From positions 310,001 to 374,000 of the forward strand of contig JAJXWA010000001.1 in assembly GCA_021781795.1 (NCBI GenBank): 64,000 nucleotides of DNA, read 5' to 3'. The stretch comes from Acidobacteriota bacterium (GTDB lineage: Bacteria; Acidobacteriota; Terriglobia; Terriglobales; Acidobacteriaceae). Under the pieces are notes generated by a model, which saw only the letters and a program-made list of their open reading frames with translations, had not been told where the DNA came from and did not search any database. The position numbers were made by a program, and so were the translations under genes. Shown here piece after piece: positions 1 to 64,000 of this stretch. Position 1 is the first letter of the stretch. Each line of letters opens with the position of its first letter.

Positions 1-2344
1 GGTTCTGGTATTGCACTGTGACCATATAGTTGTTTCCGCTCTTGGGATCAATCCAGTAGCTTGGTGCGACCATCCCGTCAGAGGTCATTGCGGTAATCAC
101 GTTATCCACGACTTGTTGAGCGGAAAGCCCGATAAGGCTTGCTTTTTCGCGGTCGATATTGAGCGCGATTCCAGGATAGTCCAGGTCCTGCGGAATGTAG
201 ACTCCGCTTACATTCGGCATTGTCTTGATCTGAGCAGCCAGGGACTTTGCAAGCGCATAGGCGTTATCCATGTCCATGGAGCTGATCTGGATGTCAATCG
301 GCGCAGGCAGACCCTGATTAATCACGCCATCCACCAGCCCGCCAGCCTGGTAATAGGCTGCCAGATCCGGCATGTCATGAGACAGCTTCTGCTGCACGCG
401 GTGCATGTATTCATAGCTGCCTATACTGTGGTCTTCCTTCAGGCTTGTCTGAACGAACGCAGTATCCATGGACGCATTCGGCGTGAAGATCGAAGAGAGG
501 TCTGGATACACGCCGATATTGGAAACAACCATGTCCATGTCAGATGGTTTTACAACGCTGCGAATCTCCTGCTCGACCTTGGCGATGTATTGATTGCTGA
601 CTTCAAGCCGGGTGCCACTGGGCATGCGCACATTGATGATGAACTGACCTGGATCCGTTCTTGGAAAGTATGCCCGCCCAAGAAACGGAAACAGACCAAG
701 AAGGATGACTGCGAGTCCGCCAAGTATAATGGCGGCTGTTGCCGTGGGCCGCTGGAGAACTCTGAACGCGAGTTGCTCGTACCGCGTCAGCATCCTTTGG
801 AACTGTTCGTTGAACTTGCGTTCAAAGCGAGCAAAGAAGTTAGGATCGCCTGCGCCTCCGTGAGAATCATCATGAGAAAGACGGATGAAGTTCGCGCAAT
901 AAAGCGGCACTACCGTCATGGCGAAAAAGTACGAGGCAAAGATCGACAACACGACGCCTAAAGCGAGCGGCGTGAAGATGTACTTGCTGATTCCCGTCAG
1001 GAAGGCGACCGGAAAGAACACAATGGAGGTGGTGGATGTGGCAGCGAGCACGGCGAGGGACACTTCCATGCCGCCTTTCTCGGCGGCTTCAGAAGGAGGC
1101 GATCCCATCTCCATGTAACGGAAGATATTTTCCAGCACAACAACGGAATCGTCAATGAGGCGTGAGAAGGCAAGGGCAAGTCCGCCGAGGATCATGGTGT
1201 TGATGGATCCGCCCATCGCGTTGGTCAATAAAAGACAGACAAGCGCAGAGAGTGGTATCGAGAGCAGAACGGCAAAGGTGGCGCGGGGACTCCCCAGAAA
1301 GATAAGGATCATCAAGCCCGTGAGCACCAGCCCGATGCTCGCTTCCTTGACCAGATTCTTGATCGCGAGTTTTACAAAGATGGATTGATCGAACACCACC
1401 TCAGTTTTGAGAGAGGTTGGCACATCGACGAGGTGCTTGATCGCCTCCTTCATGCCGTTGACGATCGTAATCGTATTGCTGTCGCCGCCCTGCTTGAAGA
1501 TGGGAACGTAGACGGATCGCTGGCCATCGATGCGCACGATGTTGTATTGCAGTGCCCCGGAGTCTTCCGCCTTTCCAACATCCGCGACGAGAACGGATGA
1601 GTTGCCATAGGACTTAAGCGGCATCTCATTCATCGAATTTGCATCGGGAAACTGGCTGTTGGCGTAGATGTTGAAGTCCTTTGACCCGATACGCACATCG
1701 CCAGCAGGAAGGATGAGGTTGGATGAATTGACCGCGGATACAACGTCGTTGAGGCTCAGATTGCGAGCCTCCATCTTCACAGGGTCCACATAAATTTGAA
1801 TCTGGCGATACGTTCCGCCAAAGGGCTGCGGCACGGATGCGCCCTGAATGTTGGAGATCTGATTGCGCACCTGGAATTGTGCGATGTCCTTCAGCGCAGT
1901 TTCATTCAGCCCATTCCCTTTCAGTGTGACAAGACAGACCGGCTGCGTGGACGCATCCATGCCGAGCACAACCGGGGGCAGGGTGCCGGGAGGAAGTCGA
2001 CGCAGGTCAGCCATCGCGAGATTGGCTACATTACTGAGCGCAGCATTTGGGTCTGTGCCGGGCTTGAAGTAGATCTTGATGAGACTGACGCCGGTCAAAG
2101 AGCGCGACTCGCTGTGGTCAACATTCGCAGCCAGCGTAAAGAACCGCTCAAACGTATCCGTAATATCTGCTTCGATCTGCTCCGGCGGCATTCCGTTATA
2201 GAACGTCGCAACAACGACCACGGGCATATCGATCTTGGGAAAGAGATCGACGGGCATGCGGGCCACATTGACGACGCCTACCAGCGTCACCATGAGACAG
2301 AGCATGATGATAAAGAAGGGGAACTTCAGCGCAAACTTCGGCAT
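1..2344 (-). CDS. RND multidrug efflux inner-membrane permease (HAE1/AcrB type), C-terminus cut by window edge
   Basis: This minus-strand frame has no stop before the left edge, so about 781 residues are present of a family that is usually 1,030-1,060 aa. It begins MPKFALKFPFFIIMLCL, a first membrane helix. A periplasmic porter region follows, then the membrane segment LIDDSVVVLENIF near codon 390, which matches the acidic TM4 segment of proton-driven RND pumps. The start ATG overlaps the stop of the upstream adaptor gene (TAATG at 2342-2346), so the pair is translationally coupled. Such proteins export drugs, detergents or dyes across the envelope using the proton gradient, together with an adaptor and an outer-membrane channel. 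Substrate is unknown. A TolC-like gene would be expected just outside the window. Confidence 0.9.
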   Translation of the reverse strand, partial: MPKFALKFPFFIIMLCLMVTLVGVVNVARMPVDLFPKIDMPVVVVATFYNGMPPEQIEADITDTFERFFTLAANVDHSESRSLTGVSLIKIYFKPGTDPNAALSNVANLAMADLRRLPPGTLPPVVLGMDASTQPVCLVTLKGNGLNETALKDIAQFQVRNQISNIQGASVPQPFGGTYRQIQIYVDPVKMEARNLSLNDVVSAVNSSNLILPAGDVRIGSKDFNIYANSQFPDANSMNEMPLKSYGNSSVLVADVGKAEDSGALQYNIVRIDGQRSVYVPIFKQGGDSNTITIVNGMKEAIKHLVDVPTSLKTEVVFDQSIFVKLAIKNLVKEASIGLVLTGLMILIFLGSPRATFAVLLSIPLSALVCLLLTNAMGGSINTMILGGLALAFSRLIDDSVVVLENIFRYMEMGSPPSEAAEKGGMEVSLAVLAATSTTSIVFFPVAFLTGISKYIFTPLALGVVLSIFASYFFAMTVVPLYCANFIRLSHDDSHGGAGDPNFFARFERKFNEQFQRMLTRYEQLAFRVLQRPTATAAIILGGLAVILLGLFPFLGRAYFPRTDPGQFIINVRMPSGTRLEVSNQYIAKVEQEIRSVVKPSDMDMVVSNIGVYPDLSSIFTPNASMDTAFVQTSLKEDHSIGSYEYMHRVQQKLSHDMPDLAAYYQAGGLVDGVINQGLPAPIDIQISSMDMDNAYALAKSLAAQIKTMPNVSGVYIPQDLDYPGIALNIDREKASLIGLSAQQVVDNVITAMTSDGMVAPSYWIDPKSGNNYMVTVQYQN

Positions 2345-3654
2345 TACTTGCTTGTACCCCCATCTGCGTTTTGCTCGGCGGTCATATCGATCACGCCGCC
2401 GCTTTCGCGCGCAACATCAGAAGTGGGCTCCGCAACCTGTATCGGTGCGACCTGCTCTCCTTCTGCATATTTCTCCTGACCGCCCACAATGACCCGGTCA
2501 CCCGCCTGCAGGCCGGACTTGATTTCAGCCAACTTAGATCCGCGCAATCCAACCTCGACTGAGCGCATGTGCACATGATTGCTTGAATCGACGACGGCGA
2601 CGGTGTCTTTGCCGTCATGCAGCAAAAGAGCCTCTACAGGGATCGTAATCACATTCTGGGCTTGCGCGAGGGGCAGGGAAGCATTGGCGTACATGCCAGG
2701 CGTGATGGATAAATCTTTATTCTCCACGTCCACTTCGGTTTCCATGGTTCGCGTTTCAAAATTCACCTGTCGTGTGAAGCGGACAATCTTGCCTGTAAAG
2801 GATCTGTGAATTGCATCCACGCGTACCTCGATCGGATCGCCCACGTGAACGTACTGCACGTCTGCTTCCGGAACAGGCATGCGCAGCCTCAAAAGACCAC
2901 TCTGTGCAAGCCGCACGATTGGAATGTCTTGGGCATTGGAGTTGGTGCCGCTCTGAATCAGGGCGCCCGTATCGGCATAGCGCCAGACGATGACGCCATC
3001 GATGGGAGCAATCACATTCGTATAATTGCTGATTGCCTGGACGCGCTGATTATCCGATTGCGTCACCTGAACATGCTGTTGCGCGGCCGCAACTGCTGCC
3101 TGCGCAGCGTCTACACGCGCTTCAGAGGAGAGGTCCTTGCCCTGCGCATCATCCAGTTCTTGCTGTGCGATGAGGCCTGGCTGCACCTTTGAAGTGTCTA
3201 GCAGCCGTTGATAATCCGCATGCAGCGCAGTGTGCATCGCTTCGGCCTGCTTCACTTCATGCTGGGCGCGAATCAAATCGTCCTTGGCCTGCTGCATGGA
3301 GAACTTCGTTCCCTGCAACTGCGCGTTCAGTTCCGGAACTTCCAGAACAGCGAGTACCTGTCCCTCACGGACCCGGTCACCGATATCCACGTTAATCTTA
3401 ACCATGAAGCCGGTAACTTTAGGGTGAACATCGACAATCTGATAGGGCTGAAACTGCCCGGCGAGACTCAGAGCATGTTCGATGTTTCCGGTTGCAGCGA
3501 CGGCTACCTTCGCGGTGGGCATCATTGCCGCGCTTGCTTCGGAGTTGGCTGAGTCAGAGTGGCAACCGGACACCGCCAAGGACGCTGCCAGAGCTAGTCC
3601 GAACACGGTGGGGAAAATCCATTGCTTTCGCATAGCGTGATAACACCTGTTCAT
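2344..3654 (-). CDS. RND efflux periplasmic adaptor (HlyD/MFP family), lipoprotein
   Basis: The 436-residue product has an N-terminal hydrophobic stretch ending in the lipobox LAVSGC, so it is probably lipid-anchored in the periplasm. Next come a split biotinyl-lipoyl domain (VHPKVTGFMVKINVDIGDRVREG), a helical hairpin rich in Q and A, and beta-barrel and membrane-proximal domains. It bridges the inner-membrane pump encoded next door to an outer-membrane channel. The ATG at 3654 was chosen because AAGGA lies 6 bases upstream; an ATG at 3633 (MRKQW...) would also give a normal signal peptide. The gene overlaps the permease start by one base. Confidence 0.9.
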   Translation of the reverse strand: MNRCYHAMRKQWIFPTVFGLALAASLAVSGCHSDSANSEASAAMMPTAKVAVAATGNIEHALSLAGQFQPYQIVDVHPKVTGFMVKINVDIGDRVREGQVLAVLEVPELNAQLQGTKFSMQQAKDDLIRAQHEVKQAEAMHTALHADYQRLLDTSKVQPGLIAQQELDDAQGKDLSSEARVDAAQAAVAAAQQHVQVTQSDNQRVQAISNYTNVIAPIDGVIVWRYADTGALIQSGTNSNAQDIPIVRLAQSGLLRLRMPVPEADVQYVHVGDPIEVRVDAIHRSFTGKIVRFTRQVNFETRTMETEVDVENKDLSITPGMYANASLPLAQAQNVITIPVEALLLHDGKDTVAVVDSSNHVHMRSVEVGLRGSKLAEIKSGLQAGDRVIVGGQEKYAEGEQVAPIQVAEPTSDVARESGGVIDMTAEQNADGGTSK

Positions 3655-3761
3655 CTGATCCTTCAGGATGGTACACAATCAAGTAATTTGATTCGGCTCA
3701 ACTCATATCCGTGAAAGCCTGTACCTATGGAACGACTGAGCCAGCCGATGGAAACGTGAGG

Positions 3762-4157
3762 CTAGCAACTAGCTGCGGCCGGGGGGGGCCGGAGGAATGC
3801 CTGATACATTAATTCTCCATCGCTTCGCCGGGAATTGCGAAGTGCGCTGCTCGGGCAATGCGATAAGCCCGTTGCGCAACCTTGGAATGATGAACCGCAC
3901 AAGAGCATGCTGAAGCCCAAACGTGTGTGTCGGATCGCGCTTCCATTCCCATCGCCCTTCTGCTGGGAGCCTGCCCGCGAAGTATTTCGTTCATCTGAAA
4001 AAAAGCGCGCTTTCAAAATATGGGCGGCTTGTGTCTGCTTTGAGCGGTAGACCGACAGCTTGTAGGCAAATCCCCAGAGAAAGACCACCAGGCCGAGACC
4101 CACAAGCGCTGCGGCGAGGCACGTAGACCCGCTCCGTTTTTGGCTTAAATGAACCAT
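3762..4157 (-). CDS. putative small single-span membrane protein
   Basis: This is a 131-residue frame on the minus strand. Near the N-terminus it has one hydrophobic segment (AAALVGLGLVVFLWGFAYKL) followed by a basic tail. The pattern of one helix ending in WGF.YKLS and then a short cytosolic tail resembles small hypothetical proteins I recall from Acidobacteria, but this is from memory and not tested. The C-terminal half is low in recognisable features and ends PPPAAASC. No good ribosome-binding site precedes the ATG at 4157, and the frame stays open upstream to a TTG at 4268. It may be a real small gene or a chance frame. Confidence 0.35.
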   Translation of the reverse strand: MVHLSQKRSGSTCLAAALVGLGLVVFLWGFAYKLSVYRSKQTQAAHILKARFFSDERNTSRAGSQQKGDGNGSAIRHTRLGFSMLLCGSSFQGCATGLSHCPSSALRNSRRSDGELMYQAFLRPPPAAASC

Positions 4158-4472
4158 TGTGATGACTAGTTGTTTCGTGCGCCCGAGATGGGCGCATCCT
4201 GTCACAGACCACAACCCCATCACCAATTTCGATGCAATTCGCTGAAAAAGGTCGTCTCCGGGAGTCAAGAATCTCGAAAAATCCTGTGCTTATTGACATG
4301 ACATTCATTGAGGCCCATCCGTGCCCGCCTGAAGCCCGCACATAGACGGAATAGGAAGTCCTTTCCAATCCAGTTGACGCTTCTTCATAGCCAGTAGGTC
4401 GCGCATCCTTGCCCTATCTTTTCGAGCATCTACATTTCGAGTACCTACATTGCCGGCGACTCCTTGCTGCTC
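4158..4472. other. 315-base stretch without a supported gene
   Basis: This lies between the glgP stop and the putative small membrane protein. Short overlapping frames occur on both strands but none has a credible start site or recognisable protein pattern. I see no strong hairpin terminator for glgP here. Confidence 0.4.
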
Positions 4473-6986
4473 TCAGCGGTACCAGAGAATCTGGTCGGCC
4501 TCCAGCGGTATCGCCGCGGCGGGATGATCTGCCACGATACGCGGGGTGTAGTCGCTCGCGGGCCTGGTCGCTGGAATTCTGGCTGAGTAGCGCCATGTAT
4601 TTCCCGCAGCCAATGGCTCGCCGGGTCCCAGACGGTGGATCTCAGGCTTTTCATCGGCTTTTCCATCCGCATAGATCTCCACTTGGACCGCATCTGGCGC
4701 CAGCTCATCAAGATAGACCTGGATCATGAAGGAATGCTCATTGGCACTGGTTTCGACATGCACGCTGGTAAACCGGATGCGCCCCCAGTGTTCCCGCAGG
4801 GCATAGCGCCATCGGACGATCTCTAGTGAGCGGGCAGGACCGTTGACAGTACGAGCCTGATAGCCCGCTGCGAGCGGAACGTAATACTTCTCAGTGTATT
4901 CGCGCACACAGCGATTGGCGGAAAAGGCAGGAGTGAGCTGCGCCATGCTCTCGCGGATACGGTGAATCCAACGAACGGGGATTCCGGATTCGTCCCGGTC
5001 GTAAAACTCCGGTACCACCTCCTGTTCCAGCAGGGAATAGAGTTGATCCGCTTCGGCTGCATCCCATGCCGGGTCGTCTCCATGCTCCCCTCCATCGCCA
5101 AGCGCCCATCCAACTTCGGGGGTATAGGCCTCTGCCCACCAGCCATCCAGCTCCGACAGGTTCAGGCAACCATTCACAAGCACCTTCATGCCGCTGGTTC
5201 CACAAGCTTCCCAGGGTCGCCGCGGGGTATTCAACCACACGTCCACACCCTGCACCATTTGCTCGGTGAGCCGCATGTCATAGTCGCTGAGGAAGACAAC
5301 GTGATTGCGGGCCTCCGTATGCCGAATGAAATGGACCCACTGACGGATCATTTCTTTTCCATGGGCGTCTTGAGGGTGCGCCTTGCCTGCGATGACCAGC
5401 TGCACGGGCCGCTCTTTGTTCGTCAGGATCGCCAAAAGACGGTCTGGATTGTGCAGAAGCAGGTTCGGACGCTTATAGGAAGCAAATCTCCTTGCAAACC
5501 CAAGAGTCAGGGCATCCGGCTCAAAGACTCGGCCGGTCATCGCGAGCTCTTCGCTCGAAGCGCCATGTCCGGCCATCTGCCGCGCAAGGCGCTTCCGGAT
5601 GAAGTTCACAAGTCCCTGCCGAGACGCAAAGCGCATCTTCCAGATTCTGGCATCGGGGATACGGCGTAGTCCCTCTGCAATTTCGTGTGCATCGCCATCC
5701 CAGCGGCTCAGCCCGCATGCTTCGGTCCAAAGCTCGTCGGCGAGGTGCGAGTCCCAGATGGGTACATGGACGCCGTTCGTGACATGGCCGATGGGCACCT
5801 CCGCCTCAGGCCAACGTGCGAAGGTGTTCTGAAATAATGCGCGACTGACTTTCCCATGGAGCCGGCTCACCGCGTTGACGGCTCCGCAGCCGCGCAGAGC
5901 CAGCAGTGCCATGCTGAAGGGCTCCGTCTCATCGTGAGGATTTTGACGGCCTAGAGCGAGGAAGTCCGTCATCGGAATGCGAAGCTGGTCCTGCACGTAG
6001 TGGCGCAGGTTGCGCTCCACCAGTTCAGGCGAGAATCGATCAAAGCCCGCGGCCACGGGTGTATGCGTCGTGAAGAGTGTCCCCGCGCGCGTCGCGGTCA
6101 GCGCCGTCTCAAAGTCCACGTGCTGGTCTTCCATGTAGTCCCTGGCGCGTTCCAGCACGGCAAAAGCGGCATGACCCTCATTGAGGTGGCAGACTTCCGG
6201 CTGTATTCCCAGTGCTCGCAACAGTCGCCAGCCGCCGATGCCCAGCACCTGTTCCTGGCTGATACGGAGCTCAGGACCACCACCGTACAGCTCGCCCGTG
6301 ATGCCGCGGTACTCAGGCAGATTAGCGGGGTCATTTGTATCCAGAAGGTAAAGGATCGATCGGCCCACCTCTACCTGCCATGCGCGAATCCAAAGCCGGA
6401 AGCCTGGGATCTCCATGGAGATGCGCAGCCATTCGCCATTGGCCTGACGAACCGGGTGAATGGGCAATTGTCCCGGCTCGTTGAAGGGATACAGAGCTTG
6501 CTGATTTCCGTCGACATCAATCCTCTGACGGAAGTATCCAACCTGATAAAGCAGACCAACGCCAATGACCGGAATGCCCAGATCGCTGGCAGACTTCAGT
6601 TGATCTCCCGCTACGTTGCCCAGCCCGCCTGAGTAGATGGGCAGGGCATCGCTCAGCATGTACTCCATGCTGAAATAGGCGATCGAGTTGAACGGGGGAG
6701 AAGGGAACGTGCGCTGAAACCAGCTCACCTGATGCTCCCGATGCCCACGCCTGCGATGAATCTCTGCAATGAGGCCAGTAAACTTCGGATTGGCGATCTG
6801 ACTGTTCAGCTTATCGCGCGAGACGGTTTGGAGCATCACCCAAGGATTGCGTGTCTGCTCCCAGAGTTCCGGATCAAGCTGTGCCCAAAGGTCGTCTGCC
6901 GCATGGTTCCAGGACCAGCGCAGGTTCAAAGCAATCTTCGTCAATGCCTCCATCGCGGATGCAAACGCAGGACTTTCAGAATCCAT
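4473..6986 (-). CDS. glgP: alpha-glucan (maltodextrin/glycogen) phosphorylase, GT35
   Basis: The 837-residue protein releases glucose-1-phosphate from alpha-1,4-glucans using phosphate and pyridoxal phosphate. It belongs to the short bacterial/archaeal branch. The N-terminal DUF3417-like segment (residues 1-100, NLRWSWNHAADDLW) precedes the catalytic body, which carries AYFSMEYML (103-111), GGLGNVAGD (120-128), HLNEGHAAF (267-275), TTHTPVAAG (306-314) and the PLP-lysine motif ACGTSGMKVLVNG with Lys601. All hallmark motifs are intact. The ATG at 6986 follows a GGGGGG tract acting as ribosome-binding site. It stands alone on the minus strand downstream of gltBD, separated by their terminator. 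Substrate preference cannot be read from sequence. Confidence 0.95.
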   Translation of the reverse strand: MDSESPAFASAMEALTKIALNLRWSWNHAADDLWAQLDPELWEQTRNPWVMLQTVSRDKLNSQIANPKFTGLIAEIHRRRGHREHQVSWFQRTFPSPPFNSIAYFSMEYMLSDALPIYSGGLGNVAGDQLKSASDLGIPVIGVGLLYQVGYFRQRIDVDGNQQALYPFNEPGQLPIHPVRQANGEWLRISMEIPGFRLWIRAWQVEVGRSILYLLDTNDPANLPEYRGITGELYGGGPELRISQEQVLGIGGWRLLRALGIQPEVCHLNEGHAAFAVLERARDYMEDQHVDFETALTATRAGTLFTTHTPVAAGFDRFSPELVERNLRHYVQDQLRIPMTDFLALGRQNPHDETEPFSMALLALRGCGAVNAVSRLHGKVSRALFQNTFARWPEAEVPIGHVTNGVHVPIWDSHLADELWTEACGLSRWDGDAHEIAEGLRRIPDARIWKMRFASRQGLVNFIRKRLARQMAGHGASSEELAMTGRVFEPDALTLGFARRFASYKRPNLLLHNPDRLLAILTNKERPVQLVIAGKAHPQDAHGKEMIRQWVHFIRHTEARNHVVFLSDYDMRLTEQMVQGVDVWLNTPRRPWEACGTSGMKVLVNGCLNLSELDGWWAEAYTPEVGWALGDGGEHGDDPAWDAAEADQLYSLLEQEVVPEFYDRDESGIPVRWIHRIRESMAQLTPAFSANRCVREYTEKYYVPLAAGYQARTVNGPARSLEIVRWRYALREHWGRIRFTSVHVETSANEHSFMIQVYLDELAPDAVQVEIYADGKADEKPEIHRLGPGEPLAAGNTWRYSARIPATRPASDYTPRIVADHPAAAIPLEADQILWYR

Positions 6987-7126
6987 CGCCCCCCCTGAGT
7001 CAGTACATAGTCTTCCGTCTTGCCCATCGGTAAGATGCAGCGCCTGGGCAATTCGTCAACAGCCTTGAAAAAAATTGCTTGGGGGTGCTCGCGCTTCCTA
7101 AGATTTGGACGCTGGATGGTTGTGTC

Positions 7127-7163
7127 AAAAAGCGAATGGCGCACCCCAAAGAGTGCGCCATTC
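7127..7163 (-). terminator. rho-independent terminator of gltBD
   Basis: On the minus strand an 11-bp perfect stem, GAATGGCGCAC paired with GTGCGCCATTC, encloses an 8-base loop and is followed closely by CTTTTTG. It begins 22 bases past the gltD stop, so it is placed to end gltBD transcription. Confidence 0.8.
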
Positions 7164-7184
7164 GGGGGACGTTCTGTGGTCTTC

Positions 7185-8621
7185 TTAGCCGCGGCGAGCG
7201 GAAGGAATAGGCTCGGATTGTTCTGCGAGGTACTTGTCCACCGCAGCGGCTGCCTTGCGGCCTTCGGAGATCGCCCAGACGACAAGGGATTGGCCGCGAC
7301 GCATATCACCAGCCGCGAAGACTCCGTCGACGGATGTTTTGTAGTCTGTGGTGGCAACGTTGCCGCGCGCATCCAGCGTTACGCCAAGCTGCTCCAGCAT
7401 GCCGTTCTTTACTGGCCCGAGAAAGCCCATGGCCAGCAGAACCAGATCCACATCCATCTTGAACTCTGATCCTGGAATCGCATCGAACTTAGGTGGCGGC
7501 CCGACGCGAACTGCCTCTAGTTGCTTGAGGTGGCCTTTTTCATCGCCGATGAAGCGGATACTGTTGATGCTCCAGTCGCGAATGCCGCCTTCCTCGTGTG
7601 CGCTTTCCGTGCGCAGTTGCAGCGGCCAAAGAGGCCATGGCGTTGAGCCGGCCCGTGTCTCAGGCGGCTTGGGCATGATCTCGAATTGATGCACGCTGAG
7701 CGCGCCCTGGCGATGGCTCGTGCCGAGGCAGTCCGCACCGGTATCGCCGCCGCCAATGATGACGACGCGCTTGCCTTTTGCGCTGATTGCGATGGATTCA
7801 TCGACGACATCGCCTTCGTTGCGGCGATTTTGCTGCGGCAGAAACTCCATGGCAAAGTGAATGCCCTTGAGTTCGCGTCCCGGTATCTTCAGGTCGCGCG
7901 GCTGCTCGGAGCCGCCGCAGAGAAGAATCGCATCGTAATGGTCGGTGAGCGCCTCGATTGGAACATTGCCGCCAACGTGCGCATTGGTGAGGAAGGTGAT
8001 GCCCTCTGCGCGCATCTGCTCCAGACGGCGATCGATGACATGCTTTTCCAGCTTGAAGTTCGGAATGCCGTAGCGGAGCAGGCCCCCGATCCGGTCATTT
8101 TTCTCGTAGACGGTGACCGAGTGTCCTCCGCGGCGCAGTTGTTGCGCTGCCGCCAGGCCGGCAGGACCGCTGCCAACCACCGCAACACGCTTGCCGGTGT
8201 TGTGCTCCGGCGGCTCGGGATGAATCCAACCCTCTTCCCAGGCCCGCTCCACAATACTGCGCTCAATCAGCTTGATGGAAACCGGTGGCATGTTGATGCC
8301 GAGCACGCAGGATGCCTCACAAGGAGCCGGACAGATGCGGCCTGTGAACTCGGGGAAATTATTCGTCGCGTGCAGCCGTCGAATCGCGCTCTCCCATCGA
8401 CCGTTGTAGACAAGATCGTTCCAGTCGGGAATGAGATTGTTGACCGGGCATCCGGTGTGGCAGAAGGGAACACCGCAATCCATGCAGCGCGAGCCCTGCT
8501 CTCGCTGCTTCTCTTCAGGAAACGGCTGGTAAATCTCAAACCAGTCGTGGATGCGTTCTTCCGGCTTGCGCCGCGTCGGCTGCTCGCGATCCAGCTCGAG
8601 AAAACCTGTGACCTTACCCAT
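7185..8621 (-). CDS. gltD: glutamate synthase (NADPH) small subunit
   Basis: The 478-residue flavoprotein takes electrons from NAD(P)H and passes them through iron-sulfur centres to the large subunit for glutamate synthesis. The N-terminal cysteines expected for two 4Fe-4S clusters are present (C46, C49, C54, C58 and C97, C101, C105). An FAD Rossmann motif [17 protein letters not shown] lies near residue 145, and a second nucleotide-binding motif [13 protein letters not shown] near 287. Length is normal. The ATG lies inside the last codons of gltB, giving an 8-base overlap, so the two subunits are translationally coupled. The strong hairpin at 7127-7163 ends the operon. Confidence 0.96.
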
Positions 8622-11600
8622 GCTGCACCTCTGCTGCTGCCGCCACCAGAGGTGACGAAGTTATCGGAGCTACGTAGACCGATTCCACACGCGGAATGTT
8701 GAGCACGCGCTTGTATTCGTGCGGGAAGACCTTGATGAAGCCTGGCTGGGCATCGGCCCAGTGTTCCAGGATCCAAGCGGCGCGCGGGCTGCCGGTCAGG
8801 TCGCGATGCCGTTCCAGTAGGGCTCGCACCTCGGCCACATCGTCGCTCGTCGTCAGTGGTTCAAGGTCAACGCTCGCCTTATTGCAACGGCGAGTGGAGA
8901 AATCGCCCTGATCATCGTAGACAAACGCGCGGCCACCGCTCATGCCCGCCGCGAAGTTCCGGCCTGTCGACCCAATTACGAGCACCGTGCCGTTGGTCAT
9001 ATACTCGCATCCGTGATCGCCCACGCCCTCGACCACAGCGGTAGCGCCCGAGTTGCGGACAGCGAAACGTTCACCGGCGATTCCATTCAGAAAGACCTCG
9101 CCGCTCGTCGCGCCATACAGCACGACGTTGCCAACCAGGATGCTCTCCTCGGGCAGGAAGCTGGAGGTCTTCGGCGGATAGGCAATGATGCGCCCGCCGG
9201 AAAGGCCCTTGCCGAGATAATCATTGCTGTCGCCTTCCAGCTCGAGCGTGACTCCATTCGGCACGAATGCGCCGAAGCTTTGCCCGGCAGATCCCTGGAA
9301 CTTGTAGTGAATTGTGCCGTCCGGCAGTCCGGCTGAGCCGTAGCGCCGCGCAATCTGGCCGCCCAACATCGCGCCCACAGTGCGATGGACATTGCGAATG
9401 GCAAAGCTGCCCTTGACGGACTGCTTGGATTCAAGCGCCGGCGCAGCCTGCGTGATCAGCGCATGATCGAGAGCCTGGTCGAGCCCATGGTCCTGTGCCT
9501 GCACCTTTCGACGCGCTACGCGAGAGGGAACCGTCGGCAGGTAGAGAATCGACGAGAGGTCGATGCCCTTGGCCTTCCAGTGCGCATCGGCGATCGCCGC
9601 GTCAATCTTGTCCACGCGACCCACCATCTCATCCACTGTGCGGAATCCAAGCTTCGCCATATGCTGGCGCATCTGCTCGGCGATGAAGAAGAAGAAGTTG
9701 ATCACGTGCTCCGGCTCGCCCTGGAACTTGGCGCGCAGCACCGGGTCCTGCGTTGCGATACCAACCGAACAGGTGTTCAGATGGCACTTGCGCAGCATGA
9801 TGCAGCCCATCGTGATCAGCGGTGTGGTGGCAAAGCCGAACTCTTCAGCGCCGAGCAGGGCAGCGATCACCACGTCACGCCCCGTCTGCAGCTTGCCGTC
9901 GGTCTGCACGCGAATGCGTCCGCGCAGATCGTTCAGCAGGAGCACCTGCTGTGTCTCGGCGAGTCCAAGCTCCCAGGGCAGACCCGCGTGTTTGATAGAG
10001 CTCAGTGGAGAAGCGCCGGTGCCGCCGCTGTCACCCGAGATGAGCACAACGTCTGCATGCGCTTTGGAAACGCCTGCTGCAACCGTGCCGACTCCAACCT
10101 CGGAGACGAGTTTCACCGCAATGCGCGCTTGCGGATTGACGTTCTTCAGGTCGTAGATCAGCTGCGCCAGATCTTCAATGGAATAGATGTCGTGATGGGG
10201 TGGGGGAGAAATCAGGCCGACACCGGGAATCGAATGCCGCGTCTTCGCAATGACTTCATCGACCTTGTGACCAGGCAACTGGCCACCTTCGCCGGGCTTT
10301 GCCCCCTGCGCCATCTTGATCTGCAGTTCATCCGCGTTGACGAGGTAGTTCGTCGTCACGCCGAAGCGCCCGCTGGCAACCTGCTTCACGGCGCTGCGCC
10401 GCGAGTCCCCATTTGCGTCCGGAGTAAATCTTGCTTCGTCCTCGCCACCTTCCCCGGTGTTGGACATGCCGCCCAGCCGGTTCATCGCAATAGCCAGAGT
10501 CTCGTGCGCTTCTTTGCTGATTGAGCCATAGCTCATGGCGCCCGTGGTGAACCTCTTGACGATTTCCTTTGCTGGCTCAACCTCTTCGATCGAAATCGGA
10601 TTCTCTGCATACTTCAACTGCAGCAGGCCGCGCAGCGTGCAGAGGTTGCGGTTCCGATTGTCGATGAGGTCTGTGTACTCCTGGAAAGTCGTTGGATTAT
10701 TCTGCCGCACGGCGTGCTGCAGCTTGCTGATCGTCAGTGGATTCAGTAGATGGTACTCGCCGCCTTCGCGATACTGATACTGTCCGCCGACGAGAAGTTC
10801 CGTCTCGGATTCCGTGAGCGGCTGGAAGGCATAGGCGTGTTTCATCTGGGCCTCGCGCGCCAACACATCCAGGCCGATGCCTTCCACGCGCGATGCGGTG
10901 CCAGGGAAGTAGTCCCGAATGAGCGCCTCGTTCAGGCCCACCGCCTCAAAGACCTGCGCGCCACGATAACTTTGCAGCGTACTGATGCCCATCTTCGAGA
11001 AGGTCTTCAGCAGGCCCTTATTGATTGCCTTGATGAAGTTCTTTTCAGCCTGATTGCCGGTGACGTTGTGCGGCAGAAGCCCGCGGCGCTTCAGGTCGTG
11101 CAAAGTCTCAATAGCAAGATAGGGATTGATGGCGCTCGCGCCGTAGCCGATGAGCAGGGCGAAGTGCATGACCTCGCGCGGTTCGCCGCTCTCGATGATT
11201 AGCGCAACCTGCGTGCGCGTCTTGTCCCGCACCAAACGGTTATGAACTGCGGCCATCGCCAGCAGGCTGGGAATCGGCGCGTAGGTTGAGTCCACGCCAC
11301 GGTCGGAGAGGATGAGAAGCGTGTAGCCGGAATCCACGGCATGCGCGGCGCGACTGCTCAGGTCGTCAAGGCTCTGGCGCAGGCCGACTTCGCCATCCGC
11401 AGCGCGGAAAAGCGCAGGCAGTGTGGTCGCCAGCAAATCGCCGGAAGAGATGCGGCGCAGCTTTTCGAGGTCGCGATTGCTCAGGATGGGATGCGGCAGC
11501 TTGAGCGTGTGGCAATTCTCCGGCGTTTCCGCAAGAATGTTCCGTTCCGTTCCGATATAGCTGATGAGCGACATCACCAGCTCTTCACGGATGGGATCAA

Positions 11601-13206
11601 TCGGCGGATTGGTCACCTGCGCGAACAACTGCCGAAAATAATTGAAGAGGGGCTGTGGGTGGTCAGAGAGACAGGCAAGCGGCACATCGGTGCCCATGGA
11701 GCCCACCGGCTCTTCACCCTTAGCGCCCATCGGCGCCAGCAGGATGCGCAGATCCTCCTCGCTGTAGCCATAGGCGCGCTGGCGGCGCAGCAGCGTCTCA
11801 GGATTGGAAGCGATGACGCGCGCAGGCTCAGGGAGCTGTTCCATCGTCACCTGCTGCTCCTGCAACCACTTGCCATAGGGCTGGCGCGAAGCGAGCTGTT
11901 TTTTGATCTCGGCGTCCGAGATGATGCGCTTCTGCACCGTGTCCACGAGGAACATGCGGCCCGGCTGCAGGCGGCCCTTTTTGCGAATATCCTCCGCGGG
12001 CACATCGATCACACCTGCTTCGGAAGCGAGCACAACCAGGTCGTCTTTGGTGACGATGTAGCGTCCAGGGCGCAGCCCGTTGCGGTCCAGCGTAGCGCCA
12101 ATCACGCGACCATCTGTGAAAGCAATCGCCGCCGGACCGTCCCACGGTTCCATCAGCGATGCGTGAAACTCGTAAAACGCCCGCTTGTCCTCATCCATGT
12201 CGGGATTCGCCGACCAGGCTTCGGGAATCAGCATGGCCATCACATGAGGCAGGGAACGGCCCGACTGATAGAGAAATTCAACTGCATTATCGAGTGAAGC
12301 CGAATCACTGCCGCCCGGCACGACAACAGGGAAGAGCTTGTCAATCTGGTCGCTGTACAACGGGCTCTCAAAGACCGATTGCCGCGCATTCATCCAGCTC
12401 ACGTTGCCGCGGATTGTATTGATCTCTCCGTTGTGCGCAACGTACCGATACGGGTGGGCAAGCTTCCAGCTTGGGAACGTATTCGTGGAGAAGCGCTGGT
12501 GGACGAGGCAGAGCGCGCTCGTCACAAGCGGATTGGCCAGCTCAAAGTAGAACTTCTCAATCTGCGGAGCCAGCATCAGGCCCTTGTAGATGATCGTCCG
12601 GCAGGAGAAAGACGGAACGTAGAAATCTTCTTTGCCTTCAATCTCCGATTCGGCGATCTCGTTTTCCGTGCGGCGGCGCACACGGTAGAGAAGTCGCTCG
12701 AAGCTCTCCTCGTCCATGCCGGCCGGGCATCCCGCGAAGAACTGCTCGATGTAGGGCTGCGAAGCGCGCGCCTCGCGACCGATCGCGTCTCCGTTCACCG
12801 GCGTGTCGCGCCATCCCAATACCGTCAGGCCTTCTTCCTGCGCAATCCGCTCGAAGACGCCCTCACACTGCAGGCGGCTGTGCTTGTCGACCGGGAGGAA
12901 GCACATGGCCACGCCGTATGCGCCCGGCTCAGGCAGTTGCATGCCAAGCTCGCCGCACTCGCGCGCAAAGAACACATGAGGAATCTGAATCAGAATGCCG
13001 GCGCCATCCCCCGTTTCCGGGTCGCTACCCGCCGCGCCACGGTGCGTCAGGTTGATCAGAACCTCAAGGCCCTTTCGGATAATCTCGTGGCTCTTTTCTC
13101 CGCGAATGCTCGCCACAAGGCCCATGCCGCAGGCATCGTGCTCATTGCGAGGTTCATAGAGACCCTGAGGGTCGGGAATACGGAGACGGGAATCCGATGT
13201 GTTCAT
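8614..13206 (-). CDS. gltB: glutamate synthase large subunit
   Basis: The 1,530-residue subunit transfers the amide nitrogen of glutamine to 2-oxoglutarate. A short propeptide precedes the N-terminal nucleophile cysteine in HDACGMG (Cys26 from this start) of the type II amidotransferase domain. The FMN-dependent synthase domain holds [14 protein letters not shown] and the 3Fe-4S cysteines in [12 protein letters not shown], and a C-terminal GXGXG beta-helix follows. The ATG at 13206 was chosen because AGAAGGTG lies just upstream; a GTG two codons earlier is also open. It is the first gene of gltB-gltD, which in most bacteria serves ammonia assimilation together with glutamine synthetase (not in this window). 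Confidence 0.97.
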
Positions 13207-13553
13207 GGCCACCTTCTGGATGGAGCGTTGACTTGCACTGGTCGAACGGTTGCGGGCTGCGGAGATACACAGCTAGCATGGCAATTCCCACCGGGCTTCG
13301 CCATTGACTTGTTTGTGCAGACCCGCTGTCGCGAGCCTGGCCGTGTCTGGGAAATTGCTGACAGTTTTAATATAACGGAAAAGAAAACAGCTCACGCAAC
13401 TCTTTTAGGATCAGTGGGGCATTTCGGCCTGCCATACCAGAAAACGAGATGAAACCTGCAAGGGCCGCCGCAACGCAACACAACCGGCCGAGCGAAGAGA
13501 CGGGCTCGCTCCAAAGCTGGCTCCCGGCGGGTTTCTTTGCCGTTACCTCCCGC
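13207..13553. other. 347-base intergenic region between gltB and pckG
   Basis: Apart from the tentative gltB promoter it contains an AT-rich patch near 13362-13405. No gene, and no clear hairpin followed by a T-run for pckG, was seen. Confidence 0.5.
13369..13399 (-). promoter_or_regulatory. candidate gltB promoter
   Basis: Reading the minus strand, TTGCGT (13399-13394) and TATATT (13374-13369) are separated by 19 bases, about 160 bases upstream of gltB. The spacing is long for a sigma-70 promoter, so this is tentative. Confidence 0.3.
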
Positions 13554-15395
13554 TTATAAGCGACAAATCAGGAGTTCGCGCTCGTAAATCATCTCCGGTG
13601 GCAAATGGTCATGAAGCTGGATAAAGAGTTCTTCGTGCGAGATGACTTCTTTCTTCCAGGCCGCGCGGTCGATGCGCAGGAGTTCATCGAAAGTCTCTCG
13701 CGGAAAGGATAATCCGGCCCAGTCAATGTCCTCGTAGTGAGGCACCCATCCAATGGGTGTCTCGCGCCCCTGCGTGCGGCCGTGTACCCGGTCTACTATC
13801 CAGCGCAGGATGCGCATATTCTCGCCGTAGCCTGGCCAGACAAATCTCCCGTTCTCATCCTTGCGGAACCAATTCACGTGGAAGACGCGCGGCGTGACTG
13901 TAAGGGACCTCTGCATTTTGATCCAATGGCGGAAATAGTCGCCCATGTGATAGCCGCAGAAGGGAAGCATCGCCATAGGATCGCGCCGTACCTGGCCGAT
14001 GACGCCATTCGCCGCGGCGGTCATCTCCGAGCCCATGGTGGCGCCGATGTAGACGCCGCTTGACCAGTTGAATGCCTGATACACCAGCGGCAGAGTGCCG
14101 GAGCGCCGGCCGCCAAAAATGATGGCGCTGATAGGCACACCTTCCGGCGATTCCCAGCTCGGGTCGATCGTAGGGCACTGCGAGGCAGGAGCTGTGAATC
14201 GCCCATTCGGGTGCGCGGCCGGCCGTCCTGATCGGGCTCCAATCTCCGGTGTCCACCGCTCCCCCCGCCAATCCAGGCACTCGTCCGGCGGCTTTTCGGT
14301 CATGCCTTCCCACCACACGCCGCCGTCGGTTGTCAGGGCAACATTCGTGAAGAGGGAGTTGCGCGCCATGGTCGCCATCGCGACGGGATTGGTCTTTTCC
14401 CCTGTGCCAGGAGCTACGCCAAAAAATCCCGCTTCCGGATTAATGGCACGCAGCCGCCCTTCGGCATCCGGCCGAATCCAGGCAATGTCATCGCCGACAG
14501 TCCATACCTTCCAGCCCTTCATTGCCTTGGGAGGGATCATCATGGCGAAGTTTGTCTTGCCGCAGGCAGACGGGAATGCAGCCGCAACGTAGGTCTTCTC
14601 TCCTTCAGGGCTTTCCACGCCCAGAATCAGCATGTGTTCTGCCATCCAGCCTTCGTCGCGGGCGATGTTTGAGGCGATTCGCAAGGCGAAGCATTTCTTA
14701 CTGAGCAGGGCATTGCCGCCATACCCCGAACCGTAGGACCAGATCTCGCGCGTCTCAGGAAAGTGGACGATGTACTTCGTGTCGTTGCAGGGCCACGGCA
14801 CGTCCAGCTGCTCCGGTTTCAGCGGCATCCCAACGGAGTGCATGCACGGCACGACGCGCTTCTCGTCCTTGTCGATCTCCGCGAAGACCGCCGCGCCGAT
14901 CCGAGCCATCGTGCGCATTTGCGCGACCACATAGGCGGAATCTGTTAGTTGGACGCCGATTCCAGACATCGGCGAACCGATCGGACCCATGCTGAATGCC
15001 AGCACATACATCGTGCGCCCCTGCATGCAGCCTCTAAAGAGCTGTTTCAGCCGCCGCCGCATCACAAAAGGATCTTCCCAGTTGTTGGTCGGTCCCGCTG
15101 CGTCGCGTGAAAGGGAACAGATGAAGGTGCGGTCTTCGACGCGGGCCACATCTCCGGGAACCGAACGTGCGTAGTAGCACCCCGGCCAGTGTTTTTTATT
15201 CAGCCGCACAAAAGTTCCCGCAGCGACAAGCCGATCGCAAATCATCTCGTATTCGGCGGGTGATCCATCGACCCAGTGAATGGATTCCGGGCGGCAAAGA
15301 TCCGCCATCTTCTCGACCCACCGGATTAAGTGCTTATTCGAGGTGAGCGGACGAACATGACTATGCGAGTTGTTCGCTGCATGCGCGGAGACCAT
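13554..15395 (-). CDS. pckG: phosphoenolpyruvate carboxykinase (GTP)
   Basis: The 613-residue enzyme interconverts oxaloacetate and GTP with phosphoenolpyruvate, CO2 and GDP, the entry step of gluconeogenesis. The phosphate-binding loop [17 protein letters not shown] is intact, as are the upstream [21 protein letters not shown] segment, which includes the substrate-binding region, and the C-terminal [21 protein letters not shown] stretch in pieces typical of the GTP family. Length is normal for this family. The ATG at 15395 with GGGAGG about 12 bases upstream was preferred over a 30-codon extension that lacks family similarity. GTP-type PEPCK is common in Acidobacteria and Actinobacteria, whereas Proteobacteria usually use the unrelated ATP enzyme. 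Confidence 0.95.
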
Positions 15396-15582
15396 AGGCG
15401 AGCGTTGCCTCCCGGCTAGACAGACAAAATCCGGCGTAACCGCCAGGCAGGCGGTTTGATAACGCCTGCATCTAAGCCGCCGCAAAGTATATCAGGACAA
15501 ACAGCGTCATATCATGCGCACGGTTGCACAGATGATTAGACTCCCACAGGCGCCTGCTTGCTGTCTGCGGAGGAGGGCGAGT

Positions 15583-16896
15583 CTATGGCTCCATACTCGG
15601 CGTGGGGGGAACGAAGTAAGAGTCCACCGCCTTCGTCAGCGATGCACGGTCAATCTTGAGCTCGCTTCCTTCATAACGGGCTGCCCATACCATTTGATTG
15701 ACGAGGTCGCGCGGATAACAGGAACGCAACTCCTGCTTGAGCGTATTCTGAATGAAGTCGATTAAATCTGTGACCAGCTCGTCTTCTACGACGACGTTGT
15801 GGTCTGCAGCTACCCGGCGGAAGATCTCTTTGAAGTGCTCCTCCTTGACAGCGCCAATATGAATCTTTGTCTGAATCCGGCGCAGGAAAGCCGGGTCCAT
15901 TACGCGCATCGGGTCAAGGTTGGAGGCAAAGACAACCAGCATCTCGAAGGGAACTTCAATCTTCCGTCCGCCTGCCAGGGTAAGAAACTCGACGCGACGA
16001 TCCAATGGTACGACCCACCGGTTTAGCAGTTCTTCGGGCAGAACGCGCTGCCGGCCGAAATCATCGATAATGAGCACGCCGTTGTTCGCCTTCATCTGGG
16101 GCGGGCCAACGTAGTAGCGCGTCGACTGGTTGAATTGTAGGTCAAGCATCTCAATGGTCAGTTCGCCGCCAACGATCACCGTAGGTCGATGGCAGAGAAC
16201 CCAGCGCCCGTCAATTTCTGTGCTGCTTGAGCCTGGCCGCCGACGATGGATGACCGGGTCGTAGACCGCGATGATCTGCCCATCAATCTCAACTGCATGG
16301 GGAATCCACACCTCATCCGTCGCAACGACCCTGGACATTGTCTCTGCAGCTGCGGTTTTTCCTACGCCAGGAGGTCCATAGAGGAAGATCGGCGCGCCGG
16401 AATTCAATGCAGTACCGAACTGAGCCAGGGTCTTTTCGTCAAAGACCATGTGCGAAAATGCCTTCTCCACATCCTTCGGCCCTACGATGAGATTCCGCAC
16501 ACTCTGCCGCTGAACCATGTCAACGTAGCTGGCAAGGGAAACTGGTGCTGCGCCGGAGTATTGGCTTTGGGACAGGAGCTCCAGCGCCCTGGTGCGTCCC
16601 TGGGAGGTAATCGCCAGGTTCGGTACGTTGACGCTCATGCCGGTCACTTCGCAGAGAAGTTTCCCCCGGAGACGATTGAAGAGGTCGTTCGCTACCTCAA
16701 ACCCGATGCACATCTTCTCGCCGAGTTCGAGCAGGGAAAAGGGGCCACTGAGGTAGAGCGCCTTGAGGGCGATGTCTTCCAGGGTCGCTTCGCGCACACC
16801 CATATCGGAGATCCGTCTCGGTCTTGGGTCGGGAATGGCCAGTTGCATCGGTTCCATGGGGGTGTCAGTCAGCACGCTTAGTTCTCCCTCCGGCAT
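15583..16896 (-). CDS. AAA+ ATPase of unknown role
   Basis: The 437-residue protein has an N-terminal region of about 140 residues that looks like winged-helix segments (ALKALYLSGPFSLLELGEKM...), then an AAA+ module. Its Walker A is GPPGVGKT (174-181) and Walker B is VLIIDDFG (274-281). Downstream lie sensor-1-like VVFASNLDP and an arginine-rich DPAFLRRIQTKI segment. It resembles uncharacterised predicted ATPases rather than MoxR, RuvB or Lon. It has no signal peptide or membrane segment. It sits between the BFN protein and pckG on the same strand with more than 180 bases on either side, so operon membership is unclear. No function is assigned. Confidence 0.75.
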   Translation of the reverse strand: MPEGELSVLTDTPMEPMQLAIPDPRPRRISDMGVREATLEDIALKALYLSGPFSLLELGEKMCIGFEVANDLFNRLRGKLLCEVTGMSVNVPNLAITSQGRTRALELLSQSQYSGAAPVSLASYVDMVQRQSVRNLIVGPKDVEKAFSHMVFDEKTLAQFGTALNSGAPIFLYGPPGVGKTAAAETMSRVVATDEVWIPHAVEIDGQIIAVYDPVIHRRRPGSSSTEIDGRWVLCHRPTVIVGGELTIEMLDLQFNQSTRYYVGPPQMKANNGVLIIDDFGRQRVLPEELLNRWVVPLDRRVEFLTLAGGRKIEVPFEMLVVFASNLDPMRVMDPAFLRRIQTKIHIGAVKEEHFKEIFRRVAADHNVVVEDELVTDLIDFIQNTLKQELRSCYPRDLVNQMVWAARYEGSELKIDRASLTKAVDSYFVPPTPSMEP

Positions 16897-17114
16897 CCCG
16901 ACTGGGCTCCATCGGATGCGGAATGCTGAGTCAATATAGCGCGAGTGGATAGGGAAGTCATTGAAGAACAGGCAGGGGGAGCTTCACGAGGTAATAGGCC
17001 GACAACAAACCCTCATTTGCAACGTCTGATAACACATATTCTGTAAAGTTGAGAAGGAGGTATTCTGGAGGCTCTTGGCGCGGCCCTACATCCAAGGGTG
17101 AATCATAACCGTTT

Positions 17115-17603
17115 CTACATCTTATACTTGCCAAGGTCTTCATCATTTAGACCTTCAAGCCAGTCGCGGACCTGCTCCGCGCTGGCCCCTTCCGGGTGCG
17201 TGGAGGGATTCAGCTTCGCAGACTCCATCACCTTTTCAGCGACGAAAATCGGACAATCGTTTCGCAGTGCGAGTGCGATCGCATCCGAAGGGCGAACGTC
17301 CACCACCACGGGATCCCCGTTTTGTCTCAACCAGAGGCTTGCGAAGAATGTTTCATCGTGGAGGTCTGTGATGACGACCTTCTCCAGTTCAGCGTTGAGA
17401 TAACGGATCAGATTTCTCATCAGGTCATGGGTTAGAGGCCGCTGAGTTGTCTCTTTGGCAATCTCGATTGCTATGGCATTCGCTTCAAAAATTCCTACCC
17501 ATATGGGCATCACCGCGTCCGAGTTCACGTCCTTCAACACTACGATGGGCATGTTGGTTGCGGGGTCCATCATCAATCCGCGAATCCTGACTTCGATATC
17601 CAT
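17115..17603 (-). CDS. bifunctional nuclease (BFN/DUF151) domain protein
   Basis: The 162-residue protein matches the BFN/DUF151 family through its opening beta-strands (MDIEVRIRGLMMDPATNMP), the IWVGIFEANAIAIEIA segment, and VVDVRPSDAIALALR. Members are small; a plant member has nuclease activity, but bacterial roles are not established. Its ATG lies 23 bases after the miaB stop and has GGGAG upstream, so it is probably the second gene of a miaB operon. The short acidic C-terminal tail (SAEQVRDWLEGLNDEDLGK) is typical of these proteins. Confidence 0.88.
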   Translation of the reverse strand: MDIEVRIRGLMMDPATNMPIVVLKDVNSDAVMPIWVGIFEANAIAIEIAKETTQRPLTHDLMRNLIRYLNAELEKVVITDLHDETFFASLWLRQNGDPVVVDVRPSDAIALALRNDCPIFVAEKVMESAKLNPSTHPEGASAEQVRDWLEGLNDEDLGKYKM

Positions 17604-17626
17604 GGGGCATCTCCCGGAATTGATTC

Positions 17627-18946
17627 TTAGATGGCTTCTCCGACCAGACTGTTCGGAAAGGCTCCGGTAATCTTTACCTGCAGATAGCTGCCAGGAGCTG
17701 GAGCGATGGGCAGCTTCGTCGTGAAGTTGACTGGTTTGTTCTGGCTGCTGCGGCCTGCAATCTGTCCGCGAGCCGGATTCATGCCCTCAACCATGACTTC
17801 AATTTTTTCCCCTATCTGCCTCGAATAATTGACCCTCTGGATCTCTCTTTGGCGATCCAGGAGAACTTGCAAGCGATGAGCCTTTTCCTGCTCCGGAATC
17901 GAATCAATCATGACCAAGGCCGGCGTATTGGGCCGCGCCGAGTATTTGAAACCGAAGACGCAATCGTACTGCACTTCGGCCAGTAGGTCCATGGTCTGGA
18001 TAAAATCCTCTTCCGTCTCCCCCGGAAAACCCACAATGATGTCCGTTGAGAGCGAGATCGAGCGCCGCGCCGCCTTGATCCAACTGATTCTTTCCAGGTA
18101 CCACTCCCGTGTGTATTCACGCGCCATTCGCTTCAGTACCTGAGTGGAACCGGACTGGACCGGCAAATGGACGTGGTCGCACAGAGTGGGCACGGCATCC
18201 ATCGCCTCGACGATGTCACGAGTGAAGTCTCTGGGGTGGCTGGTAGTGAAGCGTACTCGTCGGATGCCTTCGATCTGCCCCACGGCGGCCAGAAGTTCGG
18301 CGAAGCTCGACTTCCCTTCCGGGTCCCTGTAGCTGTTCACGTTCTGGCCCAGCAACTGGATTTCTGTGTACCCCTGATCTGCAATTCTTCGCGCCTCGGC
18401 CAGCACCGACGAGGAACCGCGGCTGCGCTCCTTGCCGCGCGTATACGGCACCACGCAGTAAGAGCAGAACTTATCGCATCCTTCAATAATCGTGATGTAG
18501 CCCCGATGCAGGTTCTGGCGCGCCGTGAACTCCGTCTCAAAGGTCTCTTCTGTCTGCCGGTCATTGAGTCCGGTGATGCGGGACTCGCCCGCCTCCAGCC
18601 GATCCAGCATCTCGGGAAGCCTTCGGTAGGAGGCCGATCCGGAAACCATGCTGACGTAGGGCGCCTTCTCGAAGATCTTTTCGCCTTCCTGCTGCGCCAC
18701 GCATCCCAGCACGCCAAAGCGCTTGCCCTGCTTGTGCAGGCGCTTGTAGTCGTTGAGACGGTGAAAGACCTTCTGCTCCGCCTTGTCGCGGATCGAGCAG
18801 GTGTTGTATAGGATCAGTCCTGCCTCTTCCTCGGACTCAACCTGCCGGTACCCCTGCTGCTGGAGCGTGCCAATGACCTTTTCCGAGTCATGGGCATTCA
18901 TCTGGCAGCCGAAGGTCTCAAGATAAAAGGTCTTCTCGGTCGCCAT
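17627..18946 (-). CDS. miaB: tRNA-2-methylthio-N6-dimethylallyladenosine synthase
   Basis: The 439-residue radical-SAM methylthiotransferase modifies A37 of tRNAs that read UNN codons. The N-terminal UPF0004 domain supplies cysteines C14, C50 and C82 for the auxiliary 4Fe-4S cluster. The radical-SAM motif is C157-x3-C161-x2-C164 in CDKFCSYC, and a TRAM domain closes the C-terminus (IEVMVEGMNPARGQIAGRS). The ATG at 18946 begins right at the conserved TFGCQMN domain; a 23-codon extension upstream is open but has no family similarity. It is followed closely by the BFN gene and is divergent from the thioesterase gene. Confidence 0.94.
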   Translation of the reverse strand: MATEKTFYLETFGCQMNAHDSEKVIGTLQQQGYRQVESEEEAGLILYNTCSIRDKAEQKVFHRLNDYKRLHKQGKRFGVLGCVAQQEGEKIFEKAPYVSMVSGSASYRRLPEMLDRLEAGESRITGLNDRQTEETFETEFTARQNLHRGYITIIEGCDKFCSYCVVPYTRGKERSRGSSSVLAEARRIADQGYTEIQLLGQNVNSYRDPEGKSSFAELLAAVGQIEGIRRVRFTTSHPRDFTRDIVEAMDAVPTLCDHVHLPVQSGSTQVLKRMAREYTREWYLERISWIKAARRSISLSTDIIVGFPGETEEDFIQTMDLLAEVQYDCVFGFKYSARPNTPALVMIDSIPEQEKAHRLQVLLDRQREIQRVNYSRQIGEKIEVMVEGMNPARGQIAGRSSQNKPVNFTTKLPIAPAPGSYLQVKITGAFPNSLVGEAI

Positions 18947-19108
18947 GGCAGGTTCCAGTATACTGTGCCCCTGATTTTGGAGCATGACGGGAAGCGCCGT
19001 AAGGCAATGGAACACAGTCTCGGAGGGCGCGGGCGATATCTTGCTCTGAGTGTCGTCTCAGGACCGGTCTGCGCCGCAACGAGGCCGCGGCCTGTACTCT
19101 GATGCAGG

Positions 19109-19552
19109 ATGAAGACTCACGAAGAACACCTCACACCGCTCGAACATGCTGCACAAAACCGCTGCTTTGGCTGCGGGATCGCCAATCCGCATGGACTGAA
19201 GCTGGAGTTTTTGCGATCCGACGACGGTTCCATTGTCTGCCATACCGTCGTTTCCGATGATTTTTGCGGCCACCCCGGCTACCTGCACGGCGGCGTGATC
19301 GCCACGCTGCTGGATGAGACCATGAGCAAGACAGTGCGCTCCACCGGCATTTCCTCCATGACGCGCCATCTGGAGGTTGAGTATCTTCTGCCTGTACCGA
19401 GCGGCCAGACGATTCGCATGGAAGGACGCATCACTCGTTCGGAGGGCCGGAAACGCTGGACGGAAGCGCGCATCCTGGATGGAGAACGCAAGACCCTCGC
19501 TACTGGCAAGGGTCTCTTTGTCGAAGTCCGTCCACGTCCGAAGCGCTCCTGA
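19109..19552 (+). CDS. PaaI-type hotdog thioesterase
   Basis: The 147-residue protein has the hotdog-fold pattern of PaaI-like acyl-CoA thioesterases. An N-terminal CFGCGIANPHGLKL segment is followed by the central motif HPGYLHGGVIATLLDETMSK, which contains the helix and the usual acidic catalytic region, and then the VEYLLPVPSGQTIRMEGRI beta strands. Such enzymes hydrolyse acyl-CoA thioesters; the substrate is not evident. It is transcribed away from miaB and converges on the flagellar hook gene flgE, 27 bases away. Confidence 0.85.
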   Translation: MKTHEEHLTPLEHAAQNRCFGCGIANPHGLKLEFLRSDDGSIVCHTVVSDDFCGHPGYLHGGVIATLLDETMSKTVRSTGISSMTRHLEVEYLLPVPSGQTIRMEGRITRSEGRKRWTEARILDGERKTLATGKGLFVEVRPRPKRS

Positions 19553-19555
19553 AAA

Positions 19556-19571
19556 GGTGCGCACTCGCACC
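19556..19571. terminator. short hairpin between converging thioesterase gene and flgE
   Basis: GGTGCG and CGCACC pair around a four-base CACT loop in the 27-base gap between two converging genes. There is no long T-run, so terminator function is only suggested by position. Confidence 0.35.
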
Positions 19572-19579
19572 ATTCAGCG

Positions 19580-20857
19580 CTAGTGAATCATGTTGATCGT
19601 TTCCTGAGTCACCGTATCGAAGGTTGTCACTGCTTTCGAGTTCGCCTCAAAGGCGCGCTGCGCGATGATCAGGTTTGAAAACTCCGCCGAGATGTTAACA
19701 TTCGATTCCTCAAGTGCGCCGTCCTGCATTGTGCCCAGTCCGGCCGTGCCCGAGGTCCCAATCGAGGCTGCGCCGCTGGCCATTGTCGTCGCGTAGTCGC
19801 CGTCGCCCAGCATCCTGAGTCCCTGCAGATTGGTTACATTGGCGAGCGCGACCTTGCCGACTGCCATCTGCTGCCCGTTCGAGAAGGTCGCGGAGACGGT
19901 TCCGTCCGAGCCGATCGTGAAGCTCTGATACTGCCCGCTGGCATAGCCGTTCTGCGTCGTGGCGCTGACCGCGGACGAGGCGGCGACCTGGCTGATGGTC
20001 GGCGTTCCGCCCGTCCCCAGCAGATTCCACTGCATCGTCAGATTCGAGGCGCCATCCGCCAATCCCGTGAAGCTGAGCGGAATCTGCGAAATATTCCCTG
20101 CTGCGGTCCCGACGGTCTGCGCGGTTCCACCCGCCGGCGTAACCGTCGCCAGATTGCCGCTGGCGTCGAAGGTCATGGTTCCGGTGACGGGTGTGGACGT
20201 GCCGGAGGTAAAGTCTCCGGCCGGCAGAGCGACGGAGTACGACCAGGTGTTCGTGCCGGTTTGCGCATACGTCACCGTGGCCACATGGCTCACGCCAAGC
20301 GAATCGTAGACCGTGACCTGCGCGGGAAAGGTTGCTCCGGCGGCGGAGGTCGCGTTCAGATTGACTGTCATATTCATCGTCGAGGTCGCCTTCGGCGGCT
20401 CCACCTGGCCAACGGGGATGGTGATTGGCGTCAGCGGCGAGTTGGTGTTCACGACGCCGTTGGCTGCTGGATATCCCATCACGTTTAGCCCATTCTGCGT
20501 AATGAGGTTGCCACTGGAGTCAAGGGAGAAGTTCCCGGCCCGGGAATATTCGCTGACGCCGCCGTTGTTCACGACAAAGAAGCCGTTGCCATTCAGCGCG
20601 ACATCGGTTGCCGATCCGGTTGAATTGATGGATCCCTGCGTGAAATCGGTCGCGATGGAGGCGACCTGAGTGCCTGCGCCAACCTGCACCGGATCGCCTC
20701 CCCCGGACGAGCCGATCTGCTGGTAGAACAAATCCGAGAAATTGGTTGACTGACCCTTGAAGGCCGTTGTGTTCATGTTGGACAGATCGTTTGCGATCGT
20801 GTTCAGAGCCGTCGAGTCGGCCTCAAGGCCGGTGAGCGGAATAAAAAAACTCGCCAT
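19580..20857 (-). CDS. flgE: flagellar hook protein FlgE
   Basis: The 425-residue protein forms the flagellar hook, the universal joint outside the outer membrane, after export by the flagellar type III system. The N-terminal rod/hook signature (FIPLTGLEADSTALNTIANDLSN, given in part) and the C-terminal helix ending SNLIIAQRAFEANSKAVTTFDTV in part form the D0 coiled-coil core. The middle is Ser/Thr/Gly/Ala-rich beta structure. AGGAG precedes the ATG. It is the last gene of the flagellar run in this window, directly after flgD, its capping partner. Confidence 0.94.
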   Translation of the reverse strand: MASFFIPLTGLEADSTALNTIANDLSNMNTTAFKGQSTNFSDLFYQQIGSSGGGDPVQVGAGTQVASIATDFTQGSINSTGSATDVALNGNGFFVVNNGGVSEYSRAGNFSLDSSGNLITQNGLNVMGYPAANGVVNTNSPLTPITIPVGQVEPPKATSTMNMTVNLNATSAAGATFPAQVTVYDSLGVSHVATVTYAQTGTNTWSYSVALPAGDFTSGTSTPVTGTMTFDASGNLATVTPAGGTAQTVGTAAGNISQIPLSFTGLADGASNLTMQWNLLGTGGTPTISQVAASSAVSATTQNGYASGQYQSFTIGSDGTVSATFSNGQQMAVGKVALANVTNLQGLRMLGDGDYATTMASGAASIGTSGTAGLGTMQDGALEESNVNISAEFSNLIIAQRAFEANSKAVTTFDTVTQETINMIH

Positions 20858-20966
20858 GGTGAGTGCTCCTGTGAGGTTGCAAAATCCTGTGAAGAATCGG
20901 TTGTGCGGCCGCCATCAGACTGCCGCTCGGTTTTTCGTCTCCACTGCCGTTGGCGTCCGAAGGAGC

Positions 20967-21521
20967 CTAGCGCGCTCCCGGCGCTCCACCGAGGGCCTGC
21001 GCAACGCGCTGCGCCGCGGCCTGCGTGGGTGGCACGCTCAAGTTCCCGGCCGCCCACGCGCCGGGATGCGCAACGGGCGCGCTTGCGGGTCCTGCGGCCG
21101 TCATGAGCGAAGTTGCGGCGGATGGAACTGGACGGCTCGCCGCGCCGGCAGCCATCTGGCTTCCACCCGTCGGTCCGCTGCTGCCGGTGCCGGTTGTGCC
21201 TGTCGTGCCGGTGCTGCCCAGGGCTCCACTCAGTGTCTGGTTGATGGAAATCAGCTGCTCCAGGCTGTTCACGTTCACTAACTGGTTCACATATTCGTTG
21301 GGATCGGTGTTCGCTGTAGGGTCTTGATTCTGCATCTCAGTCACGAGCAGAGTGAGAAAGTCATTCGCCGAGATGGTCGCCGAAGCGGTACTGGGCGTTC
21401 CGGATGCGGTCGAACCCGCTGTTGTGCTGTCTGCAGCCGTGGCCGCAGCTGTCGGTCGCGATCCCGGAAGAAGCTGCGCCTGCCCCGGTCCATGGTGTGC
21501 GAATGTTGCCCAAGCTGTCAT
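20967..21521 (-). CDS. flgD: hook-capping protein FlgD, short form
   Basis: The 184-residue product carries the conserved FlgD N-terminal domain at residues 50-95 (NDFLTLLVTEMQNQDP and NEYVNQLVNVNSLEQL), which directs hook assembly as a cap. The usual C-terminal Tudor and Ig-like domains cannot be recognised: the rest is Gly/Thr/Ser then Ala/Pro low-complexity sequence. Many FlgD proteins are about 220 aa or longer. AAGGAG lies six bases upstream of the ATG. It sits between fliK and flgE as in other flagellar operons. Confidence 0.88.
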   Translation of the reverse strand: MTAWATFAHHGPGQAQLLPGSRPTAAATAADSTTAGSTASGTPSTASATISANDFLTLLVTEMQNQDPTANTDPNEYVNQLVNVNSLEQLISINQTLSGALGSTGTTGTTGTGSSGPTGGSQMAAGAASRPVPSAATSLMTAAGPASAPVAHPGAWAAGNLSVPPTQAAAQRVAQALGGAPGAR

Positions 21522-21612
21522 TGCTTCTCCTTTGCCAATCCTGATTCATCTTGTGTTGACTACCCCGTGTGCTGTCCGGCATCACGGGCTACTCTTTCGC
21601 CCTTGTACGCTG

Positions 21613-23439
21613 CTACGCGATGACCGAAAGACGCCTGCCGGGGGCTCCTGTTCCGTTTGCTTCTGCGTCGTTGTGCAATGCGCCGTGGGCCACGCCCGTT
21701 GCAGGCGGCGAAGCGGCCCGAGGCTGGACCGGATCGACCCGAGGGGAGCCACTGGAAGAACTATGATCTCCCGCGGTGTTCTGCCCCTGGCCTCCCTGCT
21801 CCAGTCCGCCGCCGCTTCCTGCGCCTGTCCAGCCATTTCCCTGCTGGGTCACATGCAGCGACTGCACTGGCATCTGATGTTCCTGCAGATAGGCGTTCAG
21901 CCCTGCCAGATGTCCGCTGAGTGACTGCGCCGCCACGGTGCCAGCACCGACCAGGGCCGCGTGGATGCCGCCCGCAGACGCCTCCGCACGCACGCTCACC
22001 CAGCCCAGCGAACTGTCCAGAAACCCGGCCTCGGCATGGTGCGCGCTCGCCCGTACCCAGGCGGGCCCATCGCCGGTCGGCGCCGAGTCCATCGCGATGA
22101 ACGACGTTTGCACGGTAGGAGGCGAAAGCGGGCTACCATCCGCATGGTAGCCGGACAGCGGTGCTGTTGCGCTGCCGCCAGCTGACGGAGCGACGGCCAC
22201 TCCCGTAGTTGCCGCGGTGGCATGTGCGATCGGAACCGCCGGGAGAGTCCCAGTCGGTGGTCCGACTGTGGCCGCGTGAATGATATCTTTCGTTCGTGCG
22301 TTTGAGCGTACAGTCTGCGATCCGTGCGTGTACGGCGACACTGGCAGGCCCGCCTGTGCCGCTGACGGTGCAACGCTCAATGCTCCTCCAGGCCGCGTTG
22401 GGTTGCTCTCCGCTGCTGTGACCTGCACAGACGATCGATCAACTGGAACAGGCGAATACGCCTGCGTGAGGGCATCCGCACCCTTTTGAGTCGCTTGATC
22501 TGCGCGCATGTTCGCAGAGTGGAAAGCCACCGCGGTCTGCAACAGTTGCGGCGACTGACCCGGTTCGACTGGAGCCGTAGCGGCATCGACGAGGTTCGTT
22601 TCCTGCGCCCCTCTCGGCACCTCAGGGAATTCCCAGCCGGTTACCCTGGCCGCTACGGCAGGTGGATTCGACGGATCGATCGAACCCTCCTGAAGCAGCG
22701 GAATAGACCCGTGTGCCAGCGCCGAACTCTGCGGTGGTGCAAGGGCAGAGGCGACAGAATGCGCAGCCTGCTCACCAACGACGCTTGCGGTGGATGGACT
22801 GGCTTTGTTCACAAGTGAGCGAGTCGGCGTGAGTAACGGAGATGCTTCCGCCGGAGCTGGCGCTGACATGGCTCCCAAAATAGGAACAAGGGACGGTAGA
22901 TTCACCGGAAACGCCCCAGCCGCCGGTGCGGACTTCTTCGATTTCCTGTCCTGTCTCGCATGCTTCACGGACGACGGATGGGCTGATCGAAGAGCGACAC
23001 CGTGCGCAACGCCCGTATCGGGTTGCGCCGCAGTGGGCGAAAGCCTCTGCAGTATACTGACTTGCATTTCCGAATTCGCAGAGATGGCAGTTCCAGAGGC
23101 ATTCGGGATCGGAACCGCCGTAGTGCTCTGCCCTACGCCTGGCAGCACGACTGGAGTGCGGTTCGCACCTTTTGCATTCCATCCTGATTGTGCGGGGCGT
23201 AGAATCGTCCCTTCGCCAAAGGGTGCGCGCGATGCTTCGCCACCTATTCCCGCCGAGGAAAGCATTGCCTTCCACTGCATATCCGACGGTCCACCGGGCG
23301 CGGCGGTGGGATTGCCTTCACTCATTTCTGCATGGAACCCAGGCACGATCAGCGCCATCTTTTCCGCGGCGCTACTGCTTGAAGGTACGCCGCGCATGCC
23401 GGGTGATCCCGCAACTTCCGTGGATAGGGCGACTGTCAT
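21613..23439 (-). CDS. fliK: flagellar hook-length control protein FliK
   Basis: The 608-residue protein (from this start) is mostly Pro/Ser/Ala/Thr-rich and disordered. Its C-terminal part, LGWVSVRAEASAGGIHAALV followed by LSGHLAGLNAYLQEHQMPVQ, fits the FliK C-terminal hook-length domain that switches the export gate from hook to filament substrates. Position between fliJ and flgD supports the call. The start is uncertain. The ATG at 23439 leaves a 55-base gap after fliJ, whereas an ATG at 23523 gives 636 aa and a 29-base overlap. Further upstream extension overlaps fliJ and is rejected. Confidence 0.82.
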   Translation of the reverse strand: MTVALSTEVAGSPGMRGVPSSSSAAEKMALIVPGFHAEMSEGNPTAAPGGPSDMQWKAMLSSAGIGGEASRAPFGEGTILRPAQSGWNAKGANRTPVVLPGVGQSTTAVPIPNASGTAISANSEMQVSILQRLSPTAAQPDTGVAHGVALRSAHPSSVKHARQDRKSKKSAPAAGAFPVNLPSLVPILGAMSAPAPAEASPLLTPTRSLVNKASPSTASVVGEQAAHSVASALAPPQSSALAHGSIPLLQEGSIDPSNPPAVAARVTGWEFPEVPRGAQETNLVDAATAPVEPGQSPQLLQTAVAFHSANMRADQATQKGADALTQAYSPVPVDRSSVQVTAAESNPTRPGGALSVAPSAAQAGLPVSPYTHGSQTVRSNARTKDIIHAATVGPPTGTLPAVPIAHATAATTGVAVAPSAGGSATAPLSGYHADGSPLSPPTVQTSFIAMDSAPTGDGPAWVRASAHHAEAGFLDSSLGWVSVRAEASAGGIHAALVGAGTVAAQSLSGHLAGLNAYLQEHQMPVQSLHVTQQGNGWTGAGSGGGLEQGGQGQNTAGDHSSSSGSPRVDPVQPRAASPPATGVAHGALHNDAEANGTGAPGRRLSVIA

Positions 23440-23494
23440 GCGGACCTGATTGCAGGTGACATGCCAATTGGCAGTAACGTGGATTGGAGAAAAT

Positions 23495-24019
23495 TCAGAA
23501 GGGACGGTCCGGCTCCGCAACATCGTCTGTTGCCGATCCTCCTCCGGATTTTTTCGCGCCCATGGAGGGCCGGGCAGCCTCTTTTTTTGCAGACGGGCCC
23601 TGCATGCGGTGCCAGTCGTCGAGCGCCTTCTGCGCCGATCGCTCCTCTTGCGCAGTTGCCTCTGCCGCGGCGGCCTCCACCATCCGCTCCGTCTGCCTGC
23701 GCTCCGTCCGGTCGGCAAGAAACGCCTTGCGCAGACGGGCCGCGGCCAGGTCAGCTTCGAGCTTCCACGCCGCAATCTGCTTTGAGGCTCGTTCCGACTC
23801 GAAGCTCTGCATGATCCCGGCGATTCGCTCGACCGCGTCGCCGCTCCGCACGCCCGCAAAGATCGATTCCCTGCTCCGGCGCTCGCTTCGCCTTGACTCT
23901 GCCAGCGCAGCGTCCAGCCGCTTCTGTTCGGCCTGTGCCGTTTCCAGAGCTAGCCGGCTCTGCTCCTCTTGAAGAGCGCGAATGCGCAGCAGCCTGCGTA
24001 GTGCATGCGAAGACTTCAT
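23495..24019 (-). CDS. fliJ: flagellar export chaperone FliJ-like coiled-coil protein
   Basis: The 174-residue, Arg/Glu/Ala-rich protein is almost wholly predicted coiled coil (for example LRIRALQEEQSRLALETAQAE), matching FliJ, the stalk of the export ATPase that also escorts chaperones. Sequence conservation of FliJ is low, so the call rests on coiled-coil character, size and position: it begins 3 bases after the fliI stop and precedes fliK. The C-terminal 40 residues are Lys/Gly/Ser-rich and atypical. Confidence 0.8.
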   Translation of the reverse strand: MKSSHALRRLLRIRALQEEQSRLALETAQAEQKRLDAALAESRRSERRSRESIFAGVRSGDAVERIAGIMQSFESERASKQIAAWKLEADLAAARLRKAFLADRTERRQTERMVEAAAAEATAQEERSAQKALDDWHRMQGPSAKKEAARPSMGAKKSGGGSATDDVAEPDRPF

Positions 24020-24022
24020 CGC

Positions 24023-25336
24023 TCAGATCTCCGCTGCGAGTTCGGCCAGACGACTCCGCGTCTCGGCATAGCTGCCCTGCTCGCGCGCACTCTGTGCCAG
24101 GAAGGCGCGAACGGCCTCGCGCGACCGCAGCGCACGGTCTAGCTCCGGATCTGCTCCAGGTTTATACGCCCCGATTCGGACTAGATCTTCGGAGCGCGCA
24201 TAGATCGCCTGCATTCGACGCACCAGTGCCGCCTGTTCGCGGTGCTCGGCGTCGGCTACAGCCGGCATCAGGCGGCTGATCGAGTCGAGCACTTCGACCG
24301 GCGGGTACCAGCCCTCGGCAGCCAGCGCGCGAGAGAGCACCACATGCCCGTCCAGCATCGACCGCACTGCGTCCACCAGCGGGTCCTGCTGATCGTCGCC
24401 TTCCATCAGCACGGTGTAGAACGCGGTAATCGATCCGGTCTGGAAATGGCCCGTTCGTTCCACAAGGCGCGCAATCCGCGTGAATACCGACGGCGTGTAG
24501 CCCTTGGCCGTAGGCGGCTCGCCGGCCGCCAGTCCGATCTCCCGCGCCGCCATCGCGAAACGGGTCAGGGAGTCGAGCACCAACAGCACATGCCGGCCCT
24601 CGGCCGCAAAGGACTCAGCCACTGTGGTCGCGGCCAGCGCAGCGCGCATCCGCAGCAGCGGCGACTGATCGGATGTGGAAACCAGCACCACCGAGCGCGC
24701 CCGTCCACCTTGGCCGAGCGATTCCTCGAGAAACTCCGCCACCTCGCGTCCGCGCTCGCCGATCAGGCCCACAACGGTTACGTCCGCTTCCGTGTTGCGC
24801 GTCATCATCCCGATCAGCGTGCTCTTGCCTACGCCCGACCCTCCAAAGATGCCCACGCGCTGTCCCCGGCCCACGGTGAGCATACTGTCGATGACGCGGA
24901 TGCCCGTCGCCAGCGGCTTGCGAATCGGTACCCGATCCATGGGGTTGCGCACCGTGCTCTCCAGCGGCAGCGTCGTCGGCTGGGGCGGGAGCGGTGCACC
25001 ATCGATTGGATGCGCTTCGGCATCGAGCACCCTTCCCAGCAGGCCGTCTCCCACCTCAATCTCCGGATGAACGCCGAGCGCACGCACGGAGTCGCCAAAG
25101 CGAATTCTCTCGTTCTTCTCCACCAGCATGGAGAGCAGATGCGATCCTCGAAATCCGATAACCTCGGCTGAATGAGCGCACCCGTCGCGGTCGAGAATCT
25201 CGCAGCACTCACCGACCGAGGCAAGCGGCCCCTCGGACTCAACCGTCTGCCCGACTGACTCGACCACATGGCCGCGCCAGCACCACGGCTGCCTGCGGTT
25301 CAACCGCGCAATGTAGCGATCGAGCAGCACAGTCAC
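24023..25336 (-). CDS. fliI: flagellum-specific ATPase FliI
   Basis: The 437-residue F1-beta-like ATPase energises substrate unfolding and export at the base of the flagellum. Walker A is GGSGVGKS (165-172), and the Walker B/catalytic region includes GLIGERGREVAEFLE and VLLVLDSLTRFAMAAREIGLA in part. The SRLMPAV and QGSYAE segments near the C-terminus are typical. It starts with GTG at 25336, whose TGA overlaps the fliH stop (GTGA), so translation is coupled to its regulator FliH. The family order fliH-fliI-fliJ is kept. Confidence 0.96.
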   Translation of the reverse strand: MTVLLDRYIARLNRRQPWCWRGHVVESVGQTVESEGPLASVGECCEILDRDGCAHSAEVIGFRGSHLLSMLVEKNERIRFGDSVRALGVHPEIEVGDGLLGRVLDAEAHPIDGAPLPPQPTTLPLESTVRNPMDRVPIRKPLATGIRVIDSMLTVGRGQRVGIFGGSGVGKSTLIGMMTRNTEADVTVVGLIGERGREVAEFLEESLGQGGRARSVVLVSTSDQSPLLRMRAALAATTVAESFAAEGRHVLLVLDSLTRFAMAAREIGLAAGEPPTAKGYTPSVFTRIARLVERTGHFQTGSITAFYTVLMEGDDQQDPLVDAVRSMLDGHVVLSRALAAEGWYPPVEVLDSISRLMPAVADAEHREQAALVRRMQAIYARSEDLVRIGAYKPGADPELDRALRSREAVRAFLAQSAREQGSYAETRSRLAELAAEI

Positions 25337-26085
25337 GGCAGACGCTCCGCGCCGATTTGTTTTACGGCCAGCGGCTCGGCCGAAGCTTCGCCGCGCGGCT
25401 GGCCGGTACGGTCGAAAAAGCCGCGCTCAATTTCGGCGAGCTGCGCGCGGAGCCCGAGGTCCACTGAGCCGAGCGAGGTCTCCAGTTCGCACTCGCCGGC
25501 GTGCATCTCTGCAACAGGCGTTACTTCGGGTTTCACGGCAAGATTCGGCAGATGCGCCATCGTCTCTGTCCACAGCGAAGCCTCCGCCTCCGGCACCTTC
25601 AGCCGGACCCTGGTTGGGGCGGTCAACTGGCCAAGCGCCACCCGCACGGCGCCCGTCAGCAGCAGCGGGTCCATCTGCGCCTCGCGCCGCAGGACGCGCG
25701 CTGCGATAGCCAGCGCCAGTTCGACGACCTCGTGTTCGAGGCTGTGCAAGATATGGACGAACTCCTGATCGAACTGCGCAAGGGCGGATGCCAACTGCTT
25801 CTGCCGTTCCAGATCTTCTTCCTGCCGCGCCACTTCCAGCGCCGCGTGCTCAATCTGCGCGCCCTCTTCCCGGCCGCGCATCCGGCCGGCGTCATAGCTG
25901 CGCTCCTTCTCCTCGGCCAGACGCTGCTCCAGGTCTCTGGGGATCGGCTGCTCTGGAGGCTGAGGGGGGGCCAGCGGCTGACGCAGCGGAGCTCCCACTC
26001 CCAGCGCCTCGAGGGACGGCCCATGCGGCGCGGGGAGCTCGGGGTAATGAAATCGCTCAATTGTGGCACCCGCATTCAGCCCCAT
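25333..26085 (-). CDS. fliH: flagellar assembly protein FliH
   Basis: The 250-residue protein has a proline-rich N-terminus, then a long charged coiled coil with small-residue repeats (SYDAGRMRGREEGAQIEHAAL), and a C-terminal domain including VELALAIAARVLRRE, which matches the FliH/V-ATPase E-subunit-like region. FliH binds and restrains FliI and docks it at the C-ring. GGAGGGAG precedes two possible starts, GTG at 26088 and ATG at 26085. The stop overlaps the fliI start by four bases. Confidence 0.87.
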   Translation of the reverse strand: MGLNAGATIERFHYPELPAPHGPSLEALGVGAPLRQPLAPPQPPEQPIPRDLEQRLAEEKERSYDAGRMRGREEGAQIEHAALEVARQEEDLERQKQLASALAQFDQEFVHILHSLEHEVVELALAIAARVLRREAQMDPLLLTGAVRVALGQLTAPTRVRLKVPEAEASLWTETMAHLPNLAVKPEVTPVAEMHAGECELETSLGSVDLGLRAQLAEIERGFFDRTGQPRGEASAEPLAVKQIGAERLP

Positions 26086-26130
26086 CACCGGCTCCCTCCG
26101 TCTCTTTCTTGCCGCACTGCGCGCCCCTGG

Positions 26131-27180
26131 TCACGCCAACATCTCGTCGCCGCTCTCAAGCTTCAGGACGACCTTGCCTTCGCTCTCCAGCCTGCGCGCC
26201 AGGTTCAGAATCTCCTGCTGCGCCTGCGCCACCTCGCGCGAGCGCACCGGACCGAGGACCTCCATATCTTCCTTGAGCATCTCGACGGCCCGCGAACTCA
26301 TGGCCTTGAAGATTTGCGCGCGGAGCTCTTCATTCGCTCCGCGCATCGCCATCGCCAGCTGGCGTTTATCCACTCCGGAGACGATCTCGCGGATCGTCGC
26401 GGCGGGTACCGTGACCAGGTCCTCGAAGGTGAACATCAGGTTGCGGATACTCAGAGCCAACTCCGGCTGGCCTTCTTCAATCGTCTCCAGAATCTTTTTG
26501 GACCCCTCCGCTGGCAGGCGATTCAGAAGGTCGGCAACCGCCTTGAATCCCGAGTAGCTTCTGCGGGCGGTGTCGCCCATGTTCTCGAGCCGGCGATGCA
26601 GGCTCTGTGCCACCTTTTGCGCCATCTCCGGAGAAAACTGCCGCATCTCGGCCAGCCGCTGGATGGAGACGACCTTGTGTTCTTCGCTCAGGTTGTCCAG
26701 CACTTGGGAGGCGCGCCTGGGGTCGAGATGCGCGAGCACCAGCGCAATCGTCTGCGGATGTTCGGAATCGAGCAACTTGCCGAGTTGCTGCGGATCGGTG
26801 CGCTGAAGCTTGGCAAGATTCCCCTGCGCTGCCTCCTGGGAACGCCGCACCAGCGTCAGCAGGTCCGTAGCGCGCTCCTTCCCGAAGGTCTCCACCAGCA
26901 GCCGGCTGGCATAATCCAGGCCGCCGTGGACCATGAAGTTCTGCGTCTCCAGCATCTCCCAGAACTCCTCCAGCACCTCGCCGGAAAGCTCCGGGGTTAC
27001 AGTGCGCAACTCTGCGAGTTCTTCGGTGATGCGCTGGACATCCGCTTCCGGAAGGTCGCGCAGAACTGCCTTGGCGATGTCCTCACCCACGGCCACCAGA
27101 AGCACCGCAGCCTTGCGTACTCCGCTCAGCGAAGACGACCGCCGCTTCTGCACTCCATCTTCGCTCAGTCCATCTGCCAT
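26131..27180 (-). CDS. fliG: flagellar motor switch protein FliG
   Basis: The 349-residue protein forms the rotor ring facing the stator units. The N-terminal domain that binds FliF begins LSGVRKAAVLLVAVGEDIAKA. The middle domain includes SEHPQTIALVLAHLDP, with the EHPQT signature. The C-terminal domain includes LMFTFEDLV and the charged GANEELRAQIFKAMSSRA torque-helix region in part. Length matches the family. GGGAG precedes the ATG. It sits between fliF and fliH in canonical order. Confidence 0.95.
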   Translation of the reverse strand: MADGLSEDGVQKRRSSSLSGVRKAAVLLVAVGEDIAKAVLRDLPEADVQRITEELAELRTVTPELSGEVLEEFWEMLETQNFMVHGGLDYASRLLVETFGKERATDLLTLVRRSQEAAQGNLAKLQRTDPQQLGKLLDSEHPQTIALVLAHLDPRRASQVLDNLSEEHKVVSIQRLAEMRQFSPEMAQKVAQSLHRRLENMGDTARRSYSGFKAVADLLNRLPAEGSKKILETIEEGQPELALSIRNLMFTFEDLVTVPAATIREIVSGVDKRQLAMAMRGANEELRAQIFKAMSSRAVEMLKEDMEVLGPVRSREVAQAQQEILNLARRLESEGKVVLKLESGDEMLA

Positions 27181-27221
27181 AGGTCATCTCCCTTCTTCTG
27201 AATGTCTCGGTTGTCGCGGCC

Positions 27222-28877
27222 TTATTCGGAGTGAATCCAACTCTGCAGAAGGCGCGAACTCTGCGTCGGCTCGCGCTTCAGATGTCCGGTCACCTGATCG
27301 AAGATCTCCTGAGAGCGCAGCCTTTCGGGATCAGGCAAAGGCGGCAGGGGCGCATGTGCGCCGCCGGAGTCGAGCGGCTGACCGTGCAGGTCGTGGACTG
27401 CGCCGATTTCTCCCGCCGTCGCGCCGGCGTGCAATGCCCTTTGTGCAGTCTGCAGGGCCGGCCGCACGCCGAAGAAGAGCACCAGCACCATGCCGGCCAG
27501 CAGGGCCAGATACTTGATCAGCAACGGTTGCCCGGCAACGGCGCCGAGCGCCTTTTGCGGCAGAGATACCGGCTCCGCGGCGCGGTTTTCTTCAAAGGCG
27601 AGATCCTGCACCGTGACCACGTCGCCGCGCGCCGCATCGAAGCCTACCGCCGCCTGCGCCAGGGCCGTCAGATTGCGCAGGTCGCCTGGCGTCCAGGGCT
27701 GCCACTGGGCCGCTCCCGCCTTGCCGGCCGGCCTCATCAGCTTGTCGTTTACGACGATTGCGGCGGTTAGGCGACGGAGGCGACCGGGATCCTCGACCGT
27801 GTGACGCACCGTCTTCGATACGCCGTAGGTTCCCGATTCGGTGCTCTGAGTCTCGCCGGGCGCCGTCTGCTTGGGATAGACCGGCAGATTCTGGCTGTTG
27901 GGCGCATTGGAGGCCGCGCCGGGCACGCCGGCGGCGACCGTCTGAGGAACGGTGTTCTGCTGGGTGCGCTGCATCGAGAGCGTCACCGTCTGGGTTGGGT
28001 CGTAGATCTCGCGGGTCTCGTCGGTCGCCTCGGCATCGTAATCAAGGGTGACCGAGGCGCGCACATTGCCCGCACCCGTCACCGGCTCAAGGGTTGCAAG
28101 CAGCTTCTCTTCGAGTCCCTGTTCGGCGCTCAGGCGGAGCGATTCCGCCGTCTTCGGCCCGAGTGGCAGATGCCCCGCCGCATCTACCAGCACGACCCGG
28201 TCCGGCGTGAGGCCATCTACCGCCGAGGCCACCAGATTGCGAATCGAATCGGCTTCGCCATCAGCCAGCCCGGCATGGCGGAGCCGCAGCACTACCGAGG
28301 CCTTGGCCGGGCGCTGGTCCTCGCGAAAGAGCGAGTCATGCGGCATCACCAGATGCACCCGTGCCGACTCCACATCGGCCAGCGTGCCAACGGTGTGCTC
28401 AAGCTCGCCTTCCATCGCGCGCTGGTAGTTCACCTGCTCGTCAAACTCCGATCCGACCCAGTTCGGCTTGTCGAAGAGTTCGAATCCCATGCGTCCGGAG
28501 TGGACGCCGCCCTTGGCTGCGGTCGTCAGCCGCGCCTTGTCCAGTTGCGGCGCCGGAACCAGAATCGCCGTGCCATCCTGGGCCACTTCAAAGGGAATCT
28601 GCGCCTGGGTCAGCGTGAGGCCCGTCTGGCGGGCATCGTCCGGCTCCATGCCCGCGTAGAGCGTTCGCCAGTCCGTGCGCAGACCCATCCACGCCAGACC
28701 TGAGAGCAGAGCGGCCAGCAGTAGGGCCGCAGCTGCAGTGCCGTTTCTCTGGCCCGCCGACAGCGCGGCCCACTGCACCCGCGCCCGCGTCCACAACGTT
28801 GAGAGCCTGCCGATCAGCGTGCCGTCGCGACCCATCCCAGGCGTCTGCTTTGCGATCTGTGTCCCCGTCGTCGCCAT
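27222..28877 (-). CDS. fliF: flagellar MS-ring protein FliF
   Basis: The 551-residue protein forms the membrane ring on which the flagellum is built. One membrane helix lies near residues 45-63 (TAAAALLLAALLSGLAWMG), a large periplasmic ring-building region with WVGSEFDEQVNYQRAMEGEL follows, and a second helix lies near 455-475 (IKYLALLAGMVLVLFFGVRP). The C-terminal tail ends with the FliG-binding type sequence SSRLLQSWIHSE. Length is typical. It begins 36 bases after fliE and is followed 41 bases later by fliG. Confidence 0.95.
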   Translation of the reverse strand: MATTGTQIAKQTPGMGRDGTLIGRLSTLWTRARVQWAALSAGQRNGTAAAALLLAALLSGLAWMGLRTDWRTLYAGMEPDDARQTGLTLTQAQIPFEVAQDGTAILVPAPQLDKARLTTAAKGGVHSGRMGFELFDKPNWVGSEFDEQVNYQRAMEGELEHTVGTLADVESARVHLVMPHDSLFREDQRPAKASVVLRLRHAGLADGEADSIRNLVASAVDGLTPDRVVLVDAAGHLPLGPKTAESLRLSAEQGLEEKLLATLEPVTGAGNVRASVTLDYDAEATDETREIYDPTQTVTLSMQRTQQNTVPQTVAAGVPGAASNAPNSQNLPVYPKQTAPGETQSTESGTYGVSKTVRHTVEDPGRLRRLTAAIVVNDKLMRPAGKAGAAQWQPWTPGDLRNLTALAQAAVGFDAARGDVVTVQDLAFEENRAAEPVSLPQKALGAVAGQPLLIKYLALLAGMVLVLFFGVRPALQTAQRALHAGATAGEIGAVHDLHGQPLDSGGAHAPLPPLPDPERLRSQEIFDQVTGHLKREPTQSSRLLQSWIHSE

Positions 28878-28913
28878 CGTCTCTTTGCTCTGCCAGATTT
28901 AGCGTGGCCCGGC

Positions 28914-29228
28914 CTAGAACTGCATCCCCATTACCTGCTGATAGGCCTGCACCGCCTTGTTGCGTACTGACAGCGCCAGTTCAAACGCCATCTCCGCCTT
29001 TTGCGTCGCGATCATCGCCTGGTGCACATCCACTCCCGAGCCGGTCATCAGCCCCTCGACGGTGGCGTGCGCTTGGTCCTGCAGCGCGTTGACCTGTCCC
29101 ACGGCGTCGCGAAAGAGGCCACCGAACGGCGCCGCGTCATTTGCCGTGGAATCGGGCGCGGCATTCGGGCCGATTGTGCTCTGGAGTGTTGCGGCCGCTC
29201 CCTGGATTGCACTTGTTGCTCCCAGCAT
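28914..29228 (-). CDS. fliE: flagellar hook-basal body protein FliE
   Basis: The 104-residue protein links the MS ring to the rod. Its C-terminal half carries the family pattern VDVHQAMIATQKAEMAFELA followed by VRNKAVQAYQQVMGMQF. The ATG at 29228 was chosen because GGGAGA lies just upstream; a longer frame from 29291 would overlap flgC. Position between flgC and fliF is canonical. Confidence 0.92.
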   Translation of the reverse strand: MLGATSAIQGAAATLQSTIGPNAAPDSTANDAAPFGGLFRDAVGQVNALQDQAHATVEGLMTGSGVDVHQAMIATQKAEMAFELALSVRNKAVQAYQQVMGMQF

Positions 29229-29271
29229 CGATCTCTCCCTTCCTACGCTTTTCAGCTTGAGGCCGAACGCT

Positions 29272-29727
29272 TCAGCCCTTGGCGATCTCAAGAGCCGAAG
29301 TAATCATTCCCTTCTCTGCCTGCACCGCCGACCCGTTCAGCCCGTAGGCGCGGGTGGCGCCCATCAGGTCCACCATCTCAGTCAGCGGATTGATATTCGG
29401 ATAGGCCACGTACCCGTCCGGCCCGGCATCGGGATGGCCGGGGTCATAGCGCTTGAGCGGTGGCGCAGGGTCTTCGACGACCTGAGCGATATGGACGCCG
29501 GTCGAGACCTCCGGCTGCGAAGTTGTTCCGGCGGCCTGCGCCAGCGACCGCGAGAAGGCGCCGTCACCCGGATTGGCGGCGAAGACGACCATCTGCCGGT
29601 GGTAGGGAGTTCCTGCGGCCGTGCGCGTCGTCTCCGCATTCGCCATGTTCGCGGCCACCACCTCGGCGCGCATCCGCTCGGCCTGCATCGCCGAGCCTGA
29701 GGTCTCCATCAATCCAAACATGTTCAT
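29272..29727 (-). CDS. flgC: flagellar basal-body rod protein FlgC
   Basis: The 151-residue proximal rod protein starts with the rod signature (AMQAERMRAEVVAANMANAE) and contains YVAYPNINPLTEMVDLMGATRAY, the conserved C-terminal rod region, here given in part. The ATG at 29727 has GAGAGG eight bases upstream; a GTG three codons earlier is also possible. It follows flgB by about 30 bases. Confidence 0.93.
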   Translation of the reverse strand: MNMFGLMETSGSAMQAERMRAEVVAANMANAETTRTAAGTPYHRQMVVFAANPGDGAFSRSLAQAAGTTSQPEVSTGVHIAQVVEDPAPPLKRYDPGHPDAGPDGYVAYPNINPLTEMVDLMGATRAYGLNGSAVQAEKGMITSALEIAKG

Positions 29728-29760
29728 TGCATCCACCTCTCGTGATCGTTGCGTGGACGT

Positions 29761-30126
29761 TTACTTGTCAGCGTGAATCGCGTCCATCACCTGCTGGTAC
29801 TGCTGGCGCAGCAGCGCCACTCCGGTTCTGAATCGCAACTGCGCCTCGGCCAGGTTCAGGCTCTCGCGGTCCATCGAGACGTTGTTTCCGTCCGGTCGTG
29901 CCACCAGTCCGTCTTCCAACTGCACATGCAGCGCGGCCGGAGCGGTTCCGGCATCGACACCCTTGAGTGCGGCGCGCATCTCGCCCCCAAAGTCCATGCC
30001 TTTGGCCAGATAGCCGGGCGTATCCACATTGGCCATGTTGGCCGCCGCCAGCTTGGTCTCGCTCACCGCCAGATCAAGATAGCGACCGACCTGCTCACTT
30101 GTTCTGGTCTCCACGATCGACGTCAT
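29761..30126 (-). CDS. flgB: flagellar basal-body rod protein FlgB
   Basis: The 121-residue protein is a proximal rod subunit. The N-terminal KLAAANMANVDTPGYLAKGMDF segment (in part) is the rod-family motif, and the C-terminus VALLRQQYQQVMDAIHADK is helical as expected. The gene begins 34 bases after the sigma-54 activator gene and opens the structural part of the flagellar operon. Confidence 0.92.
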   Translation of the reverse strand: MTSIVETRTSEQVGRYLDLAVSETKLAAANMANVDTPGYLAKGMDFGGEMRAALKGVDAGTAPAALHVQLEDGLVARPDGNNVSMDRESLNLAEAQLRFRTGVALLRQQYQQVMDAIHADK

Positions 30127-30160
30127 CGCTGCCCTCCTGTACCTTCACTTGCTCCCGCTT

Positions 30161-31528
30161 TCATTTCGTTTCACAGTCCCGGCCACCGAGCGGACCGAAC
30201 TCAATCTCACAGGCGGTCAGCACAGGCGCATCTCCGGCGAGAATCACCGCCCGCTCCAGCACATGCTCCAGTTCGCGCACGTTGCCGGGCCAGTTATGCG
30301 CCGCCAGCCGCGCCATTGCTGCCTCGTCGATCCGTTTGACCGGCTCGGTGCGGCCCATCTTTTCGAGAAAGTGCTCGACCAGACTGGGTAGATCTTCGAG
30401 ATGACTCGCCAGCGCGGGCGTGTGGATCAGAAAGACTGCGAGTCGATAGTAGAGGTCTGCGCGAAAGCTGCCCTGCCGGGTGTGCTCGATCAGCGGACGG
30501 TGAGTCGCCGCCACGATGCGCACATCGACTTTGACCGTCTCGTTGTCGCCGACGCGCTGCAGCTCGCCGCATTCGACAAAGCGCAACAGCTTGGATTGCA
30601 GAGCCAGGGGCATCTCGCCAATCTCGTCCAGAAACAGGGTGCCGCCATCGGCTGCTTCGATTCTGCCCGTTCTTCCCTGCACCGCCCCCGTAAAGGCGCC
30701 GCGCGTGTGGCCGAAGAGCTCCGCCTCAAGCAGCGCTTCAGGAATCGCTGCACAGTTGATGACAACAAATGGTTTGCGGTTTCGAGGGGAGAGCCGATGC
30801 AGGGCCTGTGCGACCCGCTCCTTGCCCGAGCCAGTTGGCCCTTCGATCAATACAGGTGTCGAGCGGGGCGCAACCAGCCGGACGCGGCGGCCGATCTCGA
30901 GCATGGCCGGCGCATCGCCGATCAGCTCGGGTAAACGCGTCCATTCCAATCCAGCGGGTGCGCCACCGGCCTTTTGCTGGTCTGGAGCCATGGTCAGGCG
31001 AGACGGTGCGGATACGTTTTCGGGAGGCGGTGCATCCGAAGCGGAGCGCGAGAAGCGCGTCACGGGCTTGCCGCTTTCCGTCCTCCGGATTGCTGTTAGT
31101 CCCGAGAGCGACTCCGGGGCGGCGTTCCAGGCAGCTGTATCCGTCTCCTGTGACGCCCGCAGAGCATGGAGCAGTTCGGCGCGATGGCTGCAGCGGACGC
31201 GACCTCCCGCAGGAGTCCCGTCTGGGTGCAGCAGGTCCACCTCGGGAAACGAGGCCGACATTTCTTGGATCAGTTCGCTCGATTCGAGATCGGGAAGCCA
31301 GGAATCGACGATAAAGGCTTCAGGCAGCAGAGCGTCCATCTCAGGCCACGCTTCTGCCCCACTGGCCGCTTGACGGACCTGCCAGCGCAGACCGGAGAGG
31401 AAGGAGCCGATGCTCTGGCGCAACCCGGCATCGGCGCTGACCACTACGGCACTGCGTTGCCGCACGGCGCGGGAGCGCGGAACCGGGGGCGCCGGGCACG
31501 GAAGCGGTGGAACGGGAAGGCTGAGCAT
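30161..31528 (-). CDS. sigma-54-dependent flagellar activator lacking a C-terminal HTH
   Basis: The 455-residue protein has a receiver-like domain (about 25-130), a linker, and an AAA+ sigma-54 activator domain. Walker A is GPTGSGKE (230-237), the sigma-54-contacting loop is GAFTGA (277-282), and Walker B is GTLFLDEIG (296-304). In the receiver, the phospho-acceptor position is plausible (Asp75 in IVDSWLPD) but the acidic pair is reduced to SAD and the conserved lysine is not seen. The protein ends 30 residues after NVRELEHVLERAVIL, with no Fis-type HTH. AAGGAGA precedes the ATG at 31528. By position it probably controls class II flagellar genes, like FlgR of Helicobacter, which also lacks the HTH. 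Confidence 0.88.
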   Translation of the reverse strand: MLSLPVPPLPCPAPPVPRSRAVRQRSAVVVSADAGLRQSIGSFLSGLRWQVRQAASGAEAWPEMDALLPEAFIVDSWLPDLESSELIQEMSASFPEVDLLHPDGTPAGGRVRCSHRAELLHALRASQETDTAAWNAAPESLSGLTAIRRTESGKPVTRFSRSASDAPPPENVSAPSRLTMAPDQQKAGGAPAGLEWTRLPELIGDAPAMLEIGRRVRLVAPRSTPVLIEGPTGSGKERVAQALHRLSPRNRKPFVVINCAAIPEALLEAELFGHTRGAFTGAVQGRTGRIEAADGGTLFLDEIGEMPLALQSKLLRFVECGELQRVGDNETVKVDVRIVAATHRPLIEHTRQGSFRADLYYRLAVFLIHTPALASHLEDLPSLVEHFLEKMGRTEPVKRIDEAAMARLAAHNWPGNVRELEHVLERAVILAGDAPVLTACEIEFGPLGGRDCETK

Positions 31529-31630
31529 CACATCTCTCCTTAAAGGCAATTTGGGTTGAATCTTCGCGTCGTACTACAGAGGCATATGGAACCAGAAACA
31601 TCAGATTGACGACGCCGCGTCTTGCACGGC

Positions 31631-32404
31631 TCACTGCACAGTTGGCGGAGAATGGACGACGCTGCCTCCCGGATGCGGCGATCCGAACGGGCCCGTCAGG
31701 CGGTCCGCATCGACTTGTGTATCCACTCCCCCATCCAGCCCCGCCACGACCATGTAGCCCTGTCCGCGCACGGTTCGGATCAGTCTTCCCGGAGGAGTGT
31801 CGTTCAGCTTGCGGCGAAGATAATTCACATAGACATCCACGATGTTGGTGGTCTGGGCCGGCTCCATGTGCCAGACCGAATGGAGCAGTTCGACACGGGA
31901 GACGCAGCGTCCGGGACGCAGCATGAGCGACTCCAGCAGGGCGAACTCCTTGTTGGTCAGCTCCATCGTCTGGCCGTTGCGGCGCGCGGTGTGATCAAGC
32001 CGGTTCAGTTCGAGGTCTCCAGTGCGCAGCAGCAGGCGCGCCTCACGCCTGCGCCGCAGGAGCGCCCGGCAGCGCGCGCGAAGCTCATACAGGCTGAAGG
32101 GCTTCGCCATCAGGTCGTCGGCGCCGGCATCGAGGCAGCGGATCCGGGTCTCCACATCGGCGCGGGCGGTCAGCACCAGAACCGGGAGATCAGGCTCGCA
32201 GGCCCGGATCGCAGAGAGGACCTGTTCTCCGTCCAGAACAGGAAGATTGAGATCGAGGATGATCAGGTCGGGAATCTGACGCCGGAAGCCTTCCACGGCC
32301 TGCGCGCCGTCGGGGGCCAGGGCAACCTCATGCCCGTCGGCCTCAAGCCCTCGCACGAGAAAGTTTCCGAGCGCCCGGTCATCCTCTGCAATGAGCAATC
32401 TCAT
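31631..32404 (-). CDS. OmpR-type response regulator at head of flagellar operon
   Basis: The 257-residue protein has a complete receiver domain (acidic E7/D8/D9, phospho-acceptor Asp51 in LIILDLNLP, Lys101 in MAKPF) and an OmpR/PhoB winged-helix DNA-binding domain (residues 125-225, with NKEFALLESLM and VDVYVNYLRRKL). A 30-residue Gly/Pro/His tail follows. GGAGA lies upstream of the ATG. No histidine kinase gene is adjacent. Location immediately upstream of the sigma-54 activator and flgB suggests a role in flagellar control, but that is inference. Confidence 0.9.
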   Translation of the reverse strand: MRLLIAEDDRALGNFLVRGLEADGHEVALAPDGAQAVEGFRRQIPDLIILDLNLPVLDGEQVLSAIRACEPDLPVLVLTARADVETRIRCLDAGADDLMAKPFSLYELRARCRALLRRRREARLLLRTGDLELNRLDHTARRNGQTMELTNKEFALLESLMLRPGRCVSRVELLHSVWHMEPAQTTNIVDVYVNYLRRKLNDTPPGRLIRTVRGQGYMVVAGLDGGVDTQVDADRLTGPFGSPHPGGSVVHSPPTVQ

Positions 32405-32516
32405 TTCTGCGTCTCCACCGGTCTGCGGTCGTCTCTCACCCTGCCGCGGAATCCGGTCTCGGCGTCCGGCTTAGCTTCTGCTAACCTGCGCCACCTCCAC
32501 CTTGCGTCGGTGTGCG

Positions 32517-32630
32517 ATGAAACTCAAGGCAGATGAGAAGAAAATCAGAGAGGCCATTCCGGGAATGGATTTACGCGAAGTGGTGTCCCGAATAGGAACG
32601 GCGGAGAAGGGTGCGAGGGGCACTGGCTAA
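32517..32630 (+). CDS. possible 37-aa micro-ORF
   Basis: This short frame begins MKLKADEKKIREAIPGMDL and ends KGARGTG. It is charged and could form an amphipathic helix. There is no convincing ribosome-binding site and I recognise no relative. It lies between the divergent flagellar regulator and lexA genes. It may be chance. Confidence 0.15.
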   Translation: MKLKADEKKIREAIPGMDLREVVSRIGTAEKGARGTG

Positions 32631-32688
32631 ATGGGGGGCCTGTTGACTGGCTGGTTTCCCGTGTTTTGACTCTCCGTAGAATCTTCTC

Positions 32689-32716
32689 TTGCGGTTCGCT
32701 TTTTATTCGCTATAAT
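32689..32716 (+). promoter_or_regulatory. lexA promoter with LexA-like box in the spacer
   Basis: TTGCGG (32689-32694) and a perfect TATAAT (32711-32716) are 16 bases apart. The expected transcription start falls on or next to the A of the lexA ATG at 32723. GTTC (32694-32697) and ATTC (32705-32708), seven bases apart, lie across the spacer and resemble the direct-repeat GTTC-N7-GTTC LexA box known from Alphaproteobacteria. Confidence 0.6.
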
Positions 32717-32722
32717 GCGCCC

Positions 32723-33328
32723 ATGGCTGTCACACGTAGGCAAAAGGAAGTTCTCGACTTTCTGGAGTCCTTTGTCCGGCGCAACGGGTACTCCCCGTCG
32801 TTTGAAGAGATCGCGCGTGGAATGGGACTGAAGAGTCTGGCCACGGTCCACAAGCATGTCACGAATCTTGAGAAGAAGGGTCTGCTGGATCGCGTCCACA
32901 ACCGCAGCCGGTCGATTGACATTCTGCCGCCGGGAGCGCGCAACCGGTCGAGCGAGCGCCTGCCCCTGGTGGGCAGAATCGCAGCGGGGATGCCGGTGGA
33001 GGCCTCGGAGACTGCCGAGAGCATCTCCCTGCACGATGTGGTCGGCAGCCGCGACTGCTTTGCGCTGGAGGTGCGCGGCGACTCGATGCGCGACGAGCAC
33101 ATCATCAGCGGGGACTATGTGCTGGTGGAAAGGACGCGCACGGCGCGGCAGGGGGAGATCGTTGTCGCCCTGGTGCGAGGTGCGGAGACGACGCTGAAGC
33201 GCTTCTACTCCGAGGGGCAGATGGTGCGGCTGCAGCCGGCCAACCTGGAGATGGAGCCTATTTATGTGCCCGCGGCGCAGGTGTCCATTCAGGGGCGTGT
33301 GCTCGGAGTGCTGCGCAAATATCGTTGA
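32723..33328 (+). CDS. lexA: SOS repressor LexA
   Basis: The 201-residue repressor controls the DNA-damage response and self-cleaves when RecA is activated. It has an N-terminal winged-helix DNA-binding domain (VTRRQKEVLDFLESFVRRNG, YSPSFEEIARGMGLKS), the scissile Ala88-Gly89 in GRIAAGMPVEA, and the catalytic dyad Ser121 (GDSM) and Lys159 (TTLKR). The ATG at 32723 is just six bases after the -10 box, so the mRNA is likely leaderless. An upstream in-frame start at 32666 would precede the promoter and is rejected. A strong hairpin separates it from the converging trxA. Confidence 0.96.
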   Translation: MAVTRRQKEVLDFLESFVRRNGYSPSFEEIARGMGLKSLATVHKHVTNLEKKGLLDRVHNRSRSIDILPPGARNRSSERLPLVGRIAAGMPVEASETAESISLHDVVGSRDCFALEVRGDSMRDEHIISGDYVLVERTRTARQGEIVVALVRGAETTLKRFYSEGQMVRLQPANLEMEPIYVPAAQVSIQGRVLGVLRKYR

Positions 33329-33350
33329 GCTGAACTTAGTGCATCAAGAA

Positions 33351-33374
33351 CAGGCCCGGCGATTGCCGGGCCTG
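33351..33374. terminator. bidirectional terminator between lexA and trxA
   Basis: CAGGCCCGGC and GCCGGGCCTG form a perfect 10-bp stem with a GATT loop, between converging genes. The following base run is only CTTTG on the plus strand. Confidence 0.7.
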
Positions 33375-33402
33375 CTTTGCCAAACCTCAAGCGAGGACCA
33401 TC

Positions 33403-33735
33403 CTATGCGAGGAGGCGCTGGACCTTTTCCTCGATGACATTCTGCGGAACGTAGCCAACGATCTGATCGGCGACTTTGCCGCCCTTGAAAAATAACAGCG
33501 TAGGAATGCCGCGGATACCATAGCGCGAAGGCGTCGCGCCGTTGTCGTCCACATTGACCTTGGCCACCTTCAGCTTGCCGGCGTAGGTTGCGGCCACGCC
33601 TTCGACGATGGGCCCGATTGCCTTACAAGGACCGCACCAGACGGCCCAGAAATCGACCAGCACGGGCTGCTCGCTGCGCAGCACCTCCTGCTCAAAAGTT
33701 GCATCGCTGACTTCAAGAACTCCCGCTCCTGCCAT
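33403..33735 (-). CDS. trxA: thioredoxin
   Basis: The 110-residue thioredoxin has the active-site WCGPC (C34, C37), the buried Asp in VLVDFWA, and the cis-proline segment GIRGIPTLLFFKGG. It reduces cytosolic disulfides. Length and motifs are canonical. It converges with lexA and is probably monocistronic. Confidence 0.96.
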   Translation of the reverse strand: MAGAGVLEVSDATFEQEVLRSEQPVLVDFWAVWCGPCKAIGPIVEGVAATYAGKLKVAKVNVDDNGATPSRYGIRGIPTLLFFKGGKVADQIVGYVPQNVIEEKVQRLLA

Positions 33736-33857
33736 GTTCCTCCCTTACGGTACGCGTCTCTTTCAAGTGAGTCGCGACCCTCCTCATTAAGGATGCGGCA
33801 GCGCACCCCAAAGTCGCAAGTTGCCGGACGCCGTCGTGTTTGAGGCGCAGCGGAAAT

Positions 33858-33894
33858 CAAAAAGCGCCCGGATCCGTATTGGATCGCGGGCGCT
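33858..33894 (-). terminator. rho-independent terminator downstream of thrB
   Basis: On the minus strand, a GC-rich stem (AGCGCCCG with a one-base bulge then GATCC, pairing with GGATC and CGGGCGCT) has a five-base loop and is followed by TTTTT. It lies about 125 bases after the thrB stop. Confidence 0.75.
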
Positions 33895-34017
33895 AGAGCA
33901 GCCCTCCCCCAGAACTGCCCATTCCGAAGAATGTAGGGACTTTCCCAGTGAAAAGCAAGCAAACTTCAGTACTGAGAAAAGTAATCACGAATGGGGGATG
34001 CTGGATCGCGCGGGGTC

Positions 34018-34941
34018 TTACTCGGCCGAGTCGTGGCTTGCCAGACTTTCTGCGCCGTCGGCCTGGAAAGAGCAGAACTTGATCTCCGGCTCGGGAAGCC
34101 CTGTGAGGGCGGCCCGGATGGCCTTTGCCGCCGAGACGAGGCTTGGCTCATCTTTGACAATGACGAGAACGGCGGGACCGGCTCCGCTGAGGGCCACGCC
34201 CAGGATGCCGGGTTCGCCCGCCAGAGGCAGGAGCGGCGGCAGCAGCGGGCACATAGAGGCGCGATACGGTTGGTGGAATCGGTCGCGCATGGCGATGTGC
34301 AGAAGTTCTCCCCTGCCCTGCGCGAAGGCGAGGCCGAGCAGCGAGGCGGACTGAACATTGGCGACGGCGTCGGCGCGCGAGTAAATATCGGGCAGGACGG
34401 CGCGTGCCTTGCTGGTGGCCAGAGGATCTGCTGGCAGAACGACGATGGCTCTCCACTGCACCGGCGGAATCACACGCGCAAAGCGGATGGCGCGCCCCTC
34501 GGCGGCGGCTGTGATGAATCCGCCGAGCCAGCAGGAAGCGGCGTTGTCGGGATGGCCTTCGAGGGCGCTGGCTTCCTCGAGAACCTGCGCGGAGGTCCAA
34601 CCTAGATTGCCGAAGTGCACGGCGAGCGCGATGGCTGCGAGGCGGCCCGCTGCCGAAGAGCCGCAACCCATGCCGAGTGGAATCTCATTGTGCATCTGAA
34701 TCGAGAGCGGTGTGACGGGCTGGCCGTTTTCACGCAGCAGATGCTCATAGATGCCGAGGATCAGGTTGTTTTCGATGCGTCCGCAGCGGTCAGCGTCGCG
34801 CCCGGTGGCGGCGATGGAAAACTCCCGCGCAGGCCTGGCTTCGATGTCGAGAAAAAAATCGAGGGCCACGGCGGCGGCGTCGAAGCCGGGGCCGAGATTC
34901 GCTGAGGTGGCGGGAAGCCTCAGGCGCAGGGGTGCTGTCAT
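34018..34941 (-). CDS. thrB: homoserine kinase
   Basis: The 307-residue GHMP kinase phosphorylates homoserine in threonine biosynthesis. Visible motifs are PATSANLGPGFD (10-21), the ATP-binding IPLGMGCGSSAA (87-98), and the C-terminal GVALSGAGPAVLV. The ATG overlaps the thrC stop (ATGA), so thrC and thrB are coupled. A strong terminator follows at 33858-33894. Confidence 0.95.
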   Translation of the reverse strand: MTAPLRLRLPATSANLGPGFDAAAVALDFFLDIEARPAREFSIAATGRDADRCGRIENNLILGIYEHLLRENGQPVTPLSIQMHNEIPLGMGCGSSAAGRLAAIALAVHFGNLGWTSAQVLEEASALEGHPDNAASCWLGGFITAAAEGRAIRFARVIPPVQWRAIVVLPADPLATSKARAVLPDIYSRADAVANVQSASLLGLAFAQGRGELLHIAMRDRFHQPYRASMCPLLPPLLPLAGEPGILGVALSGAGPAVLVIVKDEPSLVSAAKAIRAALTGLPEPEIKFCSFQADGAESLASHDSAE

Positions 34942-36293
34942 CCCACCTGCCCCTTGAGAGCGGCGAGCACAGCAGCTGGCGTAGCGTCTACGACGACGGC
35001 GTTCCGCCGCAGAGCGTTGATCTCTGATGCGTGGCCGGCTTTTTCCTGATCGGTGAGCAGCGTGCCGCGATGGAAGTCGATGGTGTAGTCGGCGTCTTTG
35101 AGCGTATGGCCAGTCAGGACGAGCACGACGCTTTCGCTGGCGGCGATACGGCCATCGGCACGAAGTTTTTTGAGTCCGGCAAGAGTGACAGCCGAAGCGG
35201 GTTCGCAGCCGAGGCCTTCCGCGCCAATCTCAGCTTTGGCGATGGCGATCTCGGCTTCCGTGACATCGAGGCACCAGCCGCCTGTCTCTTCAATGACGCG
35301 GGTGGCTTTGCGCCAGGAGGCAGGGTTCCCGATGCGGATGGCGGTCGCGCGGGTGTGCGCTTCGACCGGCTCGAAGGCGCCGGTGCGCTGGGCGCGGAAG
35401 AAGCGCGTGAGGGGATTGGCGCCTTCCGCCTGGATGACTGAGATCCGGGGCATGCGGGCGATGAGGCCGAGCTCGTGCATCTCTTTGAAGCCCTTGCCCA
35501 GCGCCGAGCTGTTGCCGAGGTTGCCACCGGGAACGATGACGTGGTCGGGGACCATCCAGTCGAAGGCTTCGGCAATCTCGATGGCGGGCGTTTTCTGACC
35601 TTCGAGACGATAGGGATTGACGGAGTTGAGCAGGTAGATGGGAGCCTGACGGACAATTTCCGTGAGCAGGGTGAGACAACCGTCGAAGTCGGTGTTGAGC
35701 TGGCAGGTGACGGCGCCGTAGTCCATAGCCTGCGAGAGCTTGCCCCAGGCGATTTTGCCTTCAGGGATGAGAACGAGGCTGCGCAGTCCGGCGCGGGCGG
35801 CGTAAGCGGCCATGGCGGCGGAGGTGTTTCCCGTGGAGGCGCAGGCGACCCACTCGAAGCCACGCTCTTTGGCGACGCTGAGGGCCGCGGTCATGCCGGT
35901 GTCTTTGAAGGAGCCGGTAGGATTCATGCCTTGATGCTTGGCGAAAAGCTGATCCATGCCAAGGGCTTTTGCAGAGCGGAAGAGCGGATAGAGCGGCGTG
36001 TTGCCTTCGCGGAGCGTGACGGCGTTGCCGAAGCTGTCCAGGATGGGCAGCAGTTCGCGAAAGCGCCAGACGCCGGAGTGATCGACTGTCTCAGACGAGC
36101 TGCGGCGCTCGCGCCAGAGCCACTTCAAGGCGCCTGCGTTGGGGCGGTCCGGGCCTTTCTTTTGCTCCCAGCCCGGATACTCCACTTCAAAGAGCTCGCC
36201 ACAGGCAGCGCAGCGAAAGTCCGGCTGTGCCTCTGCCCCGCGGATGCGCGCGCCGCATCCAAAACAGCGTAACTGATGCAGATTGTCGTTCAT
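34938..36293 (-). CDS. thrC: threonine synthase with N-terminal zinc-ribbon-like segment
   Basis: The 451-residue PLP enzyme converts O-phosphohomoserine to threonine. The N-terminus has two CxxC pairs (C10/C13 and C28/C31) typical of a small zinc ribbon found in one branch of threonine synthases. The PLP lysine is Lys130 in NPTGSFKDTGM, and the phosphate-binding loop is GGNLGNSSALG. The enzyme uses the product of thrB, encoded just downstream with a four-base overlap. murB lies 84 bases upstream on the same strand. Confidence 0.95.
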   Translation of the reverse strand: MNDNLHQLRCFGCGARIRGAEAQPDFRCAACGELFEVEYPGWEQKKGPDRPNAGALKWLWRERRSSSETVDHSGVWRFRELLPILDSFGNAVTLREGNTPLYPLFRSAKALGMDQLFAKHQGMNPTGSFKDTGMTAALSVAKERGFEWVACASTGNTSAAMAAYAARAGLRSLVLIPEGKIAWGKLSQAMDYGAVTCQLNTDFDGCLTLLTEIVRQAPIYLLNSVNPYRLEGQKTPAIEIAEAFDWMVPDHVIVPGGNLGNSSALGKGFKEMHELGLIARMPRISVIQAEGANPLTRFFRAQRTGAFEPVEAHTRATAIRIGNPASWRKATRVIEETGGWCLDVTEAEIAIAKAEIGAEGLGCEPASAVTLAGLKKLRADGRIAASESVVLVLTGHTLKDADYTIDFHRGTLLTDQEKAGHASEINALRRNAVVVDATPAAVLAALKGQVG

Positions 36294-36377
36294 GCCTGAA
36301 GCTAGGGTATCAGCAGGCGGCGATGTTTTGGGACGTGGAAAGGTAGGCAGAATCGTTCAGGTGCCTGCCTGCAGAAT

Positions 36378-37436
36378 CTATGCGTGCTCGAAGCCGACGA
36401 GGACTGGTTCCCTCTCGAGCAGAATGCCGAATCTTTCCCGGACAGCCGTTGCGATATGGTTGGCGAGGGCGAGGATGTCGGCAGCGGTGGCGCCGCCGTG
36501 ATTGACGAGCGCCAGCGTGTGGCGCGACGAGACGGCAGCGGGACCGAGCGCGAAGCCTTTTGAAAATCCGGCCTGCTCGATGAGCCATGCGGCGGGGATC
36601 TTGATGAGGCTTGGGTTGCCTTGTCCGCTGCCGGCGGGAAAGCGCGGCGGCTCTTTGCCGCTGGGGGAGACGATGCGCGCGCATTGCTCCGCGGTAACGA
36701 TGGGGTTCTTGAAGAAGCTGCCTGCGCTGCGGCAATCCGGATCACCGTCCACGATCAGCATGCCTTTGAACTGGCGGATGCGCCGGACCTCAGCAGCGAC
36801 CTGCGCGAGGCTCGGTGTCGAACCTGCGGGAAATGTGCGGTGCAGATCGGCGTAGCGGAGTGTGGGCGGGCCGTTGGGCGTGAGGCGGTAGCTGACGCGG
36901 GTGAGGATGAAGCGGCCGCGGTCGGACGTATTGAAGCGGCTGCGACGATAGGCGAAGGCGCAATCGGCGGCGATGAATTCGGTGAAGGATTTCGTGCGCG
37001 TGTCATAGGCGCGCACGCCAGCGATGGATGGCGCAACTTCCTGGCCGTAGGCGCCGACGTTCTGCACGGGCGTTCCGCCGACTGTGCCCGGGATGCCGGC
37101 AAGACATTCAATCCCGGCGCAATTCTCGTCCACGGTGCGCTGGACGAATGCGTCCCAGTCTTCGCCCGCAGCGGCATGGTAGATGCGATGATCGGCGTCT
37201 TCGCTGACGGTGATGCCGCGCAGGACGATGTGGAGGACGAGGCCTGAAAAGCCTGCATCACTGATGAGCAGGTTGCTGCCGCCACCGAGAACGAAGAGCG
37301 GCAGACGCCGCTCCCCTGCCCACTCCACGGCCTCTGCAACTTCGTCTTCGCTTGTGGCCTTCACGTACCAGCTAGCCGGGCCACCGATGCCAAAGGTAGT
37401 GAAGGGAGCGAGCGGCTTGTCTTCTTCGAGGTGCAT
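36378..37436 (-). CDS. murB: UDP-N-acetylenolpyruvoylglucosamine reductase
   Basis: The 352-residue flavoenzyme makes UDP-N-acetylmuramate for peptidoglycan. FAD-binding motifs include TFGIGGPA and VLGGGSNLLISD (49-60), the catalytic serine segment is CRSAGSFFKNP, and the end is FGILLEREPVLVGF. The ATG at 37436 starts at the conserved domain; a 19-codon extension upstream is open but unsupported. It is divergent from brxA. Confidence 0.94.
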   Translation of the reverse strand: MHLEEDKPLAPFTTFGIGGPASWYVKATSEDEVAEAVEWAGERRLPLFVLGGGSNLLISDAGFSGLVLHIVLRGITVSEDADHRIYHAAAGEDWDAFVQRTVDENCAGIECLAGIPGTVGGTPVQNVGAYGQEVAPSIAGVRAYDTRTKSFTEFIAADCAFAYRRSRFNTSDRGRFILTRVSYRLTPNGPPTLRYADLHRTFPAGSTPSLAQVAAEVRRIRQFKGMLIVDGDPDCRSAGSFFKNPIVTAEQCARIVSPSGKEPPRFPAGSGQGNPSLIKIPAAWLIEQAGFSKGFALGPAAVSSRHTLALVNHGGATAADILALANHIATAVRERFGILLEREPVLVGFEHA

Positions 37437-37514
37437 CGGAACTCTTTTCAAGGCTACACTGCGCGGTGAGCCGGATAGAATAGAGGCAGGCAACTTTCCC
37501 TGCCGGAGGCAAAC

Positions 37515-37943
37515 ATGTATCCAGAACTGATGGTGATTCCGATGCGCGAGGAACTGGTGCGCGCGGGAATTCAGGAGACTCGAACCGCTGACGAGGTGGA
37601 CGGCGCGGTGACGCAGCCGGGCACAACGCTGGTGGTGGTCAATTCAATTTGCGGCTGCGCGGCGGGCAAGATGCGCCCCGGCGTGCGGCTGGCGCTGGCC
37701 AACGCAACCAGCCATCCGGACCGGAAGATTACGGTCTTCGCTGGGCAGGATCGCGAGGCGACGGAGCGTGCGCGCAGCTACTTTGAGGGCAACCCGCCGA
37801 CTTCTCCGGCTGTGGCGATTCTGCGCGACGGCAAGCTGGTGTACCTGATGCAAAGGTTTGTGATTGAGCAATCTACCGCGCAGGAGATTGCGCAGGAACT
37901 GATGCGCGCGTTCGATGAGTTCTGCGCGAAGGCGACGGTATAG
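37515..37943 (+). CDS. brxA: BrxA/YphP-family bacilliredoxin
   Basis: The 142-residue protein matches the YphP/YqiW family: MYPELMVIPMREELVRAGIQ start, the active-site CGC (C46 and C48) in VVNSICGCAAGKMRP, and NPPTSPAVAILRDGK. Family members reduce bacillithiol-mixed disulfides on proteins in Firmicutes, so it hints at bacillithiol or a similar thiol here; no bsh gene is in the window. It is divergent from murB and is followed by a strong terminator. Confidence 0.92.
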   Translation: MYPELMVIPMREELVRAGIQETRTADEVDGAVTQPGTTLVVVNSICGCAAGKMRPGVRLALANATSHPDRKITVFAGQDREATERARSYFEGNPPTSPAVAILRDGKLVYLMQRFVIEQSTAQEIAQELMRAFDEFCAKATV

Positions 37944-37972
37944 CGGCAGCCTTCGGTGATCCGCCAAACAAG

Positions 37973-37998
37973 AACGGCCTCCGTGAACGGAGGCCGTT
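37973..37998. terminator. bidirectional terminator between brxA and an APC permease gene
   Basis: AACGGCCTCCG and CGGAGGCCGTT form an 11-bp perfect stem around a TGAA loop, followed on the plus strand by TCGTTTTA. It separates two converging genes. Confidence 0.85.
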
Positions 37999-38027
37999 TC
38001 GTTTTAGGGGACGAAGACTCCCTGCCG

Positions 38028-39560
38028 TCAGTCCGCTTCCTCAGCCTTTGCCAGCGCCTGCACCTTGCTGTGCTTCACGGAGTAGGTGAAGTAGATGACC
38101 AGACCGATGAGGAGCCAGACGATCATCACAATCCAGGTGATGCGCGCGAGGCGCGTCATCAGGTAGACGGCCGAGACAATGCCCAGGATTGGCACGAGCG
38201 GAACGAGCGGCGTGCGGAAGGGGCGTTCCATCTCCGGGTGGCGGACGCGCAGCACCCATACGCCTGCGCTGACGATGGTGAAGGCCAGCAGGGTGCCGAT
38301 GTTGACGAGCTGCGAGAGATTGTCGATGGGCAGGAAGGCCGGCATGATCGCCGCGAAGCTGCCAAAGACGATGGTGGTAATCCAAGGCGTGCGGAATCTG
38401 GGATGAATGTCGGACGCCCACTTCCAGAAGAGCCCGTCTTTCGACATCGAGTAGAAGACGCGTGACTGGCCGAGCAGCATGACGAGCATTACAGTGGCGA
38501 GGCCGAAGATGGCGCCGATCTTGACGAGCAACGAACCCCAGCTGACGCCGGTGGCATCGATGGCGAGCGCGACGGGAGCGGCGACGTTCAGCGTCTTATA
38601 GCTGACGAGGCCGGTGAGCACGAGCGAGACGAGAATATAGAGGATGGTGCAGACGACGAGAGAGCCAAGGATGCCGATGGGCATGTCGCGCTGTGGATTC
38701 TTCGCTTCCTGCGCGGCGGTGGAGACGGCGTCGAATCCGATGTAGGCGAAAAAGATGGATGCGGCCGCGGTGGGAATGCCGCCCCATCCGAAGTTTCCGT
38801 GTCCGTCTGCGGGCGGAATGAAGGGATGCCAGTTGGTCGCTGCGATATGCGGATGCTGCATGAGAAAGAGGCCGCCGACGACAAGGAAGACGCCGACGAT
38901 GCCGAGCTTGACGATCACGATGGCGGAGTTGAAGTTGGCCGATTCCTTGATGCCGATGACGAGAATCGTTGTAATCACCAGTACGACACAGAGAGCGATC
39001 AGGTTGAAGAGGCCGGTGGCGTGCGGTAAACCGGCTCCGCTGACGCCCGGCGGCAGAGACATGACTGGCAGCCACTGCTGCTGGTAGAAGACGAGTGGCG
39101 TGCCGGTGGTGGCTGTGAGCTGCGGCGGAATGTAGATGTGGAGTTGTTGCAGGAAACTGTTGAAGTATCCGGCCCAGCCGGAGGCGACTGTGGCCGCGCC
39201 GAAGGCATACTCGAGGCAGAGATCCCAACCGATAATCCATGCGACGAGTTCGCCGAGGGTGGCGTAACCGTAGGTGTAGGCGGAGCCGGCGATGGGAATG
39301 ATGGAGGCGAACTCTGCATAGCAGAGGCCTGCAAAGGCGCAGGTGAAGCCGGCGAGCACGAAGCTGAGCGCCACAGCCGGCCCGGCGTGCAGCGCGGCGG
39401 CCTGGCCAGTGAGGACAAAGATGCCCGCGCCGATGACAGCGCCGATTCCGAGCGTGATGAGGTTCAGCGCGCCGAGGGAACGCTTGAGGGTATGCTCGCC
39501 TTCTTCGGCGGCCTCCTTGTTGAGCATCGACATGGGTTTAATGCGAAGCAGTCGGGACAT
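38028..39560 (-). CDS. APC-superfamily amino acid permease (cationic amino acid transporter type)
   Basis: The 510-residue membrane protein has about twelve predicted helices. The first carries the unwound substrate motif GIGAVIGAGIFVLTGQAA, and the second AGPAVALSFVLAGFTCAFAGL. FAYIGFDAVSTAAQEAKNPQRD in part is the typical TM6 region. The C-terminal tail is short and charged. It imports amino acids, probably by proton symport; specificity is not readable. It lies 18 bases after a second APC permease gene, so the two are likely co-transcribed. Confidence 0.88.
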   Translation of the reverse strand: MSRLLRIKPMSMLNKEAAEEGEHTLKRSLGALNLITLGIGAVIGAGIFVLTGQAAALHAGPAVALSFVLAGFTCAFAGLCYAEFASIIPIAGSAYTYGYATLGELVAWIIGWDLCLEYAFGAATVASGWAGYFNSFLQQLHIYIPPQLTATTGTPLVFYQQQWLPVMSLPPGVSGAGLPHATGLFNLIALCVVLVITTILVIGIKESANFNSAIVIVKLGIVGVFLVVGGLFLMQHPHIAATNWHPFIPPADGHGNFGWGGIPTAAASIFFAYIGFDAVSTAAQEAKNPQRDMPIGILGSLVVCTILYILVSLVLTGLVSYKTLNVAAPVALAIDATGVSWGSLLVKIGAIFGLATVMLVMLLGQSRVFYSMSKDGLFWKWASDIHPRFRTPWITTIVFGSFAAIMPAFLPIDNLSQLVNIGTLLAFTIVSAGVWVLRVRHPEMERPFRTPLVPLVPILGIVSAVYLMTRLARITWIVMIVWLLIGLVIYFTYSVKHSKVQALAKAEEAD

Positions 39561-39578
39561 GAATGCGGAGGCTCCTCC

Positions 39579-41162
39579 TCAAGCAATGTGAGTGAGACGA
39601 TTTCGACTTTTCGATTGGTGCGACCAGAAGAGATACACAGGGATACCCAGCAGAACGAGCGCCAGTCCGGGCCATGTGTACTGGGGCTTGTACCGCAATA
39701 ATACGATACAGATCCACGAGGCCAGGACGATATAGAGCGCGGGCAGAACGGGATAGCCGAGGGCTTTATAGGGGCGCGGTGTGTTGGGCTGGCGAACGCG
39801 CAAGACGAAGAGGCCTGCGATGGTGAGGATGTAAAAGACGAGCACGGCGAAGATGATGTAGTCGAGAAGCTGGCTGTAGCTGCCGGAGACGCAGAGAAAG
39901 CAGGTCCAGATGGCCTGGACGATGAGGCCCGCAACGGGCGTCTTGTAGCGCGGGTGGAGCTTACCAACGGAGTGGAAGAAGAGGCCGTCCCGGCTCATGG
40001 CGTAGTAGACGCGCGCGCCCGCGAGGGACATGCCATTGGCGCAGCCGAAAGTAGAGATGAGGATGGCTGCAGCCATGAGATAGGCGCCGCCGGTATGAAA
40101 GACCACATCGAGGGCAGCAGTGGCGACACGGTCCTCCGATGCGTGCTGCAAGCCGCGAGCAAGTGCAGTGACGCCGTTGGGGTCGCCATGCATGGGCAGC
40201 ACGAGCAGATAGCCGAGCGAGACGAAGAAGTAGATGGTGAGGACGAAACCCACGCCAAGGATGAGCGAGAGCGGAATATTGCGACGCGGGTTCTTCACTT
40301 CTCCGGCGGTGAAGGTGATGTTGTTCCACGCGTCAGAGGAGAAGAGTGAGCCAACCTGCACGACAGCGACAATCACGAAGAGATTGACGAGAACGATGGG
40401 TCCGCCAATGCCGACCTGCACGGGATGCAGCGTGTGCCACCCGGCATTGCGCCAGAAGGCGTGAAAGCCAGGGCCGAAGTTGGCGGTCCACGCGGCGGAG
40501 TTGCGCCCAATGACACAGGTGACAACGACAAGGGCGAAGAGCGAGATCGCCTTGGCCGAGGTGAAGATGTTCTGGATGATTGCACCGAGGCTCACGCCGA
40601 AGATGTTGACGATGGCGAGAAGGATGACGATGGCGATGCCGGCGAGGTTGGCGGTGTTGACGCCAATCTCCATGTTGCCGAGGACCATGGGGCCGATGCG
40701 CAGCGCGGGGACGTGGGCGATGTGCCAGAGCCAATGCGTGGTGGAGACGGTAGGAAAGAAGACTCCGAGGAATTTGCCGAAGGCGACGCAGACGGCGGCG
40801 ATGGTGCCGGTCTGGATAACGAGGAAGAGCGTCCAGCCGTAGAGGAAGCCCCAGATGGGGCCGAGGGATTCGCGCAGGTAGACGTACTGACCGCCGGCTT
40901 TGGGCATCATGGCGGCGAGCTCGCCATAGCTGAGGGCGCCGATCATGGTGAGGATGGCGGTGACGATCCAGGCGGCGAGGTAGAGCGCGGGCGAGTCCGT
41001 GCCGCGGGCAATGTCGGCGTCGACAAGGAAGATGCCGGAGCCAATCATGGAGCCGGCGACGATGGCGGTGGAGCTGAAGAGGCCGAGGCTCTGGACCATG
41101 TCGCCGGAGTCTGTGGGCGGCTCGGTTGAGTTGGGAAGAGACTGGATCTCCGGTGTGGTCAC
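39579..41162 (-). CDS. APC-superfamily amino acid permease
   Basis: The 527-residue protein has about twelve predicted helices. The first substrate segment is VAGSMIGSGIFLVDADIA, followed by GALSYGELAAMMPKAGGQYVYL in part, as in LAT/serine-threonine-exchanger-like permeases. It starts with GTG at 41162, with only a weak ribosome-binding site; an ATG 21 codons in is an alternative. thiE is 72 bases upstream on the same strand and a different APC permease gene is 18 bases downstream. The two permeases are only distantly alike by eye, so this is not a recent duplication. Confidence 0.88.
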   Translation of the reverse strand: MTTPEIQSLPNSTEPPTDSGDMVQSLGLFSSTAIVAGSMIGSGIFLVDADIARGTDSPALYLAAWIVTAILTMIGALSYGELAAMMPKAGGQYVYLRESLGPIWGFLYGWTLFLVIQTGTIAAVCVAFGKFLGVFFPTVSTTHWLWHIAHVPALRIGPMVLGNMEIGVNTANLAGIAIVILLAIVNIFGVSLGAIIQNIFTSAKAISLFALVVVTCVIGRNSAAWTANFGPGFHAFWRNAGWHTLHPVQVGIGGPIVLVNLFVIVAVVQVGSLFSSDAWNNITFTAGEVKNPRRNIPLSLILGVGFVLTIYFFVSLGYLLVLPMHGDPNGVTALARGLQHASEDRVATAALDVVFHTGGAYLMAAAILISTFGCANGMSLAGARVYYAMSRDGLFFHSVGKLHPRYKTPVAGLIVQAIWTCFLCVSGSYSQLLDYIIFAVLVFYILTIAGLFVLRVRQPNTPRPYKALGYPVLPALYIVLASWICIVLLRYKPQYTWPGLALVLLGIPVYLFWSHQSKSRNRLTHIA

Positions 41163-41234
41163 TGCGTTGTTTTTACTCGATGAGGAATAAGGTTGTCGTG
41201 TGCTTTTTTCAGATTGCGTACCGCAGGCGCGTTC

Positions 41235-41873
41235 TTACAACTGCGCCAGCCAGCGACGGGCTTCGGCGGCGGGGTCGGCTGCGCGGAAGAGAGCGGCGGA
41301 GACAGCGACGATACTGGCTCCAGCGGCAAGGACGACGGGGGCAGTGTCGAAGGTGATGCCGGCGGCGGCACTGAGGACCACGCTGGGGCCGGCCTCGGCG
41401 CGGAGCTTGCGGACACCTTCGATACCGATGGGCGGCTTGGTGGTGTGCTTGGTGGTGGTGGGAAAGACGGGGCCGATGGCGAGATAGTCGGCGGTGGCGT
41501 TGAGGATGCCGGGGAGCAGCGCGTCGCTGCCGCCGAAGGTGCCGAGGATGCGATGGGGGCCGAGGAGCGCGCGGGCTTCGGCGGGCGTGATGTCGCCGGA
41601 ATCGACGTGGACGCCGTCGAATCCCGCGGTGGCGACGAGGTCGGCCCGGTCATCGAGGATGAGGCGGACCCGGCCTGCGGGCATGGCGGCGCGGAGGGTG
41701 GCGCAGTCGGCGAGGATCTCGGCGTCGGAGCCGGACTTGTTGCGGTATTCGAGGAGGCTGACGCCGGCATCGGTCAGGGATGCGCCGAGGCGGGCGAGAT
41801 ATGCGGCACGGTTCGTGGCGGGGAGAATGGCGGAGTCGAGGATGGGATAGAGCTTCGGAAAGATGAAGGCCAT
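41235..41873 (-). CDS. thiE: thiamine-phosphate synthase
   Basis: The 212-residue TIM-barrel enzyme joins the pyrimidine and thiazole halves of thiamine. Motifs include LLEYRNKSGSDAEIL, RLILDDRADLVATAGFDGVHV in part, DYLAIGPVFPTTTKH and the C-terminal phosphate-binding AGASIVAVSAALF. Length is normal. No other thi gene is adjacent and the 58-base upstream gap is too short for a TPP riboswitch, so it looks like a dispersed thiamine gene. Confidence 0.92.
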   Translation of the reverse strand: MAFIFPKLYPILDSAILPATNRAAYLARLGASLTDAGVSLLEYRNKSGSDAEILADCATLRAAMPAGRVRLILDDRADLVATAGFDGVHVDSGDITPAEARALLGPHRILGTFGGSDALLPGILNATADYLAIGPVFPTTTKHTTKPPIGIEGVRKLRAEAGPSVVLSAAAGITFDTAPVVLAAGASIVAVSAALFRAADPAAEARRWLAQL

Positions 41874-41931
41874 GCATCAAGGGTAGATGCATGGCCGGAT
41901 GGTTGTCAGGCGAGCGAGTTCCCTGCCCAGA

Positions 41932-42435
41932 CTACATTTCGTCGGCGGAAGGGCCGTACATGCCGGGGACCTTGGCGCCGAGCAGACGCAGATAGACGCT
42001 GAGCTGGGCGCGGTGATGGACCATGTGGTTGAGCACGTAGTCGCGGAAGACCTGGTGGCGGGGCGAATCGATGAAGGTCTGGCCGCCGAAGATGAACTTC
42101 CAGTGCTGGTCCCACTGCGCGGGCGCGGCGGCGGCGACGGCTGCTTTGACGCCGGGCAGGCCCTTATCGAATTTCTCGAGGACGGCGGCCTTGCTGGCGG
42201 GGACGTACTGCTCCCATTTGTGGTCGGCGGCGAACTCGAGCTTGTCCTGGGTGAGGGTGTGCATGGCCCAGTCGCCCGCCATATCGGTGAGGTGGCCGGC
42301 GAGGCGGCCGAGGGGCATGGATTTGGCGTGGGGCTTGTAGTTTAGGTCAGCGTCGGCCGGGATGGCCTCGAGCATTTTGCGGGTGTGTGCGGTTTCGCGG
42401 TCGTATTCGGCGATGAGTTCTTTTTGAAAGTCCAT
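41932..42435 (-). CDS. DinB/YfiT-like four-helix metalloprotein
   Basis: The 167-residue protein fits the DinB superfamily. A first helix, a His-containing second helix (MPLGRLAGHLTDMAGDWAM) and a C-terminal HMVHHRAQLSVYLRLLG segment supply the three histidines that usually bind a metal. It contains FIDSPRHQVFRDYVLNH between them. Family members include thiol-dependent transferases, but this one cannot be assigned a substrate. It is followed 58 bases later by thiE. Confidence 0.85.
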   Translation of the reverse strand: MDFQKELIAEYDRETAHTRKMLEAIPADADLNYKPHAKSMPLGRLAGHLTDMAGDWAMHTLTQDKLEFAADHKWEQYVPASKAAVLEKFDKGLPGVKAAVAAAAPAQWDQHWKFIFGGQTFIDSPRHQVFRDYVLNHMVHHRAQLSVYLRLLGAKVPGMYGPSADEM

Positions 42436-42918
42436 TCAGGCAACCTCCATGTTGCGAATGCCAGCATACCCCATATTTCGCAAAAAGGCGAAGAAAAGGG
42501 GAATCTGCCTGGAGAAAAATGTGCGCGATTTCTGTGGAAAAGAAAAAGATTGTAGGGGGTGGGGGGTATCGGTACGGGTGGTACGGACCGGGCGGCCGGT
42601 TGACACAGCTTGCCCGATCAAAGCGCGGTGGGCGACGGGTTGTAGAGCGCGATTTCTCATGGATATTTCTATTGTGCGCTTTTGCTGGAATTAGACTGCA
42701 AAACGGGTCGGGGAGAATTGTTTTTGGAATGAGGGAGATAGGAAATATTTTGGGCGGCAGGGCTTGACGAAGGCTTCTCGGTGCTCGCTCCTAGCTACTA
42801 GCTGATTGGTGGCGGGGTGGTATTGTGCTTTCCCAGGTCTCAGAAGCGGGACCTAGGGCACCCAGATTGATTCTGGAATTTACGTCCCTGGCACCCGGGC
42901 CACCTCGCCGCTCCGCAC
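42436..42918. other. 483-base region without a gene
   Basis: It contains a G-rich patch (GTAGGGGGTGGGGGGTAT at 42552-42569), a run with GGTACGGGTGG, and the palindromic repeat at 42823-42863. Open frames on the plus strand have no start site or recognisable sequence. Confidence 0.5.
42823..42863 (+). repeat. palindromic dispersed repeat, copy 1
   Basis: TTGTGCTTTCCCA leads into arms CCCAGGTCTC (42832-42841) and GGGACCTAGG (42848-42857) around AGAAGC, followed by GCACCC. The same element occurs at 47461-47492 and inside hemC at 62393-62425; the TTGTGCTTTCCCA leader recurs at 49674. Confidence 0.75.
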
Positions 42919-43746
42919 TTAAAGCGCCTTGATAAAACTCGACAAGGCGAGCTTGAATTTCTGGGGTTGTTCGTAGAAGAGGATATGGCCGGCGTCCTCG
43001 AAGGGGATGCATGTCCCGCGCGGCGCCTGATCAGCAAGGGCCTTGCCCATCGCAATTCCGGTGGGAAAGACGCCCGAGTCGGCCGCGAAGACGATGAACG
43101 GAACTCTCACCGAGGGCAGCGTGCTGGCCAAATCGCTCATCAGAAAATCGGAATAGATGGCCTCCGCAATCCACGGCGGTGTCTTCATCATCTCCGCTAC
43201 AACCCAACCCCTATCCTCATCCGAGGGCTCTTGCTTGAACATCCTAGTGGTGAAATCGACGGCAAATTTCCTGTGATCCGCAGTGCAAGCGGCAAATGAC
43301 GCATGCATGCGTTCATAGCCATAGCCCTTCAGGACATGGCTATTCCAGTCCGCCGGGCTGAACGGGAATGGAGAACTGTCAATCAATCCCAACGCTTTGA
43401 GACGGCTCTCCCGGCCGTACTGCTTGTTATACGAAAGCACGACGGACCCACCCAATGACCAGCCAACCAGAACCACGTCCTGTAGTTCCAGATGCTCGAT
43501 TACTTGCCGCACATCGCGGGCATATTGTCGGATGGTGTGGCCTTCCAGGGTCTTGGACGAATTTCCGTGGCCTCGGAGGTCCAAAGTGACTACGCGAAAT
43601 GCATGAGCCAGTTCGGAAAGATTTCTTTTCCAGAACCTGGATGAGCACAGCCAGCCATGAACAAGCAGGATGGGCTGGCCCTCACCGTGGTCCTCGTAGT
43701 AGATCTTGGCGCCGTCGCTTGTCTCCAGATAACCTGCTGCACTCAT
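42919..43746 (-). CDS. alpha/beta hydrolase (non-haem chloroperoxidase/esterase-like)
   Basis: The 275-residue protein has the alpha/beta-hydrolase pattern: oxyanion region LLVHGWLCSSRFW, LDLRGHGNS, the nucleophile elbow GWSLGGS, an acidic residue in VFAADSGVFP, and the catalytic histidine in EDAGHILFYEQP. Substrate is unknown. The ATG at 43746 was chosen; an upstream extension of 17 codons is Arg-rich and unlikely. It is flanked by long gene-free stretches on both sides, so it is probably monocistronic. Confidence 0.85.
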   Translation of the reverse strand: MSAAGYLETSDGAKIYYEDHGEGQPILLVHGWLCSSRFWKRNLSELAHAFRVVTLDLRGHGNSSKTLEGHTIRQYARDVRQVIEHLELQDVVLVGWSLGGSVVLSYNKQYGRESRLKALGLIDSSPFPFSPADWNSHVLKGYGYERMHASFAACTADHRKFAVDFTTRMFKQEPSDEDRGWVVAEMMKTPPWIAEAIYSDFLMSDLASTLPSVRVPFIVFAADSGVFPTGIAMGKALADQAPRGTCIPFEDAGHILFYEQPQKFKLALSSFIKAL

Positions 43747-44175
43747 CGATCCATCGCCTTCCACTCTGTTGCTGGTCCTGCGTTGTCTGCACGGCAAAAG
43801 AGCTTGCGTGACGCTCTCCCTCAGCGCATGAAATCGACTGAGGTGGATTGCATGACGCCAACAGCATACCCCTGATTTGGTGGGGCGGATGTGACCATGG
43901 TCCGGCGATGCCTACCTTCAACAAGAAGAGGTAATCGAGGTTTGCACGAAAGCGCCTTTTGGTGCCTCGCTCCCGGGCCGCCCACACGGCGGCTTCTTCC
44001 AAATGCTGCTACATTCTTAGTCCGAAGGATCGACAAGGATCCGAAGGATTGACACCTTCAAGTCAAGTGGACTTCTGGTCCGTGCAGGAGTCCTCCGCCG
44101 AGCATTGAGGCATCGTTGAATCGGATCACTCAATCCTTCGGTGGAATGTATGGATCGAATCGCAAGGAGTGCGCG
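43747..44175. other. 429-base region between divergent hydrolase and small secreted protein genes
   Basis: It holds a small direct repeat, TCCGAAGGAT-C/T-GACA at about 44021 and 44040 (period 19), which may bear on the downstream gene. No gene was seen. Confidence 0.5.
44021..44054 (+). repeat. two-copy direct repeat upstream of the small secreted protein gene
   Basis: TCCGAAGGATCGACA and TCCGAAGGATTGACA lie 19 bases apart, about 125 bases before the ATG at 44176. Two copies only; it could be an operator or chance. Confidence 0.5.
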
Positions 44176-44592
44176 ATGAAGCTTGTCACGGTTTCAATTC
44201 TCATTCTAGGAATGGTGTGCAGTTCCACAGATGCGATCGCCGAAGGCCCCATTCCTTTCCATGCATTGATGCAAAACGCGGGTGCAGAGCCTGCGGCACC
44301 TCCTGTGCCAGATGCCAAGAGCGATGCTCAGTCGTCAGTACCTCACTCTGCTCAAACCACGCATCGGACCAATGGCGGGAGGGCAATGATGGTTGGGGGC
44401 ATTGTCCTTCTCGCGGTCGGTGCAGCTGCCATTACGGTGGATGCGATGGCTGGAGCAACCTTCGGAACGAGAGGTGCCGAAGGGAGAACTGCAGCGGCTT
44501 ATGTTGGTGGGTTCGCAGCCGTTGGGACCGGAATTACCCTGATCGTTCTTGGGAAGCACAGGCGTTCAGCAAAATCAGACACAGCGCGATAG
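44176..44592 (+). CDS. hypothetical protein with signal peptide and two membrane segments
   Basis: The 138-residue product begins MKLVTVSILILGMVCSSTDA, a likely signal peptide. A Pro/Ala/Ser-rich stretch follows, then two glycine-rich hydrophobic segments, MMVGGIVLLAVGAAAITVDA and YVGGFAAVGTGITLIVLG, and a short basic tail. The Gly-rich hairpin resembles small inner-membrane or glycine-zipper proteins, but no family is recognised. AAGGAG lies seven bases before the ATG, supporting translation. It converges with the PQQ dehydrogenase gene. Confidence 0.7.
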   Translation: MKLVTVSILILGMVCSSTDAIAEGPIPFHALMQNAGAEPAAPPVPDAKSDAQSSVPHSAQTTHRTNGGRAMMVGGIVLLAVGAAAITVDAMAGATFGTRGAEGRTAAAYVGGFAAVGTGITLIVLGKHRRSAKSDTAR

Positions 44593-44699
44593 GGAATGGG
44601 CTGCGCATGCAGCGCGCTCCTGTCGCAGAAGATGACCGAGGTGCGGCGCGAGCAAAGCTGGCCGTGCGGAGTGGAAGCTGTGCCCTTCTCTGAGTGCTG

Positions 44700-47069
44700 C
44701 TAGCGCGGGAGGGCGAAGGCGATGTAGGCGCCGCCGGTGGGGGATTTGGGGTCGCGGCCGCCACTGGAGGCGATGACGACGTACTGGCGGCCGTTGACCA
44801 TGTAGGTGGAGGGTGTGGCCATGCCGGCGAAGGGCAAGGTCGTTTGCCAGAGGAGCTGGCCGGTGGAGGCGTCGAAGGCGCGGAACTGGCGGTCATAGAC
44901 GGTGGCGCCGATGAAGAGGACTCCGCCGGCGGTAACGATGGGACCGCCGTAGTTTTCGCTGCCGGTGTTGGTCATTCCCTGGCTGGCGAGCGCGGGGTAT
45001 TCGCCGAGGGGAATCTTCCAGAGGTACTTCCCTGTTTTGAGATCGATGGCGTTGAGCGTGCCCCAGGGCGGCGCGATGGCGGGGTAGCCTTCGGGGTCGA
45101 GGAATTTGCGATAGCCGGTGAAGGTGTAGGCGTCTGTGCCGGGCGCGGCGGCGGGCGGGGTGAGCTTGTCGTGGACGGCGAGCCAGGCGAGGAGACCGGC
45201 GAGGTCTTTGCCTGCGATGTCAGGCTGCGGGGGCATGAGCTTGCCGCCATTTTGAATGAGGTGGGTGAGCTGGGCGGAGGTAAGACGGTTGCCTACGCCA
45301 AGGATGGCCGGGAAGGACGGGGCGACTCCCTGAAGGTGGTCGCCGTGGCAGAGGGCGCAGCGCTGCTGGTAGGTGGGGTTGATGGGGCCTTTGGGGGCTG
45401 AGGCTTCGGGCGCGGCGGCGAGCTCTTTGGCGTCTGCGGTGGAGACGGGCGTGGCGAGGAATTCGAGGAGCGCGGCGAGGCCGGGGGCGTCGATGTTGGG
45501 GAAGGAGGGCATGCGGCCTCCGCCGTCACGGATTCTGCCGGTGATCTTCTTTGTGGACATGCGGGCGGTGATGCCGACGAGCGAGGGGAAGGCGGGCGGC
45601 GAGCCGGCGCGGTTGATGCCGTGGCACATGGCGCACTGGCTGCGGTAGAGCTGCTCGCCGGGGCTGCCGGTGTGGGAGGCGGGGACAAGGCCGCCGGTCC
45701 AGGCCATCTCCGTGGCGTTGACGTAGAGGACGCCGCTGGTGGGATCGATTGCGGGACCGCCCCACTCGGCACCGCCGTCAAAGCCGGGAAAGACGACGGT
45801 CTGCTGACCTACGGCGAGGGGGTAGAACTGACCGTTGCTGCGGAAGGTGCGGAAGGTCGAAAGGGCCCAGTCGTGCGCCTGCGGGGTGCGGGTGGTGAGC
45901 ATGTTCTCGGTGAGCTGCTGGCGGGCGAAGGGCTCGGGAGTGTCGGGAACAGGCTGCGTGGGCGCGGTGACTTCGCCGGGGACGTTGCTGGGTGGGAACG
46001 GGTGCTCGTGGATGGGAACGAGCGGCTGGCCGGTGAGGCGATTGAAGAGGTAGAGGTAGCCCTGCTTGGTGGTCTGCGCGAGGGCGGGGATGGATTGGCC
46101 GTCGCGGTGGAGGGTGAAGAGCGCGGGCGGCGAGGGGAAATCCCGATCCCAGATGTCGTGGTGGACGCCCTGGAAGTGCCAGAGGCGCTGGCCGGTGTTG
46201 GCGTCGAGGGCGAGGAGGGTGTTGGCGAAGAGATTGTCGCCGACGCGGTCGCCACCGTAGAAATCCATGACCGCGGAGCCGGTGGGGGCGTAGACGATGC
46301 CGTGTTCGGCGTCGAGGGCCATGCCGGCCCAGTTGTTGGCGGCGCCGGCGGTTTGCCAGGCATTGGGCGGCCAGGTGTTGGACCCGAATTCGCCCGGGCG
46401 CGGGATGGTGCGGAAACGCCAGACAAGCTGGCCGGTGCGGACGTTGTAGGCGCGGATGTCGCCGGGCGGGGCGGGATGGGTTTCAGGGTCGCGGCCGCCG
46501 ACGATGATGAGGTCTTTGTAGATGATGCCGGGCGAGGTGAGGACGGTGGATTGGATTTGATAGTCACCGCGGAGGTCTTTGCGGAGATCGATGCGGCCCT
46601 GCTCACCGAAGGTGGGGATGGGGCGGCCGGTGGAGGCGTCGAGGCAGTAGAGGAAGTTCATAATGCCGGCGAGGAGGCGGGGATGGCTGCCGTCGGTCGG
46701 GTTGCCGGGCCAGTAGGCCAGGCCGCGGACGGGCTGCGTGCCGGCGATGCCGGAGTCGAATTGCCACTTGAGCTGGCCGGTGGCGGCGTCGAGGGAGATG
46801 ACTTTTTGTTTGGGCGAATAGGCGTAAAGGGTGCCGTCGATGATGAGGGGGTTGGTCTCCATGTTGCCGGTGTCGCCTGTGTCATAGCGCCAGGCCTGGG
46901 TGAGATGGGCGACGTTGGCGCGGTTGATCTGGGTGAGCGCGGAGTAGTGCGCGCCGTCGGAGCCGCCGTTGTAGACGGACCAGTCGTTGCCACTTTGCGC
47001 AGCAGCGAAAGAAACAGCAGCAACGAGAGAGCACAGGGACAAGTGGCGAATGCGCACGCGCAGGAACAT
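44700..47069 (-). CDS. PQQ-dependent dehydrogenase with two internal cytochrome c domains
   Basis: The 789-residue periplasmic protein has a signal peptide ending near AAAQ (22-25) and a PQQ-type beta-propeller (DWSVYNGGSDGAHYSALTQI, tryptophan-docking repeats such as LDAATGQLKWQFDSG). Between propeller blades lie two haem c sites: C479-x2-C482-H483 with probable Met520, and C571-x2-C574-H575 with probable Met612. The propeller resumes after residue 645 (GTLNAIDLKTGKYLWKIPLG, FDASTGQLLWQTTLPFAG). It should oxidise an alcohol or sugar and pass electrons to its own haems. Substrate is unknown. No PQQ biosynthesis gene is in the window. Confidence 0.9.
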   Translation of the reverse strand: MFLRVRIRHLSLCSLVAAVSFAAAQSGNDWSVYNGGSDGAHYSALTQINRANVAHLTQAWRYDTGDTGNMETNPLIIDGTLYAYSPKQKVISLDAATGQLKWQFDSGIAGTQPVRGLAYWPGNPTDGSHPRLLAGIMNFLYCLDASTGRPIPTFGEQGRIDLRKDLRGDYQIQSTVLTSPGIIYKDLIIVGGRDPETHPAPPGDIRAYNVRTGQLVWRFRTIPRPGEFGSNTWPPNAWQTAGAANNWAGMALDAEHGIVYAPTGSAVMDFYGGDRVGDNLFANTLLALDANTGQRLWHFQGVHHDIWDRDFPSPPALFTLHRDGQSIPALAQTTKQGYLYLFNRLTGQPLVPIHEHPFPPSNVPGEVTAPTQPVPDTPEPFARQQLTENMLTTRTPQAHDWALSTFRTFRSNGQFYPLAVGQQTVVFPGFDGGAEWGGPAIDPTSGVLYVNATEMAWTGGLVPASHTGSPGEQLYRSQCAMCHGINRAGSPPAFPSLVGITARMSTKKITGRIRDGGGRMPSFPNIDAPGLAALLEFLATPVSTADAKELAAAPEASAPKGPINPTYQQRCALCHGDHLQGVAPSFPAILGVGNRLTSAQLTHLIQNGGKLMPPQPDIAGKDLAGLLAWLAVHDKLTPPAAAPGTDAYTFTGYRKFLDPEGYPAIAPPWGTLNAIDLKTGKYLWKIPLGEYPALASQGMTNTGSENYGGPIVTAGGVLFIGATVYDRQFRAFDASTGQLLWQTTLPFAGMATPSTYMVNGRQYVVIASSGGRDPKSPTGGAYIAFALPR

Positions 47070-47496
47070 GAGGGTTGCAGAGTCTCCGGAATTCGAGGGA
47101 CGGAGCGATTGTTACACCCGGAGGCGAAACGTGGGAAGGGCTTGCGGGCGCGGGCGCGCTGGCTCATTCACAAGTTCGCAAAATTCTCTACAGGCCTGTT
47201 ATGGAAACCTGCGATCAAAGGGGAGAGGGGGTACAGACCCGGCAGATTCCTGGCAAGTTGGACCGGGTACATACCTGACACTGCGCCCTCCGCCGATTAT
47301 GCCCTCTTGATTGCCATGAAGACATTGTGTGCCAAGGCGGGGAAATGATCTGCAAAGTAAGGTGTAGTGTTTAGGCACGTGGAATGAGAGGGGTGCGGGA
47401 CGAGTGCCGGAAAGGAGAGGTGGACACAGCAAAACGGCGCGGGGATGGAGTGGGCGCTTATCCAGGTTTCAGAAGCGAGACATGGGGCACCCATTG
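47070..47496. other. 427-base region between PQQ dehydrogenase and lnt
   Basis: It holds a G-rich stretch followed by GTACAGACCCGG near 47218-47245 and repeat copy 2 at its right end. No gene or clear terminator was recognised. Confidence 0.5.
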
Positions 47497-47516
47497 TCAG
47501 CGGTGGACTCGCATCG
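47461..47516 (+). repeat. palindromic dispersed repeat, copy 2, running into the end of lnt
   Basis: Arms TCCAGGTTTC (47461-47470) and GAGACATGGG (47477-47486) flank AGAAGC and are followed by GCACCC. The sequence continues as ATTGTCAGCGGTGGACTCGC into the last codons of lnt and matches 49719-49751 in about 28 of 33 positions from GGGGCACCCATT onward. Confidence 0.75.
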
Positions 47517-49014
47517 CGCGCGCTGCGATTGAGATGTCCTCCGAGGAGGATGCGATCGTGGCTCTTCCCTTGCGCACAAGTTGAATCAACACCAAGGCCA
47601 GCAGGGCGATGGCGCACCACCCAAACCAGTCGCCCAGCAACAGGTACACGGTGTGGCTGTGTCCCGCTGGAACGGTGGCGAGTAAGGTTGCGAATGGTGC
47701 AGCGTTGCTGGTGATTTCCGCAACGATTCTGCCGCGGTCATCCGCGACGGTGAGCAGTCCGTCACGAGCGGACCGAACGAGGCTGAATCCGTCTTCCACG
47801 GCACGCATGACTGCAATGTGCCCGTGCCAGAATCCATCCATGCGAAAGTCCCAGGCAGGTGTGAGCATCAGGCCGACTCCCGCCTGCCCGTAGGCCCGCG
47901 CAGGGTTCGTGAAGTCCAAATCTTTGCAGATGGCTGTCGCCCAGATTTGGCCAGGGTTGTTTGCTGGAGCGGCGAAGAGAGTTCTTCGTGATCCCGGGGT
48001 GAAGCGGCTGGTTTCGAAGGGCGGCAGCAAGTGCTCTTTCGCGTAACTGCGGGGCGCGACCCCAGGCCCGTAAATGCGCGCTTCGTTGTGCTGACTCGCA
48101 GAGCGTCTCCGCGCCATCCCGATGATGAGTACGGAGCCTGTTTGGTCTGCGATGGGTTGAAAGAGTGCATCGACATCCGTCACTGTGGAGTCGAGGGCTA
48201 CGCCCATGTCTTCTGGCATCACCACCACCTGCGCTCCCTGGGCGATGAGTTCGCGCGCGTGCGTGGCGTAGTTCTCAAAGAGATGTTGTGTGGGCGCGCC
48301 AGGATCGTTGATGGAGGAGCCGCCATTGGCGTCTGACGCGATAAGGCCAACTTTGACTACAGGATCACCTTGCGGCGTGGAAAGTCTGATGAAGCCGAAG
48401 ATGAGCAGAGCGGCCAGCACAGAGCATGTGGCGCCGAGGAGGCGCGCGGCCTGCTGGCGTTTCTGGGGCCAGAGATCGACGGCAAGCGCCAATCCGGTGG
48501 GAAAGAGCAAGAGCACGAATCCCATGCCCCAGGGGCCGGCAAGAGAAGCCGTCTGAAGAAATGGCAGGAAATTCAACTGCGAATAGGCGATGCAGGCGGC
48601 CGATCCATGGGGCCAGATCCAATAGCGGATGAACTCAAAGGTGGTCCAGGTGGCCGGAAGGGAGAGCCACGCGCTCCACATTGCTCTTCTGTGTGCGAGG
48701 GCTCTCATGAGCAAAACGCCGAGACCGAAAGCGAGTGCGGCTGTGCCGCAACTCGCGAACCATGCGATAGGCGGTGCTCCGAGGACATGAAAGTAGTGCC
48801 AGAGGTTGAGGTAGCCGGCCAGCCACGAAGCCGGCGCTAGAAGGCCCACCTGCCACGCGGGGATGCGCAGGGCGACGATCAACACCGGCAATGGCGCAAA
48901 CCACATCAGCAGCCAAAGCGGGCTGAGCCCGTTGCCAAAGTAAAGCAGCAGCGCCGAGGCGGCACATGCCAGCAATGCGAGCGCGTACGAGTTGAATCTA
49001 TTTGCGGATTCCAT
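47497..49014 (-). CDS. apolipoprotein N-acyltransferase-like protein (Lnt family)
   Basis: The 505-residue protein has about six N-terminal membrane helices, a nitrilase (carbon-nitrogen hydrolase) domain, and one C-terminal helix, the Lnt topology. The catalytic triad fits: Glu268 (MPEDM), Lys326 (YAKEHLLPPFE) and Cys363 (AICKDLDF). Lnt adds the third acyl chain to lipoproteins in the inner membrane. GGAGG precedes the ATG at 49014, which lies 17 bases inside the end of the tetR gene, so the two are coupled. The last codons and stop lie in a dispersed repeat. Control by an adjacent TetR regulator is unusual for a housekeeping lnt, so this may be a specialised paralogue. Confidence 0.83.
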   Translation of the reverse strand: MESANRFNSYALALLACAASALLLYFGNGLSPLWLLMWFAPLPVLIVALRIPAWQVGLLAPASWLAGYLNLWHYFHVLGAPPIAWFASCGTAALAFGLGVLLMRALAHRRAMWSAWLSLPATWTTFEFIRYWIWPHGSAACIAYSQLNFLPFLQTASLAGPWGMGFVLLLFPTGLALAVDLWPQKRQQAARLLGATCSVLAALLIFGFIRLSTPQGDPVVKVGLIASDANGGSSINDPGAPTQHLFENYATHARELIAQGAQVVVMPEDMGVALDSTVTDVDALFQPIADQTGSVLIIGMARRRSASQHNEARIYGPGVAPRSYAKEHLLPPFETSRFTPGSRRTLFAAPANNPGQIWATAICKDLDFTNPARAYGQAGVGLMLTPAWDFRMDGFWHGHIAVMRAVEDGFSLVRSARDGLLTVADDRGRIVAEITSNAAPFATLLATVPAGHSHTVYLLLGDWFGWCAIALLALVLIQLVRKGRATIASSSEDISIAARAMRVHR

Positions 49015-49579
49015 TGAGATACCTCCGGAACGCTCTGTGGCATTGGGCGCGAAACTCTTCCTGCGGTAACTGGACGCGCCCACCGACGTACAGCATCACC
49101 AGGCCCTGCAGCATTGCGCCGGTTTCGAAGACGATCTCCCAAACGTCGTCTTTGCGAAAGATGCCCTGCTTCATGCCCAGTTTCAAGGCCTCCGCAGAAA
49201 ACCTCGCCGTCGGCGATTTGTCTGCGCGGAAGTCTGCCGGGAACTGGCGTGCGCCTTTGCGCTGCTCAAGGAACATGAGCTCAAACATGCGCGGCTGTGC
49301 GAATGCAAAGTCTAAAAAGACATCCAGAATCTTCATGAGCTGCTCCTTTGGATCCGGGGGGAGCGGCGTGCCGGCAACGCGAGCTGCAAGATCTTCAAAG
49401 CCGGCGTCGGCTAGGGTATTGAGCAGATGGTCGCGATCGGTAACGTGCCGGTAGAGCGCCATCGGCGTGATTCCGACTACCTTGGCGACGCTGCGCATCG
49501 TGACGGCTTCCGGTCCATCGCGGGAAAGCAACCGCCGGGCTGCGACCTGGATTCGTTGCGATGTCGTCCTTGCTTTCAT
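48998..49579 (-). CDS. TetR/AcrR-family transcriptional regulator
   Basis: The 193-residue protein has an N-terminal TetR HTH (RIQVAARRLLSRDGPEAVTM and VVGITPMALYRHVTDRDHLL) and a helical ligand-binding domain with FELMFLEQRKGARQFP, also seen in TetR proteins. Two GTATAC palindromes lie directly upstream at 49580-49617, strongly suggesting autorepression of tetR-lnt. The ATG at 49579 is used; a GTG at 49597 would start inside the operator. The ligand is unknown. It overlaps the lnt-like gene by 17 bases. Confidence 0.88.
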   Translation of the reverse strand: MKARTTSQRIQVAARRLLSRDGPEAVTMRSVAKVVGITPMALYRHVTDRDHLLNTLADAGFEDLAARVAGTPLPPDPKEQLMKILDVFLDFAFAQPRMFELMFLEQRKGARQFPADFRADKSPTARFSAEALKLGMKQGIFRKDDVWEIVFETGAMLQGLVMLYVGGRVQLPQEEFRAQCHRAFRRYLNGIRK

Positions 49580-49594
49580 GTATACGATGTATAC
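49580..49594 (-). promoter_or_regulatory. TetR operator candidate, site 1 (proximal)
   Basis: The 15-bp near-palindrome reads GTATAC-ATC-GTATAC on the minus strand and abuts the tetR ATG. It repeats the site at 49603-49617. Confidence 0.7.
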
Positions 49595-49602
49595 CACACC
49601 AA

Positions 49603-49617
49603 GTATACTCTGTATAC
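49603..49617 (-). promoter_or_regulatory. TetR operator candidate, site 2 (distal)
   Basis: The 15-bp near-palindrome reads GTATAC-AGA-GTATAC on the minus strand. Its centre is 23 bases from that of site 1, about two helical turns. It overlaps a possible -10 TATACT. Confidence 0.7.
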
Positions 49618-49673
49618 ATTATTCACAGACACACTCATGCTTCCAACGGAGATCGTGTGGGCGGGGATGGGGG

Positions 49674-49751
49674 TTGTGCTTTCCCACCCATGACGCCTGC
49701 TGCGCACGCGCCATGGATGGGGCACCCATTTTCAGTGGCGAATTCGCATCG
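49674..49751 (+). repeat. related dispersed repeat flanking tetR-lnt on the other side
   Basis: TTGTGCTTTCCCA (as at 42823), an imperfect palindrome CCCACCCATG ... CATGGATGGGG, then GGGGCACCCATT continuing through TTCAGTGGCGAATTCGCATC. The tail matches 47484-47516 in the same orientation. Its loop differs from copies 1-3. Confidence 0.65.
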
Positions 49752-49806
49752 CTTACTGGCACACGAGCCAGCGGTCAGGTTCGAGAGGATGCGGGAGTCG
49801 CAACCG

Positions 49807-51153
<1,347 letters not shown>

Positions 51154-51253
51154 AGAGGAAGTCCGGAAAAGCGAGTTAGCGAGTTAGGGGAGCGAGCGGG
51201 GTTCGCGGAGTAAGCCGCTCCCGAACGCGAAATTGACTGCCGCGCCGATCGGT

Positions 51254-51754
51254 TTAGCCCTCGCGGATGGTGAAGAGCGGCTGGCCGAATTCGATGGGCT
51301 GACCGTTGGTGACGAGGCACTTGACGATCTCGCCAGAGGCGTCGGCCTCAATCTCGTTCATGAGCTTCATGGCTTCGACGATGCAGATGACCTGGCCCTT
51401 CTGAACGCGGTCGCCGGGAGAGACAAAGGGCGATGCGCCGGGCGAGGGCGAGCCGTAGTAGGTGCCGACGATGGGAGATTTGACGGTGTGCAGGCCCGCG
51501 TCGGGGTCGGCTGCTGGGGGCGGTGCCACAGGTGCGGATGCGGCGGGCGCGGCATGATGAACCGGAGCAGCATGGACGGGGGCGGCGGCGGTAGCGCGCG
51601 CTGCGAATTCGGCAAGGCTGGCCGACGAAACTGGCGGCGGATCGAACTTGAGGCGGATCTTGGTGTCGCCCCGGTCTAGGTCGAATTCTGCGACCTGATA
51701 CTGCTTGAGGAATTCGATGAGTTCCTTGAGGTCCTTCATGTCCTGAGGTTTCAT
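51254..51754 (-). CDS. accB: biotin carboxyl carrier protein of acetyl-CoA carboxylase
   Basis: The 166-residue protein has an N-terminal dimer segment ([22 protein letters not shown]), an Ala/Pro/His linker (50-90), and a biotinyl domain with the modified lysine in [12 protein letters not shown] (Lys130). It carries the carboxyl group between AccC and the carboxyltransferase. It lies between pepP (53 bases upstream) and accC, an arrangement found in many bacteria. Confidence 0.96.
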
Positions 51755-51807
51755 GCGTTCGGTGCCTCTCCGGTCCAGCGTAGTGTGCGGTTGAATTCTT
51801 CAGTTGG

Positions 51808-52899
51808 TTAAAGTTCGATGAGGGCCTTGGGCGCGGGGGTGAGCACCTGGCCTCCGTTGCGGGTGACGGCCACCATGTCTTCAATGCGGATGCCGAACCG
51901 ATCTTGCAGGTAGATGCCTGGCTCGATGGTGACGACCATGCCGGGAAGCAGGTGGGTCGTCTGTCCGGCGCCGATCCGCGGCGGCTCGTGAATTTCCAGG
52001 CCGACCCCGTGGCCTGTGGAGTGAGTGAACGCATCTGCCAGACCCGCGCGCCGCAGGACGCCGCGTGCGGCCTCGTCCACGTCGCCGCAGGAGACGCCCG
52101 CAGAGACTGCGGAAACGGCGGCCATCTGAGCGTCGAGGACGGCCTGATAAGCGCTGCGCTCGTGCGTGGATGGCTTGCCCAGATGGACGGTTCGAGTCAT
52201 GTCAGAGCAGTAACCCTTGTGGATTATACCGAAGTCGAGGGTCAGGAAACCTTTACGCGGCACGCGGGCGGCGGTGGCACGGCCGTGGGGCAAGGCAGAG
52301 CGGCGGCCGGAGGCGACGATGGTGTCAAAGGACATCCCTTCCGCGCCCAGGAGGCGAGCTTGATGCTCGAGTTCCGCGGCGACCTCAAACTCGGCAAGAC
52401 CGGGGCGAATGTGGCCGAGAATGTGATCGAAGAGCTTGCAGCCAATGAGGGCGGCTTCCACGATGAGGGTGAGCTCATCCTCGTCTTTGACCATGCGGAG
52501 CGGTTCGACGAGCGGTGCGGGGAGCGGCTGGAGAAACGCCCGCCTCAGGCTCGTGGGCAGGGCGGCGCGGAGGCGGGCGAGCTCGGAAACGGTGGTGTAA
52601 GACGGGTCAAAGCCTGCGAGACTGAGACCGGACTGAGCCGCGAGCCATTGCACCGCGTGGACGGCAGGAGAACTGGAGACGATTTCAACACGGGCGGCGG
52701 AGACCTCTTCGGCAGCCTGCGCGGTGTAGCGGCCATCGGTGAAGAGGCGGGCGGCGCGACGGGTAACGGCGAGGGCGGCGCTGGAGCCGGTGAATCCGCA
52801 GAGGTAGCGGACGTCAGGAAGATGAGTGGCGAGCAGACCGGGGAAACCGGCGCGAGTCATGCGGCGACGAAGCTGACCGAAACGGCGGAAATGGTCCAC
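51808..52899 (-). CDS. M24-family Xaa-Pro aminopeptidase
   Basis: The 363-residue metallopeptidase removes N-terminal residues before proline. The N-terminal creatinase-like domain (THLPDVRYLCGFTGSSAALAV) is followed by the pita-bread catalytic domain, whose metal ligands are visible: LDFGIIHKGYCSDMTRTV, HSTGHGVGLEIHE, VTIEPGIYL and IRIEDMV. It starts with GTG at 52899 (an ATG at 52860 is too short at the N-terminus for the family). It heads a pepP-accB-accC run; such a link is common but its reason is unclear. The gene is often called pepP or ypdF-like. Confidence 0.93.
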   Translation of the reverse strand: MDHFRRFGQLRRRMTRAGFPGLLATHLPDVRYLCGFTGSSAALAVTRRAARLFTDGRYTAQAAEEVSAARVEIVSSSPAVHAVQWLAAQSGLSLAGFDPSYTTVSELARLRAALPTSLRRAFLQPLPAPLVEPLRMVKDEDELTLIVEAALIGCKLFDHILGHIRPGLAEFEVAAELEHQARLLGAEGMSFDTIVASGRRSALPHGRATAARVPRKGFLTLDFGIIHKGYCSDMTRTVHLGKPSTHERSAYQAVLDAQMAAVSAVSAGVSCGDVDEAARGVLRRAGLADAFTHSTGHGVGLEIHEPPRIGAGQTTHLLPGMVVTIEPGIYLQDRFGIRIEDMVAVTRNGGQVLTPAPKALIEL

Positions 52900-52955
52900 C
52901 GCATTGGTATATCACGGGCGAGCGAATGCAACGAGTTCGGCGGCTTGCCCGGGCG

Positions 52956-53225
52956 CTACAGCGCGGCCTTGACGGGCTTCTTCTGGTGGGTGTCGGGCTC
53001 GGCCTCGGCGGTGTGCTGGTCGGACTGGCGGTCCATCCACTCATCGAGGCGGGAGCGCTTGAAGCGCCAACGGTTGCCGAGCTTGAAGGCGGGTACGAAG
53101 CCTTCGGAGGCGTATTTGTACAAAGTGTCGGGCGAGATGCCGAGGTAGTCGGAGGCCTGGCGGATGTCCATGACTTCTCGGACTTCAGGAACCAGCAGGT
53201 TTGAGCGGGCTGTGGAGTGGCGCAT
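52956..53225 (-). CDS. excisionase/MerR-type helix-turn-helix protein
   Basis: The 89-residue protein has a single HTH of the excisionase type: MDIRQASDYLGISPDTLYKY, then EGFVPAFKLGNRWRFKRSRLDEWM in part. Despite the family name, such proteins in chromosomes are usually small regulators. A hydrophilic tail (DQHTAEAEPDTHQKKP) follows. AGGGGG precedes the ATG at 53225. No integrase is nearby, so a phage role is not supported. It is followed by the Xaa-Pro aminopeptidase gene, 56 bases on. Confidence 0.85.
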   Translation of the reverse strand: MRHSTARSNLLVPEVREVMDIRQASDYLGISPDTLYKYASEGFVPAFKLGNRWRFKRSRLDEWMDRQSDQHTAEAEPDTHQKKPVKAAL

Positions 53226-53569
53226 GATTCCCCCTCGCGGATTGGCAGAGGGCCAATCGGGACAGGATTCCGGCAGGCAAGCCGGTACACCTGTATATAG
53301 CGCGGAATTCCCTGCAGTTTCAAGGATTTTTCGGGAGTTGAGGGAAATTCATGGAGTTTTTCGCGGAAGTGTGTGTGGGGGCCGAAAGGCGCAAGTCGCA
53401 ATCGTGCAAGCACTTGGGGTGAGCGGCCGCGGGGACGCGAGGGGTTGTGGGGGTAGCGCGGATGGTGCGCAGAGCAAGTCTGAAGGGGCTCAAGTCGAGT
53501 TGGCCCTTCCCTGCATCCGCAGCCCGACCGAAGCCGGGCGGCGATGCGAAAGAGTCTCCAAGTCCCTGC
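53226..53569. other. 344-base region without a gene
   Basis: This region lies between the HTH gene and the M48 protease gene, both on the minus strand. GC-rich, with only short unsupported frames; no clear hairpin plus T-run was found. Confidence 0.45.
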
Positions 53570-54982
53570 TCAGTTCTGGTCGTCGCGGCGATGGAGCGTG
53601 GGCCGGTCCGTGGAGGAGGAGTTGCTGCTGTCGGTGGTGGAACTGCCGTTGCCGGAGCTTGAGTCGGTGCTGGCGCGGCGGAGCGAGGGCTTCGGGCCTC
53701 CCTTATTGTCGAGGAGACGGCGTTTGTTTTCGATGCGCGCGAGGCGGGCCTTCACATCGTCGAACTCAGAGGTCGTGACGAGGTATTCGTCCTTGGCGGG
53801 CAGGATGCGGGCAATCTCCTCCTGCGAGTGGAGGATACGATCGGGCGTCTGCGGGTGATCGGAGAAGGCGCGCGAGACGAGGCCGGGCTTGCGCTTTTCG
53901 AGGGCCTGGATCTTTTCAAAGAAGTCGATAAAGGCCTGCGGATCGTAACCGGCCCGGTACATGTACTGAACGCCGAGGTAATCGGCTTGCGCCTCGAAGT
54001 CGCGTGAGAACTGGAGGAAGGCGATGGGGATGGCGAGTTGCGAGGCCTCGTAGATGCCGTAGCCGGTCCAGGAGTAGCCGGTCATCATGATGAGCGGGAT
54101 GGAGCCAATCTGGGCGTAATTCATGCGCGTCATCTCGCGGGCGGCGTGATGCGCACAGACGTGGGCGGTTTCATGGGCCATGACGCCGGCCATCTCGGCT
54201 TCCTCGTCGGCATTGAGGATGAGGCCGGAGTTGACGTAGAAGAAGCCGCCGGGGAGGGCCATGGCGTTGATTTCATCGGAATCAATGACCTTGATGGTGA
54301 AGGGCACCTTGCAGTCGGAGTTCTTGACGATGTTCTGGCCGATGCGGTTGACGTACTCGGTGACGACGGGATCGGTGATGAAGCGGGTGGTCTTCTCAAT
54401 CTCGTCGGCGTACTGCTTGCCCATCTTGATCTCGGAGTCCGTCGAGTACCAGTTGCCGAGGCCGCGGCCGCCGATTTCGCGGTTGCCGACGGCGTTGACA
54501 TCTTCGACGCTGCCGGGCTTGACCTTGATGAGGTCGCTGCCGACGCCGACGACCTTATCGGGATCGACGTTTACGTCGCCTTTGACAGGGGTGGTGCCGG
54601 GCTCTACATCGTCGTCTGAGTTCTTGTCGTGCTTGCCATGCTTCTTGTTCGTGCTGGAGGCGCCGGGCGGGGGTGCGGGTACGTCGCCGGCGACGGGCTG
54701 GGTGCCGGGAGCGGGCTGCGTCGAGGGCGTTGTGGTGCTGGACTCATCTTTACGATGCAGTACCGGACCGGAGTTGGATGGGGCGGAAGCGGAACTCGTG
54801 GAGGACTGAGCCGGTGTGGACGCGGGGGCAGGCTGCTGGGCCGGAGCGGAGGCAGCGGGCGCGGAGGAGGGTGCCTGCGCCGGGGTTTGCTGCGCAGTGG
54901 ACTGGGCCACCAGAGTCGCGGGGATGGCGAGGATGGCGGCAAACAGTAAGAGCTGCATGAATCGCGCTTGTGCCCTTCGCAT
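53570..54982 (-). CDS. M48-family envelope metalloprotease
   Basis: The 470-residue protein has a signal peptide (LLLFAAILAIPATLVAQ), a long Pro/Ala/Gln/Ser linker (30-110), a charged segment, and an M48 protease domain. Zinc site HETAH (His270, Glu271, His274) and the third ligand Glu330 in RDFEAQADYLG are intact. The start ATG at 54982 has GGAGG seven bases upstream; longer frames upstream are not supported. BepA/YfgC-type proteases of this family act in outer-membrane quality control, but the long linker is unusual. The C-terminus is Ser/Gly/Asn-rich. It is divergent from the SpoIIE phosphatase gene. Confidence 0.88.
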   Translation of the reverse strand: MRRAQARFMQLLLFAAILAIPATLVAQSTAQQTPAQAPSSAPAASAPAQQPAPASTPAQSSTSSASAPSNSGPVLHRKDESSTTTPSTQPAPGTQPVAGDVPAPPPGASSTNKKHGKHDKNSDDDVEPGTTPVKGDVNVDPDKVVGVGSDLIKVKPGSVEDVNAVGNREIGGRGLGNWYSTDSEIKMGKQYADEIEKTTRFITDPVVTEYVNRIGQNIVKNSDCKVPFTIKVIDSDEINAMALPGGFFYVNSGLILNADEEAEMAGVMAHETAHVCAHHAAREMTRMNYAQIGSIPLIMMTGYSWTGYGIYEASQLAIPIAFLQFSRDFEAQADYLGVQYMYRAGYDPQAFIDFFEKIQALEKRKPGLVSRAFSDHPQTPDRILHSQEEIARILPAKDEYLVTTSEFDDVKARLARIENKRRLLDNKGGPKPSLRRASTDSSSGNGSSTTDSSNSSSTDRPTLHRRDDQN

Positions 54983-55170
54983 GATGACCCTCCAGCGGCA
55001 GACTCCCGCCCGGAAGCTGCGCTCCAATACCTTAGACGCTAGTATGGCGCGGACGGATTGAAGGGGCAAAGATTTATTTCGGTGGGAGGGACAGCGGTTG
55101 GGGCGGGAACATCTTTGGGATGGCGCGCCGGGTGGATTAGAGTGGTGAACAAAGCGCGCGGAGGACTTTG

Positions 55171-57309
55171 GTGCGACGGAAGTTATGGAGCGGAGTTGTG
55201 GCGGGGTTCGTGTGCCTGGCGGCGGCTGGTGCGGCAGCACAGCGGCATGGAGCCGCTTCCCTTGCGAATACCCTGGTTCCGGAGAAGCACCTTCCGGCCG
55301 CGCGGGCCGATGCTCCGGCGGTACCTGCGATTGTGTTTGATGCGACGCACATGGGCGCACCGCTCGTGCTGGATCGCGGATGGCGCGTGGGCGTGACGAG
55401 CAACAAAGCCGCGGCGGGAGTGGACTTTGACGATTCCACCTGGCCGGTAAAGAATGCAGGCGACTCGCTGGACGGCCTGCAGGACCTGGATCATCCGGAA
55501 GATGCCGGCAGTCTGAAGCCTGGGCAACCACCGCAGCAGCATGGACACGGCAGGCCTTTTGTATGGTTCCGGCTGCATGTGAAATTGCCACCCCAGCATG
55601 GGCCGCTGGCCCTGCTGATTGCGCTGCCGGTGGTGCCGAGCACGGGGATGTCAATCGATCCAGGCGGACCGGGCGTGACGGTATATGCCAACGGAAAGGA
55701 GATCGACCCGGAGGGTCCGCATGGCTCTGCTCCGGAGATGTTTCAGGAGATCAGCCGGCTCTACAAGCTTCCGCTTTCGGATGCGGATACGGACCTGACG
55801 CTGGTGGCGCGGACGATCTACATTCCCTTCGGGGTTGGATCCTTCACGAATTTCTTCACCCTGCGCACACTGGAACTTGGCGTCGAGTCTGATCTGCGGA
55901 AGGAACTTGACCTGTGGTCGGCTCACAACCTGTTTGAGCGGCTGCCGAGGCTTGTGAGCGCGATTTTGCTAACGGTACTGACGGTGTTTCTGCTGGCGCT
56001 TTACATGACGCAGAAGGGCCACGTGGAGTACCTGTGGCTGGCGTTGCATGAGCTGGCCCAGGCGCCGATTGCGTTTATCGATCTGGCGGGAAGCTCGGCG
56101 ATGCTGGACCGGGGATTGTATGCCGCGGTGGTACTGCAACTGGTGGTCATCTCAGCGTATCTGTATTTTGAGTTTCTGGTGGCGTTTCTGTCGCTGAAGA
56201 GGCGCTGGTTCATTCTGCTGCTGCGCTGGTCTTCGCCCGTGCTGCTGGGGGTGGGGCCGACGCTGGAGCTTTTGTTTGGCTACCATGCGTGGTTCTGGAT
56301 TTTTGTTACGGGGGCCATCTGGCTAGGCGCGCTTCTGTGGATGATTGGATGGTCAGCGTTCATCTTCTCGACGCTGATTCTGGCGACGCTCAGGAAGAAT
56401 TTCGAGGCGGGGATGCTGCTGATTCCGCTGCTGCTGACCATTGTGGGGATTGCGGACCCAATTTTAAGCGGGAGCCTGAACTCCTGGAGCGGCCAGGCCT
56501 ACCACTCGCCGCTGACCTTGCAGGCGGGGCAGATTCCGATTCACTTTGCGTCGGTCGCGGATTTTGCCGGGCTGCTGGCGATTGTGCTGATCATCTTTGT
56601 GCGCTTTCTGCGCGTACAGCATGACCAGGAGCGGGCCGCGAGCGAACTGGCGGCAGCGCGCACCGTGCAGGAACTCATGATTCCCAAGGAGCAGCAACGG
56701 ACTCCGGGGTATGCAGTGGATTCGGTGTATAACCCGGCGGCGGAGGTAGGCGGCGACTTTTTCCACGTGGAGGCGACCGAGGACGGAGCGCTGCTGGTGG
56801 TGGTGGGCGATGTGGCGGGCAAGGGCCTGCAGGCGGCGATGCGGGTGTCCATGATCATGGGAGCGCTGCGGCGGACGACGGAACGAAGTCCAGCGAAGAT
56901 TCTTGCTTCATTGAATCGCGTGCTGGATGGCAGTGCGAGCCTGACGACGTGTCAGGCGGTGCTGCTGCGCGCGGACGGCGAAGTTACTCTTTCGAGCGCG
57001 GGGCACCTGCCGCCGTATCTCAACAGCCAGGAAGTGAAGGTACCGGGCGGCCTGCCGCTGGGCGTGGTGCCGGACGGAACCTATGAAGAAGTGCAGCTCT
57101 ATCTGCACCCAGGCGACAGGCTGCTGCTGCTTTCGGATGGCGTGGTGGAAGCACGGAAGCCTTCGGGGGAGCTGTTTGGATTTGACCGCGTGCAGAACCT
57201 TAGCAACCAGTCGGCGTTTTACATTGCGGATGCGGCGAAAGAGTTTGGTCAGGAAGACGACATCACAGTGGTGACGGTGCGAAGACTGGCTGAGGCTGTG
57301 GCAGCGTAG
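55171..57309 (+). CDS. membrane PP2C/SpoIIE phosphatase with periplasmic sensor region
   Basis: The 712-residue protein starts with GTG (GGAGG six bases upstream) and a signal peptide ending near AAAQR. A periplasmic region of about 240 residues, six or seven membrane helices (about 267-500), and a C-terminal SpoIIE/RsbU PP2C domain follow. The metal and catalytic signatures VGGDFFHVE, VVGDVAGKG and QEDDITVV are present. Such enzymes dephosphorylate anti-sigma-factor antagonists in partner-switching stress pathways; no RsbV/RsbW-type gene is adjacent. The periplasmic part may sense envelope ligands. It ends in a strong terminator and converges on the inositol-phosphate synthase gene. Confidence 0.88.
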   Translation: MRRKLWSGVVAGFVCLAAAGAAAQRHGAASLANTLVPEKHLPAARADAPAVPAIVFDATHMGAPLVLDRGWRVGVTSNKAAAGVDFDDSTWPVKNAGDSLDGLQDLDHPEDAGSLKPGQPPQQHGHGRPFVWFRLHVKLPPQHGPLALLIALPVVPSTGMSIDPGGPGVTVYANGKEIDPEGPHGSAPEMFQEISRLYKLPLSDADTDLTLVARTIYIPFGVGSFTNFFTLRTLELGVESDLRKELDLWSAHNLFERLPRLVSAILLTVLTVFLLALYMTQKGHVEYLWLALHELAQAPIAFIDLAGSSAMLDRGLYAAVVLQLVVISAYLYFEFLVAFLSLKRRWFILLLRWSSPVLLGVGPTLELLFGYHAWFWIFVTGAIWLGALLWMIGWSAFIFSTLILATLRKNFEAGMLLIPLLLTIVGIADPILSGSLNSWSGQAYHSPLTLQAGQIPIHFASVADFAGLLAIVLIIFVRFLRVQHDQERAASELAAARTVQELMIPKEQQRTPGYAVDSVYNPAAEVGGDFFHVEATEDGALLVVVGDVAGKGLQAAMRVSMIMGALRRTTERSPAKILASLNRVLDGSASLTTCQAVLLRADGEVTLSSAGHLPPYLNSQEVKVPGGLPLGVVPDGTYEEVQLYLHPGDRLLLLSDGVVEARKPSGELFGFDRVQNLSNQSAFYIADAAKEFGQEDDITVVTVRRLAEAVAA

Positions 57310-57337
57310 GCCAAGCGCACCACGATGCAGAGACAAG

Positions 57338-57368
57338 AAAAGCCCCATCCATGACGGATGGGGCTTTT
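57338..57368. terminator. bidirectional terminator between SpoIIE phosphatase and inositol-phosphate synthase genes
   Basis: AAAAGCCCCATCC and GGATGGGGCTTTT form a 13-bp perfect stem around ATGAC, with T-runs in both directions. Confidence 0.9.
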
Positions 57369-57406
57369 GTGTTGACCTGCGGCACAGCGCGTTGCGCGAT
57401 GTCGCA

Positions 57407-58753
57407 TCAGTCGTAGTATTCGAGTCCGAGGTGGGTGATGAGGTCCGCACCCATGATGTGACGCAGGGTGTTCTTGAGCTTCATCGACTGGATGAAGAGA
57501 TCGTGCTCGGGGTAGAGGCCTTCGGCGGTCTGAGGTGACTTGAGGTAGAAGCTGAGCCACTCCTGGATGCCGATGGACTGGAGCGAGGGCGTGCGCTTGG
57601 CGAGGTCAAGGAAGAGGACCAGGTCGAGCGCGATGGGCGCGGCGAGGATGGAGTCGCGGCAGAGGAAGTCCACCTTGATCTGCATTGGGTAGCCGAGCCA
57701 GCCGAAGATGTCGATGTTGTCCCAGGCTTCCTTTTCGTCGCCGCGGGGCGGGTAATAGTTGATGCGGATCTTGTGGTAGATGTCCTTGTAGAGATCGGGG
57801 TAGAGCTCGGGCTGGAAGATGTATTCGAGCGAGCCGAGTTTGGACTCTTCCTTGGTCTTGAAGGACTGCGGATCGTCGAGGACTTCGCCGTCGCGATTGC
57901 CGAGGATGTTGGTGGAGAACCAGCCGCGGACGCCGAGCATGCGAGCCTTAAAGGCCGGCGCGAGGACGGTCTTCATGAAGGTCTGGCCGGTCTTGAAGTC
58001 CTTGCCGCAGATGGGCGCGGCGTTCTTCTTGGAGAGCTCGATGAGTGCGGGCGCGTCGACGGTGAGGTTGGGCGCGCCGTTGGCGAAGGGCACGCCTTCA
58101 CTGAGCGCGGCGTAGGCGTAGATCTGCGAAGGCGCGATGCCGATGTCGTTGGAGTCGAGGCCCTTCTCAAAGGCTGCGAGCGACTGATGGACGGCGGTGG
58201 GCTCGAGGAAGATTTCCGTGGAGCCGGCCCAGATCATGACGACGCGATCGACAGTCTTCTTGAAGTTGCGAATGTCTTCGATGACCTGATTGGCGAGGTC
58301 GCGCTTGGTCTTGCCCTTCTTGACGTGGGTGCCGTTGAGGCGCTTGACGTAGTACTGGTCAAAGACAGCCGGCATGGGCTTGATGGTTTCGAGATAGGGC
58401 TTGAGCTTGGCCAGCGTCTCCTTGTCGAGAACGGCAGCATGCGCGGCGGCCTCGTAGACGTTGTCTTCAAAGATGTCCCAGCCGGCGAAGACGATGTCGT
58501 TGAGGTCGGCGAGTGGGACAAAATCCTTGATAAGAGGCGACTGATTCTCGGTCCGTTTGCCGAGGCGGATGGTTCCCATCTGCGTGAGGGAGCCAATCGG
58601 CTTGGCCAGTCCGCGACGGACAGCCTCAACGCCAGCGATCATGGTGGTGGCTACGGCGCCCAGGCCGATGACCATCACACCCAGTTTGCCCTTGGCGGGC
58701 GCAATCGGTGCTGCACCAGCGGTCTTTTGGCCGCCTTGCGCTTCAGTTGACAT
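57407..58753 (-). CDS. ino1: myo-inositol-1-phosphate synthase
   Basis: The 448-residue NAD-dependent enzyme converts glucose-6-phosphate to inositol-3-phosphate. It opens with a Rossmann motif (VMVIGLGAVATTMIAGVEA), and shows NGAPNLTVDAPAL, GKDFKTGQTFMKTVLAPAFKAR in part, and LCRDSILAAPIALDLVLFLDLA. These match the prokaryotic/archaeal MIPS group. AGGAGA precedes the ATG at 58753; a 24-codon upstream extension is unsupported. Inositol in bacteria is used for phosphatidylinositol lipids, mycothiol or osmolytes; no such pathway gene is adjacent. It converges with the SpoIIE phosphatase gene. Confidence 0.93.
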   Translation of the reverse strand: MSTEAQGGQKTAGAAPIAPAKGKLGVMVIGLGAVATTMIAGVEAVRRGLAKPIGSLTQMGTIRLGKRTENQSPLIKDFVPLADLNDIVFAGWDIFEDNVYEAAAHAAVLDKETLAKLKPYLETIKPMPAVFDQYYVKRLNGTHVKKGKTKRDLANQVIEDIRNFKKTVDRVVMIWAGSTEIFLEPTAVHQSLAAFEKGLDSNDIGIAPSQIYAYAALSEGVPFANGAPNLTVDAPALIELSKKNAAPICGKDFKTGQTFMKTVLAPAFKARMLGVRGWFSTNILGNRDGEVLDDPQSFKTKEESKLGSLEYIFQPELYPDLYKDIYHKIRINYYPPRGDEKEAWDNIDIFGWLGYPMQIKVDFLCRDSILAAPIALDLVLFLDLAKRTPSLQSIGIQEWLSFYLKSPQTAEGLYPEHDLFIQSMKLKNTLRHIMGADLITHLGLEYYD

Positions 58754-58867
58754 TGCTTCTCCTAACCTTCGATGGAATTGCTGCTGGACTGCGTACGAAC
58801 GATGAATGCGTTTTGAGCCAGACAAACCAGTTTACCCCCATGCGGGCGGCTCGCGTCTCGAGGCGGG

Positions 58868-59506
58868 CTAGGCAGACTCCTCTCTGCCGTTGCGATTGAT
58901 ATGGGCCCAGACAAACCAGATGAGGGCTGCGACGAGGGTGATTTCCACGGCGACATGAAAGCGGTGGAAGGCCTGCTCGAAGCGCGGGTCGGTGTGCCAC
59001 TTCTCGCCGAGCTTCATGCCGACATAGGCGAGGACGAAGCACCACGGCCACGAGCCCACAAAAGTATAGATGTGGAAGCGGAGCTGGTTCATCTTTGCGA
59101 TGCCGGCGGGAAAGGCGATGAAGGTGCGCACGACGGGCAGCAGGCGCGCCAGCAGAACGGTGATGGAACCGTACTTCTCAAAGAACCAGGTCATGCGGGC
59201 GAGGTCATGATGGCTCATCAGGACCCATTTGCCGTAGCGCTCGACGAGTGGGCGGCCGCCTTTGGCGCCAATCCAGTAGGCGACGACAGAGCCTAGATTG
59301 CAGCCGATGGCGCCGGCCGTGGCGACCCAGAAAAGGCCCATGTGACCGAGATAGACGACGTAGCCGGCAAAGGGCATGATGACTTCAGACGGCAGCGGGA
59401 TGCAGGCCGACTCAATGCCCATGAGGAAGGCGATGCCGGCGTAGCCGCCGAGGTCGATGACACGCGTAATGAACTGGACCAGGACGGCGAGAATGTGTTC
59501 GGTCAT
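58868..59506 (-). CDS. DedA/SNARE-associated family membrane protein
   Basis: The 212-residue protein has the DedA pattern: an N-terminal re-entrant region with GYAGIAFLMGIESACIPLPSE in part, GAIGCNLGSVVAYWIGAKGG, and the ARLLPVVRTFIAFPAGIAKM motif, then two C-terminal helices. DedA proteins are inner-membrane transporters linked to undecaprenyl-phosphate or lipid recycling. The ATG at 59506 starts the conserved domain. TATACT ten bases upstream could be a -10 box, which would give a very short leader. It is divergent from hemQ. Confidence 0.92.
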   Translation of the reverse strand: MTEHILAVLVQFITRVIDLGGYAGIAFLMGIESACIPLPSEVIMPFAGYVVYLGHMGLFWVATAGAIGCNLGSVVAYWIGAKGGRPLVERYGKWVLMSHHDLARMTWFFEKYGSITVLLARLLPVVRTFIAFPAGIAKMNQLRFHIYTFVGSWPWCFVLAYVGMKLGEKWHTDPRFEQAFHRFHVAVEITLVAALIWFVWAHINRNGREESA

Positions 59507-59600
59507 TGGCGTACCCAGTATATAGGCCGGGCGCGCGGCTGAGACAGGCAGGATGCGCTGTTTGCTAGCATGAGGTTGGTGAAAACGAGAAGCAAACGAG

Positions 59601-60440
59601 GTGAATCGATTGAGTGAATTTCCGCCGGTTCCGTTGACGCTTGAGGGCGCGAGCACACTGCATCAGTTTTTTCGCTTTGACTGGAAGGCGTGGAAGGCGC
59701 TGCCCGCCGCGGAGCGTGGGCGCATTGCGGCCGATGCTGCGGCCGCGCTGAAGAAGATGGAACGCGCCAGCGCGGATGGGCCGGTGCAGACGGCGGTGTT
59801 CTCGCAGCTGGGGCACAAGGGCGATTTGATTCTGCTGCACTTTCGCGATTCGATGGAGGCGCTCAACCAGGCGGAGCTGGAGCTGGCACAGGGGCCGCTG
59901 TTTGACTTCATGGAGCTGCGTCATTCGTATGTGTCGGTGGTGGAGCTGGGACTGTATGAATCGACGCGGAAGACCTATGAGGCTGCGGCGGCGAAGGGAT
60001 TTGCGCAACATTCCGCTGAGTGGAACGCGGAGGTCGAAGCGAGCCTGCGGCGCGGCGCGGAGGCAATGAAGTCGCGGCTGTGGCCCGCAGTGCCGGAGAC
60101 GAAGTATCTGTGCTTCTATCCGATGGACCGCAAGCGCGGCGAGGAGAAGAATTGGTATGCGGTGCCCTTTGCCGAACGGCAGCGCATGATGCACGAGCAT
60201 GGGCTGATTGGGCGACGGTATGGGGATGTGGTGAAGCAGATCATCACAGGCTCGATTGGGATGGACGACTGGGAGTGGGGCGTGGACCTGTTCGCCGAGG
60301 ACCCGGTGGTGTTCAAGAAGCTGATCTACGAGATGCGGTTTGATGAAGTGAGCGCGGTGTATGCGCTGTTTGGGCAGTTCTTTCTGGGGCTGCGCCTGCC
60401 GGTGGAGAAGCTGGGCGGGTGGCTGGAGGGACGGCTCTAG
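59601..60440 (+). CDS. hemQ: coproheme decarboxylase (HemQ, chlorite dismutase-like family)
   Basis: The 279-residue protein matches the HemQ branch of the Cld/HemQ family: FFRFDWKAWKAL, HKGDLILLHFRDSMEAL, YVSVVELGLYESTRK, the CFYPMDRKRGEEKNWYAV segment and RQRMMHEHGLIGRRYGDVV in part, with GMDDWEWGVDLFAEDP. HemQ decarboxylates Fe-coproporphyrin III to heme b in the coproporphyrin-dependent pathway. The GTG start at 59601 has only a weak ribosome-binding site. It lies 3 kb from the hemACD operon. Peroxidase or chlorite activity cannot be excluded from sequence alone. Confidence 0.88.
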   Translation: MNRLSEFPPVPLTLEGASTLHQFFRFDWKAWKALPAAERGRIAADAAAALKKMERASADGPVQTAVFSQLGHKGDLILLHFRDSMEALNQAELELAQGPLFDFMELRHSYVSVVELGLYESTRKTYEAAAAKGFAQHSAEWNAEVEASLRRGAEAMKSRLWPAVPETKYLCFYPMDRKRGEEKNWYAVPFAERQRMMHEHGLIGRRYGDVVKQIITGSIGMDDWEWGVDLFAEDPVVFKKLIYEMRFDEVSAVYALFGQFFLGLRLPVEKLGGWLEGRL

Positions 60441-60514
60441 CGCCGGAGGCTTATCCGTATAGTTCGGCCGCGCTTGGAAGGCTTGACCCAATGCCTCGCC
60501 ACTTGGAGAGGAAG

Positions 60515-60576
60515 ACCCGGGCCTAAAGGCCCGTGATGGTGACATGGCTGGGTATTCAGGGGCCTGAAGGCCCCTG
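60515..60576 (+). repeat. two tandem short hairpins, GGCC-TRAA-GGCC type
   Basis: CGGGCC-TAAA-GGCCCG (60518-60533) and CAGGGGCC-TGAA-GGCCCCTG (60557-60576) lie 23 bases apart between hemQ and nth. Both share a GGCC-TRAA-GGCC core, which points to a dispersed repeat rather than a single terminator. Confidence 0.65.
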
Positions 60577-60694
60577 CTCCCTCCGTTATTCTTTGCGAAG
60601 TTACTTGAGATTGCCTGATCGTGCTCAATGTGGAGCGGTGGAGGCAAGATAAGACCTGCTCCATTCTGCGGGTTACAGATTTAGACTCCTAACC

Positions 60695-61393
60695 ATGCCT
60701 GCAAAGAAGACAAGTTCAGTGAAAGCTCCAAAGAAGCCTGCCCGAGGCGACCTTGCGCCGGAGCGGGTGGCGGCAATTTTGAAGGGGCTGGATGAGGCGT
60801 ATCCGGAGGCGGAGTGCGCGCTGGATCATCGCTCGCCGTGGGAGCTTCTGGTGGCGACGATTCTCTCTGCGCAGTGCACGGATGTGCGGGTGAACATGGT
60901 GACGCCGGAGCTGTTCCGGCGCTTCCCTACCCCGGCGGCGATGGCCAGGGCGAAGCCCGCAGAACTGGAGGCGCTGATTCGCTCGACGGGATTCTTTCGC
61001 AACAAGGCGAGGTCGATTCTGGGCGCGGCGCAGAAGATCACGAACGAGTTTGGCGGCAAAGTGCCGCAAACGCTGGCGGAGTTGACGACGGTGCCGGGCG
61101 CGGCGCGGAAGACGGCGAATGTGGTGCTTGGCGTGAGCTTCGGCAAGGCCGAGGGCGTGGTGGTGGATACGCATGTGTTGCGGATTGCGCGGCGGCTGGG
61201 GCTGGCCAAGGGCGATACCCCGCAGAAGGTGGAGCAGGAACTGATGCAGGTGCTGCCGCAGGAGCGATGGATTCGCTTCAGCCACCAGATCATTCATCAT
61301 GGGCGTGCGGTGTGCGATGCGCGCAAGCCGAAGTGCAGCCAGTGCAATCTGGAGACGCTGTGCAGGTCGAAAGATAAGACTTGGAGTAGCTAG
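60695..61393 (+). CDS. nth: endonuclease III
   Basis: The 232-residue base-excision DNA glycosylase/lyase removes oxidised pyrimidines. Catalytic Lys139 (TVPGAARKTANV, in the helix-hairpin-helix) and Asp158 (VVVDTH) are present, and the C-terminal 4Fe-4S motif is C207-x6-C214-x2-C217-x5-C223. A basic N-terminal extension (KKTSSVKAPKKP) may aid DNA binding. The ATG at 60695 is used. It converges on hemD with a 31-base gap. Confidence 0.96.
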   Translation: MPAKKTSSVKAPKKPARGDLAPERVAAILKGLDEAYPEAECALDHRSPWELLVATILSAQCTDVRVNMVTPELFRRFPTPAAMARAKPAELEALIRSTGFFRNKARSILGAAQKITNEFGGKVPQTLAELTTVPGAARKTANVVLGVSFGKAEGVVVDTHVLRIARRLGLAKGDTPQKVEQELMQVLPQERWIRFSHQIIHHGRAVCDARKPKCSQCNLETLCRSKDKTWSS

Positions 61394-61424
61394 CGGATCT
61401 GGCGGAGTTCGCGGGGTTCGTGCG

Positions 61425-62201
61425 TCAGCGAGAGAGCCAACTAGCGACAGCGGCGATGAGGCCCGGGATGTCATGCGGAGTGGCTTCGGCGGCGGGGGGC
61501 CAGTTGTGCTCGCGCAGGGTCTGACTGGTGATGGGGCCGATGGAGACGGCGGGGACTCCGGCGAAGGGAAAGGCGAGGCCAGCGGCGCGGGCGGCGTCGG
61601 CGAGATGGGTGACGCTGGAGGAGCTGGTGAAGGTGGCGGCGTCGATGCCCTGCTCCAATGCGGCGCGGAGCTGCGCGGGGGCAGCGGCGGGCATGGCGTT
61701 GCGATAGGCGTCGGCGACGTCCACGGTGGCTCCGGCAGCGCGGAGGGCGTCGGGGATGACGTCGCGGGCGACGGCGGCGCGGGCGAGCAGGACGCGCTTC
61801 CCGGCGATGGAGCCCTGGAGCGCGGCGACGAGGCTTTCAGCCACGTAGGCTTCCGGTACAAGAGCGACGGGCAGGCCGGCTTTGCGAGCTTCTTCGGCTG
61901 TGGCGAAGCCGACGGCGGCCACCTGCGGTGGGGCGGACTTCTCGAAGGAAATGCCCGTACGATGAGCGCGTTCGGCGAGGGCGCGGACGGCATTCGTGCT
62001 GGTGAGGATGAGCCAGTGGTAGCTCGAGAGCTGCCGGAGGGCCTGGTCAAGAGCGTCGAAGCTGGCGGGCGGCTGGATTTCAAGAACGGGAACTTCTACA
62101 GGGATAGCGCCGAGTGCGCGGAGACCCTGGCTGAGTTTTCCAGCCTGCGATGCGGCGCGGGTGACGAGGATGCGACGGCCGGCGAGGGACGGCGCGGTCA
62201 C
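61425..62201 (-). CDS. hemD: uroporphyrinogen-III synthase
   Basis: The 258-residue enzyme closes and inverts ring D of hydroxymethylbilane. Sequence similarity in this family is low; supporting features are the two-lobe pattern with AGRRILVTRAASQAGKLSQGL, ILTSTNAVRAL, VAAVGFATAEEA and FTSSSSVTHLADAA, and the position directly after hemC. It starts with GTG at 62201, overlapping the hemC stop (GTGA). Longer frames upstream are in hemC shadow. Confidence 0.92.
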   Translation of the reverse strand: MTAPSLAGRRILVTRAASQAGKLSQGLRALGAIPVEVPVLEIQPPASFDALDQALRQLSSYHWLILTSTNAVRALAERAHRTGISFEKSAPPQVAAVGFATAEEARKAGLPVALVPEAYVAESLVAALQGSIAGKRVLLARAAVARDVIPDALRAAGATVDVADAYRNAMPAAAPAQLRAALEQGIDAATFTSSSSVTHLADAARAAGLAFPFAGVPAVSIGPITSQTLREHNWPPAAEATPHDIPGLIAAVASWLSR

Positions 62202-63175
62202 CGGATGGCTCCGCCGTGGGCCGCGAGCAGCGGGCCAGCACCGGCGGCGATGAGCATTTCTGCGGCAAGGCGGCCGAGCGCGGCGGGGTCGGTGGTGGCC
62301 GGAGCGCGGTGATGGATGCGAATGGCGTGGCCGGAGTCGGGCGCGGCAACGACGCCGAAGATTTCGACTTCCTCCGAGGAAGCAGAGCCGTTCCCCGGTC
62401 TCAGATTCGAGACCTGGGGCACCCCGTTCGATACCGGGCGGCAGTGGACGCCGATGGGGACCTGGCAGCCACCGCCCAACGCGGCAAGCGCGGCGCGTTC
62501 GGCTGTGACGGCGAAGCGCGTGGCAGGGTGATTGAGAAAGGCAACGGCGGCGAGGGTGGCTGCGTCGTCGTCGCGGGTCTCGATGCCGAGTGAGCCCTGA
62601 CCGGCGGCGGGGGTGAAGTCGGAAGGGTCGAGGCGCTCGCGGATCCACTCAGTTTTTTCAAGTCGGTCGAGGCCGGCGGCGGCGAGCAGGATGGCGTCAA
62701 CCTGACCCTCGGCGAGCTTGCGGAGACGGGTGTCGACGTTGCCGCGGAACTCGACGGCTTCAATGTCGGGGCGCAGGGCTTTGAGTTGCGCGCGACGGCG
62801 CTGGCTGCTGGTGCCGACGCGGGCGCCCTGCGGCAACGCGGCGAGGTTGGGGTAATTCACCGAGACGAAGACATCGCGGGGATCGACGCGCGGCGGCGTA
62901 GCGGCGAGAGCGAAAGGCGCGGGCAGCTCGGTGGGCAGGTCTTTGAGCGAGTGCACGGCGAGATGGACGCGGCCCTCGGCGAGCGCTTCTTCAATCTCTT
63001 TGGTGAACATGCCTTTGGAACCCACCTGCGCGAAGGTGACTTCCTGCAGGCGGTCGCCGGTGGTCTTGATGATCTCGATCTCGACGATGTGACCCTGCGC
63101 GCGGAGAAGCGCGGCGATGTGGTTGCTTTGCCAGAGAGCGAGCTGCGAGCCCCGGCTGCCGATGCGAAGATTCAT
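62198..63175 (-). CDS. hemC: porphobilinogen deaminase, with an in-frame palindromic insert
   Basis: The 325-residue enzyme builds hydroxymethylbilane from porphobilinogen. Motifs include RIGSRGSQLALWQ, AVHSLKDLPTE, VGTSSQRRRAQLKALRP and VEFRGNVDTRL. The cofactor-binding Cys237 is in GGGCQVPIGVH. Immediately after this, residues about 246-269 (RPVSNGVPQVSNLRPGNGS then ASSEE) look extra compared with the family, and the DNA for GVPQVSNLRPG is a dispersed palindromic repeat (62393-62425). The frame is kept. It overlaps hemA by four bases (ATGA) and hemD by four (GTGA). Confidence 0.95.
   Translation of the reverse strand: MNLRIGSRGSQLALWQSNHIAALLRAQGHIVEIEIIKTTGDRLQEVTFAQVGSKGMFTKEIEEALAEGRVHLAVHSLKDLPTELPAPFALAATPPRVDPRDVFVSVNYPNLAALPQGARVGTSSQRRRAQLKALRPDIEAVEFRGNVDTRLRKLAEGQVDAILLAAAGLDRLEKTEWIRERLDPSDFTPAAGQGSLGIETRDDDAATLAAVAFLNHPATRFAVTAERAALAALGGGCQVPIGVHCRPVSNGVPQVSNLRPGNGSASSEEVEIFGVVAAPDSGHAIRIHHRAPATTDPAALGRLAAEMLIAAGAGPLLAAHGGAIR
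62393..62425 (-). repeat. palindromic dispersed repeat, copy 3, inside hemC
   Basis: On the plus strand the arms CCCCGGTCTC (62393-62402) and GAGACCTGGGG (62409-62419) flank AGATTC and are followed by CACCCC. It matches intergenic copies at 42832 and 47461 and has the same orientation relative to the plus strand. It is translated on the minus strand as GVPQVSNLRPG. Confidence 0.75.
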
Positions 63176-64000
63176 TTGCCCCCCACAACGCTGGCTTCTT
63201 TGGACGCGTGCCGCTGTGGCTTTTCGTGCCTGACTTCGGGCGCAGCGGCGGGTTGGGGTTCGGCAGCGGGTTCAGGCGCAGTGGGCAGCGACCAGGTCTC
63301 GCAGAGCGCTTCAAGGCGCGTTGCGTCGTTCTCGCGGGCTGCCTGTTTGAGGGCTTGCATGGGCGGGTGGAGGAACTTGTTGACAAGGCCGCGCGTGAGC
63401 GCTTCGACCGCTGCGATCTGCTCGGGCGTGAGGGTATCGAGGCGGGCGTGGATGCGGCGGAGCTCGGCCTGGCGGATTTCCTCGGCCTGGCGCTGGAGCG
63501 CGACGATGGCGGGCGCGACGTTGACGGTGCGCTGACGCTGATGGAAGCGTTCGACCTCAGCGGCGACGAGTGCTTCGGCGTCAGTGGCCTGGGTCTTGCG
63601 CTCGGCAATGTGGGCCGCGGCAACCTGCTGGAGGTCGTCGATGTCGTAGACGAAGAGGCCGTCGAGCTTGTTGACCTCGGGATCGACGTCGCGAGGGACG
63701 GCGATGTCGATGAAGAACATGGGGCGGTTGCGGCGGCGCTGCAGGAAGGCGTGGCCATGTTCGCGGCGGAAGATGGGGTGCGGCGCGCCGGTGGAGGTGA
63801 TGACGATGTCGGCTTCGCTGGCAGTCTCGTGGAGCTGCTCGAAGGGGATGACGCGGCCGTTGAAGGGCTCGGCGAGGGTGCGCGCACGCTCCAGGGTGCG
63901 GTTGGTGACGAGGATGGTGCCGGCGCCCTGCTGGACGAGGTGACGTGCGGCGAGTTCGCTCATTTTACCTGCGCCGACAAGGAAGACGGTGCGGCCTTGA
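63172..64000 (-). CDS. hemA: glutamyl-tRNA reductase, N-terminus cut by window edge
   Basis: The 275 C-terminal codons of a protein usually about 430 aa are present. The visible part starts in GRTVFLVGAGKMSELAARHL, the NADPH-binding motif, and continues with NRPMFFIDIAVPRDVDPEV and the C-terminal dimerisation helices (LTRGLVNKFLHPPM). A Pro/Ala/Glu-rich tail (about 50 residues) is longer than usual. It reduces glutamyl-tRNA to glutamate-1-semialdehyde, the first step of C5 tetrapyrrole synthesis. The stop overlaps the hemC start. Confidence 0.93.
   Translation of the reverse strand, partial: QGRTVFLVGAGKMSELAARHLVQQGAGTILVTNRTLERARTLAEPFNGRVIPFEQLHETASEADIVITSTGAPHPIFRREHGHAFLQRRRNRPMFFIDIAVPRDVDPEVNKLDGLFVYDIDDLQQVAAAHIAERKTQATDAEALVAAEVERFHQRQRTVNVAPAIVALQRQAEEIRQAELRRIHARLDTLTPEQIAAVEALTRGLVNKFLHPPMQALKQAARENDATRLEALCETWSLPTAPEPAAEPQPAAAPEVRHEKPQRHASKEASVVGGK

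Follow-up and report, generated by a model that had tools for sequence, protein, structure and literature searches.

In the window, by which we mean the whole 64,000-nucleotide stretch of an Acidobacteriota genome that was analysed, a tetR-type regulator gene and a gene for an lnt-like acyltransferase, which overlap by 17 nt, lie between accC and the gene for a PQQ-dependent dehydrogenase (Table 1). The first-pass annotation reported same-orientation repeats on either side of these two genes (47484-47516 and 49719-49751, about 28 of 33 bases identical), with the end of lnt inside the left copy, and proposed that the module was gained by recombination between the repeats or that the end of lnt was altered by the repeat. 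The repeats are real. A repeat search of the window found that 47482-47517 and 49717-49752 agree at 31 of 36 positions (86%) over 36 nt, in direct orientation and with a spacing of 2235, and the 33-base register falls inside this match. The overlap with lnt was also found as described, with the stop at 47497-47499 and the codons for AMRVHR at 47500-47517 (minus strand); the final 21 bases of the left copy are these last six codons and the stop.

Table 1. Features at and near the accC-PQQ dehydrogenase interval, in positions of the window
Feature	Positions	Strand	Remarks
PQQ-dependent dehydrogenase gene, left anchor	44700..47069	-	with cytochrome c domains; PF01011, PF13442
Left REP-like hairpin	47455..47492	+	short class, ~32 nt; aligned to 18 further short-class copies
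Left tail	47493..47517	+	25 nt, 20/25 identical to right tail; on the - strand it contains the end of the lnt-like gene (six codons and stop)
lnt-like acyltransferase gene	47497..49014	-	505 aa, ATG at 49014 after GGAGG; alternative GTG start 49083 gives 528 aa
tetR-type regulator gene	48998..49579	-	193 aa, ATG at 49579 (alternative GTG 49597); PF00440, PF13305
Operator-like GTATAC-N3-GTATAC	49580..49594	-	adjoins tetR start codon
Second operator-like GTATAC-N3-GTATAC	49603..49617	-	upstream of tetR
Right REP-like hairpin	49676..49727	+	long class, TCCCA to GGGGCACC 45 nt; 3' of accC
Right tail	49728..49752	+	25 nt, partner of left tail
accC, right anchor	49807..51153	-	TIGR00514 over cut-off
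Third family hairpin	62392..62424	+	short class; located by script

Results

The repeat pair and a dispersed hairpin family

A degenerate pattern drawn from the repeat pair matches the window at the pair and nowhere else, and matches none of 100 shuffles, a test that is post hoc because the pattern was built from that pair. By this test and by the comparison of tails given below, the repeat pair exceeds chance.

Both repeat copies contain TGGGGCACCC, which is the 3' arm common to the hairpins of a dispersed family of the form GTGCTTTCCCA-[variable palindrome]-TGGGGCACCC with the conserved motif GGGGCAC(C). The hairpins upstream of this arm differ in class, that of the left copy measuring about 32 nt and that of the right copy about 45 nt. 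The right hairpin, GTGCTTTCCCACCCATGACGCC...GCGCCATGGATGGGGCACCC, has a DNA fold of -13.6 kcal/mol (z -2.8) and is not singled out by RNA folding over about 100 nt (z -0.9). The left hairpin, ATCCAGGTTTC-AGAAGC-GAGACATGGGGCACCC, is partly decayed: nine of its ten stem pairs can form, two of them as G-U, and energy folding does not yield the family hairpin. For the left stretch, RNA folding of the two strands gives z -2.1 and z -1.2, with predicted structures that differ from the family hairpin. Rfam has no match up to E 5 in 47000-49900, and a terminator scan found three sites against 2.4 expected, none of them at either repeat.

Within the genome of the window (3.4 Mb), the pattern TCCCA-N16..40-TGGGGCACC has 24 exact matches, of which at least two are not hairpins on inspection (on C14, locus L131, and at C54:6402, locus L144), against none for the reversed control. 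A stricter pattern, with 29 further bases required, was counted in 60 genomes, 36 in the genus and 24 outside it, individual places being drawn from among the matches listed. It has matches in 35 of the 36 genus genomes (20 in the genome of the window, up to 190 in G008 and none in G018), and 9 of the 24 outside genomes carry one to three; the control pattern gave 9 matches summed over all 60. Several hairpin lengths coexist in one genome.

The stems covary. Among 25 copies of the 31-nt class, picked by their fixed ends only from loci of several genomes, 23 form all six inner pairs and two form five. When 16 distinct short-class copies are compared, four of the six inner pairs have changed on both sides, 97.9% of cells are paired, and the covariation score is reached by none of 500 shuffles. 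An earlier pairing count on 19 sequences agrees with this result, and was biased because these sequences were selected beforehand for their ability to pair.

Link to tyrosine transposases

On contig C24 of the same genome a RAYT-class gene, encoding a 178-aa tyrosine transposase (NF047646 REP_Tyr_transpos, 95.7 bits against a cut-off of 80), sits between two inverted family hairpins. We surveyed this region together with 20 regions around PF01797 genes of relatives. In twelve of the regions the encoded protein has no less than 47% identity with the C24 transposase, and in the other nine it is a more distant Y1 protein (26-32%). Of the 12 RAYT-class genes, 11 have a hairpin of the family form no more than about 500 bp away on one side or both, and 9 have one on both sides; none of the nine distant Y1 genes in this survey has any. 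The hairpins of the own and G005 regions were known before the count; with both left out the figures are 9 of 10 and 7 of 10. At the one exception (L267) a contig end cuts one flank and the other flank has no hairpin. Where hairpins stand on both sides they form an inverted pair at eight of nine genes, L270 being the exception, and some of the flanking hairpins (CCCGCTCATCGC...GGGGCACAG) are of sister classes whose sequence is not identical.

Because the hairpins flank REP-associated tyrosine transposase genes, the repeats are of REP/TIR type, and the family belongs with the REP/TIR repeats of RAYT-type transposases. The two repeats of the window are different subclasses of this one dispersed, transposase-linked family, the left one standing before the PQQ dehydrogenase gene and the right one after accC. 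It resembles the REP/RAYT systems (REPtrons) in its short palindromes, its many copies and its place beside a REP_Tyr_transpos gene, but several hairpin lengths occur per genome and the GTAG tag is absent from the conserved upstream and downstream columns (copies from three genomes). TIR-flanked tyrosine transposases (TIRYT) have been described in Acidobacteria, among which T. saanensis, K. versatilis, A. capsulatum and G. mallensis are named, with TIR copies dispersed through certain genomes (Di Nocera et al. 2013, PMC3733652, in the portion drawn on here). The present family is like these in its inverted-repeat hairpins around tyrosine transposase genes and in its scattered members, whereas the GGGGWSAS of the TIRtron TIRs, compared by motif description, is not matched by GGGGCACC or GGGGCAC(C); section 16 of that paper describes only the transposase gene as bracketed by repeats. 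The family is filed in neither named group because it has neither the GTAG tag nor the GGGGWSAS motif. Among the literature titles listed on REPs or repeats in Acidobacteria, or on RAYT and recombination, none concerns bracketed genes of this kind.

The tetR-lnt operon

The lnt-like protein scores over the cut-off for PF20154 (LNT_N) and PF00795 (CN_hydrolase) and below the equivalog cut-off of TIGR00546 (99.8 against 132.9 bits). E291, K349 and C386 (528-aa numbering) are invariant in nine lnt-like sequences; the corresponding Glu, Lys and Cys have a catalytic role in Lnt. The protein thus shares with apolipoprotein N-acyltransferase (Lnt) both domains and the invariant residues, and solved Lnt structures are its best PDB sequence matches, but it falls under the lnt cut-off and its gene adjoins a tetR of its own. 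By these sequence features it lies within the Lnt / carbon-nitrogen hydrolase superfamily, short of canonical Lnt. Elsewhere the genome has a second Lnt-like frame of 570 aa that is more distantly related (30% over part). PADLOC returned nothing for TetR or the lnt-like protein, and the literature titles listed hold no description of an operon of TetR with an lnt paralogue or of GTATAC with TetR.

Strong homologues of the lnt-like protein are patchy, occurring in 9 of 59 other genomes at E < 1e-15. A search of GTDB-based contigs gave 193 relatives, and the best 80 were kept. These best 80 of 193 are mainly from Acidobacteria and also from Dyella, Luteimonas, Dokdonella, a Steroidobacteraceae MAG and a Spartobacteria MAG, the more distant ones being from Bacteroidota and others. 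A tetR homologue adjoins the lnt-like gene in 52 of these 80, some of the other 28 being cut at a contig end. No family hairpin comes closer than 400 bp to the lnt-like gene or to tetR in any of the 80 other loci, a count in which several loci are without full flanks and decayed copies would escape; the nearest family copies are at 2.8 kb (L330) and, as a variant, at 3.8 kb (L278). L351 has, 180 bp downstream, an inverted repeat that is unrelated in sequence. Module and window are nearly the same in G+C content (60.5% and 61.5%), so that composition gives no sign of a recent gain.

The operator-like motif GTATAC-N3-GTATAC, present twice in the window, occurs upstream of tetR with at least 10 of 12 positions matching in 50 of the 52 loci, the pattern having been chosen after inspection of 27 of these 52 upstream regions. 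At the two misses (L281 and L291) the sequence begins inside tetR and has no upstream part. Of 934 random stretches taken from these loci, 3 attain 10 matching positions. Both window motifs lie between the tetR start and a promoter-like match at 49646-49618, of which one was found against 0.9 expected by chance. The observed conservation of the motif is good evidence for tetR-lnt as a self-contained, autoregulated operon that is present in distant hosts, and from the conserved sites we infer that the operon is probably controlled, by repression, by its own TetR through GTATAC-N3-GTATAC.

The C-terminus of the lnt-like protein

Homology among the lnt-like proteins stops near residue 504 (528-aa numbering), beyond which the tails vary in length and sequence. 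The window protein continues for about 24 residues beyond this point, the last six being encoded by the repeat. An extension of this size is not unusual, because the C-termini of homologues vary in length; those of G046 and G038 are also longer-tailed (503 aa) and have no family hairpin nearby. AMRVHR as a native ending of lnt-like proteins was rejected, since L276, which is matched through residue 528, has other residues there. Of the suggestion that the end of lnt was altered by the repeat, the comparison of homologue C-termini supports this much: the C-terminus is lineage-specific and runs into the repeat, as would be expected of a variable tail that extends into the DNA of the junction.

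The accC-PQQ dehydrogenase interval in relatives

Among the 60 genomes, no more than 5 kb separates accC from the PQQ dehydrogenase gene in the genome of the window and in eight relatives. The TetR and lnt-like proteins are absent (tblastn, E 1e-6) from all 20 accC-downstream regions of relatives, including all eight syntenic ones, the region of G016 being 736 bases only. Among those compared, tetR-lnt is at the accC-PQQ site only in this lineage, and a tetR-lnt pair conserved at this place without the repeats, which would have spoken against a gain, occurs in none of the 20 regions.

Over 377 columns, 47024-47399 aligns at about 75% identity with what precedes the PQQ dehydrogenase gene in G033, where a short-class hairpin follows this flank 44 bases on, against 60 bases on in the window. 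From its position the left hairpin is likely to be the same insertion as the hairpin of G033, which is not proven because the bases between the flank end at 47399 and the two hairpins align no better than shuffled sequence (253 of 1000 shuffles as good). G033 carries a methyltransferase gene (PF08241) between two short-class hairpins, the second of which stands before accC. The same methyltransferase (PF08241, 88% identical to that of G033) occurs in G026, where a hairpin comes after it and the gap measures 4.7 kb and includes other genes. A pattern scan of the gap finds no family hairpin in the other six syntenic relatives, and in G009 a short-class hairpin lies close 3' of accC. The genome of the window has only a 56% homologue of this methyltransferase, located elsewhere. 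This fits a replacement of the methyltransferase by tetR-lnt, which cannot be proven because the genome is 88% complete.

Since its content differs between relatives, the interval is variable, with REPs at its edges in some lineages. The synteny comparison therefore agrees with the first-pass annotation as to the absence of tetR-lnt from relatives. The empty site with a single repeat that it predicted was not found; in its place are the two hairpins around another gene in G033 and the one hairpin in the larger gap of G026.

The 25-nt tail

The 25 nt that follow TGGGGCACCC were compared among 23 copies of this genome. The left and right tails, with 20 of 25 positions identical, are the best of the 253 pairs (runner-up 16 of 25, mean 7.2, sd 2.4), and a pattern made from both tails, with up to three mismatches, matches these two places only across the 60 genomes. 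The tails of family copies resemble one another in G005 (mean local score 16.5 against 12.2 shuffled) and are little alike in G009 (12.2 against 11.3). When set against the G005 and G009 tails, the left window tail scores near the level of shuffled sequence, 58 and 104 of 300 shuffles doing as well; the right tail, matched by 8 and 16 of 300, scores modestly better than shuffles. A weak family tail therefore exists and may contribute to the match between left and right. As a full explanation the tail as a mere part of the family was rejected, since the weak family tail does not account for 20 of 25. Since this tail match is specific to the pair, belonging to the family does not account for all of the repeat. 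Beyond any family share, a local event seems to join both tail sites, either recombination at the gain of the module or later conversion.

Discussion

We consider it likely that the window combines dispersed, transposase-linked repeats with a separate, self-regulated tetR-lnt module in a variable, REP-edged slot, and that the tail was duplicated or copied. The module would have entered this slot, which has REP edges in some lineages, or displaced other genes in it. The lnt-like frame would end in the REP tail because a variable C-terminus extends up to the first stop that the junction offers, and the 25-nt tail would most likely have been duplicated or copied on the arrival of the module, or later by conversion between copies. 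A gain of the module at the site, or a replacement of other genes by it, is supported, whereas the REPs as its vehicle are not. Of the proposal that the module was gained by recombination between the repeats, the site-specific gain stands; repeats of this kind are not confined to the module, and recombination between them is possible because the tail is pair-specific.

Other routes to the same arrangement differ in what they make of the tail and of the two hairpin classes. The REPs may have inserted independently at two intergenic sites, with the tail copied later by local conversion and the module brought by an unrelated route. REP copies 3' of accC in G009 and G033 as well, and the high REP copy number of relatives, agree with such a coincidence, but the tail demands an extra event and REP density is low in the genome of the window, with its 24 exact matches; we regard it as possible, if doubtful. 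Rather unlikely, in our judgement, is a recombination in which a molecule carrying tetR-lnt and one REP-tail recombined with a resident REP-tail, which would leave direct repeats with different hairpins. Its strength is that it would account for a pair-specific direct repeat of REP end and tail on both sides, for hairpin classes that differ between left and right and for the other cargo between hairpins in G033. A match of 36 bp at 86% is, however, short for homologous recombination; neither a donor molecule nor an empty site with one REP was found among the relatives compared, other tetR-lnt loci are without an adjoining hairpin (0 of 80), and shared descent of the left hairpin with that of G033 is unproven by flank alignment.

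Two further readings give the hairpins a direct part in the fate of the module or of nearby transcripts. That a transposase moved the module as a composite element with two REPs as its ends is highly improbable in spite of the REPs on both sides and the REP-associated transposase gene in the genome, for the window copies are direct repeats of different classes, unlike the inverted pairs at eight of nine transposase genes, and the bracket occurs at 0 of 80 other module loci (within 400 bp, several being cut by contig ends). The hairpins might instead be transcription terminators, or stabilisers of mRNA 3' ends, for accC and the lnt-like gene, their match reflecting a shared function. Each does lie close 3' of a gene and the stems covary, but neither hairpin has a terminator-like site, the tails of other family copies generally differ and the left hairpin is decayed, which makes this reading quite unlikely.

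More speculatively, the accC-PQQ interval could be a cassette slot edged by REP hairpins, in which short REP-plus-tail homology lets unrelated accessory genes, such as tetR-lnt and the methyltransferase of G033, be swapped. We think this improbable; if it were true, REPs would be portable recombination anchors for the turnover of accessory genes.

The findings are mostly ordinary, the operator-like motif and the REP-edged variable slot being the parts that deserve follow-up. That a conspicuous bracket is explained by a common, transposase-linked repeat family advises caution in calling such pairs the ends of mobile elements. The analysis also exposes a well-defined and widespread operon made up of a TetR, its putative GTATAC-N3-GTATAC sites and a lipoprotein-acyltransferase-like enzyme, the regulation and substrate of which are directly testable, and it brings to light an intergenic slot with REPs at its edges whose gene content differs between relatives.

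Results

The operator-like motif at the start of tetR, GTATAC-N3-GTATAC, was found in 50 of 52 tetR-lnt loci, which span Acidobacteria and Proteobacteria, the remaining two being without upstream sequence. The PQQ dehydrogenase gene, the left anchor of the module, partially matches TIGR04528, the acido-empty-quinoprotein model, with a score of 216.8 bits where the cut-off is 650.

Coordinates of features in the window and in the same genome
Feature	Coordinates	Remarks
PQQ dehydrogenase gene	window 44700-47069	cytochrome c domains located between propeller parts
GTATAC-N3-GTATAC	window 49580-49617	two sites, at tetR start
Third hairpin of the REP/TIR-type family	window 62392-62424	short class
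REP-associated tyrosine transposase gene	L041:1507-2164 (G000:C24)	flanked by inverted hairpins

Elsewhere, five hairpins in one orientation form an array that repeats about every 88 bp (locus L180:9820-10204, also L330). The hairpins at L155:1083-1137 and L154:1625-1680 carry an extra segment, CTTCG...CTCAGGGCA(A/G)GC, within the 3' arm, which is perhaps a second dispersed repeat inserted into the hairpin. The unit at L041, in which the transposase gene has inverted hairpins on each side, is REPtron-like.
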